From contig JAFKIY010000006.1 in the NCBI GenBank assembly GCA_017306245.1, positions 1 through 64,000 on the forward strand: DNA of 64,000 bases, written 5' to 3'. The DNA comes from Micrococcales bacterium (GTDB lineage Bacteria; Actinomycetota; Actinomycetes; Actinomycetales; Microbacteriaceae). The translations under genes were made by a program, and so were the position numbers. Below are positions 1-64,000 of this stretch, piece after piece; within the stretch, counting starts at the first letter, position 1; each line of letters starts with the position of its first letter. The notes under the pieces are model-generated. The model ran no database searches. It had not been told where the DNA came from and worked only from the letters and a program-made list of their open reading frames with translations.

Positions 1-95
1 AAAACGTCGAAGTCGTTGCGCCGCCCCGCCGCAACCCGACCGCGCAGGTGCAGTTCGATCATGGGATCATCACCACTCTTGAGCAGGTCAACTGA
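1..95 (+). CDS. C-terminal end of an unidentified protein
   Basis: An open frame enters from the left edge and stops with TGA at 93-95, giving about 30 residues that end in ITTLEQVN. Its composition (varied residues, GC-rich third positions) looks coding, and the stop lies 9 nt from the stop of the convergent gene that follows, a typical tight gene junction. The fragment is too short to identify a family. Confidence 0.55.
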   Translation, partial: NVEVVAPPRRNPTAQVQFDHGIITTLEQVN

Positions 96-104
96 CGGCT
101 CAGG

Positions 105-383
105 TCAGTGCGGGTCGGTGCCAAAGACGTGACGGGACAACGCGGCGATGTCCCGGTCGAGTGCCTCGAATTTGCTGGAAAAGTTGGCGTCCATGGCTTC
201 GAACTTCACGTCGATCGTCTCGAACCTGGCATTCATCGTCTCGCGGAGACCGTTGATTTCGATCCGGACTCCGCCGATCGCGGACGTCAGCGTCCGAGTG
301 AAACTCGTCGTGACGATCCCGACCATGCCGAACATGGCCGCGGCAAAAACGCCAATCACCACCCACACCTGGGGTTCAGTCAC
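105..383 (-). CDS. Small membrane-anchored coiled-coil protein
   Basis: A 92-residue hypothetical protein. Residues about 5-27 form one hydrophobic helix (VVIGVFAAAMFGMVGIV), followed by a charged helical tail with heptad-like repeats (ARFETIDVKFEAMDANFSSKFEALD), so it is probably a membrane-tethered coiled coil. The start is taken as the GTG at 383 because a GGGAGG ribosome site lies 9 nt upstream; an in-frame GTG at 392 is possible. It lies downstream of the MarR gene on the same strand and could be co-transcribed with it. No function can be assigned. Confidence 0.7.
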   Translation of the reverse strand: MTEPQVWVVIGVFAAAMFGMVGIVTTSFTRTLTSAIGGVRIEINGLRETMNARFETIDVKFEAMDANFSSKFEALDRDIAALSRHVFGTDPH

Positions 384-424
384 GGTCAACACCCTCCCAT
401 TGTCGCGCAGTTCACTCCACGACA

Positions 425-949
425 CTAGATCGATGACGGCTCCGCGAAGTCGCCCGCGTCGCGCCGGAACCGCGCGAGAATCGCGACCAGATTGCCCTGA
501 TCGTCCGGATCCAACCCGACGTCGGCGAAAAACTCCCGGTTGATGACCTCCGTTGCCGCATCCACGATTTCCCGGCCTGCTGGTGTGATCCAAATGAGCG
601 TCGCGCGCCCGTCCGTCGGATGCGCGGAGCGCCGGATGAGACCGGCCCCCTCGAGCCGATCGGTCGTGTTCGTCACGCTCGTCGGGTGCACCTGCAAGCG
701 GGCGCTCGCACTCGCCATCGGCATCGCCCCATCCCGTGTGAAGCTCAGGAGCCGCAGCAGCTCGAAGCGGGCGAACGTGAGCTTGAACGGGCGAAGCAAC
801 GCCTCCACTCGCGCGAGCATGATCTGCTGAGCGCGCATGATGGATGTGACCGCCGCCATCCCGTCCGCTTCGACATCCCAGCCGTGCTGCTTCCACTGGC
901 GATGCGCCTCGACGATGGGATCCCATGGCAGCGGCTTCTTCTGCACCAT
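425..949 (-). CDS. MarR family transcriptional regulator
   Basis: A 174-residue winged-helix regulator. The N-terminal helices (residues about 28-60) are followed by the helix-turn-helix region with the hallmark stretch ARLQVHPTSVTNTTDRLEGAGLI and the wing residues HPTDGRATLIWITPAG, which is the classic MarR DNA-binding fold. It would act as a dimer and usually represses a neighbouring gene, here most likely the divergent oxygenase at 1052. The ATG at 949 is chosen because GGAGG precedes it; an upstream ATG at 967 adds six residues. The ligand is unknown. Confidence 0.88.
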   Translation of the reverse strand: MVQKKPLPWDPIVEAHRQWKQHGWDVEADGMAAVTSIMRAQQIMLARVEALLRPFKLTFARFELLRLLSFTRDGAMPMASASARLQVHPTSVTNTTDRLEGAGLIRRSAHPTDGRATLIWITPAGREIVDAATEVINREFFADVGLDPDDQGNLVAILARFRRDAGDFAEPSSI

Positions 950-1051
950 CCGCCCTCCATTCGACACCGGCTCGTGAATTCAGACTACCGGCGCGGCCCC
1001 TCCCCGCCCCGCATAGTCTTGAGTGGTATCCGTGCCAGGACAGGACCAGAC

Positions 1052-2017
1052 ATGACTGCACCGCTCACCGTCCCCACCATCAGCATCGACCGCGACTCGG
1101 CTGTCGTCGGCCGCGAATTCGACGAAGTTCTGCGCGAAGTGGGTTTCTTCCAGATCATCGACCACGGCGTAACCGAGAACGTGGCCGACCGATGCTGGAA
1201 CGTTTCCCGCAACTTCTTCGACCTGCCTCTCGAAGAGAAACTGAGAGTCGAGCGCCCGGAGGGCGGGCTGTACGGCTACTTTCCCATGCTCGCGGAATCC
1301 CTCGCGCAGTCCAGGGACGAGAAGGCCCCCGGCGATCTCAAGGAATCGTTCAATATGGGACCGGGTGTCGTCGCAGGGTACAGTCCGGTCGACGAGACCG
1401 AGTCAAGCCTGTTCACGCCGAACCGATGGCCGGCGGCGATGCCGGAACTGAAACCTTCCTGGGAGGACTACTTCGCGGCCATGACGTTCCTCGCCAACCG
1501 GCTCATGGCGATGTTCGCCCTCGGCCTCGACCTTCCCGCCGACTTTTTCGCCGACAAGATCGACCGCAGTCCGAGCGCACTTCGCGCGATCAACTACCCG
1601 GAGCAGGAGGCGCCGCCAGTGGACGGGCAATTGCGGGCGGGCGCGCACACCGACTACGGCACACTCACGATCCTCCGGCAGGAGCTGGGCCGCGCGGGGC
1701 TTCAGGTGCACGACGACAAGTCGGACTCCTGGGTGAACATCCCCCCGACTGCCGGGGCGCTCGTCATCAACATCGGCGACATCATGGCGCGCTGGACGAA
1801 CGACCGGTGGACCTCCACCCTGCACAGGGTCGTGAACCCGGATGCCGGCTCGGCCGTGTCCACGCGTCGCCAGAGCATGCCGTTCTTCCACAACGCGAAC
1901 TACTCCGCGCTCATCGAATGCCTGCCGTCCTGCGTTCCGGCCGGCGAGCAACCGAAATACGAGCCGGTCCTGGCTGGCCCGCACCTGGCGGGCAAGACTC
2001 ACAAAGCGGTCGGCTAA
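1052..2017 (+). CDS. 2-oxoglutarate/Fe(II)-dependent oxygenase (isopenicillin N synthase-like)
   Basis: A 321-residue member of the family that includes isopenicillin N synthase and gibberellin oxidases. The N-terminal DIOX_N part includes GFFQIIDHGV (residues 31-40). The jelly-roll core has the iron ligands in H199-T-D201 and H258 (TLHRV), and R273-Q-S275 would bind the 2-oxoglutarate carboxylate. All catalytic residues are present, so it should be active. It is divergent from the MarR gene 102 bp away, which suggests regulation by that protein. The substrate cannot be told from sequence; gibberellin-oxidase or ethylene-forming names would be over-specific. Confidence 0.88.
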   Translation: MTAPLTVPTISIDRDSAVVGREFDEVLREVGFFQIIDHGVTENVADRCWNVSRNFFDLPLEEKLRVERPEGGLYGYFPMLAESLAQSRDEKAPGDLKESFNMGPGVVAGYSPVDETESSLFTPNRWPAAMPELKPSWEDYFAAMTFLANRLMAMFALGLDLPADFFADKIDRSPSALRAINYPEQEAPPVDGQLRAGAHTDYGTLTILRQELGRAGLQVHDDKSDSWVNIPPTAGALVINIGDIMARWTNDRWTSTLHRVVNPDAGSAVSTRRQSMPFFHNANYSALIECLPSCVPAGEQPKYEPVLAGPHLAGKTHKAVG

Positions 2018-2280
2018 AACCACCGAGTCTGAGGCGGCACCACGAGTTTGCGAACACGGGACTTGATGGGCGTGTTGGCGGGAACGGTTTCCGCGCACGC
2101 CGCGAGCGCCGGATCCAGTTCCCACCACTCGCCGAGAATCACCCAGCGGGCGCCCGGAAGCGCGAGCCGTCGGGCGCGGTACCTCGTCTCTCCCGCAACC
2201 TCGATCTCGTCGACATAGCCGGTAACCTCACCGGCAACTTTCACTTGCCAGAAGCTTTGGCTCACTGCGGTAACGTCCAC
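2014..2280 (-). CDS. Hypothetical protein, 88 aa
   Basis: The frame runs on to 2361, but the GTG at 2280 has a strong AGGAGG site 5 nt upstream and begins the part that looks coding (VDVTAVSQSFWQVKVAG). The product is rich in beta-prone residues, with WVILGEWWEL and a conserved-looking ETRYRARRL stretch. It has no signal peptide or membrane segment. Its stop overlaps the stop of the convergent oxygenase gene by 4 bp. I do not recognise the family. Confidence 0.65.
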   Translation of the reverse strand: MDVTAVSQSFWQVKVAGEVTGYVDEIEVAGETRYRARRLALPGARWVILGEWWELDPALAACAETVPANTPIKSRVRKLVVPPQTRWF

Positions 2281-2402
2281 CCGCTCCTCCTCGGTGTTTT
2301 CCGCGACATGAAGACATCCGGCCCTGTCACGCGATTCTAGGCAGGCGGTGCCGACATTCACGGCACCGAGCGACCACGTGGCGCGGTGCGAGACAATGAA
2401 AT

Positions 2403-3161
2403 ATGGCCACCCGCAGTGATTACCTCACCCACGACCCTGACATCCGGGCAGCTCTCGCCCTCGTGAGCGAAGGGACCGCCTACTTCGATCGCACCCTCGC
2501 TGCCCTGCCCGATGCCGGGATGGATGGGGCGTCGCTGCTGCCGGACTGGACGCGTCGCCACGTCATTGCCCACATCTGCTACAACGCGCAGGGCCTCCTG
2601 CGCCTCGTGCGGTGGGCGGCCACGGGGATTGAAACGCCCATGTATGCGTCCCGGCAGGACCGCGACGAGGAGATCCACCGCGGGGCGAAACTCTCCACGA
2701 GCGAGTTGCGTGCTCTTGTCGTGAGCACGGCGGATGAATTGGACCAGGGGTGGCGTGACCTCAGCGACGACGCCTGGCACGCGCATGTGCGCATGTCCGA
2801 GGGCCCGGAGTTCCCCGCGACCACCACGATCTGGTTGCGCACCCGCGAGGTGTGGTTGCACGCCGTCGACCTGGACAACGGTGCGACCTTCGATGATTTT
2901 CCACCGGCGATGGTCGACCGGCTGCTCTCCAACGTGCTCTCGTCGTGGCGCGGCAGAAATGAGGCTGAAGGGATATCCAACTTCGTTCTCACACCCACCG
3001 ACCGTGGCACGCCGAAAGCCGTGACCGACGTGGATGACCCGTCCGCTGTTGTGCTTCGCGGAACCGCGGTCGACCTCGCCCGGTGGGCCACCGGCCGCGG
3101 ATATCTCGGCATCACGACAGCCAACGGGCAGCCGACTCCGGCCGCCCCGCGCTGGATCTGA
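2403..3161 (+). CDS. Maleylpyruvate isomerase family protein (mycothiol-dependent type, DinB fold)
   Basis: 252 residues. The N-terminal DinB-like helical bundle carries the putative metal ligands H57 (RRHVIAHICYNAQG), E149 and H153 (RTREVWLHAVDL), the pattern of mycothiol-dependent maleylpyruvate isomerases. A C-terminal MDMPI domain ends near LARWATGRGYLG. The family uses mycothiol as thiol cofactor in actinobacteria, in gentisate breakdown or in less defined detoxification. No gentisate dioxygenase or fumarylpyruvate hydrolase gene lies nearby, so the true substrate is uncertain. Confidence 0.85.
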   Translation: MATRSDYLTHDPDIRAALALVSEGTAYFDRTLAALPDAGMDGASLLPDWTRRHVIAHICYNAQGLLRLVRWAATGIETPMYASRQDRDEEIHRGAKLSTSELRALVVSTADELDQGWRDLSDDAWHAHVRMSEGPEFPATTTIWLRTREVWLHAVDLDNGATFDDFPPAMVDRLLSNVLSSWRGRNEAEGISNFVLTPTDRGTPKAVTDVDDPSAVVLRGTAVDLARWATGRGYLGITTANGQPTPAAPRWI

Positions 3162-3182
3162 ACCAGGTTCGCGGCAGCGCCG

Positions 3183-3701
3183 CTATTTCGTGACGTCCCA
3201 CAGGTGATGGGTCGGATCGTGGGCGAGGTAGCGCGCCATGGTGGCCACTGTGAACACGGCCCCGTCCCCACGACGCCCCTGACGATGCCACGCATCCTCC
3301 TCAATCGCCTCTAACGCGGCGGCGAGTGCTGAGCCTGCCGTGACGAGTTCCGCGGCCACCACGACGGGATCCTGCTCGTTGTACTTCTCCGCCTCCGCCG
3401 TCTCGTCCTGATCCCAGTTCGGAAACGTGGGGTTTTCTCTCGTGAGCATGAGGTCGAGCCGGTGCGCGAAGATCCGGAACACGTCCCGCACGTGGGCCGC
3501 GTACTCCAGGGCGGACCAGGTGCGGTCATCCGGGCGGTCCCGAACCCCGGTGCGTTCCAGGATCGCAGGCCACTGGGCCGCGTTTGCCCGCAGCAGCGCC
3601 GGTACCTCGAGTTCCGACACCGTCGAGGCGTCGAATCCGCATTCCGGGCATCGGCTCTCCAGCACCCAGGTCCAGTCTTTCGTATCCGGTGTGATGGGCA
3701 T
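3183..3701 (-). CDS. DinB family protein
   Basis: 172 residues. It begins MPITPDTKDWTWVLE, has a Cys pair (RCPECGF), then a DinB-like four-helix bundle with histidines at ALEYAAHVRDVF, IFAHRLD and the terminal LAHDPTHHLWDV. Members are thought to be metal-dependent thiol transferases that use mycothiol or bacillithiol. Two in-frame ATGs lie close together (3710 and 3701). The second is preferred because GAGAAT lies 7 nt before it, like other leaderless starts in this window. It converges with the preceding gene of the same fold, possibly an ancient duplication. Confidence 0.8.
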   Translation of the reverse strand: MPITPDTKDWTWVLESRCPECGFDASTVSELEVPALLRANAAQWPAILERTGVRDRPDDRTWSALEYAAHVRDVFRIFAHRLDLMLTRENPTFPNWDQDETAEAEKYNEQDPVVVAAELVTAGSALAAALEAIEEDAWHRQGRRGDGAVFTVATMARYLAHDPTHHLWDVTK

Positions 3702-3731
3702 GCCCCACATTCTCGCACTACCGTCTGCGGG

Positions 3732-3737
3732 TACCGT
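3732..3737 (+). promoter_or_regulatory. -10 hexamer of a probable leaderless transcript (DUF2470 gene)
   Basis: TACCGT fits the actinobacterial TANNNT -10 element and ends 7 nt before the ATG at 3745. There is no Shine-Dalgarno sequence. No clear -35 box is seen. Confidence 0.45.
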
Positions 3738-3744
3738 AGATGTC

Positions 3745-4044
3745 ATGCCCGCCTTCGATTCGACCGTTGTCTCCGCCGTGCTCGCACACATGAATGGCGA
3801 CCACCCCGACGACAACCTGCTCATCGCCCAGGCGTTCGGTGACCGGGCCGCGGACTCGGCAACCATGGTCGGCCTCGACGGGACTGCGGGATTCTGGTCG
3901 TATTCTGTCGGGGAAGACCGGCACGACCTGAGGATGCCGTGGTCGACGACGATCAGCGAAAGGGCCGAGATCCGGCGCGAAGTCGTCGTTCTCTACGATG
4001 CCGCCTGCGCCCGGCTCGGGCTCACACCGCGCGCGCACGACTGA
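3745..4044 (+). CDS. DUF2470 domain protein, probable heme-iron utilisation
   Basis: 99 residues beginning MPAFDSTVVSAVLAHMNGDHPDDN. The HMNxDH motif is the hallmark of the DUF2470/HugZ C-terminal domain, in which the histidines contact heme iron. It stands alone here, without the FMN-binding split-barrel domain found in HugZ. It lies 72 nt upstream of the heme oxygenase gene on the same strand, supporting a joint role in taking iron from heme. The DtxR-type box lies between the two genes, so the second has its own iron control. Confidence 0.85.
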   Translation: MPAFDSTVVSAVLAHMNGDHPDDNLLIAQAFGDRAADSATMVGLDGTAGFWSYSVGEDRHDLRMPWSTTISERAEIRREVVVLYDAACARLGLTPRAHD

Positions 4045-4074
4045 GACGCCATTCCGCTGCGAAACAGGTTCAGG

Positions 4075-4093
4075 TAAGCTTAGGCTGACCTAA
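4075..4093 (+). promoter_or_regulatory. DtxR/IdeR iron box upstream of heme oxygenase
   Basis: The 19-bp sequence TAAGCTTAGGCTGACCTAA matches the DtxR/IdeR consensus TTAGGTTAGSCTAACCTAA at 16 of 19 positions. A TAACCT (4091-4096) overlapping its right end could be the -10 box, so bound DtxR-Fe would block the promoter. The heme oxygenase start is 24 nt downstream. Confidence 0.72.
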
Positions 4094-4116
4094 CCTGCAA
4101 TCGAAGTGAGTTCACC

Positions 4117-4761
4117 GTGCCCGTCGTCTCGTTTTCCGTAGCGCTGCGCGAGCGCACCTCGAGGACCCACGAGCACACGGAGGGCGCGACGTTCATGCAC
4201 GACCTCATGAGCGGCAAGGGCACGCGGAACGACTACATCGCCCTCGTCGCGCAGCATTTTTTCATGTACGAAGCCCTCGAATCGGTCGCCGAGACGATGG
4301 CCGACGATGAGGTGGCCGCCCGGTTCGTCACGCCCCAGCTCACCCGACTGCCCGCGCTTGTCGCCGACCTCGAGTTCCTTCTCGGGCCGGACTGGAAGGC
4401 TGACGTCTCCCCGCTGCCGTCCACGACCAGGTATGTCGACCGTATTCACGAAGTTTCAGGCTGGGCCGGCGGATTCATCGCCCACCACTACACGCGCTAC
4501 CTCGGCGACCTCTCCGGCGGCCAGCACATCTACAAGGTCATGCAGAAACGTTTCGGTTTCGACACCAACGGGGTCGGCTTCTACCTGTTCGACCAGATCG
4601 CGGATCCGAACGACTTCAAGAACACCTACCGCGAGCAGCTCGACGCCGCGCCGTGGGATGCGGTGGAGCGCGAGCGCGTCATCGACGAGGTCATCACCGC
4701 GTACCGCCTGAACACCGAGGTCTTCCACGACCTGAGCGCCGCGAAGTTCGCCGCTGCATAG
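4117..4761 (+). CDS. hmuO: Heme oxygenase (biliverdin-producing)
   Basis: 214 residues, the normal size of bacterial HmuO. It should open heme to biliverdin, CO and Fe(II) in the cytosol. The proximal heme ligand is H18 in RTHEHTEGATFM, equivalent to the H of AHEKAE in Corynebacterium HmuO. The distal helix carries the diagnostic YLGDLSGGQ (glycine hinge over the heme), and the GFDTNGVGFYLFDQIAD region is also typical. The start is a GTG. The iron box just upstream indicates induction under iron starvation, as known for corynebacterial hmuO. Confidence 0.95.
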   Translation: MPVVSFSVALRERTSRTHEHTEGATFMHDLMSGKGTRNDYIALVAQHFFMYEALESVAETMADDEVAARFVTPQLTRLPALVADLEFLLGPDWKADVSPLPSTTRYVDRIHEVSGWAGGFIAHHYTRYLGDLSGGQHIYKVMQKRFGFDTNGVGFYLFDQIADPNDFKNTYREQLDAAPWDAVERERVIDEVITAYRLNTEVFHDLSAAKFAAA

Positions 4762-4777
4762 CTCCCCCAGGAGGTCA

Positions 4778-4850
4778 GCCCAGCAAAACCCCTGACCGCC
4801 CTGCCCAAGAATGCCCGCCGAACCCGGGGCAGTCAGGGCTTTTGCTGGGC
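4778..4850. repeat. Hairpin element, first of a mirrored pair (possible bidirectional terminator)
   Basis: Arms 4778-4796 and 4832-4850 are complementary at 18 of 19 positions, and each contains an A4/T4 run so that either strand reads A-tract, GC stem, loop, GC stem, T-tract. The 35-nt loop (4797-4831) matches the reverse complement of the loop in the next element at 30 of 35 positions. It lies between convergent genes, where a bidirectional terminator would be useful. Confidence 0.8.
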
Positions 4851-4879
4851 GCTGTCCTTCAGTCATCTCAGGCTTGCCC

Positions 4880-4970
4880 GGCGGGTCGGCCAGCGAAAAA
4901 TGCTGATGGCCCGGGGTTCGGTGGGCATCCTTGGGCAGGGCTATCAGCATTTTTCGCTGGCCGGCCCGCC
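4880..4970. repeat. Hairpin element, second and inverted copy
   Basis: Arms 4880-4907 and 4943-4970 are complementary at 27 of 28 positions; the inner 20 bp (4888-4907 with 4943-4962) are perfect and contain A5/T5. The loop 4908-4942 is also 35 nt and is the first element's loop in opposite orientation. The stem differs from the first copy in base identity but stays paired. The element ends 7 nt from the stop of the helicase gene. Confidence 0.8.
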
Positions 4971-4976
4971 GACCAC

Positions 4977-6266
4977 CTAGGACGCCTCGATACCAGGGAT
5001 CGGTGTCACGTGCATCATGAAGCGCTGCACGTTCTCGTCGACGATGACGTCGGAGGGCCGCAGCGGCCGCGTGAGGTAGAGCCCGTCGAGTTCGGTGATG
5101 CGGCTGAGCGCGACGTAGGTCTGCCCCGGCGCGAAGGAGCGCTGACCGAGATCCACGATCGCCCGATCGTACGTTTTGCCCTGCGATTTGTGGATTGTCA
5201 CGGCCCAGGCGAGTCGAAGGGGGAACTGGGTGAACTCGGCGACGATGTCACGGGTCAACTGTTTGGTGGCCGCCGAGTAGGCGTACTTGTACTTCTCCCA
5301 CACGGTCGGTTCCACTTCGTGCGTTTCGCCGTCGACTTCGACGAATACGGTGGAGGTGATTTTGCGCACCGTGCCGACGGTGCCGTTCACCCACCGCTGG
5401 TCGCCGTCGTTGCGCAGAAACATGACGCGTGCTCCGACTTTCAGTTCGAGCGTTTCGTCGGCCGGGAATGCGCGCCCGCCGAAGTCGCCGGTGACTTCCG
5501 CTTGTGCGGTGAGGGAGCGGCCCGGCAGTTTCGCGAGTTCGGTGGCGTTGATCCGGTTGACTGTGTCGTTGCGGGTGGCGAGGGTGATGGCGTCTTCGGT
5601 GGGCGCGGGGCGCGCTCCGACCTCGTTCAGGCGCGCGGCGATCTCTGCGGTCACCGTTCCGTGGCGCACGGCGGTGAGCATGGTTTTGAATTCTTCTTCG
5701 TGTTGCCGATGGATCATGGTGAGTTCGAAGATCCGCAGGTCGGTTTCGTCCCACACTTTGGCGTCGAAGAACCACATCGAACGGTACTGGTCTTCGAAGT
5801 AGGCGCGCTCGTCCGCGTCTCCCGGCACGGGTGCGAGCTGGTACGGGTCGCCGAACAGGACGACCTGCACCCCGCCGAACGCTTCCTGTTTGCGCTGTCT
5901 GGCCTGCCGCAGGCTGCGGTCCACCGCGTCGAGCAGGTCCGCGTTGACCATGGACACTTCGTCGATGACGAGGGTGTCGATCGTGTTCAGGAGTTTGCGC
6001 AATGCGGCGTTCTGTTCGATGTCGTGGTCGGCGATCACGCCGATCGGCAGCCGGAAGAGGGAGTGCAGTGTTTGCCCGCCGACGTTCAGGGCGGCGACGC
6101 CGGTCGGCGCGGCGATCACGAGTTGTTTGGACGTGTTCCACGAGAGGTGGTTCAGCAGCGTCGACTTTCCGGTTCCCGCGCGTCCGGTGACGAAAATGTT
6201 TTCCCGTGTGCTTTCGATGGTCGCAAAGACGGCGGCCTGCTCGCCGGAAAGCTCTTGCGCGCTCAC
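4977..6266 (-). CDS. PIF1-like DNA helicase / AAA ATPase
   Basis: 429 residues from the GTG at 6266, which has AAAGGA 5 nt upstream; an in-frame ATG at 6350 lacks a ribosome site. Walker A is GRAGTGKST (K34) and Walker B is LVIDEVSMV. The remaining SF1B motifs include FGDPYQLAPVPGD, MIHRQ, and the C-terminal TIHKSQGKTYDRAIVDL and TYVALSR, as in PIF1 and RecD-like helicases. The family unwinds 5'-3' and can clear G-quadruplexes or R-loops, a role inferred from relatives. Its 3' end abuts the hairpin pair. Confidence 0.88.
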   Translation of the reverse strand: MSAQELSGEQAAVFATIESTRENIFVTGRAGTGKSTLLNHLSWNTSKQLVIAAPTGVAALNVGGQTLHSLFRLPIGVIADHDIEQNAALRKLLNTIDTLVIDEVSMVNADLLDAVDRSLRQARQRKQEAFGGVQVVLFGDPYQLAPVPGDADERAYFEDQYRSMWFFDAKVWDETDLRIFELTMIHRQHEEEFKTMLTAVRHGTVTAEIAARLNEVGARPAPTEDAITLATRNDTVNRINATELAKLPGRSLTAQAEVTGDFGGRAFPADETLELKVGARVMFLRNDGDQRWVNGTVGTVRKITSTVFVEVDGETHEVEPTVWEKYKYAYSAATKQLTRDIVAEFTQFPLRLAWAVTIHKSQGKTYDRAIVDLGQRSFAPGQTYVALSRITELDGLYLTRPLRPSDVIVDENVQRFMMHVTPIPGIEAS

Positions 6267-6369
6267 GAAGGTCCTTTGCGTGTCGGATGCCGGCCCAGGC
6301 GGTGTTTGAGGAGTCCAATCTATCTTCCCCCACGCGCGCAGCACGTTCATTGCGCGCGGGGCCCCAGCC

Positions 6370-6375
6370 TAGGAT
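6370..6375 (+). promoter_or_regulatory. -10 hexamer of a probable leaderless transcript
   Basis: TAGGAT fits TANNNT and ends 6 nt before the ATG at 6382. There is no Shine-Dalgarno sequence in between. Confidence 0.45.
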
Positions 6376-6381
6376 TGTGGC

Positions 6382-7410
6382 ATGATGCCGCCGCCGGAGG
6401 AGTCACCGCGACACGATCTCCGGCACATCCTGATCGTCTGGGTCGTTCTTCTGGGAGTTCTCGTCGGCGCGTTCGCGATGACGGCCATCATCCTGAATGC
6501 GACCGTGTTCAGCGCGAGCGGTTTCGTGAGCTCCTACCTGGGCGCGCTTCAACGGCACGACCTGGCGGAGGCGCTGGGCACGAATGGCGTGCGTGGCACC
6601 GCGAACGCGAGCAGCGAACTGCTGACGCCGCGCGCACTCGGCGACATTGCGGATGCCACCATCGTTTCGGATCTGGATCAGGGAGGCGGCCTCCACGAGG
6701 TCACCTATTCGGCGACCGTGAGGACGGCGTTGCCGGGCACGACGACACCGGTTTCGCGAACGGTGAGCGGCACATTCCAGGTGCAGCAGGGGGAGCCCCG
6801 TTTCGGCGTGTTCTCCACGTGGTCGTTCCTGCGGAGCCCTATGGCCGTGCTGTTCGTCACCCCGCGCAATGATGCGTCGTTCACGGTCAACGGGATCGAC
6901 GTCACCTCTCCTGCCGGGCCGAGCGTCGGCAACCCGTACCAGGTTCTTACCCCTGGCCTGTTCACCCTCGGGCACGAGTCAGGCTATTTGACGGCGGACC
7001 CGGTGAGCGCCGCAGTGTCGGCGCCCGGCAGCGTCGTTTCCGCGACCGTGGACATCCAGGCCTCGGCCTCCTTCATCGCCGCGGTGCAGGACCAGGTGGA
7101 TTCGTTCCTTGACGACTGCACGACCCAGCAGGTGCTCTTCCCCACCGGTTGCCCGTTCGGGCAGGAACTCTCCAATCGGGTGGAGAGCACCCCGGAATGG
7201 TCGATGTCCCGATACCCCGAGATTACAATCCAGCCCGGCAACGATCCGGGCACCTGGGTGGTCCCGGAAGCTCAGGGGGCCGCGCACCTCAAGGTTGAGG
7301 TGAGGTCCCTGTTCGATGGGACGCTGTCCACGTTCGATGAGGACGTGCAGTTCGCTCTCAGTTGGGTGATGACGATCAACGGCGACCGGATCGACGTGCG
7401 GCAGCAGTAA
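6382..7410 (+). CDS. Membrane-anchored extracytoplasmic protein of unknown function
   Basis: 342 residues. A short charged N-terminus is followed by one hydrophobic helix (residues about 16-40, ILIVWVVLLGVLVGAFAMTA), so the remaining 300 residues should be outside the membrane. The exported part is rich in Ser, Thr, Val and Pro with beta-strand character, and it has two cysteines flanking a short segment (DDCTTQQVLFPTGCPFG) that could form a disulfide. It converges with the CopD-CtaG gene, with only 5 nt between stops. The family is not recognised. Confidence 0.75.
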   Translation: MMPPPEESPRHDLRHILIVWVVLLGVLVGAFAMTAIILNATVFSASGFVSSYLGALQRHDLAEALGTNGVRGTANASSELLTPRALGDIADATIVSDLDQGGGLHEVTYSATVRTALPGTTTPVSRTVSGTFQVQQGEPRFGVFSTWSFLRSPMAVLFVTPRNDASFTVNGIDVTSPAGPSVGNPYQVLTPGLFTLGHESGYLTADPVSAAVSAPGSVVSATVDIQASASFIAAVQDQVDSFLDDCTTQQVLFPTGCPFGQELSNRVESTPEWSMSRYPEITIQPGNDPGTWVVPEAQGAAHLKVEVRSLFDGTLSTFDEDVQFALSWVMTINGDRIDVRQQ

Positions 7411-7415
7411 CCCGG

Positions 7416-9377
7416 TCAGCGCTGTTTCTGCAGCTTCTTCAGCATCTCGTTGTATTCGACGAGGTCGGCGTCGCCGTCCCGCTCCGCCTTGCGGTCGAGT
7501 CTCTTCGCCAGACTTGCGTCGCTGCGCGCCCACATGACGACCACGATCAACGCGAGGGCGAGTGTGGGGATCTCGCCGATGCTCCACGCGATTCCGCCGC
7601 CGATCTGCTGGTCGATGATCGCGCTCGGACCCCACGGCCGACCCATCGCCCCATACCAGTCGGCCGCGAGAAGCCCCGTTCCGGTCATGAGGGACACTCC
7701 GAAGAAGGCGTGGAAGGCCATCGTGCCGAGGAGGACGATGAGTCTCATCGGGTACGGGGCACGGTACGGGGCAGGGTCGACTCCGATGAGCGTCTGAACG
7801 AACAGGTATCCGCTGATCAGGAAGTGCACGATCATGAACGTGTGCCCGATGTGGTCTTCGACGGCGAACCGGAACAGCGGCGAGTAGTAGAACACCCACA
7901 GCGACCCGGCGAAGAACACGGCCGCGACCACGGGGCGGGAGAACAGCGCGGCAATTCTGGAGTGGACGGCGAGCAGAATCCATTCGCGCGGACCGCGGCT
8001 GCCATCCGTTCGCTTCCGGATGGCCCGCAGAGCGAGCGTCACCGGCGCCCCGGGCACTAGCAGAACGGGAATCGCCATGCCGAGCGTCATGTGCGCGAGC
8101 ATGTGCACGCTGAACAGGTACTTGTGGTATTCGTTCACGCCGCCGTTGGTGATGTAGAACAGCCCGGCCAGCCCCACCAGGAAGGAGATGGTTCGCAGCA
8201 CGGACCAGTGGTCGCCTCTGCGGTGCAGCCGCCACACCCCCGCGCAGTAGAAGAATGCTGCAGATCCGATGATGACGATCCAGAGGATGTCGAAGTTCCA
8301 TTCGGTGATGAATCGGATGGGGGTGAGTTCGGGCGGGAGCGGCTCCCCGGTGAGAATGTAGGCGGGTGTGGCGGTGATGAGCTCCTGGGGGATGGGCGTC
8401 TGCGTCCGGGCGAGGGCCGCCGCTACGCCGGATGCGAGACCCATGAAGGCGAGTTCGGCGGCCACCAGCCACCAGAAGTAGCCTTTCCCGCCGTTCTTTT
8501 TTTCCTGCATCCGCGCGATCAGGAATCGTCGCTGAACTGCCCCGAACACCCCGAGGGCGCCCAGCGCGAGCACTTTGACGATCACGAGAATCCCGTACGG
8601 GGTGAGCAGGTTGTCGAACGTGCCCACCCGCAGCTGTGCGTTCACGATCCCCGACGCCGCCACCACCACAAAGGACATGAGCGCGAGGGACGAGTACCGG
8701 CTGAGGATCGGCCCGATGCGCCCGCCCTCGAGGGTGCGCCGGGTGAACACGATGGTGAGGAGGCCGCCGAGCCAGATTGCGACGAACACCACGTGCAGAC
8801 CGAAACTGCTGACCGCCTGATCGTGCCCCGCGGTCCCGGCAGCGTGCCCTTCGAGCGCCATGGGGACGAGACCCACTACGGCGAATACCGCCACGAAGAC
8901 GAGCGCGGTCCGGTTCCGCACCGCGAAGCACAGCACGGTGACGACAGCGGGGATGAGGGTGCTTACGAGCGCGGCTTGCCCGACCGGGATGCTCGTGAGG
9001 TAGCTGCCGAAGAGCTGGCTGAAGTTTTCGTCGAACGAAATGGGTTGGAAGTAGAAGCTCATGAACGTGAGGAACCCGGTCACCGCGGCGGACACTGTCC
9101 AGAACGCTGCGGCCCCCGCCGCAAAGTCCATGCCCGCGTTGAATTCCGGCTTCTCGCTGTCCATGGCGAAACTGACCAGAACGAGCGCGCCGATGGTGCC
9201 GGCGGCTCCGAGGTTGAACATCAACTGCGCAATGGGGAGGCCGAATCGCACCACGGCCCCCGGATCAGCGAGCAGGGCGGCATCCGCGCCGCCGCCGAAC
9301 TTCAGGGCCGCGAGGAGGGAGATGAGTCCGACGACCAGCAGGAGCGCTGGCCCGGCAATCCTTACGAGCCTTGGCAC
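7416..9377 (-). CDS. CopD-CtaG fusion: copper transport / cytochrome oxidase assembly membrane protein
   Basis: 653 residues and about 15 hydrophobic segments. The N-terminal half resembles CopD copper-resistance permeases (FGLHVVFVAIWLGGLLTIVFTRR). The C-terminal half is the caa3_CtaG domain with HMLAHMTLGMAIPVLLVPGAPVTLALR, HFLISGYLFVQTLIGVDP and MAFHAFFGVSLM, rich in His and Met that could handle copper. This two-domain form is common in actinobacteria and is thought to supply copper to cytochrome c oxidase. The start is a GTG at 9377, with a TAGGCT -10 just upstream. Confidence 0.88.
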   Translation of the reverse strand: MPRLVRIAGPALLLVVGLISLLAALKFGGGADAALLADPGAVVRFGLPIAQLMFNLGAAGTIGALVLVSFAMDSEKPEFNAGMDFAAGAAAFWTVSAAVTGFLTFMSFYFQPISFDENFSQLFGSYLTSIPVGQAALVSTLIPAVVTVLCFAVRNRTALVFVAVFAVVGLVPMALEGHAAGTAGHDQAVSSFGLHVVFVAIWLGGLLTIVFTRRTLEGGRIGPILSRYSSLALMSFVVVAASGIVNAQLRVGTFDNLLTPYGILVIVKVLALGALGVFGAVQRRFLIARMQEKKNGGKGYFWWLVAAELAFMGLASGVAAALARTQTPIPQELITATPAYILTGEPLPPELTPIRFITEWNFDILWIVIIGSAAFFYCAGVWRLHRRGDHWSVLRTISFLVGLAGLFYITNGGVNEYHKYLFSVHMLAHMTLGMAIPVLLVPGAPVTLALRAIRKRTDGSRGPREWILLAVHSRIAALFSRPVVAAVFFAGSLWVFYYSPLFRFAVEDHIGHTFMIVHFLISGYLFVQTLIGVDPAPYRAPYPMRLIVLLGTMAFHAFFGVSLMTGTGLLAADWYGAMGRPWGPSAIIDQQIGGGIAWSIGEIPTLALALIVVVMWARSDASLAKRLDRKAERDGDADLVEYNEMLKKLQKQR

Positions 9378-9383
9378 CCCTCC

Positions 9384-9389
9384 AGCCTA
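9384..9389 (-). promoter_or_regulatory. -10 hexamer of a probable leaderless transcript (CopD-CtaG gene)
   Basis: On the minus strand TAGGCT fits TANNNT and ends 6 nt before the GTG at 9377. A GGAGGG touches the start codon directly and is too close to work as a ribosome site. Confidence 0.45.
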
Positions 9390-9410
9390 TGCTGCGGTGC
9401 CGGGTGCAAA

Positions 9411-9452
9411 GTCGACAGGGGTGCGGTGCCGAAGCACCACACCCCTGTCGAC
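9411..9452 (-). terminator. Hairpin terminator after hup
   Basis: Arms 9411-9429 and 9434-9452 pair at 18 of 19 positions around a CGAA tetraloop. The hairpin lies 15 nt past the hup stop codon. There is no long U-tract, as is common in actinobacterial terminators. Confidence 0.7.
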
Positions 9453-9466
9453 TACTGCTGAGTCGT

Positions 9467-9757
9467 TCAGCCCTTGGCGGCAGCCTTGAGCTTGCTGCCC
9501 GCGCTGACCTTCGCGCCGTAGCCCGCAGCGATCTGGATCGCGGCGCCCGTGGAGGGGTTGCGGCCCATGCGTGCGGCACGGTGGGTGCGTTCGATCGAAA
9601 GCCAGCCCGGGATGGACACCTTCGTGCCATTGCCCACTGCTTTGGCAATCGTGTCGAACATCGAGTCGAGCATGCCGTTTACGGCGGCCTGGCTCTGACC
9701 CGAGTGAGCGGCAATGGCCGCGACGAGTTCGGTACGGTTTAGTGACTTGTCAGCCAT
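9467..9757 (-). CDS. hup: HU family DNA-binding protein
   Basis: 96 residues, normal HU length and without the lysine-rich C-terminal tail of mycobacterial HupB. It starts MADKSLNRTELVAAIAAHSG and has the DNA-binding arm region VSIPGWLSIERTHRAARMGRNPSTGAAIQI, including the R-N-P-x-T-G signature that intercalates into DNA. The ATG at 9757 is preceded by GAGGAGGACACCC, a strong ribosome site. It lies downstream of the zinc-free ribosomal protein genes on the same strand and ends in a strong hairpin. Confidence 0.95.
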   Translation of the reverse strand: MADKSLNRTELVAAIAAHSGQSQAAVNGMLDSMFDTIAKAVGNGTKVSIPGWLSIERTHRAARMGRNPSTGAAIQIAAGYGAKVSAGSKLKAAAKG

Positions 9758-9799
9758 TGGGTGTCCTCCTCGGACGTCGTTCATGCGATAGCGCTGAAT

Positions 9800-10105
9800 T
9801 TACCAGCTTGATTTGGTAATTCCGGGCAATTCGCCCCGGTGCGCCATATCCCGGAATCGAACCCGCGAAATGCCGAATTGCTTCAGGAATCCGCGCGGAC
9901 GACCGTCGATCGCGTCCCGGCCGCGCACGCGAACGGGGGAAGCGTCGCGGGGAAGCTTCTGGAGGCCCAGCCTTGCGGCCTCGCGCTGCTCATCCGTCGA
10001 GGTCGGGTCGACGAGCGCCTTCTTCAGCTCGAGGCGCTTCGCCGCGTAGCGCGCAACGATGACCTTCCGCTGCTCGTTCTTGGCAATCTTGCTCTTCTTG
10101 GCCAT
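9800..10105 (-). CDS. rpsN: 30S ribosomal protein S14, zinc-independent form
   Basis: 101 residues, the long form of S14. It has none of the CxxC pairs of the 61-residue zinc form and contains the family stretch [46 protein letters not shown]. It is the third gene of an rpmB-rpmG-rpsN set, all lacking zinc ribbons. In many actinobacteria such genes are paralogs induced by zinc starvation, and a zinc uptake operon lies 2 kb away. Whether another rpsN copy exists cannot be seen here. Confidence 0.96.
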
Positions 10106-10108
10106 GCT

Positions 10109-10276
10109 TTAGCGCTCCTCGCGGAATTCGACGTGCTTACGTACGACCGGGTCGTACTTCTTCAGCACGAGACGGTCAGGGTTGTTTCGGCGGTTTTTGC
10201 GGGTCACGTAGGTGTACCCGGTTCCGGCCGTTGAACGGAGTTTGATGATCGGACGGACGTCCTGCGCCTTGGCCAT
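10109..10276 (-). CDS. rpmG: 50S ribosomal protein L33, zinc-independent form
   Basis: 55 residues: [18 protein letters not shown], then [20 protein letters not shown], ending [11 protein letters not shown]. It contains no cysteine, so the usual four-cysteine zinc ribbon is absent. Its start codon overlaps the last base of the rpmB stop (TAATG), and rpsN follows 3 nt after its stop, so the three are translationally coupled. Confidence 0.95.
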
Positions 10277-10512
10277 TAGATCTTCTCCCCACGGGCGAGC
10301 AGGTCCTTGACGACGGACTCGATGCCGCGAGCGTCAATCACCTTGATGCCTTTTGCGCTCAGCGTGAGCGTGACGTTGCGGCGCAACGACGGCACGTAAT
10401 AGGTCTTCTTCTGGATGTTCGGGTCGAAACGCCGCTTGGTGCGACGGTGCGAGTGCGAAATGTTGTGCCCGAAGCCGGGAACGGCTCCAGTCACCTGGCA
10501 CACTGCGGCCAT
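10276..10512 (-). CDS. rpmB: 50S ribosomal protein L28, zinc-independent form
   Basis: 78 residues starting [32 protein letters not shown], the standard L28 signature. Only one cysteine (C5) remains of the zinc-binding set, so it belongs to the C-minus type. It is first gene of rpmB-rpmG-rpsN. A GAGAGGA ribosome site precedes the ATG. I searched the 180-bp upstream gap for a Zur-like palindrome and saw none, so control by zinc is not shown. Confidence 0.95.
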
Positions 10513-10682
10513 GGTTTTTCCTCTCAGTACCGTAGGGACGCTGCCCTACCCAAGGTCACTTGTCGGCGCACACGTTTCCACCGAAATCTTTGATGGTGGA
10601 AGTGTGCACATGTGGAGCGGGAATGCTCAACCGGTCAAGTGTACGTGGACATTCGCTTCGCGGCAAACCCCCGGGTCCTGAG

Positions 10683-10688
10683 TACAGT
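10683..10688 (+). promoter_or_regulatory. -10 hexamer of a probable leaderless transcript (LLM oxidoreductase)
   Basis: TACAGT fits TANNNT and ends 7 nt before the ATG at 10696. There is no ribosome site at the correct distance. Confidence 0.45.
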
Positions 10689-10695
10689 CGTAGGC

Positions 10696-11793
10696 ATGCG
10701 CATCGGTTACGCCTCCGGCTACTGGAAGCAGGGTCCGCCCCGCGACGCCCTGAAGGCGGTGCGCACCGCCGATCGGCTCGGCTACGAATCGGTGTGGACT
10801 TCCGAAGCATACGGTTCGGATGTGTTCACGCCGCTGGCGTGGTGGGGCTCGCGCACCAAACGCATCAAACTCGGAACGGCTATCGCCCAAATGTCGGCCC
10901 GCGCGCCGACGGCGACGGCGATGGCGGCGCTCACCCTCGACCACCTCTCCGGCGGGCGGGTGATTCTGGGGCTCGGGGCATCCGGCCCGCAGGTCGTCGA
11001 GGGCTGGTACGGGCAACCATTCCCGAAGCCGCTCGCCCGAACGCGCGAATACGTGGCGATCGTGCGGGACGTGCTCGCCCGCGAGAACCCGGTGACGGCG
11101 CCAGGGCCGCACTACCCGCTGCCGTACGCGGGCACCGATGCGACGGGTCTGGGAAAGGCGCTGCGCTCCACCGTGCACCCGCTGCGTGCTGACCTGCCCA
11201 TCTACCTCGCGGCCGAAGGGCCGAAAAATGTGGCGCTGTCCGCGGAAATTGCGGATGGCTGGCTCCCGTTCCTGTTCGCGCCACGTGCGAACGCCGAATC
11301 CGCCGGCTACCTGAACGAAGGCTTCGCGTTGCGCAGCCCGGCGTTGCGCCCGCCGAGCGAGTTCGAGGTTGCCGTCCAGGTCGCGGTCATCCCGCACCCG
11401 GATGTCGAGGCCGCCGCCGACCTGATTCGCCCGATGATCGCGCTGTACGTGGGCGGGATGGGCGCGAAGGGCGCTAACTTCCACCGCAACGTGGTCGACC
11501 GGCTCGGCTACTCCGACGACTGCGACCGCATCCAGGACCTCTACCTCGCGGGGAAGAAGAAAGAGGCCATCGCCGCGGTGCCGACAAAGCTGGTCGAAGA
11601 AATCGCCCTCATCGGCCCGCCGGAGAAGATCCGCGACGAGCTCGCCGCGTGGGAGGAGTCGGTGGTGACCACGATGCTCGTGCAGGGACCGGCTCGCGCA
11701 TTGCGCGCCATCCGGGATGTCGTGACCGGCTCCGGCTCGCTCGCCAGTGCGCGCATCGCCTCCCGGATGTTTGCCCGGAGCTTGCGGCAATAG
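10696..11793 (+). CDS. LLM class F420-dependent oxidoreductase
   Basis: 365 residues with the luciferase-like (bacterial luciferase/F420 reductase) TIM-barrel fold. MRIGYASGYW and the region LGTAIAQMSARAPTATAMAALTLDHLSGGRVILGLGASGPQVVEGWYG are the typical flavin/F420-binding segments, the last one being the diagnostic loop. Members reduce or oxidise small substrates with F420H2 or FMN. It shares no strand with its neighbours and ends at a bidirectional hairpin, so it is probably transcribed alone. The substrate is unknown; assignment to F420 rather than FMN rests on overall similarity. Confidence 0.87.
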   Translation: MRIGYASGYWKQGPPRDALKAVRTADRLGYESVWTSEAYGSDVFTPLAWWGSRTKRIKLGTAIAQMSARAPTATAMAALTLDHLSGGRVILGLGASGPQVVEGWYGQPFPKPLARTREYVAIVRDVLARENPVTAPGPHYPLPYAGTDATGLGKALRSTVHPLRADLPIYLAAEGPKNVALSAEIADGWLPFLFAPRANAESAGYLNEGFALRSPALRPPSEFEVAVQVAVIPHPDVEAAADLIRPMIALYVGGMGAKGANFHRNVVDRLGYSDDCDRIQDLYLAGKKKEAIAAVPTKLVEEIALIGPPEKIRDELAAWEESVVTTMLVQGPARALRAIRDVVTGSGSLASARIASRMFARSLRQ

Positions 11794-11814
11794 TCACCAC
11801 CTTCGGCGACTCGT

Positions 11815-11884
11815 CTTCCCTTCGAGAACCTCAGGGGGCGATGGCGCTCCCTGAGGAGGCCCGAAGGGCCGTCTCGAAGGGAAG
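11815..11884. terminator. Bidirectional terminator between LLM gene and zur
   Basis: A nested inverted repeat has a perfect 13-bp outer stem (11815-11827 with 11872-11884) and a perfect 8-bp inner stem (11829-11836 with 11849-11856). It lies between two convergent genes, so it probably ends transcripts from both sides. Confidence 0.7.
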
Positions 11885-11886
11885 CG

Positions 11887-12288
11887 TCAGGACACCGCAG
11901 CCGAACACGCCGGGCAGAGGCCGAACACGTCGACGACATGCTCCGGCCGCGTGAAACCGTTCGCCGCCGCGACCGCCTTCGCCCACTGCTCCACCGGATC
12001 CGCCTCGATTTCAACCGTGACGCCGCAGTTGCGGCAAATCAAATGGTGATGGTGCTGCCCTGGCGTGCACGCCCGATACAACGCCTCGCCCTCCGCCGAT
12101 TGGAGCGAATCCGCTCCACCTCCCGCCGCGAGATCGGCCAGCGCCCGATAGACGGTGGCGAGCCCGACCCCGGTGCCTTCGTCCCGCAGCACGGCGTGCA
12201 GCTGCTGTGCGCTCACGAACGCATCCTGAGCCTCGAGCGCGGCCTTGACCGCGTCCCGCTGCCACGTGTTGCGCCTCATGGCTTGCAT
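11887..12288 (-). CDS. zur: Fur family metalloregulator, probable Zur
   Basis: 133 residues. An N-terminal winged helix (LEAQDAFVSAQQLHAVLR, then TVYRALADLAAGG) is followed by the metal-sensing domain with HHHHLICRNCG and a second CPAC motif, the structural zinc site of Fur proteins. It is the last gene of znuA-znuC-znuB-zur, starting 1 nt after the znuB stop, so it should sense zinc and repress its own operon through the palindrome at 14966-14980. A Fur or Nur role is less likely given these neighbours. Confidence 0.85.
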   Translation of the reverse strand: MQAMRRNTWQRDAVKAALEAQDAFVSAQQLHAVLRDEGTGVGLATVYRALADLAAGGGADSLQSAEGEALYRACTPGQHHHHLICRNCGVTVEIEADPVEQWAKAVAAANGFTRPEHVVDVFGLCPACSAAVS

Positions 12289-12289
12289 C

Positions 12290-13171
12290 CTAATCTGCCG
12301 CCACTCGTGCGATCAGGCGGGCATTGCTGCCGCCGCGTGCCCTGCGCCAACCGATTGAGCGGCACGCAAGGTAGATGAGGAACGAGATGGACGTGACGTA
12401 CGGACTGATCGGCAGGGCGCCGCCGAGCGCGAGCAGGATGCCGCCGACCACGGAGACGACCGCGAAAACGACGCTGAGAATCGGCGTGAGCAGCGGGGAT
12501 GCCGTCACCCGCATCGCGGCCGCCGCCGGCGTCACGAGAAGAGCGAGCACCAGCAGCGCCCCGACAATCTGCACCGACACCGCTGTCGCCAGGCCCAGCA
12601 GCACCATGAACGACATCGAGAGCGCGGCGACCGGCACCCCGCGGGCGCGTGCGACATCCTCATCCACGCTGGCGAACGTGAGCGGGCGCCACATGACGAG
12701 AAGGGCCACGATCACGACGACGGAGACGACGATGAGCCACAGCAGCTGCGGGTTGTCGACCGAGACGATCTGGCCGGTGAGAAGCCCGAACTTGTTCGAC
12801 GATCGCCCGCCATACAACGACAGGAACAGGATGCCGAGGCCCAGACCGAACGGCATGAGCACGGCGATGATCGAGTTGCGTTCCCGGGCTTTCGCACCGA
12901 GCAGCCCAATCAGGATTGCCGCAGCAAGAGACCCGATGAGCGAACCGGCAACAACGTTCACACCGAACAGGAGCGCGGCCGCGGCGCCGGCGAACGACAG
13001 CTCGCTCACGCCGTGCACGGCGAACGCGAGGTCCCGCGTCATCACGAACGGTCCGATGAGCCCGCCGACAACTCCCAGCAGAGCCCCGGCGAGGATCGAA
13101 TTGCGCACGAGCGCGAGCAGCTCCGGATAGTCGGTGAAGTTGAAGATCTGCCCCCAGAAGTCGCCGTCCAT
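12290..13171 (-). CDS. znuB: Zinc/manganese ABC transporter permease
   Basis: 293 residues with about eight membrane helices, ABC-3 family (ZnuB/MntB/TroC). The conserved stretch RDLAFAVHGVSELSFAGAAAALLFG lies near the N-terminus, and DEDVARARGVPVAALSMSFMVLLGLATAVSVQIVGALLVLALLVTPAAAA in the second half includes the coupling region for the ATPase. Its start overlaps the znuC stop by one base. Zinc is inferred as the substrate from the co-transcribed Fur-type regulator and the operator; manganese cannot be excluded from this protein alone. Confidence 0.9.
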   Translation of the reverse strand: MDGDFWGQIFNFTDYPELLALVRNSILAGALLGVVGGLIGPFVMTRDLAFAVHGVSELSFAGAAAALLFGVNVVAGSLIGSLAAAILIGLLGAKARERNSIIAVLMPFGLGLGILFLSLYGGRSSNKFGLLTGQIVSVDNPQLLWLIVVSVVVIVALLVMWRPLTFASVDEDVARARGVPVAALSMSFMVLLGLATAVSVQIVGALLVLALLVTPAAAAMRVTASPLLTPILSVVFAVVSVVGGILLALGGALPISPYVTSISFLIYLACRSIGWRRARGGSNARLIARVAAD

Positions 13172-14007
13172 CAGCCCGACACCCCCGATGGCACAAGGTG
13201 CTCCAGGTGATCGTGCACACCGTAACCTTCCGGGGTTCCGTGAACGGCGATTCGGCCACCGGTCCGGATAACGTCAACCGGGGTGTCGTAAATGGCGGAG
13301 AGCACGTCCGACCGCAGCACCTCGTCCGGCGTGCCCACGCGGAAGCGGCCACCGGCCAGGTAGAGCACGGTGTCCACAAAGGGGAGGATCGGATTCACAT
13401 CGTGCGTCACGAAGACCACGGCGGTCCCGAGCGTGCGCCGCTGTTCATCGATGAGTTCGCTCACGGTGCGCTGGTGGTGCAGATCGAGGGAGAGCAACGG
13501 TTCGTCGCACAACAGGAGACGGGGATGCGCCGCGATGGACTGGCCCACCCGGATCCGCTGCTGTTCTCCGCCCGACAGGAGCGAGACAGGTACGTTCGCG
13601 TAGGCGGTCGCCCCCACGGCCTCCAGCACGTCATCCACTCGCGCACGAACGGCGCGGGATGGGACGGGCAGCCCGAAGCGGTGGCCGTCGACCCCGAGGG
13701 TGATCAGGTCCCGCGCCCGCAACGGGGTGCCTCGTTCCAGGAGCTTCTGCTGCGGAATGTACCCGATCATCCGGCTGCCGCGCGGCACCGGTTTCCCGAG
13801 AAGCTCGATTGTCCCCGCGGTGAGCCGCTGCTGGCCGAGGATCGCCTTCAGCAGGCTGGTCTTGCCGGATCCGTTCGGCCCCAGCACCGCGACGAATTCG
13901 CCCGCGTGAACGCCCAGGTCCAGTCCATGCCAGAGCTGCCGGTCGCCGAAGGACAGTGATGCCGCGCTCAGGCTCACGACCGGGTCGCTCGACGCTGGCG
14001 TGGTCAT
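13171..14007 (-). CDS. znuC: Zinc ABC transporter ATP-binding protein
   Basis: 278 residues. Walker A is GPNGSGKTS (K49), the Q-loop is IGYIPQQ, the ABC signature is LSGGEQQR, Walker B is LLLCDEPLLSLD and the switch histidine is FVTHD. It powers the ZnuB permease. The start overlaps the znuA stop by 4 bp (ATGA), showing translational coupling. All catalytic motifs are intact. Confidence 0.93.
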   Translation of the reverse strand: MTTPASSDPVVSLSAASLSFGDRQLWHGLDLGVHAGEFVAVLGPNGSGKTSLLKAILGQQRLTAGTIELLGKPVPRGSRMIGYIPQQKLLERGTPLRARDLITLGVDGHRFGLPVPSRAVRARVDDVLEAVGATAYANVPVSLLSGGEQQRIRVGQSIAAHPRLLLCDEPLLSLDLHHQRTVSELIDEQRRTLGTAVVFVTHDVNPILPFVDTVLYLAGGRFRVGTPDEVLRSDVLSAIYDTPVDVIRTGGRIAVHGTPEGYGVHDHLEHLVPSGVSG

Positions 14008-14888
14008 GCCAGAGCTCCGGCAATGGCACGGATGTTGCCGCTCATCCAGTTCAGGTAATCGAGCCCGGCGGGAAGGGTTTCCGTCACGGCGATTACGGGC
14101 ACACCGTGCGTTCTTGCGGCCGCCACAACCTGCGCGGTTTCCGGCCCCTCGGTTTGCTCGTTGTAGGCGAGCAGGTCGACCTCGCCGCCCGCCAGCAGAT
14201 CCAGAACGTCCTTCATGGTCGCCGGCGGCACCCCCTGACCGTTCTCGATCGCGGTGCTGAACGCGGTCGGCGTGAGGTTCGTCAGCCCGGCATCCCCCAG
14301 CAGGTAAAGCGGTACGGGCTCGGTGACGAGCACGGTCTCACCCGAGTGCGCCGCCGCAAGGTCGTGGACGCGGGCCTGGAGGCCACCCAGTTCGGCGTCG
14401 AACCGCTCGGAGTTCGAACGGTAGTTGTCGGCGTTCGCGGGGTCGAGGGTCGCGAGCGATTCGGCGAGCGCGTCGGCGAGAGCCCGCACGGTGTTCAGGT
14501 CGTACCAGACGTGTTCGTTCGCCCCGATGTCGGTGTCGGACTTTCCGGAGAAGTCGACGGCGCGCAGAACTTTCGCTTCGCCGTTGTGTGCGCCGGAGAG
14601 CAGAGCCTCCATGAAGTCGTCGTATCCGCCGCCGTTCATCAGGATGACGTCCGCCCGAGTGAGGTCGAGTTGCGCCCGAGCGCTCGCCTCGAACTCGTGC
14701 GGGTCCTGGCTCGGGTTGTCGATGAAGCTCGTCACGGTCGCGTGCTTTCCCGCAATCGCGGTGGCGATGCTGCCGTACACGTCGGTCGACGCCACGATGC
14801 TCACGCCGTGCGTCGCCGGGGTCGCGGCGCACGACACGAGCATCGTCATCGCCAGAACTGTGATGACGGGAGCAACTATTCGCTTCAC
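14004..14888 (-). CDS. znuA: Zinc ABC transporter substrate-binding lipoprotein
   Basis: 294 residues, GTG start. The signal peptide ends in a lipobox (MLVSC at about 16-20), so it is anchored outside the membrane by a lipid. It belongs to the cluster A-I metal-binding family: NPSQDPHEFEASARAQLDLTRADVILMNGGGYDDFM and the motif ANEHVWYDL provide two likely metal-binding histidines. The His-rich loop found in some zinc-specific ZnuA proteins is short or missing, so affinity for zinc rather than manganese rests on the operon context and the Zur box. Confidence 0.9.
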   Translation of the reverse strand: MKRIVAPVITVLAMTMLVSCAATPATHGVSIVASTDVYGSIATAIAGKHATVTSFIDNPSQDPHEFEASARAQLDLTRADVILMNGGGYDDFMEALLSGAHNGEAKVLRAVDFSGKSDTDIGANEHVWYDLNTVRALADALAESLATLDPANADNYRSNSERFDAELGGLQARVHDLAAAHSGETVLVTEPVPLYLLGDAGLTNLTPTAFSTAIENGQGVPPATMKDVLDLLAGGEVDLLAYNEQTEGPETAQVVAAARTHGVPVIAVTETLPAGLDYLNWMSGNIRAIAGALA

Positions 14889-14951
14889 GAGCCGAAGCCT
14901 GTCCCTGTCGGTGAATGCGGCCCCGAGTCCTCGGTGCCGCGCGGTCGACTC

Positions 14952-14981
14952 AGGTTACTTCTTATTGATAATGATTGTCAA
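14952..14981 (-). promoter_or_regulatory. znu operon promoter overlapped by a Zur box
   Basis: On the minus strand a perfect -35 TTGACA (14976-14981) and a -10 TAACCT (14952-14957) are 18 nt apart. The 15-bp imperfect palindrome TGATAATGATTGTCA (14966-14980) overlaps the -35 and the spacer. It fits the TGAnAATnATTnTCA pattern of Zur/Fur operators, so bound repressor would block the polymerase. It lies 64 nt upstream of the znuA start. Confidence 0.75.
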
Positions 14982-15013
14982 CATCACAAATTCGGGCCCA
15001 ATCCCTGCGGGTT

Positions 15014-16114
15014 TCAGGCGGAGGGAGCCAGCACGGACGGCAGCGCACGAGCGATCTCTTCGGATGCCGCTAAAATCCTCTCGATCGCCTCCGCCTCGCC
15101 GACCGAAACTCGGATTCCATCCGCAGCGAGGGCCCGTGCCACGACGCCGTGCGCAAGGAAGATCTCGTTCGCCGCTGCCGTGTCCGGCCCGGTCGGGAAC
15201 CACAGGAAATTCGACTCGGAACGCGGAACCGGCCAGCCCTGGCCCTGTAGTCTCTCGAAAATCTCGTCGCGGCGCGACACGATGATGGCAACGCGATCCA
15301 TGATCTCCGACTCATGGTCCAGAGCGGCCAGGGCGGCGCGCTGGGCGGCATCGATCACCGACAACGGGATTGCCGTCGCGCGCGCCGCATCCAGGATGCG
15401 TTCGGGCCCTACGGCATAACCCACGCGCAACCCTGCGAGACCGAAAGCCTTAGAGAACGTGCGCAGGATGACCAGGTTGGGGTAGCGGCCGAGAAGTTCC
15501 GCGCCGTTCACTGCGGCGGGGTCGGTGACGAACTCGACGTAAGCCTCATCCAGAAGAACCAGCACATCCTTCGGCACCGCCGCCATGAACGCGGCGAACT
15601 CCTCGCCGGTCACGATCGTTCCGGTCGGATTGTTGGGCGTGCAGACGATCGCCACGCGGGTTCGGTCGGTGACCGCCTCGGCCATCGCCGTCAGGTCGTG
15701 GCGATGGTCCGGGAGGTTCGGCACCATGACGCTCGTAGCGCCCGCGACCGTGACAAGCCCCGGATACGCCTCGAACGACCGCCACGAGTACAGCACCTCA
15801 TCCCCGGGGCCGGCCGCCGCCTGAATGAGCTGGGCGAGAATCGACACCGACCCGGATCCCACGTGCACTTCGCCGCGGCTGACCCCGAACCGTTCCGCGA
15901 GCCGTTCGGTCAGCAGCGTCGCAGCCGCATCCGGATAGCGGTTCACCGCGGCCGCCGCGACCGCCTCCACCACCGCGGGGAGGGGATCGAACGGGTTCTC
16001 GTTCGACGAAAGCTTGAACGCGTCCGCCGGCGCCGGCTTTCCCTGGCGATACGGGGCGGTCGCCAGAATCTCCGGGCGAAGGCGAACAGCTGGCTCAGGA
16101 AGGGAATCAGTCAC
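15014..16114 (-). CDS. hisC: Histidinol-phosphate/aromatic aminotransferase (HisC type)
   Basis: 366 residues, class I/II PLP-dependent aminotransferase. [13 protein letters not shown] is the HisC N-terminal motif. [11 protein letters not shown] and DEAYVEFV contact PLP, and the Schiff-base lysine lies in [21 protein letters not shown]. It stands outside any histidine operon, so it could serve histidine synthesis or be the second HisC-like enzyme of actinobacteria that makes phenylalanine or tyrosine. The GTG at 16114 is chosen because a TAGGCT -10 lies 7 nt before it and the preceding codons look non-coding. Confidence 0.85.
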
Positions 16115-16121
16115 GCCCTCC

Positions 16122-16127
16122 AGCCTA
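16122..16127 (-). promoter_or_regulatory. -10 hexamer of a probable leaderless transcript (hisC-like gene)
   Basis: On the minus strand TAGGCT ends 7 nt before the GTG at 16114. The same TAGGCT-GGAGGG arrangement precedes the CopD-CtaG gene. Confidence 0.45.
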
Positions 16128-16181
16128 TTGCGGTGCGCCCGCTGATTGCGGAGTGTCGAACCAACAGGGCATAGTGGTGGA

Positions 16182-16580
16182 ATGTCTCGACTGCTGATCC
16201 GCCTCATCATCAACGCCATCGCACTGTGGCTCACGACCCTCGTGTTGAGCCCCCACGTCTGGGTGGAAGCATTCGCCCCCGGCGACACGTTCGCGGTCGT
16301 TCTCACCTATCTGCTTGTCGCACTCATCTTCGGGGTCGTGAACGGCATCATCGGCAATTTCATCCGGATCGTTGCCTTCCCGGTGTACATCCTCACTCTC
16401 GGGCTCATCGCGCTCGTCGTGAATGCGCTGCTTCTGCTGCTCGTGAGTTGGATTTCGGGGCTGCTCGGATTCGGCCTCCACATCGAAGACTTCTGGTGGG
16501 GTCTGCTCGGCGCTGTCGTGCTCGCGCTGCTCAGCTGGCTGATCGGGATCATCCTTCGGCCCTTCGTCAAGAAGCGCTAG
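16182..16580 (+). CDS. Phage holin family 4 (membrane) protein
   Basis: 132 residues with four hydrophobic helices: [20 protein letters not shown], a second around [20 protein letters not shown], a third around [22 protein letters not shown] and a fourth around [19 protein letters not shown]. The [20 protein letters not shown] motif marks the PF04020 (YvlD-like) family. Despite the holin name, members are chromosomal membrane proteins of unknown role, and nothing phage-like is nearby. It converges with the hydrolase gene, overlapping by 4 bp. Confidence 0.85.
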
Positions 16581-17992
16581 CCCCCGGTCCTCTCTGCGCG
16601 GTACGCCGTCGAAGTGACGGTGTCGTAGTGCGGATGATTCAGCCGCGCCACCGCGTCCCCGATCGCCCCGTTGTGCGACGCATCGACGAGGCGGGCCGTG
16701 TCGAGGTAGTTGGACAGTTGATGGGCGGGCAGGATGAACTCCGACGTGGGCGGCGGACCGTCGAAGAGCTGCCTGCGCACGATCACCGGGTTCGACGATG
16801 CGAATGTGCCTCCGAGCGCCGGAACGAGATCGTTCGAGTGCTCGATGGCGAGGTAGGGGATGTCATGCGGCACGCTCACCTGGCCGGCGGGCGCGCCGAC
16901 CGTGAGCAACCCGTCCACCGCGTAGTCGCCTGACGCGGCCACCTGCGCCGCGATCAATCCGCCCTGGGAGTATCCGGTGAGAGTCACGGGCGAATTCGAG
17001 TGGATTCCTGCCATCCGCATCGCCTCCTTCACGGCCCGATAGGAGCCCGCTTCGGCGCCGGACATCGCCGTGACGTTGCTCGTCATGTCCCATGGTTCGG
17101 AGTCGCCTGCCACCGACAGTTCTGCGGTTCCCGCGATGTACACCTCGAACCGATCCGGCAGTCCGGGCGTCGAGTACCGGTCGATGCGCACCTGCTCGGA
17201 CTGGGTGGGGATGCGTTCCACCCGATCCCGGATGCCCTCCGCGTTGCTCAACCCCGTCGCGGTGGCGCCCGTCCTGACCCGAACCGGTGTTTCGCGAAGA
17301 AGGCCGACCCCGGCGGCAAGTCCGGCGACCATTCCCGCGGAGGTGTCGACACCGAAGACGCCGAGGCCTTCGTCGCCGAACAGGCTGCCCAGTTCCCGCG
17401 GAACCCGAACCACCCCCCACGCCGCATCGTCCGCGCTCATCACGGTGAGCCGGACTGCCTGCACGAACCCCGGGTCGGACAGCGCTGCAGAATTCTCGTG
17501 GAACCAGCGCTTCAGATTCGACAGGACCGCGGCGCGGGAGGGCTGCGGCAGCGCCGCGAACGCTGCGAACCAGGCGGCCCCGAACACCGCCGCGCCGGGC
17601 AGCAGGATGGCCAGGAGAATCGGGGCGATCGAACCGACGAGGTAGCCGAGTTGCGCAGACAGGGTTTGCCCGAGTCGATCGGCGAATCGTTCGGCGGCCT
17701 CGTACCCGTCGGCGGCGCTCACGACACCTCTGGCCAGCACTGCGCAGTCGTCGATCGCCTGCGCGAGTGCGCGGATCCCGTCGTCGATGGCGGTTTCGGC
17801 CAGCAGCGCACTGCGCGGCGCATCCGCGGCAGCCAGAATTCCGTTGCCGATCACGCGATCCAGCGACGCGACCTCCCGCCGAAGAGCGTTCAGCTGCCCT
17901 TCCGCCCGATTCAGCCTTCTGGATTCCTCCACGAGAGCGGTCGTGAACACCGAGGTCGTGCCCGGCCCGCCGACCGCGAGGTCGTCAGACAC
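16577..17992 (-). CDS. Lipase-like alpha/beta hydrolase with N-terminal helical and hydrophobic region
   Basis: 471 residues. The first 110 residues are helical with heptad character (EESRRLNRAEGQLNALRREVASLD), and residues about 117-148 are a long hydrophobic stretch. The C-terminal half is an alpha/beta hydrolase core with nucleophile elbow GYSQGG (S342), probable acid D388 (EHSNDLVPALGG) and probable base H424 (PAHQLSNYL). This resembles lipase-type proteins encoded beside WXG100-like partners in actinobacteria. Its start overlaps the upstream 90-residue gene by 8 bp. The substrate and site of action are not shown. Confidence 0.75.
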   Translation of the reverse strand: MSDDLAVGGPGTTSVFTTALVEESRRLNRAEGQLNALRREVASLDRVIGNGILAAADAPRSALLAETAIDDGIRALAQAIDDCAVLARGVVSAADGYEAAERFADRLGQTLSAQLGYLVGSIAPILLAILLPGAAVFGAAWFAAFAALPQPSRAAVLSNLKRWFHENSAALSDPGFVQAVRLTVMSADDAAWGVVRVPRELGSLFGDEGLGVFGVDTSAGMVAGLAAGVGLLRETPVRVRTGATATGLSNAEGIRDRVERIPTQSEQVRIDRYSTPGLPDRFEVYIAGTAELSVAGDSEPWDMTSNVTAMSGAEAGSYRAVKEAMRMAGIHSNSPVTLTGYSQGGLIAAQVAASGDYAVDGLLTVGAPAGQVSVPHDIPYLAIEHSNDLVPALGGTFASSNPVIVRRQLFDGPPPTSEFILPAHQLSNYLDTARLVDASHNGAIGDAVARLNHPHYDTVTSTAYRAERTGG

Positions 17993-18257
17993 GCCCAGCC
18001 AACGTGGCTGCGGCGTGACGGCTCTCCGCTTCCGCGCGCTCCAGGCTGGAGCGCGCGAGCTCGAGCTGTGCGGTCAGCCGACGGACAAGCTCATCGTGCG
18101 CGTCGCGTGCGAGACCGGTCCACTCCTCCGGCTGCACGGCGGAAACATCCGACGACATCACGTCGGCGATTCGACGCACGACCACGCCCAGGCGGTCGGC
18201 CTGCGCGTCCAGCAGGATGCGAAGGCAAGACGCGGCGGAAGGGTCTGTCAGGTCCAC
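17985..18257 (-). CDS. WXG100-like small helical protein
   Basis: 90 residues, GTG start with GAAAGG upstream. The protein is almost all helical, with W46-T-G48 at the middle in PEEWTGLARDAHDEL, matching the WxGxAxxA turn of WXG100/ESAT-6-like proteins, which form helical hairpins and are secreted by type VII systems. It is translationally coupled to the hydrolase gene, so the two may form a pair. No type VII ATPase or membrane genes are in the window, so secretion is only inferred. Confidence 0.7.
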   Translation of the reverse strand: MDLTDPSAASCLRILLDAQADRLGVVVRRIADVMSSDVSAVQPEEWTGLARDAHDELVRRLTAQLELARSSLERAEAESRHAAATLAGRV

Positions 18258-18443
18258 TTTGCACCTTTCGTTCCGCCACGGGAGCGCCTTGCCAAGCCAC
18301 TCCGCCGAACCGCCATACCCCATCGTGGCCCGCTCGCCGTCGGGCGTTCTGCGGGACGTGGAACACCGGGCACGATGCGCCAAGACCTGCCCTTGTGGAG
18401 GAGTGGACTGCTCGCTCGAGCCAATCTGCAGGAGAATGGAGCC

Positions 18444-18968
18444 ATGAGCTTCGATCGCACCCTCGACGAATCGGCTCTGTTCCGGATTTGCTTCGTGTGC
18501 ACAGGGAACATCTGCCGCTCCCCGATGGCGGAAGCGGTCTTCCGCGACCTCGTCAAGCGCTTCGGCTACGCCGGTTCGATCACGGTGATCTCCGCCGGCA
18601 CCGGCGACTGGCACGTCGGCGAACCCTCCGACGACCGCACCCTCGCTGCTCTCACCGCGCACGGCTACAACGGGTCCGGGCACCGCGCCAAACAGTTCGA
18701 TCCCGAATGGTTTGACCAGCTCGACCTCGTCGTGGGATTCGATCGGAGCCACGAACGCATCCTCAAATCCTGGGCCCCCACCGACGAGGACCGCGGCAAA
18801 GTGCAGCTTCTGCTGAGCTTCGATCAGGACCAATCCGGCCTCCTCGAAGTTCCGGACCCGTATTATTCGGATGCGGCAATGTTTGACAGCGTGCTCGGAC
18901 TGATCGAGCACGCGAGCACCGCGCTCTTCCACCAGGTTGAGCCGGGAATTCGACGGAGAGTCTCATGA
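18444..18968 (+). CDS. Low molecular weight protein-tyrosine phosphatase
   Basis: 174 residues. The P-loop FVCTGNICRSP (C19-X5-R25) is the active site, and the general acid aspartate is in VPDPYY near the C-terminus, as in Wzb/PtpA enzymes. It dephosphorylates tyrosine on proteins. It overlaps purB by 4 bp (ATGA), so the two are co-translated. The ATG at 18444 has AGGAG 9 nt upstream. The N-terminal extension of about 10 residues before the fold is short and not unusual. Confidence 0.92.
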   Translation: MSFDRTLDESALFRICFVCTGNICRSPMAEAVFRDLVKRFGYAGSITVISAGTGDWHVGEPSDDRTLAALTAHGYNGSGHRAKQFDPEWFDQLDLVVGFDRSHERILKSWAPTDEDRGKVQLLLSFDQDQSGLLEVPDPYYSDAAMFDSVLGLIEHASTALFHQVEPGIRRRVS

Positions 18969-20347
18969 CCCAGCTGCCCCCACAGCCACTCAGCCCTCTC
19001 GACGGCCGTTACCGTGACGCCGTGAGCGCTCTGGGCGATCATCTGTCTGAGGCGGCCCTGAACCGCGCGCGCCTGCGCGTGGAGATCGAATGGCTGCTGT
19101 TCCTCACCGATCACCGGATGTTCGGCTCGGAGCCGCTCGCCGAGCACGAGAAGACGGCGCTTCGGGCGGTCGCCACCGGCTTCGGCGAGGACGACATCCG
19201 CGAACTCGCCGAGCTGGAGGCCGGTACCCGGCACGACGTCAAAGCGGTCGAGTACTTTTTGCGGAATCGGCTGGACGCCCTGAACATCACGGGGGTTTCT
19301 GAACTCGTGCACTTCGGCGCCACGAGCGAGGACATCAACAACCTCTCCTATGCGCTGTCCATCGACTCGGCCCTGCGAGCGGTGTGGCTCCCGAAGTTCC
19401 ACTCGGTCATCCGCAGGCTCCGCGAGTTCGCCCTCGAACACCGCGCCGTGCCGATGCTCGCCAGAACGCACGGTCAGCCGGCGACCCCCACGACGGTCGG
19501 CAAGGAATTCGCGGTGTTTGCGGCCCGCCTCGACCGGATAGCGCGCCAGATCGGCGCCACAGAGTCTCTGGCGAAGTTCAGCGGCGCAACCGGCACGTTC
19601 GCCGCGCATCTGGCGGCCGACCCGGACGCGGACTGGGCCTCGCTGTCCCGCGAGTTCGTGGAGTCTCTGGGGCTCAGCTGGAACCCGCTCACCACCCAGA
19701 TCGAATCCCACGACTGGCAGGCGGAACTTTACGCGCGCATCAGCCATGCCAATCGGGTGCTTCACAACCTGTGCACGGATGTCTGGACGTACATCTCGAT
19801 GGGCTACTTCACGCAGATCCCCGCCGAAGGTGCCACCGGGTCCTCGACCATGCCGCACAAGGTGAACCCCATCCGGTTCGAGAACGCGGAATCCAACCTG
19901 GAACTGTCGAGTGCCATCCTCGAATCGCTCGCGGCGACGCTCGTGACCTCCCGCCTCCAGCGCGACCTCACGGACTCGAGCGCGCAACGCAACATCGGGA
20001 TCGGGTTCGGCCACTCCCTCCTCGCGCTGGACAACATCCTCCGCGGGCTCGACGAAATTGCGGTGAACGAGGCGCAGCTTGCCCGGGACCTGGACGAGAA
20101 CTGGGAGGTGCTCGCGGAGGCGATCCAAACCGTCATCCGTGCGGAGATCACCGCCGGCCGGAGCACCATCACCGATCCGTATGCGCTCCTCAAGGAGCTC
20201 ACGCGGGGCAAGCAGGTCGGTTCGGAGGTGCTCGCGGAGTTCATCGGCGGGCTGGATATCGGCGAGGATGCCAGACAGCGGCTGCTCGCGCTCGCCCCAG
20301 CCGCCTACACTGGGATTGCGTCGAAACTGGTCGATTTCCTGGAGTGA
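18965..20347 (+). CDS. purB: Adenylosuccinate lyase
   Basis: 460 residues, fumarase/aspartase superfamily. It catalyses two steps of purine synthesis: SAICAR to AICAR and adenylosuccinate to AMP. The signature GSSTMPHKVNP (residues 292-302) carries the catalytic serine loop, and H169 in ARTHGQPATP is the probable acid/base. TSEDINN (120-126) is also conserved. It is the longer form with 460 residues, as in E. coli. It is coupled to the tyrosine phosphatase gene, and its stop lies 3 nt from the convergent small membrane protein gene. Confidence 0.95.
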   Translation: MTQLPPQPLSPLDGRYRDAVSALGDHLSEAALNRARLRVEIEWLLFLTDHRMFGSEPLAEHEKTALRAVATGFGEDDIRELAELEAGTRHDVKAVEYFLRNRLDALNITGVSELVHFGATSEDINNLSYALSIDSALRAVWLPKFHSVIRRLREFALEHRAVPMLARTHGQPATPTTVGKEFAVFAARLDRIARQIGATESLAKFSGATGTFAAHLAADPDADWASLSREFVESLGLSWNPLTTQIESHDWQAELYARISHANRVLHNLCTDVWTYISMGYFTQIPAEGATGSSTMPHKVNPIRFENAESNLELSSAILESLAATLVTSRLQRDLTDSSAQRNIGIGFGHSLLALDNILRGLDEIAVNEAQLARDLDENWEVLAEAIQTVIRAEITAGRSTITDPYALLKELTRGKQVGSEVLAEFIGGLDIGEDARQRLLALAPAAYTGIASKLVDFLE

Positions 20348-20350
20348 TGA

Positions 20351-20599
20351 TCAGTGGGCGGTGCGATTCTGCTCATCGAGATCGTCGAGTTCGTCGGCAT
20401 TCGGTTTGGCCGACAGCGCCAGCAACGCGATCGTCATGATCGCGAGGATGAACGCGACCCCGAAGCCGATTCCGGCGAGCCACCACTCCCTCGTCGTGAA
20501 GAGAATCACCAGCCCCGTGAACGCACCGATGATGGCGGAAATCGAGAGAAGTTCCAGCGGGCGGAGTCGGTCCCGGAGGGTGGGAGTGTGCATGGTCAT
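20351..20599 (-). CDS. Small membrane protein, 82 aa
   Basis: Two hydrophobic helices (ISAIIGAFTGLVILFTTREWW and GIGFGVAFILAIMTIALLALS) are followed by an acidic hydrophilic tail (ADELDDLDEQ). Its ATG overlaps the stop of the upstream gene (ATGA), so it is translated together with that membrane protein. The family is not recognised with certainty; small two-helix proteins of this sort are common beside purB in Microbacteriaceae. Confidence 0.75.
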   Translation of the reverse strand: MTMHTPTLRDRLRPLELLSISAIIGAFTGLVILFTTREWWLAGIGFGVAFILAIMTIALLALSAKPNADELDDLDEQNRTAH

Positions 20600-21228
20600 T
20601 GTCCTGTCACTGGTTCGCTGGCCGCCGGTTCGGCGCGGGCTGACCACCGGCTCGAAAGTCCGCCGATCGCCAAATACACTCCCACCAGAATCGCATACGC
20701 GCCGAAAATTCCCACAACGATGATCTGCGAGGTGAGGACTCCGCTGGCCGCCGCACCCGCATCGGTCGCGGACCACGGGAGCGAATAGTCCGCCGGAACA
20801 AGGAGGACCGCGATCGCCAGCAGTGCAGTGAGCACGCCAACGGCAATCCAGTCGCGCGCGGCGTCGTGCCTGCCGCGGCCGCGAAGCCCGAGGTAGAGCT
20901 CGAGAAAGCCCGTGACGGCACCGAAGATGATCACGAGGAGAAACAGCGCGCCGGGCCCCGAGCCGTTCACCATGAGCGCGGCAACTCCGCACCCTGCGGA
21001 TACGGAGGCAAGCAGGAGGGACACCGCCCGAAGGTGGCGGTTTTCCAGCCGGAAGGACCCCCAGCCCATCAGGATGCCCGTCGCGAGCGCGAACGCGCCG
21101 AACGTGATGAGGCCGAAGGAGGCGGTGTGGTCGGCCGAGAACGTGATCACGATCCCGACGGCGAGGGCGGGAATCGCGCGGAGCAACTGCACCGGCCAGT
21201 ACCCGGCCCGTGCCTGTGCTGCGGACAC
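20596..21228 (-). CDS. Multi-pass membrane protein, DUF308/HdeD-like
   Basis: 210 residues with six to seven hydrophobic helices. It begins after a GTG at 21228 with AGAGGT upstream: VSAAQARAGYWPVQLLRAIPALAVGIVITFSADHTASFG. The pattern of short paired helices with FGAFALATGILMGWG resembles HdeD/DUF308 proteins. Homologs are sometimes labelled acyl-CoA synthetase, which this sequence does not support because no AMP-binding motif is present. It is in an operon with the following 82-residue protein. Confidence 0.75.
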   Translation of the reverse strand: MSAAQARAGYWPVQLLRAIPALAVGIVITFSADHTASFGLITFGAFALATGILMGWGSFRLENRHLRAVSLLLASVSAGCGVAALMVNGSGPGALFLLVIIFGAVTGFLELYLGLRGRGRHDAARDWIAVGVLTALLAIAVLLVPADYSLPWSATDAGAAASGVLTSQIIVVGIFGAYAILVGVYLAIGGLSSRWSARAEPAASEPVTGQ

Positions 21229-21382
21229 GTGACCTCTTTTCCTGAACGGAGTCCGCGGTGATCGCGGCATGCCCGATGGACGCGCCGGGCACCTCCAGCT
21301 TACGCGCTCACCAATACCGAAGGAGCCTCGACTGTTGGGCACCGTCGGCCGGGAAGAATTTCCGCAGTCCTCGGTTCCGCGC

Positions 21383-22015
21383 CTAATGCACCGGTCGTCG
21401 GGGTGCGAATGCGCCGCGCATCATGTCGATGAGTCCGTGAACGTGCGCCGGCAGGCTCTCCGGATCGACAGGCTGGGACATGAGCCACAGGTCCATCGCT
21501 TCACCCATTCCGAGGGCTACGGTAATCAGGAGGGAGGCCGGCAGGTCATCCCTGATGGCACCCACTCGCTGGCCCGCGGCGAGCGCCTGCTCGATCCAGG
21601 GGACGGATGCCTGCTCGAGTTCTCCCTGCACCTCCTGGAATGCCGGGTTTTTCGCTGCGGCGGACCAGCCGCGAAGCATCGCCGCCAGCTGCGGGGAGGC
21701 GGCAAGCGCCTGCAGCAGCTGCCGATAGTAGTCCTCCAGCGCGGACCAGAATGTTTCGGCGTCGCCAGCGTCGAAGTCGGGCGGCGGGCCGACTTGTTCG
21801 AAAAGTCCCGCGAACTCGGTCTGCGCGACGTAGGCGTAAAGGTCCTCTTTGCCGTCGAAGTAGTAGTACATCGAGCCTTTGGAGATCCCGGCCGCCTCGA
21901 TCACCCGATTGAGCGAGGCGTCGTGGAATCCGTGCGCCGCGAACTCCTCGAGCGCCGCCTGAAGTATCGCCTGCTGTTGGTGCGGCGGAAGCTTCAGGAA
22001 TCGAGGGCGAGCCAT
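21383..22015 (-). CDS. TetR family transcriptional regulator
   Basis: 210 residues. The N-terminal helix-turn-helix (residues about 8-55) reads AILQAALEEFAAHGFHDASLNRVIEAAGISKGSMYYYFDGKEDLYAYV, fully typical of TetR. The rest is the ligand-binding/dimer domain. It starts 4 nt after the FAD monooxygenase stop, so both are in one transcript led by the monooxygenase, and the palindrome 23231-23258 is its likely operator. Autoregulation and induction by the substrate of the enzyme are the simplest model. Confidence 0.92.
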   Translation of the reverse strand: MARPRFLKLPPHQQQAILQAALEEFAAHGFHDASLNRVIEAAGISKGSMYYYFDGKEDLYAYVAQTEFAGLFEQVGPPPDFDAGDAETFWSALEDYYRQLLQALAASPQLAAMLRGWSAAAKNPAFQEVQGELEQASVPWIEQALAAGQRVGAIRDDLPASLLITVALGMGEAMDLWLMSQPVDPESLPAHVHGLIDMMRGAFAPRRPVH

Positions 22016-22019
22016 TCGA

Positions 22020-23204
22020 TCAGCGTATCGGGCCTGCTTCCGGGAACGCGGGGAGTTCGACAGCGTCGTGGAAGCTCCGCCCCATCACCATGTCGGCCAC
22101 CTTCGGCAGACCCATCATCTTCAGGACCGTGTTTCTTGTGAATAACTGGAGGTGGTTCTTCGGGGCGAATGCGAGCCCGAGGCCCTGTGCGGCGTCCTGC
22201 TTGGATCGGATGAGCGGGGCCAACCGCTCGTGGTAGCGCGCGAATGCCTCGCGATGATCGCTGTTCGCGGCAAGCTCTGTCGCCAGCGTGTAACCCTCCA
22301 CCATTCCCAGCGCAGAGCCCTGGCCGGCAAGAAACGACGGGCATGCTCCCGCGTCGCCGACGAGGGCGATGCGGCCTTTCGACCAGGACGGCATCCGGAT
22401 CTGGCTCACCGAGTCGAAATAGAAATAGTTCGCGCCGGACATGACGTCGAGCATGGCGGGCACTTCCCACCCGGCATTCGCAAGCTTGTCGCGCAACAGC
22501 GCCTCTTGCGCCGGACGGTCGGTCGGAACCTCCCCGTCATGCCGAACCGAGAACAGGAACAGGGTGATGTCGTCCCGCAGGGAAAGCCGAAGCGCCTGGA
22601 AGCCAATGTCCGCATACATCATGGCAGTGAGCTCATTCCGCATGGGATAACCGGTTCCCTGAAATGCGGCCACGAACATTCCCAAGTACTTTTCGTAGTC
22701 GACATCCGGCCCGAATGCGAGCCGCCGCACGCGGGAGTGAAGGCCGTCAGCACCGATGACCAGGTCGAAGTCGCGCGTGTTTCCGCATTCGAAAGTGACC
22801 CGTACCCGATTTCCGTCATCGTCGAGCTTCTGGACCGTGTCTCCCAGAATGAGTTCGACGTCGTCCGCGAAAGACTCGTAAATGACGGCCGCCAGGTCGG
22901 ACCGCGCGATACTCAGGTACTTCTTCGCCGACTCGATGATCACCTCGGGCGTGAAGGATGCCACCTTCCGTCCATCCCGATTGATCGCCCTCGCCTCGGT
23001 CATCACGTATCCGCGGCGCCGAAGCTCCGGGACGATCCCCATCTTATCGGCCACATCGAATCCCGCACCCCAGAAATCTATGAGGTATCCGCCCCGTCGC
23101 AACTGGGGCGCGTGTTCGACGATCGTGACGTCGTGACCGGCTTTGTTCAACCAGAATGCCGTCGTCGGCCCGGCAATTCCTGCGCCGACAATCACTACCT
23201 TCAC
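22020..23204 (-). CDS. FAD-dependent monooxygenase (aromatic hydroxylase type)
   Basis: 394 residues. The N-terminal dinucleotide fold has VVIVGAGIAGPTTAFWLNKAGHDVTIVEH (GxGxxG and the acidic residue for ribose). The internal DLVIGADGLHSRVRR is the DG motif of group A flavin monooxygenases, and KGRIALVGDAGACPSFLAGQGSALGMVEGYTLA is the GD motif that binds FAD phosphate. Group A enzymes hydroxylate aromatics or inactivate antibiotics such as tetracycline and rifampicin. A strong AGGAGGAG site precedes the GTG start. The substrate is not known. Confidence 0.9.
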   Translation of the reverse strand: MKVVIVGAGIAGPTTAFWLNKAGHDVTIVEHAPQLRRGGYLIDFWGAGFDVADKMGIVPELRRRGYVMTEARAINRDGRKVASFTPEVIIESAKKYLSIARSDLAAVIYESFADDVELILGDTVQKLDDDGNRVRVTFECGNTRDFDLVIGADGLHSRVRRLAFGPDVDYEKYLGMFVAAFQGTGYPMRNELTAMMYADIGFQALRLSLRDDITLFLFSVRHDGEVPTDRPAQEALLRDKLANAGWEVPAMLDVMSGANYFYFDSVSQIRMPSWSKGRIALVGDAGACPSFLAGQGSALGMVEGYTLATELAANSDHREAFARYHERLAPLIRSKQDAAQGLGLAFAPKNHLQLFTRNTVLKMMGLPKVADMVMGRSFHDAVELPAFPEAGPIR

Positions 23205-23230
23205 GTTGTCTCCTCCTCTCGCTAACGAAT

Positions 23231-23258
23231 TAGACCACCAGTCTAGACCGGTGGTCTA
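23231..23258. promoter_or_regulatory. 28-bp palindromic operator, probable TetR target
   Basis: The arms TAGACCACC and GGTGGTCTA are perfect, and the 10-bp centre is also symmetric apart from one base pair. It lies 26 nt upstream of the monooxygenase start and between divergent genes. Confidence 0.8.
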
Positions 23259-23268
23259 TGTTTTTCAA
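23240..23268 (-). promoter_or_regulatory. Promoter of the monooxygenase-tetR operon
   Basis: On the minus strand -35 TTGAAA (23263-23268) and -10 TAGACT (23240-23245) are separated by exactly 17 nt. The TetR operator covers the -10 and most of the spacer. Confidence 0.65.
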
Positions 23269-23285
23269 CGGGATCCGTGTTCGAG

Positions 23286-23804
23286 ATGGCTGTGAATATC
23301 GAGTCGAACGAGCGACAGGACGGACCGTTGACAGATGAAGTCCGCGTCGACTTGACTGATCGCATGTCGGAGTCGCTGACACGTGGGCGACGCCTGAGAC
23401 TGCGCATTGCAGGCGTATTGAGCATTATTCTCGGCCTTGGGTTCGGGATCCCCGCCGCCTACGGCGCGTGGTATTGGTCCAACTACTACCACCAGGTCTG
23501 GATGTTCCTCGGCTACCCGACGAATGGCGGCGGTCTTTCCGTGCAGTGGGGCATTCCGAACTCTCTGCCCCTGATGTTGACCTTCGTCGCGGTGTGCGCG
23601 GCTGGAGTGGTGTGTGGCGCACTGCTGCTGGCGCAACGGCGGGCAGGAGTCGTCCTTGCTCTTGGTTTGCTGCCGATAGAACTATTTTTCTGGATCGGTT
23701 TTGTGCTCCCCTTCGCCTTTCCCCTCGGCCTCAGCAGAGTTGTACTCGTGCTCTGGCCCTCCGGGTTGACTCGTCCGCGCGACATGACCCGTCCAACCCA
23801 GTGA
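23286..23804 (+). CDS. Hypothetical membrane protein, about 172 aa
   Basis: After a charged N-terminus (NIESNERQDG, then LTDEVRVDLTDRMSE) there are four hydrophobic helices: LRIAGVLSIILGLGFGIPAAYG, SLPLMLTFVAVCAAGVVCGALLLA, VVLALGLLPIELFFWIGFVLPF and a last one at FPLGLSRVVLVLWPSG. Start choice is uncertain: GTG 23277, ATG 23286 or a TTG at 23328. It is divergent from the FAD monooxygenase, so the shared operator may affect it. Codon use fits the neighbours. The family is not recognised. Confidence 0.65.
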   Translation: MAVNIESNERQDGPLTDEVRVDLTDRMSESLTRGRRLRLRIAGVLSIILGLGFGIPAAYGAWYWSNYYHQVWMFLGYPTNGGGLSVQWGIPNSLPLMLTFVAVCAAGVVCGALLLAQRRAGVVLALGLLPIELFFWIGFVLPFAFPLGLSRVVLVLWPSGLTRPRDMTRPTQ

Positions 23805-23883
23805 AATACCCCCTCGCTCAGGACCGCTTCCGACATCATTGTGTCCAATTGCGGCGGCGCGTGGACACCGCCATTACGCTGCG

Positions 23884-25260
23884 TTATCCCGCCGCCATGT
23901 CCTGGAACCGCGAGAAGTGACCCTGGAACGCCACGGTGATCGTGCGGGTCGGACCGTTGCGGTGCTTGGCCACAATGAAGTCCGCTTCGCCGGCGCGCGG
24001 GTTCTCCTTCTCGTACGCGCTTTCGCGGTGGAGCAGGATCACGAGGTCAGCATCCTGCTCGAGCGAACCCGACTCGCGCAGATCGGACAGCGCGGGCATC
24101 TTGTCCGTCCGCTGCTCCGGGCCGCGGTTCAGCTGCGACAGTGCGACGACCGGCACCTGGAGTTCCTTCGCGAGAAGCTTGAGCGCGCGGGAGAACTCGC
24201 TCACTTCCTGCTGCCGGGATTCCACGCGTTTGCCCGAGGTCATGAGCTGCAGGTAGTCGATGATGACCATCTTCAGGCCGACGCGCTGCTTGAGCCGGCG
24301 GCACTTGGCCCGAATCTCCACGAGGGTCATGTTCGGGCTGTCGTCGAGATAGAGGGGGGCGTCGTTGATGCGGCCGCGCGTGTGCGCGATCGTCGTCCAG
24401 TCCCGGCTGTCGACCGTGCCCTTCCGCATGTTCTGCAGCGGGACGGACGCTTCGGCCGACAACAGCCTCATCGCGATTTCGCTCCGGCCCATCTCGAGCG
24501 AGAACACGATCGACGGCAGGTCGTTCTGGATGGATGCCGCGCGGGCGAAATCCAGCGCGAGCGTCGACTTGCCGAGCGCGGGGCGCGCGGCGACGATGAT
24601 GAGTTGCCCCGGATGCAGACCGTTGGTGAGCTCGTCGAGCTCGGCGAAGCCCGTGGGGATGCCGGTCATCAGGCCGCCGCGGCCCTTCGCCGCCTCGATC
24701 TCGTCGATCGCGGTCTCGACGGCCGTCGTCAGCGGGACGAAGTCCTCGGAGTCGACGCCTCCCGTCACGCCGTAGATCTCCGCCTGGGCGTTGTTGACGA
24801 GGTCCACGACCTCGCCTTCCGACGCGTACCCCATTTGCACGATGCGGGTTCCGGCCTCGACGAGCCGGCGCAGAACCGCCTTCTCCGCGACGATGTTCGC
24901 GTAGAACCCGGCGTTGGCCGCGGTCGGCACGAGTCCGGTGAGCGTGTGCAGGTACTCGGCGCCGCCCGCACGGGAGAGCTCGCCGGTCTTCGTCAACTCG
25001 TCGGTCACCGCAATGACGTCCGTCGGCTCGCCGTGCGAGTAGAGGGAAAGGATCGCGTCGAAGATGAGTTCGTGCTTCGGGATGTAGAAGTCGGCGGCGC
25101 GCACGGTTTCGATCACATCGGCGACGGCATCCTTGCTGAGCAGCATCCCGCCGATGGCGCTCTGTTCGGCCAGCAGGTCGTGAGGGGGCGTGCGCTCGCC
25201 CTGCCTGCTGTCCGTGGCCGAACGCTGATCCCCCGCGAGGCCAAGGTGAGCTATCGACAT
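23884..25260 (-). CDS. dnaB: Replicative DNA helicase
   Basis: 458 residues, normal for an intein-free DnaB. The N-terminal primase-interacting domain (PPHDLLAEQSAIGGMLLSKDAVADVIE) is followed by the RecA-like motor with Walker A ARPALGKST, the H1a region SLEMGRSEIAMRLLS, Walker B MVIIDYLQLM and the arginine-finger region KHRNGPTRTI. It unwinds DNA 5'-3' at the fork. Many actinobacterial dnaB genes carry inteins; this one does not. It lies downstream of rplI on the same strand, but a terminator and a 500-bp gap separate them. Confidence 0.96.
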   Translation of the reverse strand: MSIAHLGLAGDQRSATDSRQGERTPPHDLLAEQSAIGGMLLSKDAVADVIETVRAADFYIPKHELIFDAILSLYSHGEPTDVIAVTDELTKTGELSRAGGAEYLHTLTGLVPTAANAGFYANIVAEKAVLRRLVEAGTRIVQMGYASEGEVVDLVNNAQAEIYGVTGGVDSEDFVPLTTAVETAIDEIEAAKGRGGLMTGIPTGFAELDELTNGLHPGQLIIVAARPALGKSTLALDFARAASIQNDLPSIVFSLEMGRSEIAMRLLSAEASVPLQNMRKGTVDSRDWTTIAHTRGRINDAPLYLDDSPNMTLVEIRAKCRRLKQRVGLKMVIIDYLQLMTSGKRVESRQQEVSEFSRALKLLAKELQVPVVALSQLNRGPEQRTDKMPALSDLRESGSLEQDADLVILLHRESAYEKENPRAGEADFIVAKHRNGPTRTITVAFQGHFSRFQDMAAG

Positions 25261-25478
25261 CCCTGTCCCTTTCGGTATCGTCAAGCGCTTGCGCGCAGCA
25301 TGGTCCTGTAGTGCGCCGGGCGCGCCGATACCGATTGCGGTGGCGCGAATTCGGCGAGCCTTCCGCAATCAGGTCTACTCCACACCGACGACATTCACGG
25401 TGACCCGTCGGGCGAATGTCTTTTTCGTGTCGGTGCGGCTCAACACTAGGAACTCTGTGCCCGGCTCTCAACCAGCCC

Positions 25479-25554
25479 TGTGGACAACGCTGTGGATTAT
25501 CTGCGCGAAACTCCGCAGCCGGTGTTGGCAACCTGTGGAGGATTCTGTGGATTA
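25479..25554. other. DnaA-box-like cluster in the dnaB-rplI gap
   Basis: TGTGGACAA (25479-25487, reverse complement of TTGTCCACA), and two TGTGGATTA (25491-25499 and 25546-25554) lie in one orientation within 76 bp. The rest of the 508-bp gap (25261-25768) holds no gene: it contains the dnaB leader, this cluster, an AT-richer stretch near 25555-25650 and the rplI terminator. Confidence 0.5.
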
Positions 25555-25723
25555 GCGGAAATTTTCGGGGTACATACCACGGTTGACCAGCATTTTCTCT
25601 ACCCTGACGCTGTGTGTAGAAACATGTTTATAGTTGTGGTTGAGGGTTGACGCCCCGCGGGCGCGACTGTGCAAAACAGGGTGCGCCCCGCTACCCCCCA
25701 AGTGGGGGTCGCGGGCAGAAAGA

Positions 25724-25759
25724 AGCGGCACGGGCGGGTCGAAACCCGCCCGTGCCGCT
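25724..25759 (-). terminator. Terminator after rplI
   Basis: A perfect 16-bp stem (25724-25739 with 25744-25759) closes on a CGAA tetraloop 9 nt past the rplI stop. On the minus strand the stem is followed by TCTTTCT, a short pyrimidine tract. Confidence 0.8.
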
Positions 25760-25768
25760 GCCTGTGGA

Positions 25769-26221
25769 CTACTTCGCCGCGACGACCTTGATCGTGATCG
25801 TGGCGACCAGGTCATCCCTCAGCCGAACCGTCGCCTCGTGCTCGCCGGTCGACTTGATCGGAGCGGAAAGCTCGATCTTCCGCTTGTCCAGAGAGCCGAG
25901 GCCGGCCGCGGAAACCGCATCCGCGATGTCGGAGGTCTTCACCGACCCGAAGAGCCGGCCGCCTTCGCCGGCGGTCACCGTGAGGGTGACCGGCGTCGCC
26001 TGCAGCTTCGACTTCAGGTCCTGGGCCTCCTCCACCGTCGCGTGTTCGCGAGCGGAGCGGGCAGCCTTGATCTGTTCGATCTGCTTGCCGCCGCCACGGG
26101 TCCACACCACGGCCCAGCCCTGCGGGATGAGGTAGTTGCGGGCGAACCCGTTCTTGACGTCGACGATGTCGCCGGGGGCGCCGAGGCCCGTGACTTCATG
26201 CGTGAGAATCAGTTTCGACAT
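25769..26221 (-). CDS. rplI: 50S ribosomal protein L9
   Basis: 150 residues. The N-terminal RNA-binding domain contains [25 protein letters not shown], the L9 signature, followed by the long linking helix ([21 protein letters not shown]) and the C-terminal domain with [16 protein letters not shown]. It is the last gene of rpsF-ssb-rpsR-rplI and is followed by a strong terminator. Confidence 0.97.
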
Positions 26222-26232
26222 GTCCGTGTCTC

Positions 26233-26496
26233 CTAACGGCCCGAACCCGCGTATGGCAGCAAAGCCATTTCGCGGGCGTTCTTGACGGCACGGGCGATGA
26301 GGCGCTGCTCCTGGACGGAAACGCCGGTGATTCGGCGGGCGCGGATTTTTCCGCGCTCGGAGATGAACTTGCGAAGGGTGGCGACATCCTTGTAGTCGAT
26401 GACGCCGACCGTGATCGCCTTCGCCGGGGCGAGCGGCTTGCCGCCCTTGGCTCCGCGAAGCGGTTTGCGGCGGTCGCCGCTGGACTTTCCTGCCAT
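26233..26496 (-). CDS. rpsR: 30S ribosomal protein S18
   Basis: 87 residues with [55 protein letters not shown], the S18 signature. The N-terminus has no cysteine zinc motif, so this is a zinc-independent type. It partners S6 (rpsF) on the 30S platform. It sits between ssb and rplI, separated from ssb by a 111-bp gap that holds a diverged repeat. Confidence 0.97.
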
Positions 26497-26534
26497 GATT
26501 TCCTGCTTTCTGATCTAATTCTTTGGGACCGGCC

Positions 26535-26607
26535 GCCGAGACGGCGTCCGGCGCTGGCGTCGCTGCGCCGGCCAGAAATGGCCTTCGCTCCAAGCTCCAG
26601 CGCGCTG
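26535..26607. repeat. Dispersed intergenic repeat, copy A (with 23-nt insertion)
   Basis: Segments 26535-26554 and 26578-26607 match the contiguous 50-nt copy B (52711-52760) at 17 of 20 and 24 of 30 positions; 23 nt unique to this copy lie between. It fills the gap between ssb and rpsR and touches the ssb stop codon. Confidence 0.65.
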
Positions 26608-27099
26608 TTAGAACGGCGTCTCGTCGTTGAAGTTGCCTGGCGTGTTCCACACGTCGCCAGAGGAATCGGATGCGGGAGCCGAAGCCCACGGCTCCTCCGC
26701 GCCCTGTCCGCCCTGGCTGCCGCGGGAGGCACCGCCCGTCGTCCGGGTCACCTGGGCGGTGGCGTAACGCAGGCTCGGGCCGATCTCGTCGACCTCGATC
26801 TCATAGCTCGTGCGCTTCTCGCCTTCCTTCGTCTCGTAGCTGCGCTGCTTGAGGCGCCCGGTCGCGATAACCCTGGCTCCCTTGCTCAGCGAACCGGCGA
26901 CGTGCTCGGCGAACTCGCGCCACACCGACGCGCGGAGGAACAGCGCTTCGCCGTCCTTCCAGTCGTTGGCGGCGCGGTCGAACGTGCGCGGCGTGGAGGC
27001 GATCGTGAAGTTCGCTACGGCCAGCCCGTTCTGCGTGAAGCGCAGCTCGGGGTCCGCGGTCAGGTTTCCGACCACCGTGATGACGGTCTCTCCGGCCAT
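26608..27099 (-). CDS. ssb: Single-stranded DNA-binding protein
   Basis: 163 residues. The OB fold spans residues about 1-112 ([38 protein letters not shown] ... [44 protein letters not shown]). A Gly/Ser-rich linker follows, and the acidic tip FNDETPF matches the SSB-Ct (DDIPF-like) that recruits repair and replication proteins. It starts 3 nt after rpsF, so the two are co-translated. Confidence 0.96.
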
Positions 27100-27102
27100 G
27101 AT

Positions 27103-27537
27103 CTACTCCGAATCCTTGTCGGCGGCATCCTCTGAGGCCTTCGCAACCGAGGCGGTGCTCTTCTGCGCGGATGACGACCTCGGGGTTGCCGCGGCCTTCC
27201 GGGCGGCCCGCTCGGCGGACAGTCTCGCAGCTTCGGCAACCTGCGCGATCGCTTCCTCAGCACGGAGGACCTTCGTGCGCATGACGGCCTCGCTGAGCTT
27301 CAACTGGCGGTCGAGCTCGATCGTCGCGGCGGGCGTTGCCGTCATGTCGACGACCGCGTAAATGCCTTCGGTCTTCTTGTTGATTTCGTAGGCCAGACGG
27401 CGCTTGCCCCAAATGTCGACCTTCTCGATCGTGCCGCCATCCGCGCGGATGACGCCCAGGAACTTGTCGAGGCTCGGAGCAACGGTGCGCTCGTCGATCT
27501 CTGGATCGAGAATCACCATGAGTTCGTACTGATGCAT
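27103..27537 (-). CDS. rpsF: 30S ribosomal protein S6 with C-terminal extension
   Basis: 144 residues. The first 95 form the S6 fold ([25 protein letters not shown], then [29 protein letters not shown]). About 45 extra residues rich in Ala, Ser, Lys and Asp follow ([34 protein letters not shown]), a low-complexity tail that is common in Microbacteriaceae. It is the first gene of its operon; AGGAGG precedes the ATG, and a palindrome that could form a leader hairpin lies 30 nt upstream. Confidence 0.96.
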
Positions 27538-27566
27538 AACTAACCCACCTCCTTTGGACTAGAACG

Positions 27567-27585
27567 GTTACAGACGGTCTGTAAC
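27567..27585. promoter_or_regulatory. 19-bp perfect palindrome in the rpsF/ino1 divergent gap
   Basis: GTTACAGAC and GTCTGTAAC flank a single central base. It lies 30 nt before the rpsF start and 97 nt before ino1. In rpsF mRNA it could form a hairpin with an ACCGU loop near the ribosome site, as part of an S6:S18 autoregulatory leader; as DNA it could be a repressor operator. Confidence 0.5.
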
Positions 27586-27681
27586 AGGAGGGTTGTGGCA
27601 TCGTGCCGCACGGTCAGCAGACCGAGGGCAACCTGCCTAGTGTAGTCATTGTCCCACCCACGTTTCAAGGAGAAGTGAAGT

Positions 27682-28752
27682 ATGCCCATTCGGGTTGCCC
27701 TCGCCGGTGTCGGAAACTGCGCCAACGCGCTCGTCCAGGGGGTCGCGTTCTACCGCGACGTCGCCCAGGACGAGGTCGTCCCCGGCCTCATGCACAACCG
27801 ACTGGGCGGATTAGCGGTCGGCGACATCCAGTTCGTCGCGGCGTTCGACGTCGACGCGCTCAAGGTGGGAACGGACCTCGCCGAGGCGATCTGGGCGAGC
27901 CAGAACGACACGCTGCGGTTCGCGGAGGTGCCTCCATGCGGCGTCACCGTGCAGCGCGGTCCGACGCTCGACGGGCTCGGAGAGTACTACCGGCAGGTTG
28001 TCGACGAGTCGACCGCCCCCGTCGTCGACGTCGCCCAGGCGTTGCGCGACGCGAACGCCGACGTTCTGGTGTGCTACCTGCCCGTCGGATCGGATGCCGC
28101 GGTGAAGGCCTACGCCCAGGCCGCGATCGACGCGGGCGTCGCGTTCGTGAATGCCCTGCCGGTGTTCGTCGCGAGTGACCCGCAGTGGGCGAAGAAGTTC
28201 ACCGATGCGGGAGTTCCCCTCGTCGGAGACGATGTGAAAAGCCAGCTGGGTGCGACAATCACGCACCGGGTGCTCGCCCGGCTCTTCGAGCAGCGCGGCC
28301 TCGTGCTCGATCGCACCTACCAGCTGAACGTCGGCGGCAACATGGATTTCAAGAACATGCTGGAGCGCTCGCGCCTCGAATCGAAGAAGATTTCCAAGAC
28401 GCAGGCGGTGACGAGCAACATCAGCGCGCACCTCGACCCGAAGAACGTGCACGTCGGACCGAGCGACCACGTGCCGTGGCTCATCGACCGGAAGTTCGCC
28501 TACGTGCGCCTCGAGGGGCACGGTTTCGGCAACGCCCCGACGAGCCTCGAATACAAACTGGAAGTGTGGGATTCGCCCAACTCGGCGGGCGTCGTGATCG
28601 ACGCCATCCGGGTGGCGAAGCTCGCGCTGGATGCCGGCGTCGGCGGGCCGCTCACCGCGGCCTCCGCCTACCTCATGAAGTCGCCGCCGGTGCAACACCC
28701 GGACGAAGAGGCTCGCAACCTGCTCGAGGCCTTCATCCAGAATCCCACCTAG
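27682..28752 (+). CDS. ino1: Inositol-3-phosphate synthase
   Basis: 356 residues, the short actinobacterial form. It converts glucose-6-phosphate to 1L-myo-inositol-1-phosphate with NAD, the first step to phosphatidylinositol and mycothiol. The NAD-binding N-terminus has [17 protein letters not shown]. The catalytic part has [25 protein letters not shown] and [29 protein letters not shown], with the lysines that bind substrate, and [18 protein letters not shown] lies 8 nt upstream of the ATG. It converges with the CCA gene, with overlapping stop codons. Confidence 0.95.
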
Positions 28753-30173
28753 CGGGCCGACCACCAGTCGCGCAGGCGCTGTTCTGCCTCAGCGTCGCCC
28801 AGCGGGCCTTCGGAAAGCCGGAGCTCGAGCAGGAATCGGTACGCATCGCCGACATCCCTTCCGGGCGGTATGCCGAGAATCGCCATGATCTGTTCGCCGT
28901 TCAGGTCTGGGCGGATGGCGGCAAGTTCCTCTTCTTCGCTGAGCGCCGCGATCCGCTTCTCAAGATCGTCGTACGCGAACGACAGGCGGTCCGCCTTGCG
29001 GCGATTGCGCGTCGTGACATCCGCCCTCGTCAAAATGTGCAGGCGCTCCAGGAGCGGGCCGGCATCCCGCACGTAGCGGCGAACGGCGGAATCCGTCCAC
29101 GCCCCTTCCGTGTACCCGAAAAACCGCAGGTGCAGCTCGATGAGCCGAGCGACGTTGCCGATTGTCTCCTTGTCGAAACGCAGCTCGCGCAGGCGCTTCG
29201 AGGCAAGCTTCGCCCCCACGACGTCATGGTGGTGGAACGTCACCACTCCGCCCGGTTCCACCCGTTTGGTCGCCGGCTTTCCGATATCGTGCAGGAGCGC
29301 TGCAAGACGCAAGGTCAGGTCGGGTTCGGCCTGCGGATGCCGCTCGCGCTCCAGCTCGATCGCCTGCTCGAGCACGGTCAGACTGTGCTGGTAGACATCC
29401 TTGTGATGGTGATGTTCGTCCACCTGGAGGCGAAGCGCCGGCAGTTCCGGAAGGACGAGCGAGGCGAGCCCCGTGGAGACGAGCAACTCAAGCCCCGGTC
29501 GCGGGTTCGCCGTCTTCAGGAGGCGGGAAAGTTCATCCCGCACCCGCTCCGCCGAGACGATCGAGATCCTCTCGCCAAGCGCCTGCATGGCCGAAGCGAC
29601 GGAATCGGTCACCGTGAACCCCAGCTGGGAGGTGAATCGCGCGGCGCGCATCATGCGCAGCGGATCGTCCCCGAACGAGACTTCCGGAGCTCCCGGTGTC
29701 GACAGCCTGCCCGCCATGAGGTCCTCGATGCCGCCGGACGGATCGACGAGGACCCGCTCCGGCAATCGCAACGCCATGGCGTTGACGGTGAAGTCGCGGC
29801 GCACCAGATCCCCGTCGAGTGTGTCGCCGAATTCGACCACGGGTTTGCGGGTTTCACCGTCGTACGCATCGGTGCGGTACGTGGTGATCTCCACCGTGTG
29901 GCCGTCGACGACGGCCCCGATCGTGCCGAACGCCCGCCCGACATCCCAGTGCGCTTCGGCGACCGGCGCAACAATTTCGAGGATGCGGTCGGGGCCGGCG
30001 CTCGTCGCGAAATCGAGGTCGTTGAGGGGGGCGCCCAGGAACGCATCCCGCACGGAACCTCCGACGAGAGCCAGTTCCTCGCCCGCGGCGGCGAACGCGG
30101 AAGCCAGGCGGCTGACGTGGCCGGTAGCCGCGAGCGCCTCAAGTTCGGCGACAGCCGCGGCGGCGCTCTTCAT
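28749..30173 (-). CDS. CCA tRNA nucleotidyltransferase / poly(A) polymerase family protein
   Basis: 474 residues. The nucleotidyltransferase head domain has [12 protein letters not shown] and [10 protein letters not shown], where the D-x-D carboxylates bind magnesium, and [11 protein letters not shown]. It is followed by the RNA-binding domain ([19 protein letters not shown]) and an HD domain ([25 protein letters not shown]). It adds or repairs the CCA end of tRNAs; the HD part may give phosphatase activity. The ATG at 30173 is chosen because a TAGTCT lies 7 nt before it; the open frame extends upstream without coding character. Confidence 0.93.
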
Positions 30174-30180
30174 GCGCTCA

Positions 30181-30186
30181 AGACTA
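30181..30186 (-). promoter_or_regulatory. -10 hexamer of a probable leaderless transcript (CCA gene)
   Basis: On the minus strand TAGTCT ends 7 nt before the ATG at 30173. There is no ribosome site. Confidence 0.45.
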
Positions 30187-30251
30187 CCGAGGGTCAAGCC
30201 CAATAGAATCGCTTCAGGCCGACCGGGAAAAGTCCGAGTCGGCTCCTTCCT

Positions 30252-32297
30252 ATGAGAATCCTTCCGCTCCTGCTCGCACTCGGCCTCGCCGTCGGTGGTG
30301 GCGCCGTCCCCGGCGCAGCCGTCCCGATCGATGAGGGTGGCGTGAGCATTGTCGCTGCGCCGGCCTTCTCCGGCGTCCTGAGGTCCGGGCAGCCGCTCCT
30401 CATGACCGGCTCGATCAGGAACAGTTCCGAACAGACCATGGATGCCGGAACCGCGACGATCTATCTGGGCGGGTCGCAGCTCCCCACGCGCGCCGCGGTG
30501 TCGAAGTGGCTCAGCATGGACGACTCGCCGGGTCAGAATCTGGGTACCGCGATTGACACGTTCGCGGTGGGAGAGCTCGCAGCGGGCCAGGTGCGCTCCT
30601 TCAGCATCACCGTGCCGGCCTCGGCGATCAACCTCCCGAGTGGCCAGAGCGGCGTTTACCCGGTCGCCGTGCGCCTTGCCGCGGCCGCCGTTCAGGTCGA
30701 CCTCGTTCACAGCACCCTGGTGTGGACCTCCGATACCGCGCAGAAGGATCTCAACCTCACGGTCGTCACCCCGCTCGTCGCTCCGCTTTCCACGGCCGGG
30801 CTCCTTTCGGCGGAGGACCTGGACACGCTCACCGCGCCGGGCGGGGCTCTCGACACCGAGCTTTCGACGGCACGGTCGCACGGTCTGGCGATCGGCGTCG
30901 ACCCGATGATCGTCGCGTCGATCCGGCTGCTGGGGACGAGCGCGCCGCCCTCGGCCCGCGACTGGCTCACGAGGCTCGAATCGTCCACATCCCAACTGTT
31001 CCCCCTCGCCTACGCGGATGCGGATCTCGGGCTGCAAAGGCGGGCGGGCGCTTCGGAGCCACTCGCCCCGACCTCGTTCCCGATCGACGCCAGCCTGTTC
31101 CCCGTCGGGCCGGAGGAGACGCCGGCCCCCAGCGGGTCACCGAGCCCGTCGGGCCAGCCGACCGTGCCGATCCCGGAGTCTTTGGTCAGCCTTCCCGGCT
31201 CGATCACGGGGCTCGCCTGGCCCTCCGAGACCGGACTCACCGAGAAGGATCTCGACTTCTTCTCGGCGGGCGGGTATACCCGCACCCTCGTGCCCTCCGC
31301 CGAGATCACCGGCACGACGGGGGCGAGCCCCAACGTCACGATCGGCGAACACCAGCTCACCGTTTCCGACAGCACGGTTTCCGCCGCGCTCCGCCAGGCC
31401 GCGCTGGCGACGACCGATGCGGACTGGTCCTTCGCCATGGCGTCCCTGACCGGGCTTCTGGCGGTCACGGCTGCGGAACATCCGGGTGCCACGGTCGTGG
31501 CCACGCTCGGTCGCGGCGGCGCGGCAACCGGCGAATCGATCGACCGGACGCTTACCGCCGTGGAGTCCCTGTCCTGGGTGAGGCCCACCAGCCTCGACGC
31601 GGCGCTGTCGATCACGGCAAGCCCGGCCACGCTCGCCGACAACGACGAAGGCTCGGATCGGACCGCCACCGCACGGACTCTCCTCGCCTCCGAGAGCGAC
31701 ACCGCGCGCTTTGCCACGGTCGCCGATGACCCGAGCCTGATCACCGGGCCGCAGCGGCTTGCGCTGCTCGCGCTGCTGTCGGTGTCCTGGGAAAACGACC
31801 CGGCCGGATGGGCGAGCGCCGCCGACGGGTTCCTGTCTGAGGGCTCCACGCTGCGCTCCTCCGTGCACCTTCCCGACAGCAGCCAGATCAACTTCATCCA
31901 GGAAAAGGGCAACCTGCCGATCGCCGTGCGAAACGAACTGGATTTCCCGGTGACCGTCTACGTCACGGTTCGGCCGGATCGGGCCATTCTCGACGTCCTC
32001 AACGACCGGGTGGAATTGAAGATCGAAGCGAACTCGCAGGCGAAGGCCCTGGTTCCGGTGCAGTCGATCGCCAACGGCGAAGTTCGCACGATGGTCACGC
32101 TGTCGACGGCGGCGGGCACCGCGATCTCCACGCCGACGTTCGTGGTTCTGAATGTTCAGGCCGGCTGGGAGACCGCGGCGACCGTGGTGCTCGCAGTCAT
32201 CGTGCTCCTCCTGTTCGCGGGCGGAGTGTGGCGCACCGTGCTCCGGAGCCGCAAGTCGCGTGCGCAGCGCTCTGCCGATGAGGGGGTCGAGTCGTGA
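30252..32297 (+). CDS. DUF6049 family secreted/membrane-anchored protein
   Basis: 681 residues. An N-terminal signal peptide (LPLLLALGLAVGGGAVPGAAVP) leads a large extracytoplasmic part, with a Pro/Ser-rich segment near 280-300. One C-terminal membrane helix (TAATVVLAVIVLLLFAGGVWR) is followed by a short basic cytoplasmic tail. Actinobacteria keep this protein next to murJ, as here, where the stop overlaps the murJ start by 4 bp. Its role is unknown; the context suggests help with lipid II flipping or cell wall synthesis outside the membrane. Confidence 0.88.
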   Translation: MRILPLLLALGLAVGGGAVPGAAVPIDEGGVSIVAAPAFSGVLRSGQPLLMTGSIRNSSEQTMDAGTATIYLGGSQLPTRAAVSKWLSMDDSPGQNLGTAIDTFAVGELAAGQVRSFSITVPASAINLPSGQSGVYPVAVRLAAAAVQVDLVHSTLVWTSDTAQKDLNLTVVTPLVAPLSTAGLLSAEDLDTLTAPGGALDTELSTARSHGLAIGVDPMIVASIRLLGTSAPPSARDWLTRLESSTSQLFPLAYADADLGLQRRAGASEPLAPTSFPIDASLFPVGPEETPAPSGSPSPSGQPTVPIPESLVSLPGSITGLAWPSETGLTEKDLDFFSAGGYTRTLVPSAEITGTTGASPNVTIGEHQLTVSDSTVSAALRQAALATTDADWSFAMASLTGLLAVTAAEHPGATVVATLGRGGAATGESIDRTLTAVESLSWVRPTSLDAALSITASPATLADNDEGSDRTATARTLLASESDTARFATVADDPSLITGPQRLALLALLSVSWENDPAGWASAADGFLSEGSTLRSSVHLPDSSQINFIQEKGNLPIAVRNELDFPVTVYVTVRPDRAILDVLNDRVELKIEANSQAKALVPVQSIANGEVRTMVTLSTAAGTAISTPTFVVLNVQAGWETAATVVLAVIVLLLFAGGVWRTVLRSRKSRAQRSADEGVES

Positions 32298-33958
32298 GCG
32301 GGTCCGCCGCCGACATCCGGCCGGTGCGACTGGGCGCAGCGAGCGCGCTGCTCGCGTCGGGCACGATCGTCTCCAGAGTCCTGGGCTTCCTGAAGGTCGC
32401 GGTGCTCGCCGCCGCCATCGGTCAAACCGGGAGTGTGAGCGCGGACGCGTTCGCCATCGCGACGCAGCTGCCCAACAACATTTACGCGCTCATCGCCGGC
32501 GGTGTGCTGAGCGCGGTGCTGGTGCCCCAAATCGTCAAGGCAAGCCAGGGCTCCGATGGCGGAATGGGCTACATCAACAAGATCGTGACGCTCGGCGTGG
32601 TGATTTTCGGAGCCGTGACGCTCCTCGCCACGGTTCTCGCCCCCGTTCTCGTGAACCTCTACGCGCAGTCGTCCTCGGACGGCCCCGGGTTCAGTCCCGA
32701 AGCCTTCGGGCTCGCCACCGCCTTCGCGTACCTGTGCTTACCTCAGATTTTCTTTTACGCTCTCTACTCGCTGCTGAGCGAAGTTCTCAACGCGCGAAAC
32801 GTGTTCGGACCGTTCACGTGGGCGCCCGTGGTCAACAACATCGTCGCGATCGCCGGATTCATCGTGTTCATGGTGTTGTTCGGCCAGGCCGAGCAGAACG
32901 CGCCGGTGGCGGGCTGGACCGCCTCCAAGATTCTGTTGCTCGCAGGAACGGCCACGCTCGGAATCGTGGCCCAGGCCGTCGTGCTGTTCGTCTTCTGGCG
33001 GCGCGCAGGACTTCGCTTCCGACCCGATTTCCGCTGGCGTCGGGTCGGCCTCGCGGCGACCGGCAGGGCAGCGGGATGGTTGTTCGGGATGGTGCTCGTC
33101 ACGCAGATCGCCGGTGTCGTGCAAACCCGCGTGGTGTCGTTCGCCTCGGGCGACGGGGCATCAATTTCGACGTTTCAGAACTCCTGGCTGATCTTCATGC
33201 TTCCCCACTCGGTGATCGCGGTGTCCATTGCGACGGCGTATTTCACGAGAATCAGCGGGCACGCGGCGCGCGGCGACACTGCGGGAGTCCGCCACGACGT
33301 CTCGGCTTCGCTGCGGGCGATCGGACTCCTGCTCGTATTTTCTGCGGTCGCCCTTGCCGTCGTGGTGTATCCGTTCGCGCGCATTTTCGAGAGCGATTTC
33401 CCCAAGGTGCTCGCCATGGGCAATGTCATCCTCGCCTTCCTGGTCGGTCTCGTGCCGTTCGGGGCCTTCTTCATCGTCCAGCGCACGTTCTACGCTCTGG
33501 GCCAGACTCGAACCACGTTCTTCCTTCAGTGCCTCCAGACGGTGGTCTTCATCGGCGTGGCGCTGTGGTGCATGCTGCTTCCGAGCGAGTGGATCGCCGC
33601 GGGAGTTGCCGGCGCGACCACCATCGCGGGCCTCGCCCACGCGCTCACCGGAGCCCTCCTGCTGCGAAAGCGCCTCGGCGCGAGCGGCGGCGGACTCGTA
33701 TCGGTGCGCTATCTGCAGTTTCTGGGACTCTCCATCCTGTCCGGCGCGGCCGGCGCCGGCCTCCTCGTGCTGCTGGGCGGCTTCTCCGCATCCGGATTCG
33801 CCCAGTCGGGGCGCGCCCAGGCCATCGTCGCGATGGCGTGCGTCGGCGTTTTCATGGTGCTGATCTATGGGGGCCTGCTCGCCCTCGTGCGCAATCCGGA
33901 GTTTGCCGCGTTCACGCAGCCGATCGTTCGGCGGCTTCGTCGGCGGAGGATGGAATAG
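32294..33958 (+). CDS. murJ: Lipid II flippase MurJ
   Basis: 554 residues with about 14 membrane helices, MOP superfamily. GTIVSRVLGFLKVAVLAAAIG at the N-terminus and the QLPNNIYALIAGGVLSAVLVPQIVKA stretch are MurJ hallmarks, as are LCLPQIFFYALYSLLSEVLNARNVFGPFTWAPVVNNI and the second half's RTFYALGQTRT. It moves lipid II across the membrane for peptidoglycan. It lacks the C-terminal pseudokinase and sugar-binding domains of the mycobacterial MviN. The GTG start overlaps the DUF6049 stop. Confidence 0.93.
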   Translation: MSGSAADIRPVRLGAASALLASGTIVSRVLGFLKVAVLAAAIGQTGSVSADAFAIATQLPNNIYALIAGGVLSAVLVPQIVKASQGSDGGMGYINKIVTLGVVIFGAVTLLATVLAPVLVNLYAQSSSDGPGFSPEAFGLATAFAYLCLPQIFFYALYSLLSEVLNARNVFGPFTWAPVVNNIVAIAGFIVFMVLFGQAEQNAPVAGWTASKILLLAGTATLGIVAQAVVLFVFWRRAGLRFRPDFRWRRVGLAATGRAAGWLFGMVLVTQIAGVVQTRVVSFASGDGASISTFQNSWLIFMLPHSVIAVSIATAYFTRISGHAARGDTAGVRHDVSASLRAIGLLLVFSAVALAVVVYPFARIFESDFPKVLAMGNVILAFLVGLVPFGAFFIVQRTFYALGQTRTTFFLQCLQTVVFIGVALWCMLLPSEWIAAGVAGATTIAGLAHALTGALLLRKRLGASGGGLVSVRYLQFLGLSILSGAAGAGLLVLLGGFSASGFAQSGRAQAIVAMACVGVFMVLIYGGLLALVRNPEFAAFTQPIVRRLRRRRME

Positions 33959-34008
33959 TCGCCGAATAGGATGGGTTGTAGGAATTGGCAAGTAAGGAAA
34001 CCACCATC

Positions 34009-34977
34009 GTGCGCCAGCTCATCATCATCGGATCGGGACCCGCCGGATACACGGCAGCCATCTACGCGGCCCGGGCCAACCTGTCCCCGCTCCTCATCGC
34101 CAGCTCGGTCGAAGCGGGCGGCGAACTCATGAACACCACGGACGTGGAGAATTACCCCGGCTTCCCCGAGGGGATTCAGGGGCCGGCGCTCATGGCGCTC
34201 TTCCAGGCGCAGGCCGAGCGGTTCGGGACCACGGTGGTGCTGGATGACGTGACCAAGGTCGAGCTCGACGGCGACGTGAAGAAGGTCACTCTCGGTTCCG
34301 GCGAGACGATCGAGTCGCTGGCCGTCATCTACGCGACCGGTTCCGCCTACCGCAAACTCGGCGTCGAAGGCGAGGATCGCCTGAGCGGCCATGGCGTCTC
34401 CTGGTGCGCGACATGCGACGGGTTCTTCTTCCGCGAGAAGGTCATCGCGGTCGTCGGCGGTGGCGACTCCGCCATGGAGGAAGCCAACTTCCTCACCAAG
34501 TTCGCGAGCAAGGTCTACCTCATCCACCGGAGCGAGAACCTTCGGGCATCGGAAATCATGCAGGAGCGCGCGCGCCAGAATCCGAAGATCGAGTTCGTGC
34601 TGAACAAGGTCGTCGAGAGGATCGACGGAGACGAGCTCGTCACAGGCGTTCAGCTGCGCGATACCGTCGACGGTTCCGAGTCTCACCTTGAGCTCAGCGG
34701 GCTGTTCATCGCGGTCGGAAGCGACCCCCGCGTGCACCTCGTGCACGGTCAGCTCGACTTGACCGAGGAGGGGACGATCAAGGTCGACGGCCGATCGTCG
34801 CGCACGAACCTGCCCGGCGTTTTCGCCGCGGGCGATGTGCTGGACCCGACATACCGCCAGGCTGTCACGGCGGCCGGTTCAGGGACCGTGGCGGCCCTCG
34901 ACGCCGAACACTACCTGGCGAGTCTGCCGCGAGACATCGTGGCGAACGCGGTGGAATCCGAAACCGTGCCGGCCTGA
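34009..34977 (+). CDS. trxB: Thioredoxin-disulfide reductase
   Basis: 322 residues from the GTG at 34009 (AAGGAA 9 nt upstream); a TTG at 33985 would add eight residues. FAD site: LIIIGSGPAGYTAAIYAARA. Redox-active pair: WCATCDG. NADPH site: VIAVVGGGDSAMEEANFL, then HRSENLRAS. FAD tail motif: GVFAAGDVLDPTYRQAVTAAGSG. It reduces thioredoxin encoded by the following gene. The murJ stop is about 50 nt upstream, so all may be one transcript. Confidence 0.96.
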   Translation: MRQLIIIGSGPAGYTAAIYAARANLSPLLIASSVEAGGELMNTTDVENYPGFPEGIQGPALMALFQAQAERFGTTVVLDDVTKVELDGDVKKVTLGSGETIESLAVIYATGSAYRKLGVEGEDRLSGHGVSWCATCDGFFFREKVIAVVGGGDSAMEEANFLTKFASKVYLIHRSENLRASEIMQERARQNPKIEFVLNKVVERIDGDELVTGVQLRDTVDGSESHLELSGLFIAVGSDPRVHLVHGQLDLTEEGTIKVDGRSSRTNLPGVFAAGDVLDPTYRQAVTAAGSGTVAALDAEHYLASLPRDIVANAVESETVPA

Positions 34978-35028
34978 TCCATTTTCGGCGAGCGCCGAGA
35001 ATACGAACAACGAGGAAGAAGAAGAATC

Positions 35029-35355
35029 ATGTCAACCGTTACTGACGTTACCGACGCGACCTTCGAAGACGAGGTCCTCAACTCGAAGACGCCCGTACTC
35101 GTGGACTTTTGGGCCGAATGGTGCGGCCCGTGCCGCGCCGTGTCGCCGATCCTCGACCAGATCGCCGCGGAGAACCCCGACAAGATCCGCCTTGTCAAAG
35201 TGGATGTGGACGCGAACCCTCAGGTGGCGATGAAGTACCAGATCACCTCGATTCCGGCCATGAAGGTCTACCAGGGCGGCGAGGTCGTCAAGACCGTGAT
35301 CGGCGCCATGCCGAAGCCGGCCCTTGAAGCCCAGCTCGCCGACTTCCTGAAGTAG
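35029..35355 (+). CDS. trxA: Thioredoxin
   Basis: 108 residues, the classical fold. The active site is FWAEWCGPCRAVSPIL (CGPC), and the cis-proline loop is TSIPAMKVY. It is reduced by the TrxB enzyme encoded just upstream, and supplies electrons to ribonucleotide reductase and other targets. The ATG is preceded by GAGGAAGAAGAAG. Confidence 0.97.
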   Translation: MSTVTDVTDATFEDEVLNSKTPVLVDFWAEWCGPCRAVSPILDQIAAENPDKIRLVKVDVDANPQVAMKYQITSIPAMKVYQGGEVVKTVIGAMPKPALEAQLADFLK

Positions 35356-35422
35356 GTCGACCCGCCCGTGGCGTCACGCCCCCGCGGCGGTCTCTATTCT
35401 GGAGGAGACACAAGGAGAGCGG

Positions 35423-36643
35423 ATGCCCGGCGCGAATGACCCCCACCCCTGGCAGGGGAGTTTCGCGGCGCGCACGGCCGGTCTGAGCGCCTCCGAGGTG
35501 CGGGCGCTGTTCGCCGTGGCCTCAAGGCCCGAGGTGGTCTCCCTTGCCGGCGGAATGCCGTTCGTGTCCGCACTGCCGATGGAACTCGTCACGCAGGCGG
35601 TGGAGCGGACGTTGCGGGAGCGCGGCGCCGAAGCTCTCCAGTACGGCTCCGGGCAGGGGTCTGCTGATCTGCGTGCGCACATTCTCGACGTGATGGCGCT
35701 GGAGGGAATCCGCGCACAGGTGGACGACGTCGTGGTCACGACGGGTTCGCAACACGCGCTCGAACTTCTCGCCAAGCTCCTGCTCGACCCCGGCGACATC
35801 GTGCTGGCGGAGGGCCCGACGTACGTCACGGCGCTCGTCGTGTTCCAATCGTTCCAGGCCGAGGTCCGGCACGTGCCGATGGACGAGCACGGGTTGATTC
35901 CCGCGGCGCTGCGCGAACAGCTCGAGTCCCTGGCCGCGGCGGGACGCCTCCCGAAGTTCCTGTACACCGTTCCGACGTTCAACAACCCGGCGGGCGTCAC
36001 CCTGTCCCGGCTGCGCCGCGAGGAGGTTCTGGAGATCGCCCTCGAGTACGGAGTCCTGGTCGTCGAGGACAACCCGTACGGTCTCCTGTACTTCGATTCG
36101 CCGCCGCCGAATCCGCTCCGTTCGCTCGAGTCGGGCGGGGTCGTCTATCTCGGAACGTTCTCCAAGACGCTCGCCCCCGGCATGCGGGTCGGGTGGGTTC
36201 TCGCTCCTCATCGCATTCGAGAAAAACTCATTCTTGCGAACGAGGCCGCCATCCTGTCACCCAGCTCGTTCACGCAGCTCGTGGTGAACGAGTACCTGGG
36301 TTCGGCAGACTGGCAGGGCCAGATCGCCACCTTCCGCTCCGTGTACCGCGAGCGGCGCACTGCACTCCTGGCGGCGCTCGAAGAGCACCTCCCCGCGCTC
36401 TCCTGGACGGTGCCGGAAGGCGGTTTCTACGTGTGGCTCACGCTGCCGGACGACGTCGACGCCCAGGCCATGCTCCCGCGCGCGGTGGAAAACCTCGTCG
36501 CCTATACGCCGGGAACCGCGTTCTACGCGGATGGGGGCGGGAGGAACAAAATCCGACTGTCGTTCTCCTACCCGACCCCGGAGTTCATCCGCGAAGGCAT
36601 CCGGCGGCTCGCCGAGACGATCGGATCAGAGCCCTCGGTCTAA
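35423..36643 (+). CDS. PLP-dependent aminotransferase class I (2-aminoadipate/MocR-domain type)
   Basis: 406 residues. Conserved features are VVSLAGGMPFVSALP at the N-terminus, LQYGSGQGSADLR, VVTTGSQHALELLAKLLLDPGD, YTVPTFNNPAGVTLS, and the Schiff-base lysine in YLGTFSKTLAPGMRVGWVLAP. This matches the aminotransferases related to LysN and to the catalytic half of MocR regulators; no DNA-binding domain is present. Substrates of relatives include 2-aminoadipate, valine and aromatic amino acids, so the exact role is open. AAGGAG precedes the ATG. Confidence 0.87.
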   Translation: MPGANDPHPWQGSFAARTAGLSASEVRALFAVASRPEVVSLAGGMPFVSALPMELVTQAVERTLRERGAEALQYGSGQGSADLRAHILDVMALEGIRAQVDDVVVTTGSQHALELLAKLLLDPGDIVLAEGPTYVTALVVFQSFQAEVRHVPMDEHGLIPAALREQLESLAAAGRLPKFLYTVPTFNNPAGVTLSRLRREEVLEIALEYGVLVVEDNPYGLLYFDSPPPNPLRSLESGGVVYLGTFSKTLAPGMRVGWVLAPHRIREKLILANEAAILSPSSFTQLVVNEYLGSADWQGQIATFRSVYRERRTALLAALEEHLPALSWTVPEGGFYVWLTLPDDVDAQAMLPRAVENLVAYTPGTAFYADGGGRNKIRLSFSYPTPEFIREGIRRLAETIGSEPSV

Positions 36644-36667
36644 CTCTCGGGAGCTCGCTCGTCGCGA

Positions 36668-37609
36668 CTAGGAAAATCCGCCCTCGCCGAGTTCGGCGAG
36701 GATCCGGTTGAGGTCGGCAATGCTCGCGAACTCGATCGACAGCGTGCCCTTGCTCGACCCGAGGGAGATCTTCACCCGCGTGTCCAGCCGGTCGCCGAGC
36801 CGATCCGCGATCTCGGCGAGCTGCGCCTGGCGTTTCCCCGCCGTCGGTTTCGGCGACCGGACGGGCTTTCGCGAGATCAAGCCAGCCGCCGCCTCCGCGC
36901 CGCGAACGGTGAGGTCCTCGTTGATGATCTTGTCCGCGAGCTTCTCCATCGCCGCGGCATCCCCCGCCGCGAGGACCGCGCGTGCATGCCCGGCGCTCAG
37001 CACCCCGGACGCAACCCGCTTCTGGACCGAGGCCGGCAGCTTGAGCAGTCGAAGCGTGTTCGTGATCTGCGGGCGGGATCGACCGATGCGTCCCGCCAGC
37101 TGATCCTGCGTGATGCCGAAATCCGCGAGGAGCTGCTGGTAGGCGGAGGCCTCCTCCAGCGGGTTCAGGTCGGCGCGGTGCAAGTTCTCCAGGAGTGCAT
37201 CCCGCAACATCTCTTCGTCTGCAGTGTTCTTGATGACGGCCGGAATCGAATCCAGGCCGAGCTGTTGGGTAGCGCGCAGCCGACGCTCGCCCATGATGAG
37301 TTCGTACTTCGCCGCACCCTTATCGCCGGCGATCGGCCGCACCACGATCGGCTGCAGAACGCCGACCTCCCGGATGCTGGCGACCAGCTCGTCCAGCTTG
37401 TCCTTCGCGAACTCGGTGCGCGGCTGGGACGGGTTCGGAACGATGTCGCCCGGTGCCAGATTCGCCAGCCGCGCGCCCGGAACGGCGACGAGCCCTCCGC
37501 GGCCCTCCGAGGGGAAGAACACGTCGACCGGACGCTCGGGCGATCCTTCGTCAGTGGGGATCAGCGCGCCGATCCCCCGCCCCAGTCCCGTTCTTTTCGC
37601 GGCAGCCAT
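36668..37609 (-). CDS. parB: Chromosome partitioning protein ParB
   Basis: 313 residues. GLGRGIGALIP at the N-terminus contacts ParA. The CTPase domain contains NPSQPRTEF and the GERRLRA motif. The helix-turn-helix that reads parS is around GITQDQLAGRIGRSRPQITNTLRLLKLP. The C-terminal part dimerises. It loads at the two parS sites at 38526 and 39241 and spreads to organise the origin. Its start overlaps the parA stop (ATGA). Confidence 0.96.
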   Translation of the reverse strand: MAAAKRTGLGRGIGALIPTDEGSPERPVDVFFPSEGRGGLVAVPGARLANLAPGDIVPNPSQPRTEFAKDKLDELVASIREVGVLQPIVVRPIAGDKGAAKYELIMGERRLRATQQLGLDSIPAVIKNTADEEMLRDALLENLHRADLNPLEEASAYQQLLADFGITQDQLAGRIGRSRPQITNTLRLLKLPASVQKRVASGVLSAGHARAVLAAGDAAAMEKLADKIINEDLTVRGAEAAAGLISRKPVRSPKPTAGKRQAQLAEIADRLGDRLDTRVKISLGSSKGTLSIEFASIADLNRILAELGEGGFS

Positions 37610-38505
37610 CAGCGCGGTACTCCCCTGTGTGCGATCTCGGCGGCGGCCTCCTGGTAGGAAAGCGCGCCCGGTGAATTCGTATCGTAACTGATCACGCTCT
37701 GGCCGTAACTCGGCGCCTCGGATATCCGCACAGAGCGCGGGATGAGCGCGTTCAGAACTTCCTTCGGGAAGTGCTCCCGCACGTCCGCCACGACCTGGTT
37801 CGCGAGGTTCGTTCGAGCGTCGTACATCGTCATGAGGATCGTCGACACCGCGAGCGAAGGGTTCAGGTGCCGCTCGATGAGCCGGATGTTGGACAGCAGC
37901 TGGCTGAGTCCCTCGAGCGCGTAGTACTCGCACTGGATGGGAATGAGCACTTCCGTCGCCGCGACGAACGCGTTGATCGTGAGAAGGCCGAGCGACGGCG
38001 GGCAGTCGATGAACACGTAGTGGAAATCGTCTTCGGTTTCCTGGAGGAACAACTCGAGCGCCGTGTGCAGCCGCTGCTCCCGCGCCACGAGGGAGACCAG
38101 CTCGATTTCCGCGCCGGCCAGGTGGATGGTGGCGGGAACGCAGTACAGCGTGTCGAACTCCGGACTGGACTGGATGACGCCGGCGATCGGCGCATCGTTG
38201 ATGATGACGTCGTACACGCTCGCCGTCTCGGCGCGGTGTTCGACGCCGAGCGCGGTCGACGCATTCCCCTGGGGATCCAGATCGATGACGAGAACGCGTG
38301 CGCCCGATCGCGCGAGGGCTGCGGCGAGGTTCACGGTCGTCGTGGTCTTGCCGACTCCGCCCTTCTGGTTCGCGACGGTAAAGATCCGTGTGGATTGCGG
38401 CAACGGCAACACCTCGCGAGCGAGTGCCCGGCGGCGGCGGGCGAGATCCGCTATCTCCTGAGCAAGTGGCGTCGTCTCATCCGCGTCGACCGCCGACTCG
38501 GACAC
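37609..38505 (-). CDS. parA: Chromosome partitioning ATPase ParA
   Basis: 298 residues from the GTG at 38505, which has GAGGAGG 8 nt upstream. An ATG at 38562 in the same frame would force translation through the parS site and lacks a ribosome site. The deviant Walker A is ANQKGGVGKTTTT; other motifs are VLVIDLDPQGNAST and FIDCPPSLGLLTINAF. An N-terminal extension of about 35 residues precedes the ATPase. It drives origin separation by a DNA-relay with ParB. Confidence 0.96.
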   Translation of the reverse strand: MSESAVDADETTPLAQEIADLARRRRALAREVLPLPQSTRIFTVANQKGGVGKTTTTVNLAAALARSGARVLVIDLDPQGNASTALGVEHRAETASVYDVIINDAPIAGVIQSSPEFDTLYCVPATIHLAGAEIELVSLVAREQRLHTALELFLQETEDDFHYVFIDCPPSLGLLTINAFVAATEVLIPIQCEYYALEGLSQLLSNIRLIERHLNPSLAVSTILMTMYDARTNLANQVVADVREHFPKEVLNALIPRSVRISEAPSYGQSVISYDTNSPGALSYQEAAAEIAHRGVPR

Positions 38506-38525
38506 CGAGGTCGCCTCCTCAGGAT

Positions 38526-38539
38526 GTTTCACGTGAAAC
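38526..38539. promoter_or_regulatory. parS: parS site upstream of parA
   Basis: GTTTCACGTGAAAC is the perfect core palindrome of parS (consensus TGTTTCACGTGAAACA; here the right outer base is C). It lies 20 bp before the parA start. Confidence 0.93.
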
Positions 38540-38610
38540 CTCGCTCGTTTGGATCCGGTCAATGGTTCGGCCGCGACGCTCGCGACCCTGCCAATCGCGA
38601 CCCGAAATAA

Positions 38611-39261
38611 TCAGTCAACTGTAGCCCGAAACAGCCGAGTGGGTTCTGTGCCGAATTCCGATCCGAGCGTGAGTACTTCGACGTCGGTCAGCTTCGCCGC
38701 GCGAATCGCCTTCGATGCGGCGTCCACCTCCCGGTCCACGTTCGCTCCTTTCAGGAACAGGAGCTCTCCTCCCGATCGGACCAATCCCGCAGAAATCGGG
38801 ATGAGCTTCGAGAGCGCGCTCACGGCGCGTGCCGTCACCTGATCGAGCAGGGGCGAGAATCGGGCATCTTCTGCGCGGGAACGAAGAACCTCGACGTTGT
38901 CCAGCCCAAGTCGGTCAACCTCCGCAGACAGCCAGTCGGTTCTGCGTTCCATCGGCTCGATGAGGATGAAGGACACATCCGGCCGCGCAATGGCCAGAAC
39001 CAGTCCGGGCAGTCCGGCCCCGCTGCCCACATCCCCCACCCGGCCGGGGCGCAGCAGCGGAGCGACGAGGGCGGAGTTGATCAGGTGCCGCGTCCACAGC
39101 CGAGGCAGCTCCAGCGGGCCGATGAGTCCCAGCTCGACGCCACGCTCGGCGAGGTCGCCGGCGAAGCGCCGCGCACGATCGATCCGCGGGCCGAACAATT
39201 CGAGCGCGAAGGGCGGTTCGCCCTCCACGCCGTCGCCGGATGTTTCACGTGAAACACTCAT
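38611..39261 (-). CDS. rsmG: 16S rRNA (guanine527-N7)-methyltransferase
   Basis: 216 residues. Rossmann-fold methyltransferase with the SAM motif VGDVGSGAGLPGLVLAIARP, then FILIEPMERRTDWL and the catalytic-loop region VTARAVSALSKLI. LWTRHLINSALV is typical of GidB/RsmG. It methylates G527 of 16S rRNA; loss gives low-level streptomycin resistance. The N-terminal residues SVSRETS are encoded by the parS site at 39241-39256, so DNA-binding and coding needs overlap there. Confidence 0.95.
   Translation of the reverse strand: MSVSRETSGDGVEGEPPFALELFGPRIDRARRFAGDLAERGVELGLIGPLELPRLWTRHLINSALVAPLLRPGRVGDVGSGAGLPGLVLAIARPDVSFILIEPMERRTDWLSAEVDRLGLDNVEVLRSRAEDARFSPLLDQVTARAVSALSKLIPISAGLVRSGGELLFLKGANVDREVDAASKAIRAAKLTDVEVLTLGSEFGTEPTRLFRATVD
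39241..39256. promoter_or_regulatory. parS: parS site inside the rsmG start
   Basis: TGTTTCACGTGAAACA is a perfect 16-bp parS consensus. It encodes residues 2-6 of RsmG (SVSRE) on the minus strand. Confidence 0.96.
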
Positions 39262-39274
39262 CCCGCAACGCCGC

Positions 39275-39838
39275 TCAGCGAGACGCGGTGATGACCGTGT
39301 GGCGGTCCCTGCCCTCGCCCTCCGACTCCGAGACGAGTCCCTTCTCGGCGACGAGGTCGTGGACCAGCTTTCGCTCGTAGGAGGACATCGGCGGCAGGTC
39401 GACGGAGGAAGCACCCTCTTCGATTCGCTCTGCCGCGCGCTCCACGATCCTGGACAGTTCCGCCTGGCGAGCCTCACGGGATCCGCCCACGTCGAGGATG
39501 AGCCGGGAAAAGGTCCCGGTCTTCGCCTGCACGGCGATGCGCGCGAGTTCCTGAAGTGCCGTGACGGTGTCCGGCCGGGACAGGAGCCGAAGATTCGAGT
39601 CCTCGCTCGAGTTCACGGAAACGTACGCGCGTCCATCCCGCGCATCGATATCGATGTCGCCGTCCAGATCGGTGATGTCCAGAAGTTCCTCGATGTAGTC
39701 GGCGGCGATGTCGCCCTCCGCTTCGAGCTGCTCGATGGATCGATCAGCGTCTCGGTCGTTCTTCGCACTCACGGTCTCTTCGACCGGTATGCCCTCGGTC
39801 TCGTCCATCGGGGGGTCCTGGGGGGATTGCGTGGGCAC
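39275..39838 (-). CDS. jag: RNA-binding protein KhpB/Jag (KH and R3H domains)
   Basis: 187 residues. An acidic N-terminus is followed by a KH-like domain (DGDIDIDARDGRAYVSVNSSED, LRLLSRPDTVTALQELARIAVQAKTG) and the R3H domain (LPPMSSYERKLVHDLVAEKGLVSESEGEGRDRHTVI). It lacks the full Jag-N domain seen in Firmicutes. In Gram-positive bacteria it binds RNA with KhpA and affects cell elongation and division. The GTG start at 39838 has GAGG 6 nt upstream. It follows yidC by 3 nt. Confidence 0.93.
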   Translation of the reverse strand: MPTQSPQDPPMDETEGIPVEETVSAKNDRDADRSIEQLEAEGDIAADYIEELLDITDLDGDIDIDARDGRAYVSVNSSEDSNLRLLSRPDTVTALQELARIAVQAKTGTFSRLILDVGGSREARQAELSRIVERAAERIEEGASSVDLPPMSSYERKLVHDLVAEKGLVSESEGEGRDRHTVITASR

Positions 39839-39841
39839 CTG

Positions 39842-40798
39842 CTACCTCTTCTTTTTCTTTTTGCGGTTCTTGGGATTGACCGGTTGGGTGCGCTGCGTCG
39901 ACTTGGGCTCTTCCGGTTCGTCCGGTGCGTCGCCGTTGTCCTCGATGATCGTGATTCCGCGGCGCTGGTTCCGCTTTGCGATCCGAGCCTCTCGGGCGAG
40001 GGCGGCCTCGCTGCCCGGAGTCGGCATATTCCGGATGACGATGAACTGCTGCACCATCGTCCAGAAGTTGGAGACCAGCCAGTAGAACATGACGCCGAGC
40101 GGGAACGTGAAGCCGGAGAACAGGAAGACGAACGGCAGCACGTAGAGCAACATCCGCTGCTGCTTGTACATCGGGCTGCTCTTCATCTCCGGCGACTGGT
40201 TCTTCGACATGATCTGAAGTTGGGTGATGAACTGCGACGCGGTCATGAGCACGACCATGATGGAGGCGATCACGATGACCGTGACGTTCCCCTCCGCCGT
40301 GCTGATCGCGAGCTTGAGTGGCGCCCCGAGGAATACGGATTCGCCGAACGAGCGCGAAAGTTCCTTGCTCAGGAGGCCGACGCCGATGCCCTCGTGTTGC
40401 GCATTCTGCAGCACGGAGAACAGGCCGAAGAAGATCGGCATCTGCAGCAGCAGGGGGAGGCACGAACTGAGCGGGTTCGTCCCGGTCTTCTTGTACATCT
40501 CCATCGTCTCGCGCGACATCGCCTCGCGGGAAAACTGATCCTTCTTGCCCTTGTACTTGTCCTGGATCTTCTTCAGCTGTGGCGCGACCTCCAGCATGCG
40601 CCGCTGGCTCTTGATCTGGCGCACGAAGATCGGGATGAGCGCGGCGCGCACCACGAGAACGAGCCCCACGATCGAGAGCACCCACGTGGTGCCGGCATCC
40701 GCGTTCAAACCAATGCTCGTGAAAACCCAGTGGAATGCCACGAGGATCGCTTCAATGGCCCACTTGATGGGCCAGAGGATGGTGCCGATGATGTCCAT
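39842..40798 (-). CDS. yidC: Membrane protein insertase YidC
   Basis: 318 residues, Gram-positive (Oxa1-like) form without the large periplasmic domain. It has five to six helices: WAIEAILVAFHWVFTSIGL, WVLSIVGLVLVVRAALIPIFV, the SSCLPLLLQMPIFFGLFSVL helix, and two C-terminal helices near MYKQQRMLLYVLPFVFLFSGFTFPLGVMFYWLVSNFWTM. R61 in IFVRQIKSQ is the conserved arginine in the hydrophilic groove. The tail is basic (KNRKKKKKR) and binds ribosomes. It is in the rpmH-rnpA-yidD-yidC-jag-rsmG order. Confidence 0.95.
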   Translation of the reverse strand: MDIIGTILWPIKWAIEAILVAFHWVFTSIGLNADAGTTWVLSIVGLVLVVRAALIPIFVRQIKSQRRMLEVAPQLKKIQDKYKGKKDQFSREAMSRETMEMYKKTGTNPLSSCLPLLLQMPIFFGLFSVLQNAQHEGIGVGLLSKELSRSFGESVFLGAPLKLAISTAEGNVTVIVIASIMVVLMTASQFITQLQIMSKNQSPEMKSSPMYKQQRMLLYVLPFVFLFSGFTFPLGVMFYWLVSNFWTMVQQFIVIRNMPTPGSEAALAREARIAKRNQRRGITIIEDNGDAPDEPEEPKSTQRTQPVNPKNRKKKKKR

Positions 40799-40806
40799 GT
40801 GCGGAG

Positions 40807-41115
40807 TTAGACCTTTCCGGTCGTCGGGAGCACGAAGCCAAATCGTGTCACGGTGTAGGTTCGTCTCGTGTTCTGCGGCACGTCGTCGATTCCGCCGGCC
40901 GCCCAGGGGTGGCACCGGGCGATCCGCAGCGATCCGAGCCAGATGCCCTTCAGCACGCCGTGGGTCTGGATCGCGTTCAACGCGTAGTGCGAGCAGGACG
41001 GATAGTAGCGGCAGACGTCCCCGTACAGCGGGGAGATCACGGTTCGGTACGCCCGCAGGATGATGACGCACACGTTTCTGGGTACGAGCAGGAGGAAGCT
41101 GAGCACCGTTCTCAT
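40807..41115 (-). CDS. yidD: Membrane protein insertion efficiency factor YidD
   Basis: 102 residues. The conserved core RAYRTVISPLYGDVCRYYPSCSHYALNAIQTHGVLKGIWLGSLRIARCHPWAAGGIDDVP includes the three cysteines of the family. An amphipathic N-terminal helix associates with the membrane. It aids YidC-dependent insertion. The start overlaps the rnpA stop by 4 bp. Confidence 0.95.
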   Translation of the reverse strand: MRTVLSFLLLVPRNVCVIILRAYRTVISPLYGDVCRYYPSCSHYALNAIQTHGVLKGIWLGSLRIARCHPWAAGGIDDVPQNTRRTYTVTRFGFVLPTTGKV

Positions 41116-41456
41116 CGTTCGCTCGCCCCTTCTCCCGCCACAGCCGCCGTCAATTCCGTGTGAAGGGTATCCCAGTCGGCATCAAGGGACCCCGGCAGGC
41201 CGCGCACGACGACATCCCTGCCCGTGACCCCGTCGCGCACGAGCTCCCAGGCGATCGCGCGAAACCGGCGCCGCACCCGATTGCGCTGCACCGCATTGCC
41301 GACCTTCTTCGTCATCGTGAAGCCGAACCGCGCAGGCATGCCCGGATCCGTCACGAGCGAGCTCACCACCATATGATCAGTTTCTACGCGACGGCCCCGC
41401 CTCGAGACACGACGAAACTCGTCCCCGGAGACAAGGCGATTCGCTCGTGCGAGCAT
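41112..41456 (-). CDS. rnpA: Ribonuclease P protein component
   Basis: 114 residues. The signature KKVGNAVQRNRVRRRFRAIAWE (RNR motif) is present, with an N-terminal LARANRLVSGDEFRRVSRRGRRV. It helps the RNase P RNA cut tRNA precursors. Its start is only 7 nt downstream of rpmH, the universal bacterial order. Confidence 0.96.
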   Translation of the reverse strand: MLARANRLVSGDEFRRVSRRGRRVETDHMVVSSLVTDPGMPARFGFTMTKKVGNAVQRNRVRRRFRAIAWELVRDGVTGRDVVVRGLPGSLDADWDTLHTELTAAVAGEGASER

Positions 41457-41463
41457 GACAGAT

Positions 41464-41601
41464 TCACGCAGAGAGTTCGGTGCGTCCCTTGCGGCGGCGA
41501 GCGCTCAGGATCGCGCGACCGGCACGCGTGCGCATGCGGAGCCGGAATCCGTGCACCTTGGCGCGACGGCGGTTATTTGGTTGGAAAGTCCTTTTGCTCA
41601 T
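41464..41601 (-). CDS. rpmH: 50S ribosomal protein L34
   Basis: 45 residues: [19 protein letters not shown], then [20 protein letters not shown] and RTELSA. This is the full-length standard L34. It is divergent from dnaA, with 270 bp between. Confidence 0.98.
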
Positions 41602-41871
41602 TGCTCTTTCTCCACAGTGTCGTGATCTCCGCTGGGCAAACAGCAACAAATACGCTGGGCCCCGGAAGTCGGGGTGCCGAATGGCCGAAGTCAACTGATT
41701 AAAGGTACGGGCTTTGTTCCGCGGGGTCAAACTGCGCGCCGCGCCCAGCCTCGCGAATATCCCCAGCCCCCAACTGGGGTTTTCCACAACTACGGCGACA
41801 AACTAAGGTGGTGTCACTGTGCAGTCGGTGGATAACCCTGTGAGTAAGAGGTTGAAAAGCTAAGGGGAGCA
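41602..41871. promoter_or_regulatory. rpmH-dnaA intergenic region with DnaA boxes
   Basis: Holds the divergent promoters of rpmH and dnaA. TTTTCCACA (41780-41788) fits the DnaA box consensus, and GGTGGATAA (41827-41835) differs by one base. Few boxes are present, so this side probably serves dnaA autoregulation rather than initiation. Confidence 0.65.
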
Positions 41872-43284
41872 GTGAACGACGAAGCGGATCCGACGAAGGA
41901 ACTGTGGCAGTCCATCCTTGATGCGCTGCGCACGGATGATCGCATCACTCCCCAGCTCGAGGGCTTTCTTTCGCTCGTAGAGCCCAAGGGGGTCATGGCG
42001 GGAACGCTTTACCTTGAAGTGCCCAACGACCTGACCCGCGGCATGCTGGAGCAGCGCATCCGACTTCCGCTGTTGAACGCGATCGCCGCGCTCAGCGAAG
42101 ACCAGTCCGTCACCACATTCGCGATCGTCGTGAACCCCGAGATCAGCCAGGACTATCTGGAGCCCGCGGCCGAGCCGGCCGAGCAGCCCTACATCGAGCA
42201 ACAGCCGGGTCCCGCTCCGATAGACAGCGGCAGGAAAGGGGATTCCCGACTCAACCCCAAATACAGTTTCGACAACTTCGTCATCGGCGGATCGAACCGT
42301 TTCGCCCATGCCGCGGCCGTCGCCGTCGCCGAAGCGCCCGCGAAAGCGTACAACCCTCTCTTCGTCTACGGCGGATCGGGCCTCGGCAAGACCCACCTCC
42401 TCCACGCCATCGGCCACTATGCCGAAAGTCTCTACCCCGGGATCCGGATTCGATATGTGAGCTCGGAGGAGTTCACGAACGACTTCATCAACTCGATCGC
42501 GAACAACCGGGCATCCCTGTTCCAGTCCCGTTACCGGGAAATCGACATCCTGCTGATCGATGACATCCAGTTCCTCCAGGGGAAGGATTCCACGCAGGAG
42601 GCGTTCTTCCACACGTTCAATACGCTCCACGATCACAACAAGCAGGTCGTGATTACGAGCGATCTGCCGCCGAAGCACCTGACCGGCTTCGAGGATCGGA
42701 TGCGGTCGCGGTTCGAGTGGGGTCTTATCACCGACGTGCAGGCGCCCGATCTGGAAACCCGCATCGCAATCCTCAGAAAGAAGGCGCAGAGTGAGCGCCT
42801 CCAGGTTCCCGACGACATCCTCGAATACATGGCATCCAAGGTTTCCTCGAATATCCGCGAACTGGAGGGAACGCTCATCCGCGTCACCGCCTTCTCGAGT
42901 CTGAACAAGACTCCCGTGGATCTCGCCCTCGTGCAGACGGTCCTCAAAGACCTCATCACGCTCGATGAGGACAACGTCGTCGCGCCCGTCGACATCATCA
43001 ATCACACGGCCGACTATTTCAAACTCTCGATTGATGACCTCTACGGTTCTTCCCGCTCCCAGGCGATCGCCACAGCCAGGCAGATCGCGATGTACCTGTG
43101 CCGCGAGCTCACGAACCTCTCGCTACCCAAGATCGGCCAACTGTTCGGCAACCGCGATCACACCACGGTGATGTACGCGAACAAGAAAATTTCCGAGCTC
43201 ATGAAGGAACGGCGCTCGATCTACAACCAGGTCACGGAGCTCACGAGCAGAATCAAGCAGAATCACCAGTACAACAAGCAATGA
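41872..43284 (+). CDS. dnaA: Chromosomal replication initiator protein DnaA
   Basis: 470 residues, GTG start with AGGGGAG upstream. Domain I covers residues about 1-90, a short Pro/Glu-rich linker follows (EPAAEPAEQPYIEQQPGPAP), then the AAA+ domain with Walker A GGSGLGKT (167-174) and Walker B ILLIDDIQFL. The C-terminal DNA-binding signature is LPKIGQLFGNRDHTTVMYANKKI. The linker (domain II) is much shorter than in Streptomyces DnaA. It binds the boxes on both sides of its gene. Confidence 0.98.
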   Translation: MNDEADPTKELWQSILDALRTDDRITPQLEGFLSLVEPKGVMAGTLYLEVPNDLTRGMLEQRIRLPLLNAIAALSEDQSVTTFAIVVNPEISQDYLEPAAEPAEQPYIEQQPGPAPIDSGRKGDSRLNPKYSFDNFVIGGSNRFAHAAAVAVAEAPAKAYNPLFVYGGSGLGKTHLLHAIGHYAESLYPGIRIRYVSSEEFTNDFINSIANNRASLFQSRYREIDILLIDDIQFLQGKDSTQEAFFHTFNTLHDHNKQVVITSDLPPKHLTGFEDRMRSRFEWGLITDVQAPDLETRIAILRKKAQSERLQVPDDILEYMASKVSSNIRELEGTLIRVTAFSSLNKTPVDLALVQTVLKDLITLDEDNVVAPVDIINHTADYFKLSIDDLYGSSRSQAIATARQIAMYLCRELTNLSLPKIGQLFGNRDHTTVMYANKKISELMKERRSIYNQVTELTSRIKQNHQYNKQ

Positions 43285-43605
43285 GCGCGCCTTCCTCACA
43301 TGTGGATAACTTGTGAATAACTGTTCTCCTCATTGTGCAAAGGTGTCCGATCCTTGTGAATTACCTCCCGATGCCGTCGAGCCGGCCAGGCAGCATGCAC
43401 GGGCATCCCACAGCCCGTGCACATCTCACACCGTTGTAGTTACCCGCTGAATGCGAACGCGAACTCGGTTCTCCACAGTTTCCACAACGGTTAATGTCAT
43501 TAGATTTCTTTAACGATGACGCTCCCCAAATAACCTTCAACCCCCAGATCGGCAGGCTGTGCCAGTATTAAGGCCCGACCAGCACTCCGATTCACAGAGG
43601 TGATC
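43285..43605. other. oriC: Probable chromosomal origin (oriC), dnaA-dnaN gap
   Basis: This 321-bp gap has no gene. DnaA boxes on one strand: TGTGGATAA (43301-43309) and TGTGAATAA (43312-43320), both perfect, and near-boxes TGTGCAAAG (43334-43342) and TGTGAATTA (43355-43363). On the other strand TTCTCCACA (43469-43477) and GTTTCCACA (43478-43486) lie side by side. An AT-rich stretch follows at about 43490-43520 and could be the unwinding element. The two box clusters face each other. Confidence 0.82.
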
Positions 43606-44754
43606 ATGAAGTTCCAAGTCAATCGCGACGTCTTCAGCGAGGCAGTGTCCTTTGCGGTCAAGTTGCTGCCCCAGCGAACCACTCTGCCCATCCTGAGCGG
43701 CGTGCTGCTTGAAGCGTCCAAAGACGGTCTCACGCTCTCCTCTTTCGACTATGAGGTGTCCACCAGGGCAACCATCACGGCCGACATCGAAGAAGAGGGG
43801 ACGGTGCTCGTGTCGGGGCGCCTCCTTGCCGACATTGCGAGCCGGCTGCCCGCGGCGCCGGTTCACGTCAGCACGGATGGGTCTAAGATTTCGGTCCAGT
43901 GCGGATCAGCCAGTTTCACTCTCCTCAGCATGCCGGTGGAGGAGTACCCGACGCTTCCGGAAATCGCGCCGGAATCCGGGGTGCTGCCCGCCGAAGCCTT
44001 TGCGGCGGCCGTCTCCCAGGTTGCGGTTGCGGCCAGCAGGGACGACGTGACACCTGTGATTACGGGGGTTCAGCTCGAGGTGGGCGAAAACAATCTCAGC
44101 CTGGTCGCAACCGACCGGTATCGCGTGGCGATCCGCGAAATCGACTGGGAATCCAGGGGTGCGAAGGCGTCCGAGCCGGTGACGGCGCTCGTTCCAGCCA
44201 GAACTCTGATGGAAGTGGGAAAGACGTTCGGCCACAGCGGCACCATTTCGGTGTCGATCGCGAGCAGCGACGAACGCGAACTCATCGCGTTCAGCGCCGA
44301 CAAGAAGACGGTCACCTCGCTTCTCATCAAGGGAAACTTTCCGCCCGTGCGCCGGCTGTTCCCGGAGGGCCCAGACAACTATGCGGTCGTGAACACCGCC
44401 GATCTCATGGAAGCGGTCCGACGGGTTTCGCTCGTCCTCGAACGCGAGGCCGCGTTGCGCTTCACGTTCACGATCGACGGCGTGACTTTGGAGGCGATCG
44501 GATCCGAGCAGGCCCAGGCTTCGGAAACCATCGATGGTCATTTGAACGGCGAAGACACGGTCGTGTCCTTGAAACCCCAGTTCCTTCTGGATGGCCTGGG
44601 TGCAGTTCACTCCGAGTTTGTGCGGATATCGTTCACGAAGACAGACAACCCCAATAAGCCGGGGCCGGTCCTGATCACGAGCCAATCCTCGAAGGATCAG
44701 GCCGGCGTGGACAACTACAAGTACCTGCTTCAACCGAACCTTCTGTTGCGGTGA
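43606..44754 (+). CDS. dnaN: DNA polymerase III sliding clamp (beta subunit)
   Basis: 382 residues with the three repeated clamp domains. The N-terminus reads MKFQVNRDVFSEAVSFAVKLLPQRTTLPILSGVLLEA; LSLVATDRYRVAIREI lies in domain II and the C-terminal region ends VDNYKYLLQPNLLLR. It rings DNA and tethers polymerase. The ATG at 43606 has AGAGG upstream at the right distance; a GTG two codons earlier is less likely. Confidence 0.98.
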   Translation: MKFQVNRDVFSEAVSFAVKLLPQRTTLPILSGVLLEASKDGLTLSSFDYEVSTRATITADIEEEGTVLVSGRLLADIASRLPAAPVHVSTDGSKISVQCGSASFTLLSMPVEEYPTLPEIAPESGVLPAEAFAAAVSQVAVAASRDDVTPVITGVQLEVGENNLSLVATDRYRVAIREIDWESRGAKASEPVTALVPARTLMEVGKTFGHSGTISVSIASSDERELIAFSADKKTVTSLLIKGNFPPVRRLFPEGPDNYAVVNTADLMEAVRRVSLVLEREAALRFTFTIDGVTLEAIGSEQAQASETIDGHLNGEDTVVSLKPQFLLDGLGAVHSEFVRISFTKTDNPNKPGPVLITSQSSKDQAGVDNYKYLLQPNLLLR

Positions 44755-44792
44755 GTGCCCGGTAGTTCGAAAGTCAGGAAAGAAGAAGCGCA

Positions 44793-45683
44793 ATGCATAT
44801 CGGTTTGGTCGGTCTGGGCAGGATGGGCAGCAACATGCGCACCAGGCTTCAGCAGCACGACATCACGGTCACCGGGTACGACACGAATCCCGACGTCACG
44901 GATGTTTCTTCGCTCGGCGATCTGGTGAAGGCCCTGCCGACGCCGCGGATCGTCTGGGTGATGGTTCCCGCGGGGGACATCACCCACTCGGTGATCACGG
45001 AGCTTGTCGGCCTCCTGGCGGACGGCGACCTGATCATCGATGGCGGAAATTCACGGTTCACGGAGGACGCCCGACACGGCGCTCTCGCCCATAAACACTC
45101 CGTCGGGTTCATAGATGCCGGCGTTTCCGGTGGAATCTGGGGTTTGAAGAACGGCTACGGCCTCATGGTGGGGGGTGCTGACGAGCACGTGGAAAGGGCA
45201 ATGCCCATTTTCGACGCGCTGCGGCCGAAGGGTCCCCGCGAGGAGGGTTTCGTTCATGTCGGGCCGGTGGGTGCCGGGCACTACGCGAAGATGGTGCACA
45301 ACGGAATCGAGTACGGGCTCATGCAGGCATATGCGGAAGGCTACGAGCTCCTGGATAAACGAGAAGACCTCATAAAAGATGTGAAGGGCACGTTCAAGGC
45401 GTGGCAGCGCGGAACCGTCGTGAGGTCCTGGCTCCTGGAGTTGCTCGTTCGCGCACTCGAGCAGGATCCGGAGTTCGAGGAGATCGAGGGGTACGTCGAC
45501 GACTCCGGCGAGGGTCGCTGGACTCTCGAGGAGGCCATCGACAACGCGGTGCCCATGCCGGTGATTTCGGCATCCATTTTCGCCCGGTTCGTCTCCCGAC
45601 AGGGGGACGAGTCTCCCGCCATGAAGGCTGTGGCGGCGCTTCGGCACCAGTTCGGCGGGCACGCGGTCAAGAAGTCGGAGTGA
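44793..45683 (+). CDS. gnd: 6-phosphogluconate dehydrogenase, decarboxylating (short NAD type)
   Basis: 296 residues, the short form (about 300 residues rather than 470). The nucleotide fold starts HIGLVGLGRMGSNMRTRLQQHDITVTGYDTN, where the residue after the second strand (D) suggests preference for NAD. DAGVSGGIWGLKNGYGLMVGG and GPVGAGHYAKMVHNGIEYGLMQAYAEGYELL contain the catalytic Lys and Glu. It converts 6-phosphogluconate to ribulose-5-phosphate. A gnd gene between dnaN and recF is a classic actinobacterial arrangement. Confidence 0.95.
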   Translation: MHIGLVGLGRMGSNMRTRLQQHDITVTGYDTNPDVTDVSSLGDLVKALPTPRIVWVMVPAGDITHSVITELVGLLADGDLIIDGGNSRFTEDARHGALAHKHSVGFIDAGVSGGIWGLKNGYGLMVGGADEHVERAMPIFDALRPKGPREEGFVHVGPVGAGHYAKMVHNGIEYGLMQAYAEGYELLDKREDLIKDVKGTFKAWQRGTVVRSWLLELLVRALEQDPEFEEIEGYVDDSGEGRWTLEEAIDNAVPMPVISASIFARFVSRQGDESPAMKAVAALRHQFGGHAVKKSE

Positions 45684-45710
45684 GCGGATGGCCCTCGCCG
45701 TGTTCTCGCC

Positions 45711-46910
45711 GTGATCGTCGCCCAGCTTCAGCTCACTGATTTTCGAAACTACGTGTCGGCGCACGTCGATCTGGTTCCCGGACCGAACCTGTTCGTCGGC
45801 AGCAACGGCCAGGGCAAGACGAATCTGGTGGAGGCGCTCGGCTATTTCGCGACTCTCGGCTCGCACCGGGTTTCCTCCGAGCAGGCGATGATCAGGCAGG
45901 GTGCGGACGCCGCCATCGTGCGAGCGCGCATCCGCCATTTGGACAAGGAGTTGCTCCTCGAGGTGCAGCTCAACCGTACGGGCACGAACCGGGCGCAACT
46001 GAATCGAAATCAGATCAAGGTGCGCGAGCTTCCGCGGCACTTCTCCACCGTTCTGTTCGCCCCGGAGGATCTCGCGCTCGTTCGGGGAGAGCCGGCAGGG
46101 CGCCGACGCTTTCTGGATGAACTTCTCGTCGTGCGTTCTCCCCGCCTCGCCGGGGTTATCGCGGATTACGACCGGGTGCTGCGGCAGCGAAACACGCTGC
46201 TCAAATCCGCCCGCTCCGCCGGTGTGAAGGATCACGCGCTGTCCACCCTCGACGTCTGGGATGAACGCCTCATCGCGCTGGGTTCCGAACTCATCGAGGC
46301 GCGAAGCGTGCTGGTGTCCGAACTTCAGCCCCGAATCACGGAAGCGTACATCGCCGTCGCCGGGGAGGACCACCACACGATTCTGGCGAATCGGCTGAGC
46401 ATTCTCGGGGCCGATCCGGATTCGGAAGCGGTTGACCGGGACACGACCGCGCCCCTTCGGGCCGGGGACGCCGCGGTGCGGTTCCGGGAGGCGCTGGACC
46501 AGGTTCGGCGAAGCGAACGGGATCGCGGCATCACCCTTGTCGGGCCGCATCGGGATGACCTCGTGCTGGATTTGAACGGCATGCCGGCACGGGGCTATGC
46601 GAGCCACGGGGAGTCCTGGTCGTTCGCGCTCGCCCTGAAGCTCGCCTCAGCTCACGTGCTAAGGGCGGAGTCGGTCGTGGGCGACCCTGTTCTGATTCTC
46701 GACGACGTGTTCGCCGAGCTCGATGAGTCACGGCGGGCGCGCCTTGCGAACGCGGTCTCCGACTTCGAGCAGGTTCTCATCACGGCGGCAGTACTGCGCG
46801 ATGTGCCTGAAGCGCTCGCACAGCACACCGTCCGGATCGAAGGCGGTCGGATTGTGGAGAGCGCGGATCCGCCCGTGCCTGGGGAGGAGGAGAGCCGAAA
46901 TGGCGAGTGA
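45711..46910 (+). CDS. recF: DNA replication and repair protein RecF
   Basis: 399 residues, GTG start. SMC-like ATPase: IVAQLQLTDFRNY, Walker A GSNGQGKTN (K36), signature and Walker B region (LALKLASAHVL ... DPVLILDDVFAELDESRR). It loads RecA on gapped DNA with RecO and RecR. Its 3' end overlaps the dciA start by 11 bp. Confidence 0.96.
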   Translation: MIVAQLQLTDFRNYVSAHVDLVPGPNLFVGSNGQGKTNLVEALGYFATLGSHRVSSEQAMIRQGADAAIVRARIRHLDKELLLEVQLNRTGTNRAQLNRNQIKVRELPRHFSTVLFAPEDLALVRGEPAGRRRFLDELLVVRSPRLAGVIADYDRVLRQRNTLLKSARSAGVKDHALSTLDVWDERLIALGSELIEARSVLVSELQPRITEAYIAVAGEDHHTILANRLSILGADPDSEAVDRDTTAPLRAGDAAVRFREALDQVRRSERDRGITLVGPHRDDLVLDLNGMPARGYASHGESWSFALALKLASAHVLRAESVVGDPVLILDDVFAELDESRRARLANAVSDFEQVLITAAVLRDVPEALAQHTVRIEGGRIVESADPPVPGEEESRNGE

Positions 46911-47397
46911 GCCACCTTCCGGCGAGCACGTTGCCGTGTTCGAACGGTTTCGCCGGGTGTTCGGCGACCGGGCCGCGACGTCGAAGGATGCCAGAAGCCG
47001 GGCGCGCCGCGAGCCTGGCTCGAGCGCCCCGTTCGGCACCGGCCGGGATCCCCGGGGAATTGCGGAAGTGCTTGACGCGCTCACCGCGCGGCTGGGCTGG
47101 AATTCCTCGCTCGCGCGGTCGGAACTTCTCGACTCCTGGGCTGAACTGGTGGGCGAGGAGACGGCCGCGCACTCCGTCCCGGCGGGCATCGACGAGGGCG
47201 TTCTCACGGTGTCCTGCGACTCCACGGCGTGGGCCACCCAGCTCCGATTGATGCGCACCCAGATCATTTCCCGCATCGTCGAACGCTATCCGGATGCCGG
47301 CATCGAGGCCCTGCGCTTCAACGGGCCGGGTGTACCCTCCTGGAAAAGGGGTCCCAGATCAGTTCCAGGGCGCGGTCCGCGCGATACCTACGGCTAA
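46900..47397 (+). CDS. dciA: DciA family protein (DUF721), helicase loader/operator
   Basis: 165 residues. A variable basic N-terminus is followed by the DUF721 domain: LDALTARLGWNSSLARSELLDSWAELVGEETAAHSVPAGIDEGVLTVSCDSTAWATQLRLMRTQIISRIVERY, where the W..xQL pattern (STAWATQL) is diagnostic. DciA is the ancestral loader or activator of DnaB in bacteria without DnaC, and dnaB lies at 23884. AGGAGGAG precedes the ATG, inside the end of recF. Confidence 0.92.
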   Translation: MASEPPSGEHVAVFERFRRVFGDRAATSKDARSRARREPGSSAPFGTGRDPRGIAEVLDALTARLGWNSSLARSELLDSWAELVGEETAAHSVPAGIDEGVLTVSCDSTAWATQLRLMRTQIISRIVERYPDAGIEALRFNGPGVPSWKRGPRSVPGRGPRDTYG

Positions 47398-47476
47398 CTG
47401 GACAAAAACGGTGCCTCAGATAAATCGCGGTCTCCAGAACGCGGAATGCGGCTTTTCGAGGGGAGCTCTTTGATAG

Positions 47477-49528
<2,052 letters not shown>

Positions 49529-49552
49529 CAGACCTCCCAACCCAAGGAATTC

Positions 49553-52141
<2,589 letters not shown>

Positions 52142-52549
52142 ATGAGCAGCATGGCGGAGAAACTCCAGAGGAAGTCGCAGCGCGCCGCCGCGACGAAGCA
52201 GGTCCGTCTCAAGCTGGTCTATGTGGACTTCTGGTCCGCCGTGAAACTGTCGTTCCTGATCTCGCTGTGCATTGCCATCGTGCAACTCGTCGCGACTTTC
52301 CTGTTGTGGACCGTGCTGAACTCCACCGGAATCTTCGGTCAGCTGACGAATGTCCTGGTCGATATTCTGGGGGATCCGACGTTCAGCGTTCTCGACAGCT
52401 TCTCGCTCCTGAAGGTCATGTTGTTCACGTCCGTCGTTGCCGTTCTGACCATTGTCGTGGGCACCGCGCTGGGCGCCATCGCCGCGCTCGTCTACAACTT
52501 GAGCGTTCGAGTGACGGGCGGGCTGCTCGTCGGCTTCACGAACAACTGA
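52142..52549 (+). CDS. DUF3566 membrane protein
   Basis: 135 residues. A basic N-terminus (RKSQRAAATKQVRLKLVYVDFWSAVKLSFLI) leads the first helix, and a second membrane region is SLLKVMLFTSVVAVLTIVVGTALGAIAALVYNL, with an amphipathic middle (FGQLTNVLVDILGD). This is the conserved protein that follows gyrA in actinobacteria. It starts directly at the gyrA stop. The function is unknown. Confidence 0.92.
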   Translation: MSSMAEKLQRKSQRAAATKQVRLKLVYVDFWSAVKLSFLISLCIAIVQLVATFLLWTVLNSTGIFGQLTNVLVDILGDPTFSVLDSFSLLKVMLFTSVVAVLTIVVGTALGAIAALVYNLSVRVTGGLLVGFTNN

Positions 52550-52554
52550 CCCAA

Positions 52555-52583
52555 TTACACGAACACCGGGCCGGTGCGATAAT
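52555..52583 (+). promoter_or_regulatory. Possible tRNA-Ile promoter
   Basis: GATAAT (52578-52583) as -10 and a weak TTACAC (52555-52560) as -35 with a 17-nt spacer; transcription would begin about 10 nt before the tRNA. Confidence 0.4.
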
Positions 52584-52599
52584 CTCGTATCTGCCTCAC

Positions 52600-52673
52600 G
52601 GGGATATAGCTCAGGCGGTTAGAGCGCTTCGCTGATAACGAAGAGGTCCCAGGTTCAAGTCCTGGTATCCCCA
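52600..52673 (+). tRNA. tRNA-Ile (anticodon GAT)
   Basis: 74 nt. The acceptor stem GGGGATA pairs with TATCCCC, the anticodon arm CTTCG/CGAAG holds loop CTGATAA with GAT, and the T arm has GTTCAAGTC. The CCA end is not encoded in full (the tRNA is followed by CG). Confidence 0.97.
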
Positions 52674-52710
52674 CGCAATTCACTAGTTTGGTCAGCACTG
52701 CGTACCGAGG

Positions 52711-52760
52711 GCCGAGACGGCACTCGGCGCATGGCTTTCACTCATAGCTCCACCGCGCCG
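52711..52760. repeat. Dispersed intergenic repeat, copy B
   Basis: A contiguous 50-nt segment that matches copy A (26535-26607) at 41 of 50 positions. Its left part holds a small inverted repeat (GCCGAG and CTCGGC, 52711-52716 with 52723-52728). The tRNA-Ile/tRNA-Ala gap (52674-52890) holds no gene. Confidence 0.65.
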
Positions 52761-52817
52761 CCGCGCTCCGCGTCCCGACAAATACAAGCATCGCCTGTAG
52801 TAAACTCGTTTGGGTTC

Positions 52818-52880
52818 GGTTCGCCGAGCGCTCGCGCGCGGTCGGCGAACCGCATGCGCGCCGCAGTAGCGGCGGCGCGC
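52818..52880. other. Two GC-rich hairpins before tRNA-Ala
   Basis: A perfect 10-bp stem (52818-52827 with 52842-52851) is followed by a perfect 9-bp stem (52856-52864 with 52872-52880), ending 10 nt before tRNA-Ala. They could end the tRNA-Ile transcript or shape the tRNA-Ala precursor. Confidence 0.6.
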
Positions 52881-52890
52881 CAGCAAGCAC

Positions 52891-52963
52891 GGGGCCTTAG
52901 CTCAATTGGTAGAGCGCCTGCTTTGCAAGCAGGAGGTCAGGAGTTCGATTCTCCTAGGCTCCA
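52891..52963 (+). tRNA. tRNA-Ala (anticodon TGC)
   Basis: 73 nt. The acceptor stem GGGGCCT pairs with AGGCTCC (one G-T), the anticodon arm CCTGC/GCAGG holds loop TTTGCAA with TGC, and the T arm has GTTCGATTC. The acceptor G3-T70 pair is the alanine identity element. No full CCA is encoded. Confidence 0.97.
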
Positions 52964-52991
52964 CAAGGATCACAGTGACGTTCTGGGGCGC

Positions 52992-53528
52992 CTATTCTCC
53001 GGTGGCGGGCTCTTGTTCGTCGCTGACCCAGAGTTCGTCATCCGCCCGCAGCGTTTGCCACGCAGCGTAGGCGATACCGGCTGCCGCGACCAAACCGATC
53101 CCCATCAGGATGTATCGGCCGGGTCCGCCGCTCGATTTCTGAGGGACCACGGCCTTCGATGTCGAACGGGTCACCCGACCGAGCGCCTGACGAACCTGCG
53201 GGCTCTTGGCGACCTCCAGAGCGGCGAGTGCAGCACCCAGGGCGGATGACACGGCGGGGAGAACGTCCTGAGAAACTTTCTTCCGCGCGGACCCGGCGAA
53301 CTGTCGACCGGCGGCAATGCTCGACTCGACGCCTGGGCGCACTCGCGTTTCGTAGGCGTCACGAACTCGGGGCGCGACGTACTCGCGATTGACCTCGGCG
53401 AGCTGCCTGCGCGCATCCTTCACCACCTTGGTCGCGTGCTCGAGGACTTCCTTCTGGTCGTCCCACAACTCCGATGCGCCCTGCTTCAGGCGCTTCAACT
53501 CTCGTCTGCGTTTGCGTGACAGTCCCAT
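52992..53528 (-). CDS. Membrane-anchored helical protein of unknown function
   Basis: 178 residues. A very basic N-terminus (MGLSRKRRRELKRLKQGASELWDDQKEVLEHATKVV) leads a long amphipathic helical region with apolipoprotein-like 11-residue periodicity, then a stretch GRYILMGIGLVAAAGIAYAAWQTL near residue 150 that is a single membrane helix, and an acidic tail. The arrangement suggests binding along membrane or DNA surfaces from the inner face. It is divergent from ppiA. The family is not recognised. Confidence 0.78.
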   Translation of the reverse strand: MGLSRKRRRELKRLKQGASELWDDQKEVLEHATKVVKDARRQLAEVNREYVAPRVRDAYETRVRPGVESSIAAGRQFAGSARKKVSQDVLPAVSSALGAALAALEVAKSPQVRQALGRVTRSTSKAVVPQKSSGGPGRYILMGIGLVAAAGIAYAAWQTLRADDELWVSDEQEPATGE

Positions 53529-53663
53529 TGGTAACCTCCGATTGTGGTGGTCGGACACTGTTCCCATCCTCCCACGAGCCTGACAAGCAGCAAACACTGC
53601 CGGGCTGGGCGAATGCTGAACTGCTGCGCGGCCAACCGCCAAACACTGTGAAAGAATTGTCGA

Positions 53664-54203
53664 ATGCCTGCACACACACATGTCGCCGTTCTCCACACCA
53701 ATCTGGGAGACATCACGGTCAACCTGCTCGCGAACCACGCGCCGAAAACGGTCGCCAACTTCGTCGGGCTCGCCACCGGTCAGATCGAATGGACCGATCC
53801 GGCAACCCAGCAGAAAACCAACCGTCCGCTGTACGACGGCGTGATCTTCCACCGGATCATCGATGACTTCATGATTCAGGGCGGCGACCCGCTCGGTGAG
53901 GGAATCGGCGGCCCTGGCTACCAGTTCGACGACGAGATCCACCCGGAACTGAACTTCAACGAACCCTACGTTCTCGCCATGGCCAATGCCGGAACGCAGG
54001 GCGGCCGCGGCACCAACGGTTCCCAGTTCTTCATCACCACCGTGTCCACCCCGTGGCTGCAGGGCAAACACACCATTTTCGGCGTCGTGGACGGCGAAGA
54101 GTCCAGGAACACGGTCAAGAAAATCGAATCCGTCAAGAAGGACGGCCGCGACCGTCCCGTTGAGCCGGTGGTCATCGAAAGCGTCACGATCGACGAGCTC
54201 TAA
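53664..54203 (+). CDS. ppiA: Peptidyl-prolyl cis-trans isomerase (cyclophilin)
   Basis: 179 residues, cytosolic cyclophilin without a signal peptide. Catalytic and binding residues are in FHRIIDDFMIQGGDPLGEG, LAMANAGTQGGRGTNGSQFFITT and LQGKHTIFGVV. It speeds proline isomerisation in folding. ppiA next to the gyrA-tRNA block and a rhomboid gene is standard for actinobacteria. Confidence 0.96.
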   Translation: MPAHTHVAVLHTNLGDITVNLLANHAPKTVANFVGLATGQIEWTDPATQQKTNRPLYDGVIFHRIIDDFMIQGGDPLGEGIGGPGYQFDDEIHPELNFNEPYVLAMANAGTQGGRGTNGSQFFITTVSTPWLQGKHTIFGVVDGEESRNTVKKIESVKKDGRDRPVEPVVIESVTIDEL

Positions 54204-54205
54204 CG

Positions 54206-55063
54206 GTGACTGAACCCGCGTCCGGTGTGTCGTCGGATGTTTGCTACCGGCATCCGAATCGGCAGAGCTTCGTGCTGTGCCAGCGCTGCGGGCGCACCAT
54301 TTGCGCGGACTGCCAGACGCCGGCCGCGGTCGGATTCCACTGTCCGGAATGCATGAAGGAATCCCGCCGGTCCGCACCGAAGACGAAACCCCGCATACTG
54401 ACCGCGATGCGTTCGACGAGCGGCGCCCCGGTCGTCACCTGGTCGATCGTCGCCCTGTGCGTCGTGGTGTTCCTCGCGCAATATCTGACCGGCGGCCCAG
54501 GATCCGGCGCGGCCACCGCGGCGCTGATCTACTTCCCGCCGTTCACCGAGTTCCAACCGTGGCGGATGCTGACGGCCCTGTTCCTGCACGCCAACATCCT
54601 GCACATTCTGTTCAACATGTACGCGCTGGTGATTTTCGGTCCCATCCTCGAGCGTGCCCTCGGACGGTGGCGATTTCTCGCCCTGTACCTGCTCAGCGGG
54701 CTCGGCGGGTCCGTCGCGGTGCTTCTGCTGGCTCCCGGCATCGCCGTGCTTGGCGCCTCGGGGGCGATCTTCGGGCTGTTCAGCGCGTTCTTCGTGATCC
54801 AGCGGAGAATGGGCGGCAACAGCGTGCAAATGCTCATCGTGATCGGCCTGAACCTGGTGATCGGATTCATCATCCCCCAGGTCGCCTGGCAGGCCCACGT
54901 CGGCGGGCTCATCGTCGGCGCCCTCGTGGCCCTCGTGTTCCTGCGGACGCGCGCGCCGGCGAAACGGAACGAGCAGCGGCTGCTCCTCCTGGCCGTGCTC
55001 GCTGGCCTGATCGTGCTGACCGTGCTCGGGGTCATGCTGCTTCACGCCAGGTTCGGACTGTAG
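54206..55063 (+). CDS. Rhomboid family intramembrane serine protease with N-terminal zinc finger
   Basis: 285 residues, 2 nt after ppiA. The first 50 residues hold a B-box-like zinc finger (CYRHPNRQSFVLCQRCGRTICADC, then HCPEC). Six helices follow; the catalytic serine is S185 in GASGAIFG and the catalytic histidine H231 in WQAHVGGLIVG. HANILHILFNMYAL carries the conserved HxxxN. It cuts membrane proteins within the bilayer; its targets in actinobacteria are poorly known. Confidence 0.93.
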   Translation: MTEPASGVSSDVCYRHPNRQSFVLCQRCGRTICADCQTPAAVGFHCPECMKESRRSAPKTKPRILTAMRSTSGAPVVTWSIVALCVVVFLAQYLTGGPGSGAATAALIYFPPFTEFQPWRMLTALFLHANILHILFNMYALVIFGPILERALGRWRFLALYLLSGLGGSVAVLLLAPGIAVLGASGAIFGLFSAFFVIQRRMGGNSVQMLIVIGLNLVIGFIIPQVAWQAHVGGLIVGALVALVFLRTRAPAKRNEQRLLLLAVLAGLIVLTVLGVMLLHARFGL

Positions 55064-55087
55064 CTTTCCTTGCTCCGGCCCGGGAGG

Positions 55088-55134
55088 CTTTCCACAGGGT
55101 TATCCACAGTGGGGATAATTACACGAATGTAATT
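55088..55134. other. DnaA boxes and small hairpin in the rhomboid/crgA gap
   Basis: CTTTCCACA (55088-55096) and a perfect TTATCCACA (55100-55108) lie in tandem. A hairpin with 7-bp arms (55117-55123 and 55128-55134, CGAA loop) follows and may act as a weak terminator for crgA. Confidence 0.5.
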
Positions 55135-55158
55135 GTGGGAATCGTCTGAACTGCTTGG

Positions 55159-55401
55159 CTAGGAGCGCCAACGCGTGGTCATGAGGAATCCCACGAACAG
55201 GATGCCGAAGCCGACCAGAATGTTCCAGTCCTTGAGCGAAGCGACCGGCAGCGTGCCCTGGCTGACGTAGAAGACGATGATCCAGGCCAGCCCCAGCAGC
55301 ATGAGACCGAACATGATCGGCTTGAACCACACCGCGTTCGGGATGTCGTCACCGTTGCGGGACTCCTGCGGTCGGTCGGACTGAGAGGTGGATCGTGCCA
55401 T
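55159..55401 (-). CDS. crgA: Cell division protein CrgA
   Basis: 80 residues with two membrane helices: NAVWFKPIMFGLMLLGLAWIIVFYVSQGTLP and WNILVGFGILFVGFLMTTRW. CrgA is an actinobacterial divisome factor that binds FtsZ, FtsQ and penicillin-binding proteins. It is divergent from the sortase gene; both start codons have a TAGAAT 6-7 nt upstream. Confidence 0.95.
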   Translation of the reverse strand: MARSTSQSDRPQESRNGDDIPNAVWFKPIMFGLMLLGLAWIIVFYVSQGTLPVASLKDWNILVGFGILFVGFLMTTRWRS

Positions 55402-55407
55402 GCCGGA

Positions 55408-55413
55408 ATTCTA
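55408..55413 (-). promoter_or_regulatory. -10 hexamer of a probable leaderless transcript (crgA)
   Basis: On the minus strand TAGAAT ends 6 nt before the ATG at 55401. There is no ribosome site. Confidence 0.55.
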
Positions 55414-55468
55414 TCCTGAAAGACTTGGGGGTGGTCGGCTCCGCGGAAACAGGCAAGGATGCACCGCT

Positions 55469-55474
55469 TAGAAT
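55469..55474 (+). promoter_or_regulatory. -10 hexamer of a probable leaderless transcript (sortase)
   Basis: TAGAAT ends 7 nt before the ATG at 55482; CGAGG within the gap is too close to the start to be a good ribosome site. Confidence 0.5.
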
Positions 55475-55481
55475 CGAGGCT

Positions 55482-56258
55482 ATGAGTGACGGCGAGCCGG
55501 CGACCCGCGTGAGTGTTTCGCGCGCCCGGCGCCGCCAGCGCCGCCGGCTGAGCGTGATCGGCGTGATCGGCGAACTGCTCATCACGGCAGGTTTTCTCGT
55601 GTTCCTGTTCCTCGGCTGGCAGTTGTGGCTCAACGACATCATCGTCGGGAACGAACAGAACCACGCCGCGGCCGAGCTCGCGAATTCCTGGACCTCCGGG
55701 AACGTCTCGCTCAACCAGGAGGACGTGCCGACGAACTTCGGGGAACCCGTCGTCACCCCGGTACCGGACAACGCCGTGACGTTCGCGGTCATGTACGTTC
55801 CGCGATTCGGCGCGGACTGGGTGCGCGAGGTGGCGGAGGGAATCGGCGTCGGCGACGTGCTCGACACCAAGCGCATCGGGCACTACCCCACGACGCAAGC
55901 TCCAGGCGAGGTCGGCAACATGGCATTCGCCGCACACCGACTCACCTACGGCGCACCGTTCAAAGACATCAACCAATTGCAATTGGGCGACAAGCTTTAC
56001 GTGCAGACGAAGGACGGCTACTTCACCTACAGCTTCCGCAACCTCGAGTATGTGAGCCCGCGCCAGGTCGATGTTCTCGATCCGGTACCGCAGGAGGGCG
56101 CAGCGCAGGCGACCGATAGGATTCTGACCATCATGAGCTGCAATCCGAAGTGGTCGACGGCGGAGCGGATCATCGCCTACTCGGTGCTGGATTCCTGGCA
56201 GCCCATCTCCGCCGGCCCACCCGCCGCGATCGCCTCGCTGGCAAGTTCGAAAGGCTAG
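55482..56258 (+). CDS. Class E sortase
   Basis: 258 residues. A basic N-terminus (RARRRQRRRLSVIG) leads a signal-anchor helix (VIGELLITAGFLVFLFLGWQLWL). The sortase barrel has catalytic H152 (FAAHRLTYG), C220 in ILTIMSC and R229. Class E sortases anchor surface proteins with LAXTG-type signals. It is followed after 3 nt by a 52-residue membrane protein gene. No substrate with a sorting signal is visible in the window. Confidence 0.92.
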   Translation: MSDGEPATRVSVSRARRRQRRRLSVIGVIGELLITAGFLVFLFLGWQLWLNDIIVGNEQNHAAAELANSWTSGNVSLNQEDVPTNFGEPVVTPVPDNAVTFAVMYVPRFGADWVREVAEGIGVGDVLDTKRIGHYPTTQAPGEVGNMAFAAHRLTYGAPFKDINQLQLGDKLYVQTKDGYFTYSFRNLEYVSPRQVDVLDPVPQEGAAQATDRILTIMSCNPKWSTAERIIAYSVLDSWQPISAGPPAAIASLASSKG

Positions 56259-56261
56259 GGG

Positions 56262-56420
56262 ATGTACGGGGCACTGTGGGAAATTCTGCCGGGGCCGGCG
56301 TGGGTGAAAATCCTGATCCTGCTCGTGCTTCTGGGCGTCGTGCTGTTTTGCCTCGTCGAGTGGGTGTTCCCCTGGGTGAACTCGATTCTTCCCTCGCAGG
56401 AGGTGACGGTCGACGGATGA
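56262..56420 (+). CDS. Small single-helix membrane protein
   Basis: 52 residues: MYGALWEILPGPAWVKILILL, with one membrane helix (VKILILLVLLGVVLFCLVEWVFPWV) and a short acidic tail. A GGGG precedes the ATG, and the stop overlaps the start of the pabA-like gene (ATGA). Small proteins of this form sit between the sortase and pabA genes in many actinobacteria, which supports a real gene. The function is unknown. Confidence 0.8.
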   Translation: MYGALWEILPGPAWVKILILLVLLGVVLFCLVEWVFPWVNSILPSQEVTVDG

Positions 56421-57055
56421 CGAAAATTCTGGTCATCGACAATTACGACAGTTTCGTCTACACCCTGAACGGATACCTTCTCCAGCTCGGCGCGGAAACG
56501 GCGGTCGTTCGAAACGACGCCTTCACCCCAGACGTCGCCGCATTCGAAACCGAAGGCTACGACGGGATTCTGCTGTCTCCCGGGCCGGGGGCGCCGGGCC
56601 ACGCGGGCGTGTCGGTCCCGCTCGTTCAACTGGCGCTGGAAACCGGAATGCCCTTGCTGGGCGTGTGCCTCGGCCACCAGGCGATAGCGGAGGCGATGGG
56701 TGCCACGGTCACCGTGGCGGAGGAGCTCATGCACGGAAAGACGTCCATCATCACGCACGACGGCAGCGAACTCTACGACCAGGTTCCGCAGCCGTTCACC
56801 GCGACCCGGTATCACTCGCTTGCGGTCGTGGACTCCACCGTGCCGGATGAGCTCACGGTGACGGCGCGCACTCAGGGCGGGGTAATCATGGGCCTGAAGC
56901 ATGTGGCGGCCCCGATTTTCGGGGTGCAGTTCCACCCGGAATCGGTTCTCACCGAGGGCGGGTACCAGTTGCTCGCGAACTGGCTCGCGGTCGCCGGGCT
57001 TCCCGGCGCCAAGGAGGCGGCGAGAGGCCTGACCCCTATGGTGAACTTGGGCTAG
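56417..57055 (+). CDS. pabA: Aminodeoxychorismate/anthranilate synthase component II (glutamine amidotransferase)
   Basis: 212 residues, class I glutamine amidotransferase. ILVIDNYDSFVYTLNGYL, LLSPGPGAPGHAG, the nucleophile cysteine in LLGVCLGHQAIAEAMG, and the His/Glu pair in GVQFHPESVLTEGG complete the triad. It releases ammonia from glutamine for chorismate amination. Actinobacteria keep this gene beside pknB; it could serve folate, tryptophan or both. The 3' end overlaps pknB by 20 bp. Confidence 0.92.
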   Translation: MTKILVIDNYDSFVYTLNGYLLQLGAETAVVRNDAFTPDVAAFETEGYDGILLSPGPGAPGHAGVSVPLVQLALETGMPLLGVCLGHQAIAEAMGATVTVAEELMHGKTSIITHDGSELYDQVPQPFTATRYHSLAVVDSTVPDELTVTARTQGGVIMGLKHVAAPIFGVQFHPESVLTEGGYQLLANWLAVAGLPGAKEAARGLTPMVNLG

Positions 57056-58757
57056 GGCTGGGTGCCGGGCCCGCGCAGTAACTGATCGTGATGGAAGACC
57101 GCTGCGGGTGCGGACCAGGCGAGAGCGATTGCCCGGTCACGGTGCCTCCGGTGCAGGAGTTGTCTGCCGCCGACGTGACGTTGAGGCCCAGCGGGGACAG
57201 CTTGTTGTTGGCGTCGCCGATCGACAGCCCGACAACCTTGGGAACATCCACCAAACCGTCAGAGACCAGAAGATTCACTGTCGAGCCCTGGCGGGCCTGG
57301 GTCCCACCCTGCGGATCAGTTCCCATCACGACGCCATTGGGCACCGACGGAGAATGGGCGGCGTTCGTGGAACCGTACACGAAGCCGGCGTCCGTGAGGG
57401 CCTTGATGGCATCCGATTCGGACAGGTTGGTCACGAGGGGAATGGGAACGATGCTGCGGCCCGTCGACACCCACACCTTGACCGTAAAGTCCTTCGCAAC
57501 CCTCGTGCCCGCCACCGGGTCGATGCGGGTAATCGCCCCCTCGGGAACCGTGTCGCTGGATTCGCTGAACCGGGCGGGGACAAGGCTCAGGTCCGTCAGT
57601 TTCTGCGCGCCGACCTCGTAGGTCATTCCCACCACGTTGGGAACGTCCACGGCAAGGTCCACTCCGATCTTGCTCGGTTGGAGGGTGAGCACCCAATAGG
57701 CCAGCCCACCGAGGATCACTGCCATCAGGATGATGCCCGCCCAGATCCACGCGACGGGCGGCCGGGACTGCGTTCGGACGACGCGATCGTCCGCGGAGTT
57801 CGACAGTTGGCGCATGGTCGCCTCGGAGCCGGCGCGCGCGTTCGGATTCACCCCGAACAGGGTCGCGTTGAAGTCGTCCTTCGGGGGCCTCATCGCCGGC
57901 ACCTGGCCCGCTGCCGCCGCCTCGAGGGCGCCACGGAATTCCGCGGCGGACTGGAAGCGCGCGAACTTGTCCTTTTCCAGGGAGCGGAGCACCACAGCAT
58001 CCATGGCCGGCGACACTTTGGGGTTCAACGAGCTCGGGCGAACGGGGGTTTCGCTGATGTGCTGATAGGCAACGGCGACCGGCCGCTCACCGTGGAACGG
58101 CGGCTTTCCGGTGAGAAGTTCGAAGAGCACGACGCCGGTGGAGTAAAGGTCGGTTCGGGCATCCACTGTTTCGCCCCGCGCCTGTTCCGGTGAAAAGTAC
58201 TGCGCGGTGCCCAGGACGGCGCTCGTGTCGGCGACGGTCGCCGAATTGTCGGAGACCGCCCTGGCGATGCCGAAGTCCATCACCTTGACCTGGCCGTTCT
58301 GGGTGATCATGACGTTGCCGGGCTTGATGTCCCTGTGCACGAGCAAAGCCCGGTGGCTGTACTCGAGTGCGGTCAGAACCTGCTCGATGATGCGAGCGGC
58401 CTCGGACTCCGCGATGGGTCCTTCTGCGATGATGTCGCGGAGAAGTCGGCCATCGACGTACTCCATGACGATGAACGGCAACTGGGATTCGAACCCGTTC
58501 GCATCGCGGACTGTTTCCTCGCCCGCGTCGAAAACGCGCACGATCGTCGGGTGCGCCATCCGCGAGGCCTTCTGCGCTTCCTCACGGAACAGGAGCCGAA
58601 ACTTCGGGTCGTTGGCGAGGGACGGCTTCAGCAGTTTGACGGCGACCTTGCGGCCCAGCCGCGTATCGGTCCCCACATGCACATCCGCCATGCCTCCGCG
58701 GCCGATGAGGGCGCCGACCTGGTACCTGCCGGCGAGCAGGCGAGTGCCTTCAGTCAC
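57036..58757 (-). CDS. pknB: Ser/Thr protein kinase PknB with PASTA domains
   Basis: 573 residues, GTG start. Kinase domain residues about 10-275: GRGGMADVHVG loop, K41, catalytic HRDIKPGNVM and DFGIAR. One membrane helix (VAWIWAGIILMAVILGGLAYWVL) precedes three PASTA repeats outside (VDVPNVVGMTYEVGAQKL, IVPIPLVTNLSESDAIKAL, VDVPKVVGLSIGDANNKL) and a Pro/Ser tail. PASTA domains sense muropeptides or lipid II; the kinase controls wall synthesis and division. It is the last gene of the operon. Confidence 0.95.
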   Translation of the reverse strand: MTEGTRLLAGRYQVGALIGRGGMADVHVGTDTRLGRKVAVKLLKPSLANDPKFRLLFREEAQKASRMAHPTIVRVFDAGEETVRDANGFESQLPFIVMEYVDGRLLRDIIAEGPIAESEAARIIEQVLTALEYSHRALLVHRDIKPGNVMITQNGQVKVMDFGIARAVSDNSATVADTSAVLGTAQYFSPEQARGETVDARTDLYSTGVVLFELLTGKPPFHGERPVAVAYQHISETPVRPSSLNPKVSPAMDAVVLRSLEKDKFARFQSAAEFRGALEAAAAGQVPAMRPPKDDFNATLFGVNPNARAGSEATMRQLSNSADDRVVRTQSRPPVAWIWAGIILMAVILGGLAYWVLTLQPSKIGVDLAVDVPNVVGMTYEVGAQKLTDLSLVPARFSESSDTVPEGAITRIDPVAGTRVAKDFTVKVWVSTGRSIVPIPLVTNLSESDAIKALTDAGFVYGSTNAAHSPSVPNGVVMGTDPQGGTQARQGSTVNLLVSDGLVDVPKVVGLSIGDANNKLSPLGLNVTSAADNSCTGGTVTGQSLSPGPHPQRSSITISYCAGPAPSPSPSSP

Positions 58758-58818
58758 GTGTGGGTCTCCGGGGGTGCAGGGGCAAGTGTTTGCCAGTGTA
58801 CCCGCTTGAGGTTGATGC

Positions 58819-60465
58819 TCACGGGACGGTCAGGGTCAGGACATCGGACACGGGCGATGGGCTGCCCGAGCAGGATGCCGTGTAAGAAACCTTCGTGTTG
58901 CCCGAGTCGGCCCGAAGGGTGATTGTCGCCGTTGTCGTACCGGCCGGCACGGGGTTCGTGGAGGTGATGGTTCCGTTCTCGATCGCGATGTTGTAGCTGT
59001 CGAGGGTCTTGCCGGTTTGGCACCCGGTGTAGGTGGGCCAGTTGAGCGTGACGCTCTGGGACGCCGTGTACGGCCCGGCAGGGGTGGCGCTCATCGGACC
59101 GGGTTTGCTCGACGGGATGAGCGAGTAGATTTTCACGTCGATCGTTGTCCCCTTGGGGACATTGCCTGCCGGGCTGATCTGGTACACCGTCAGTTCCTCC
59201 CCCTTGGACGGTGCCGTAAGTCCTTGGGTCACGGTGTAGGACAGCCCGAGCTTGTCGAGCGCATTCTCCACCTCATCCTGAGTCATGCCCTGGAACTGGG
59301 AGATGTTGATGTTCACGAGATCCGATGTCGGTGTGGGACTCGGTGTCGGAAACGTCGGTGTTGTCCTGGGTGTCGAGTTGGTGGGCGGCGTGGTGGGCCC
59401 GCCGTTCGAGTTCGGCTGGGCGAACAGTGCGATCACCGCGCCGACGAGCACGACGAGCAGGATGGCGATGAGCGCCACGAGGGGCCAGGTCCACGGATTG
59501 CGGCGTTTCGGCTCGCTGACCGGTCCCTGCTGGCCGGCCCCATCCATCGTCGGGAGCACGCGCGTCGTCGCGGAGGTCTGCCCGAACGCCGTGCCGAGCG
59601 AGGATTCTCCCAGAACATCCGGCACGGCGGTGGCCGCCGCGGCGACGTCGCCGCGACGAAGCGCCTGCGCGGCACGGGCGAGGTGGGCGGCGGATGCCGG
59701 CCGGTCGGCCGGATTCTTCGCGATGGACGAATACACGAGGTTGCGCACCGGCTCGGCGACCGTGACGGGGAGGTCAGGCGGGGTCTCGTTGATCTGCGCC
59801 ATCGCGATGGCGACCTGCGACTCGCCCGTGAAAGGGCGGCGGCCGGCAAGCGCCTCGTACGCGACGATTCCGAGCGAGTAGATGTCGGTGGTCGGAGAGG
59901 CCGGATGGCCGCTGGCCTGTTCCGGCGAAAGGTACTGGACGGTGCCCATGACCTGGCCGGTTGCCGTGAGCGGAACCTGATCGGCGATGCGGGCAATCCC
60001 GAAGTCGGTGATCTTGACCCGGCCATCCGGTGTGATGAGCAGGTTGCCCGGCTTGATGTCCCGGTGTACGAGCCCTGCGGCGTGTGCGGCGTGCAGGGCG
60101 GATGCGGTCTGGGCGACAATGTCCAGCACGCGGTCGGTGGCGAGCACCCGTTCGCGTTCGAGAATCGTGGACAGGGCTTCCCCCGGCACGAGCTCCATGA
60201 CGAGGTAGGCGCTTCCCTCTTCCTCGCCGTAGTCGAAGACGTTCGCTATACCTTCGTGGTTGACGAGGGCCGCGTGCCGCGCTTCCGCGCGGAACCGTTC
60301 AAGGAATCCGGGATCTCCGAGGTATTCGTCCTTCAGGATTTTGATGGCGACGGTGCGGCCGATGACGAGGTCAGTCGCTTGCCAGACTTCCCCCATTCCG
60401 CCGATGGCGATGCGGTTGGAAAGCTGGTACCGTCCCCCGAATGTGAGGCCGCTTGTGGGTCTCAT
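58819..60465 (-). CDS. pknA: Ser/Thr protein kinase PknA (with one PASTA-like domain)
   Basis: 548 residues. Kinase domain with GGMGEVWQATD, K42, HRDIKPGNLLI and DFGIARIAD. After a Pro/Gly linker, a membrane helix (WPLVALIAILLVVLVGAVIALF) leads to a Thr/Pro-rich stalk, then a single PASTA-like unit (NISQFQGMTQDEVENALDKLGL) and a further beta-rich end. Mycobacterial PknA lacks PASTA, so this kinase has an extra sensor domain. Its start overlaps the pbpA stop by 4 bp. Confidence 0.92.
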   Translation of the reverse strand: MRPTSGLTFGGRYQLSNRIAIGGMGEVWQATDLVIGRTVAIKILKDEYLGDPGFLERFRAEARHAALVNHEGIANVFDYGEEEGSAYLVMELVPGEALSTILERERVLATDRVLDIVAQTASALHAAHAAGLVHRDIKPGNLLITPDGRVKITDFGIARIADQVPLTATGQVMGTVQYLSPEQASGHPASPTTDIYSLGIVAYEALAGRRPFTGESQVAIAMAQINETPPDLPVTVAEPVRNLVYSSIAKNPADRPASAAHLARAAQALRRGDVAAAATAVPDVLGESSLGTAFGQTSATTRVLPTMDGAGQQGPVSEPKRRNPWTWPLVALIAILLVVLVGAVIALFAQPNSNGGPTTPPTNSTPRTTPTFPTPSPTPTSDLVNINISQFQGMTQDEVENALDKLGLSYTVTQGLTAPSKGEELTVYQISPAGNVPKGTTIDVKIYSLIPSSKPGPMSATPAGPYTASQSVTLNWPTYTGCQTGKTLDSYNIAIENGTITSTNPVPAGTTTATITLRADSGNTKVSYTASCSGSPSPVSDVLTLTVP

Positions 60466-61901
60466 TTATTCAGCACCGCCTCCATGACTTGCCTCGCTAT
60501 CGGTGCTGCAACCGCGTTGCCGAAACTGGTCGAATCTTCTACGACGACCGCCACGGCTATTCTCGGGTTGTCCGCGGGTGCGAACCCGGTAAACCACAGC
60601 GTGAACGGTTCGTCCTTTCCGTTCTCCGCTGTCCCTGTCTTGCCACCGACCTTGACTCCATCTATTCTTCCATTGCTTGCAGCACCGTTGTTGACGTTGT
60701 TGACCATCATCTCAGTGAGGGTGGATGCGGTCTGCTTACTGATGGGAGTGTTGAGCACGGTCGACTGGAAGGGCTGGATCACGGAGAGGTTCGGCGCGAG
60801 AATCGATCGAATCAGGGTCGGTTTCATAATGGTTCCGCCGTTGGCGATCGCCGCGGAAACCATGGCGATTTGCAGGGGCGTCACGCTCACGTTGGCCTGC
60901 CCGAACGACGACAGCATGAGCTGGGGGGCGTCCAGCGAGTCGGGGATCGTGCTCGGGGTCACCGCCATGGGGATGCCGAGGTCTTGACCGAAACCGAAAC
61001 GCTGGGCGTAGCTGCGCAGTTCGTCCTGCCCCAGGGCGGCGCCAAGTTCTGCGAACGGGATGTTGCAGCTGAGGCGCAGCGCCGTGGCAATGGTCGCGGT
61101 GTCGCCTGGACCGCACTTGCCGTTGTCCGAGTTCGTGATCTTGAAAGTACTCAGCGGCAGTTGAAGGGTGGCAGGGTTCGGGAACGCGCTGTCCGGGGTG
61201 AACCGGCCGCTGTCGATCGCGGCGGATGCGACGATCAGTTTGAACACGCTGCCCGGGTGGTAGAGGTTTCCGCTGATCGCGCGGTTGAACAGGGGGTTGG
61301 CGGGGTCCGCGAGAAGCTGATCGTAGGCGGAGATGACATCCGCGGTGGTGTGCGAGGCGAGCTTGTTGGGATCGTAGGACGGTTTCGAGACCATCGCGAG
61401 GATCGCCCCGGTCTGCGGATCGAGGGCGACCACGGCGCCGGAATGCGATCCGAGCGCATCCCAGGCGGCTTTCTGCACGTCCGGATCGATCGTGAGAGCG
61501 ACCGTGGCGCCCTTCGGGGACTGGCCGGTGAGAATCGCGTTGACCTGGGCGAGGAACTGGTCGTTCGCGGTTCCGCTGAGGTAGTCGTTGAGGGCGCCCT
61601 CGATTCCCGTGGTGCCCTGATTCAGGGTGAAGTATCCGGTGATCGGCGCGTACAGTTCCGGCTCGGTGTAGACCCGCTGGTACTTGTACTCGTCGTCGAC
61701 CGGTTTCGACTCGGCGATCGGGGTACCGGCCACGAGGATGGGGCCGCGCTCGGCGGAATAGCTGTCGTAGAGGGTTCGGACGTTGCGGCCGTCCGCACGA
61801 AGGTTGTCGACCTGGAACACGGTGATCGTCGTCGTCGAGCACATGAGGGCGACGAACATGATGAGGATGGCGGCGCTCACGCGTTTGAGTTCGCGGTTCA
61901 C
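60462..61901 (-). CDS. pbpA: Penicillin-binding protein (class B, PbpA)
   Basis: 479 residues. An N-terminal anchor (VSAAILIMFVALMCSTTTITVF), the class B dimerisation segment, then a transpeptidase domain with S218-V-F-K221 (YHPGSVFKLI), the SCN motif (LRLSCNIPF) and KTGTAE. The motifs are complete, so it should crosslink peptidoglycan. Encoded with RodA/FtsW and the kinases; in mycobacteria PbpA acts in division or elongation. It overlaps rodA by 4 bp. Confidence 0.94.
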   Translation of the reverse strand: MNRELKRVSAAILIMFVALMCSTTTITVFQVDNLRADGRNVRTLYDSYSAERGPILVAGTPIAESKPVDDEYKYQRVYTEPELYAPITGYFTLNQGTTGIEGALNDYLSGTANDQFLAQVNAILTGQSPKGATVALTIDPDVQKAAWDALGSHSGAVVALDPQTGAILAMVSKPSYDPNKLASHTTADVISAYDQLLADPANPLFNRAISGNLYHPGSVFKLIVASAAIDSGRFTPDSAFPNPATLQLPLSTFKITNSDNGKCGPGDTATIATALRLSCNIPFAELGAALGQDELRSYAQRFGFGQDLGIPMAVTPSTIPDSLDAPQLMLSSFGQANVSVTPLQIAMVSAAIANGGTIMKPTLIRSILAPNLSVIQPFQSTVLNTPISKQTASTLTEMMVNNVNNGAASNGRIDGVKVGGKTGTAENGKDEPFTLWFTGFAPADNPRIAVAVVVEDSTSFGNAVAAPIARQVMEAVLNK

Positions 61902-63319
61902 GGGCCGATCACCAGCCTCGGCTGGTTGCGCACGGAATCCGAAAGTCGCAGCAGGAGCGCCACGATGATCCAGTTGGCGACGAGGGAGGAGCCGCCTGCT
62001 GCCAGGAACGGTGTCGTGAGCCCGGTGAGCGGGATGACCCGGGTCACACCGCCGACCACGATGAAGACCTGGAGGGCGATCACGAAGGACAGGCCGACCC
62101 CGAGGAGGCGCCCGAAATCATCCTGGCCGGCGAACCCGATGCGCATTCCGCGGGACACGAGGATCAGGTAGAGGGCGAAGATGGCGAACAGGCCGGCCAG
62201 TCCGAGTTCCTCGCCGAGGCTCGCGATGATGTAGTCGCTTTCGGCGAGCGGCACGATGCCGGGCCGACCCTGCCCGAAGCCTGTTCCGATCAGGCCGCCG
62301 TGGGCGAGGCCGAAGAGTCCCTGAACGAGTTGGTAGCTGCCGCCGATGGAGTTGTAGACGGTGGGATCGAACGCGTCCAGCCATCCGTGGAATCGGGCGG
62401 CCACGTAGCTGAGGATCTGGCTGGCGAGGATGGCGCCGCCGACGAACAGCAGGAGGCCGATGGCGACCCAGCTCAGGCGCCCGGTGGCCACGTAGATCAT
62501 GACCAGGAAGAGGCCGAAGTACAGCAGCGAGGTGCCAAGGTCTCGCTGGATGACGAGCACGGCCATTGCGGCTGCCCAAATGACGAGAATCGGGCCGAGG
62601 TCGCGCGCCCGCGGGAAGCGCATTCCAAGGAACTTTTTCCCCACCATGGAGAGGCTTTCCCTGGCCTGCACGAGGTAGCCGGCGAAGAAGATGGCGAGCG
62701 CGATTTTCGCGAGCTCACCGGGTTGGAATGAGAAGAATCCGAGTCGAACCCACAGCCGTGCGCCGAATTGCTCGTACCCGATGATGGGAAGCATCGGCAG
62801 CAGGAGCAGGACGATGCCGGTGAACATGGCGATGTACCGGTAGCGCTGCAGCACCCGGTGGTTTCGGATGGCCACAATGACGGCGAACGCGATGACCAGC
62901 GCGATAGCGGTCCACGCGATCTGCCGAATGCCGTCGGCCTCCCACCCTGTGCTCCCGGCCGCCAGGTCGAGCCGGTAGATTTCCGCGATCCCGAGACCGT
63001 TGAGAAGTGTTGCGACGGGGAGGAGGAACGGGTCGGCATCCGGGGCGACGAACCGGAGCGCCACGTGCATGCCGATCGCGAGGGCCGCGAGGCCGCCGCC
63101 CATCCAAATGATTTCGGGCCGGATGTCGCCGAGAACGCCCAACTGGACGAGAACGACGGCGGCGCCGTTGATGATGCAGGCGAAGATCAGGAGCGCGAGT
63201 TCGAGGTTTCGGATTTTCGCGGGCAGGTGGATTCGGAGCCGGAGGTTTCCGCCGTGGTCTGCGGGCGCTGGCGAGGTCACGGGCATGCCGGCCGTGGATT
63301 CCTTTGTGGCGTCAACCAT
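61898..63319 (-). CDS. rodA: SEDS family glycosyltransferase (RodA/FtsW)
   Basis: 473 residues from the ATG at 63319. About 12 helices. The conserved ARLWVRLGFFSFQPGELAKIALAIFFAGYL and the catalytic-loop neighbourhood (ILVIWAAAMAVLVIQRDLGTSLLYFGLFLVMIYVA, with the key D in QRDLGTS) identify a SEDS polymerase. GLIGTGFGQGRPGIVPLAESDYIIASLGEELGLAG is also a signature. It polymerises glycan strands with the partner PbpA. It overlaps pstP by 8 bp. Confidence 0.94.
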   Translation of the reverse strand: MVDATKESTAGMPVTSPAPADHGGNLRLRIHLPAKIRNLELALLIFACIINGAAVVLVQLGVLGDIRPEIIWMGGGLAALAIGMHVALRFVAPDADPFLLPVATLLNGLGIAEIYRLDLAAGSTGWEADGIRQIAWTAIALVIAFAVIVAIRNHRVLQRYRYIAMFTGIVLLLLPMLPIIGYEQFGARLWVRLGFFSFQPGELAKIALAIFFAGYLVQARESLSMVGKKFLGMRFPRARDLGPILVIWAAAMAVLVIQRDLGTSLLYFGLFLVMIYVATGRLSWVAIGLLLFVGGAILASQILSYVAARFHGWLDAFDPTVYNSIGGSYQLVQGLFGLAHGGLIGTGFGQGRPGIVPLAESDYIIASLGEELGLAGLFAIFALYLILVSRGMRIGFAGQDDFGRLLGVGLSFVIALQVFIVVGGVTRVIPLTGLTTPFLAAGGSSLVANWIIVALLLRLSDSVRNQPRLVIGP

Positions 63320-64000
63320 TGGCGGATGCGGCCAATCGTTCGATGATCGCACGGGCGTCGTCCAGGTTGTCGGCGCTGATGGTGTCCTCGACCGTCGACC
63401 GGGTGTACGGGTTCAGGTCGGTCATTTTGATGCTGGTCTGCTGGTAGACGCTGTGCAGCGATATCGGCCCGAGGTTTTGCTGGACGCCCTGATAGATGGC
63501 GACGGTCTCGCCGTTCGCGCCGACGTAGTAGTGCATTTGCGTCCAGCGGTAGGCGAACACGAGGGCGACCACGATGGCGGCGATGATGAGCGCGATGCCG
63601 ACCAGCCAGGTGATTCGGCGTCGGATCGCGCGGCGCTTGTCCTCGAGGATGAGCTCGTCGAAGTATTCTTCGGACTCCGGTTCGAAGTGGCTGTCCGCAT
63701 GCTGGGTGGACTTGAGCGGATGCAGGAGCAGGGTGGGCAGGCGCAGGGCACGTCGAGCGCTGTCCGCTTCGTAGGTAAGCGGGAGCGCTGCGGAGCCGAC
63801 CGTGAGGGGCGGGTTGGAGGCGGAGTCGGCGTTGTCGCCGACATCCACCACCACGACGGTGACATTGTCGGGGGCGCCCTGATCGAGGCTTTCGCGCACA
63901 AGCCGGTTGGCGGCGTCCTTGGCCCCGCTGAACGTGGACAGTACGGCGGCGATTTTGTCGTCGGATACGTAGCTGCTCAGGCCGTCGGAGCAGAGCAGCC
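63312..64000 (-). CDS. pstP: PP2C-type Ser/Thr phosphatase PstP (5' part missing)
   Basis: The frame enters from the right edge with LLCSDGLSSYVSDDKIAAV, a PP2C metal-site motif (DGLS), and contains APDNVTVVVVDVG with the last conserved Asp/Asn. A linker and one membrane helix (ITWLVGIALIIAAIVVALVFAYRW) lead to a short external domain of about 75 residues. It reverses PknA and PknB phosphorylation. About 229 residues are inside the window; the N-terminal catalytic part is beyond it. Confidence 0.93.
   Translation of the reverse strand, partial: LLCSDGLSSYVSDDKIAAVLSTFSGAKDAANRLVRESLDQGAPDNVTVVVVDVGDNADSASNPPLTVGSAALPLTYEADSARRALRLPTLLLHPLKSTQHADSHFEPESEEYFDELILEDKRRAIRRRITWLVGIALIIAAIVVALVFAYRWTQMHYYVGANGETVAIYQGVQQNLGPISLHSVYQQTSIKMTDLNPYTRSTVEDTISADNLDDARAIIERLAASANG

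Follow-up and report, generated by a model that had tools for sequence, protein, structure and literature searches.

Two hairpins between convergent genes

A heme oxygenase gene and a gene for a PIF1-like helicase run toward each other in the window, by which we mean the whole stretch of 64,000 nucleotides that was analyzed, and two long hairpins in opposite orientation lie in the gap between them. The features are as follows.

4117–4761, + strand: left neighbor, heme oxygenase (open reading frame; Pfam PF01126, E = 1.6e-55)
4778–4850, − strand: hairpin 1, class I, G-rich loop strand on −; arms 4778–4801 and 4827–4850
4802–4826, − strand: loop of hairpin 1, conserved 25 nt, CGGGTTCGGCGGGCATTCTTGGGCA, from the pattern search; the same loop occurs at many other loci
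4851–4878, no strand: spacer of 28 nt between hairpins 1 and 2, from the sequence
4879–4971, + strand: hairpin 2, class I, G-rich loop strand on +; arms 4879–4912 and 4938–4971
4913–4937, + strand: loop of hairpin 2, conserved 25 nt, GGGGTTCGGTGGGCATCCTTGGGCA, from the pattern search
4977–6350, − strand: right neighbor, convergent PIF1-like helicase (open reading frame; Pfam PF05970, E = 9.8e-37)

Sixteen nucleotides separate the heme oxygenase stop codon from hairpin 1, and 5 nt separate hairpin 2 from the helicase stop codon. The arms of hairpin 1 are 24 bp long with 2 mismatches, and those of hairpin 2 are 34 bp long and fully paired, counting 2 G–T pairs. The covariance model matches in the window span 4784–4844 (−) for hairpin 1 and 4895–4955 (+) for hairpin 2. 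An earlier, sequence-only reading of this DNA had described two palindromes between convergent genes, with stems of 19 and 28 bp, loops of 35 nt, and a spacing of 29 nt. The palindromes and their position are real, and so are the stems, although the pairing extends further, to the 24- and 34-bp arms; the spacing is 28 nt. The true loop is 25 nt, since a 35-nt loop is the 25-nt loop plus the innermost five positions on each side, the count having ended at the first mismatch in hairpin 1 or at a G–T pair in hairpin 2. The statement that loop 2 equals the reverse complement of loop 1 at 30 of 35 positions is exact; in the 25-nt core, 22 of 25 positions are identical.

The folding energy of 4750–4985 is 7 sd lower than that of dinucleotide shuffles, and a 27-position loop pattern gives two matches in the window, compared with 0 expected from the shuffled window. 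Besides hairpins 1 and 2, the 64-kb window has two stems of 16 or more pairs, both with CGAA tetraloops, so the 25-nt loop is unusual here. The CGAA-tetraloop stems, at 9410–9453 and 25724–25759, resemble the ordinary terminators of this genome. Runs of T4 and T5 are present inside the arms of the two window hairpins, and such an inverted pair of elements between convergent genes may, as a side effect, contribute to transcription termination in both directions. PIF1 enzymes unwind G-rich structures. The presence of a PIF1-like helicase gene beside the hairpins is probably a coincidence, because it is not seen at other copies.

A hairpin family with a near-invariant loop

The class I loop, to which both window hairpins belong, is (G/C)GGGTTCGGYGGGCATYYWTGGGC(G/A), 25 nt, and a related class II loop is (C/G/A)GGTGTGGYGGGCGTYYAYGGGC(A/G), 24 nt. 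The whole element measures about 70–95 bp, with a median stem of about 29 bp. A 20-nt loop pattern finds seven class I copies in the genome of the window, and the covariance models find nine copies in total, two of them class II. When about 85,000 bacterial and archaeal species were scanned for the exact degenerate class I loop, with no stem required, 20 copies were found, in Microbacteriaceae only (Leifsonia, Salinibacterium, Rhodoglobus, Terrimesophilobacter, Planctomonas, Galbitalea, Lacisediminihabitans, and uncultured members), and all 20 cap a long stem. Three viral matches to a shorter loop pattern were seen, none with such a stem.

The first model, R1, was built from 32 hairpins, 31 of class I and one class II-like, for which a structure-blind aligner gave a gap-free alignment. 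With E ≤ 0.001, R1 has matches in 34 of 400 Microbacteriaceae genomes, and with E < 1e-6, in about 27 of the 400 sampled, from 12 genera. The copy number is 1–13 per carrier genome (0–13 across genomes). A second covariance model, made from 78 copies, gave no match outside Microbacteriaceae in 376 genomes sampled across the order. In Rfam 15, no family scores above the gathering threshold, and the sub-threshold matches are mostly to miRNA models, which any long hairpin would be expected to resemble. The loop sequences are absent from the papers searched except for one short match in an unrelated paper, and the literature search gave nothing relevant on such repeats in Microbacteriaceae. Apparently, this is an undescribed family of small dispersed DNA hairpins peculiar to Microbacteriaceae. 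The sequence-only reading had predicted that such structured elements, in which the loop is conserved while the stem drifts, form a family, mobile or bound by a protein or RNA, and had named the absence of further copies as its refutation. Copies occur in the same and in related genomes, with nine here and at least 12 genera represented, and they have the same loop and different stems. A phage or plasmid origin was rejected, as phage and plasmid records contain no similar DNA and viral contigs contain no hairpin copies.

The loop hardly varies, either within a genus or between genera. In the alignment numbering, G8, G12–14, T17, G23, G24, and C25 are identical in 78 of 78 copies, and G9, C15, and G22 are the same in nearly all. 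The bases C15–G22 and R16–Y21 are paired in 96% of copies, giving a two-pair apical stem in which R16–Y21 occurs as A–T, G–C, or G–T. The bases at the ends of the loop combine mainly as G..G, C..A, and A..G, and rarely pair. Loop similarity is higher within a genome than between genomes; in genome G101, all 12 exact-pattern copies are TCGGTGGGCATCTATGGGC, including two with clearly different stems.

We also considered what else the loop sequence might represent. Four GG tracts, as for a G-quadruplex, are present in 77 of the 78 loops, but also in 47% of composition-matched shuffles, and ViennaRNA with quadruplexes allowed picks none; a quadruplex is not supported. Both ribC and Mrp use one frame for the loop, giving G-S/V-A/V-G-I/V-x-G. 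Conservation as a coded peptide was rejected, however, because four-fold degenerate sites are invariant, rocD uses another frame, and most copies are intergenic. An antisense partner RNA was likewise rejected: a scan of the same genome allowing up to 3 mismatches gave the hairpins and one weak hairpin-less match.

The locations of 81 distinct hairpins were classified with a simple composition-based gene finder. Thirty lie between convergent genes, 27 between co-directional genes, and 4 between divergent genes, while 16 are in genes and 4 are undetermined. Of the 61 classified intergenic copies, 57 are flanked on one or both sides by the 3′ end of a gene, at a median distance of 40 nt, and one copy directly follows rnpB. 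The in-gene copies occupy tails and linkers. The ribC copy forms part of the C-tail of riboflavin synthase, directly upstream of the overlapping ribAB start; it is found in three genera (g1, g58, and, decayed, g30) and in none of the other species examined. The rocD copy lies in an N-terminal extension; the gene, interpreted as rocD, encodes a class III aminotransferase. A copy at the rocD start is present in several genera. Other copies are in a linker of an Mrp antiporter-like subunit and, in genome G006, in a linker of dnaX. Hairpins of this size are tolerated inside core genes such as those for riboflavin synthase and the Mrp antiporter subunit.

Stem turnover, gain and loss, and loop inversion

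Of the stem, only the pairing is preserved; the sequence is replaced over time. In the 78-copy alignment A3, 96.9% of stem cells are paired, a value that is somewhat inflated because having a stem was one of the grounds on which copies were picked and because this alignment was fitted to the model; the clean case for pairing is the 20 unselected copies of the scan of about 85,000 species. Both-sided changes occur at 18 of 18 tested stem pairs in the 78 copies, for which the covariation score is 1.155, compared with 0.226 for shuffled and ≤0.202 for slid controls. The small number of G–U pairs (52 of 1404 stem cells) suggests that both strands, that is, the DNA, matter.

Compensatory change in the stems, which the sequence-only reading had proposed from the two window hairpins, is seen at orthologous sites. 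In 17 orthologous pairs, there are 36 two-sided changes of stem pairs, of which 32 are still paired, versus 21 one-sided changes. The arms have changed by 11.4% and the loop by 4.1%, so that the loop rate is about a third, and the loop changes are mostly at its degenerate positions. An excess of double over single changes is unexpected of step-by-step compensation but fits template switching between the arms, which homogenizes the arms of inverted repeats and inverts the spacer (PMC8604942) and can maintain hairpins (PMC8794818). From these substitution patterns, we infer that template switching probably operates at the stems.

Copies come and go between related species. Some relatives in the same genus are without a hairpin at the ribC, rnpB, luxR, and heme oxygenase sites. 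The gap between heme oxygenase and helicase, where conservation of the loop had been anticipated, is empty in G005; a pair of hairpins occupies it only in this genome and in the nearest relative, G006, in which one of the two is broken. In genus g12, the Mrp linker is empty in nine species, and three carry compensated versions of one hairpin. The loop can also be inverted at a fixed site, as it is at ribC and ackA in G005, where the arms are homologous. At the sites compared in relatives, the outer boundaries have decayed, and no empty site could be matched cleanly to a filled one with precise ends. The family has yielded no transposase, no partner protein, no target-site duplication, and no case of precise excision.

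Genome G101 has about a dozen copies that lie among TCCCTTCGACAAGCTCAGGGA repeats, and the stems of most of these copies are nearly identical. Dense arrays of this short palindrome surround the hairpins (L090–L102) and look REP-like, with a constant loop. The same genome has two DUF222/HNH endonuclease genes that are 13E12-repeat-like (L110, 1506–3002, −; L111, 1476–2942, +), with hairpins on both sides in opposite orientation, 2.1–2.4 kb apart. We do not take DUF222/HNH as the partner of the hairpins, because such genes were not recognized beside the copies inspected in other genomes. The broken second hairpin of the heme oxygenase gap in G006 (L123, contig C182, about 1–1070) is interrupted in its loop by a different palindrome, GCTGGAGCTTAGAGCGGAGGGCC..., which also adjoins hairpin L209 in G308.

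Comparison with known repeats and possible explanations

The palindromic elements of Rickettsia (RPE) are reportedly due to Ogata et al. in 2000. They are dispersed palindromes of about 100 bp, located between genes and in frame in conserved genes and also in the RNase P RNA gene, and are thought to be selfish (PMC2229807). The Microbacteriaceae hairpins are likewise palindromic, lie between genes and in frame inside conserved genes (ribC, rocD, and Mrp; 16 of 81), and include a copy just after rnpB. However, they belong to another phylum, and RPE share sequence along the element, whereas in the present family the arms at different loci are unrelated and the loop is the only common part. The REP elements of the GTAG/CGTC families, associated with RAYT transposases, are also small palindromes (PMC3733652), and the present hairpins resemble them in this, in their enrichment at gene ends, in their sporadic occurrence, and in their variable copy number. 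REP elements have conserved stems, short loops, and terminal tags, whereas here the stem is free and the loop is 24–25 nt. GTAG/CGTC tags are near both ends in 3 of 78 copies (4%, versus 8% by chance), and the stems differ between loci, as the both-sided changes at all 18 pairs indicate, with the exception of G101. Like MITEs, the hairpins are inverted-repeat, noncoding, and presumably non-autonomous elements, but MITEs conserve their terminal inverted repeats, and here the repeats are the variable part. Since they differ from REP elements in tags and stem, from MITEs in terminal repeats, and from RPE in their arms, and since neither Rfam above its threshold nor the literature searched provides a related match, we regard them as dispersed palindromic repeats in which the pattern of conservation is reversed. 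In known small bacterial repeats, it is the inverted repeats or the end tags that are conserved; in the Microbacteriaceae hairpins, it is the loop alone.

The explanation that we favor, with evenly balanced confidence, is a REP/RPE-like dispersed hairpin in which the loop is kept by a trans-acting factor and the stem is renewed by template switching. The element would be a non-autonomous passenger, mobile or formerly mobile, because it is sporadic and variable in copy number, is absent at orthologous sites of relatives, and is amplified in near-identical form in one genome. A putative trans-acting partner, perhaps a transposase or recombinase or an RNA-binding or DNA-binding protein, would read the loop once the folded stem displays it, and this recognition would account for the conservation of the loop. 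That the loop but not the stem is conserved points to a partner that reads the loop on any stem. As only about 7% of the sampled Microbacteriaceae are carriers, the partner would not be a housekeeping factor common to all members of the family. Template switching between the arms during replication would keep the stem perfect and gradually replace its sequence. A more specific proposal, which we consider rather doubtful, is that the loop is the recognition site of a putative new Microbacteriaceae enzyme that moves or inverts a minimal hairpin, the stem being copied from neighboring DNA, either at the outset or as a renewal. If true, this would be a mobile element that conserves only 24–25 nt of loop and for which the inverted repeats are disposable. 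For the recurrence at the same site in several genera (ribC and rocD), an old, functionally conserved element is another possible reading.

A rival explanation is that the hairpins are functional 3′-end RNA elements, either bidirectional terminators or mRNA stabilizers, with a loop that binds a lineage-specific protein or RNA and stems that drift while their pairing is selected. The constraint on the loop, the proximity of 57 of 61 classified intergenic copies to gene 3′ ends (median 40 nt), the 30 copies between convergent genes, and the copy directly 3′ of rnpB are in favor of this. We nevertheless think it fairly unlikely. The 16 of 81 copies within genes and the inversion of the loop orientation between species argue against the simple bidirectional terminator to which the hairpins had been likened, and double changes exceed single ones in the stems. 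Furthermore, a canonical terminator belonging to groEL itself precedes the family hairpin there, and no more than 9 of the 78 copies have a T4 run, which rules out termination as the shared role. A consensus terminator scan of 4600–5100 found no terminator-like site, although its 8-nt loop limit would miss such hairpins. It is still less probable, indeed close to negligible, that these are ordinary intrinsic terminators that are alike by chance. The convergent genes and the fact that each window hairpin combines a stable GC-rich stem with A/T runs would suit such terminators, but the other strong stems of the window have tetraloops, and the same loop is found at unrelated loci in many genomes, where the chance expectation is zero or near-zero. 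This recurrence of the loop refutes the chance resemblance and upholds the earlier view that the hairpins are more than plain terminators.

Alternatively, the stem could be made at insertion, if the loop entered along with a copy, in inverted orientation, of about 25 nt of the target beside it; each stem would then record its target. At dnaX, G006 has arm, loop, and inverted arm, and the genome of the window has one arm only, in ordinary coding DNA. At groEL, the genome of the window is filled and G006 has one arm, and at rocD, the 5′ arm in G032 matches the sequence flanking the hairpin in G131. However, the single arms at dnaX and groEL may be either the pre-insertion state or deletion remnants, and in G003 this groEL site is occupied by a class II hairpin. 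The class II stems are weakly alike by eye, and the G101 copies share a stem. Neither arm is present at the empty ribC, rnpB, luxR, and heme oxygenase sites of the same genus or at the empty Mrp linker of the nine g12 species. Because most empty sites show neither arm, we keep this only as a rival, and an improbable one.

The renewal of the stem by template switching, as in the explanation that we favor, has precedents in hairpins maintained by this mutational process (PMC8604942, PMC8794818) and in the coding palindromes of Nematomorpha (PMC6649704). The likeness is in the perfect arms obtained by correlated double changes, the inversion of the spacer, and the toleration of palindromes in coding DNA. 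Those papers cover the process or palindromes in particular genes, whereas here there is a dispersed family with one conserved loop. The family offers many independent natural cases for the upkeep of perfect hairpins, in which selection for pairing can be set against template switching with loop inversion as a marker.

A perfect 22-bp hairpin with a different 20-nt loop, ACTATGAGTCCTCGAATAAC, is found in the luxR/murB gap of G004 (L148), at the site orthologous to a hairpin site in the genome of the window. It is possibly a member of another loop family.
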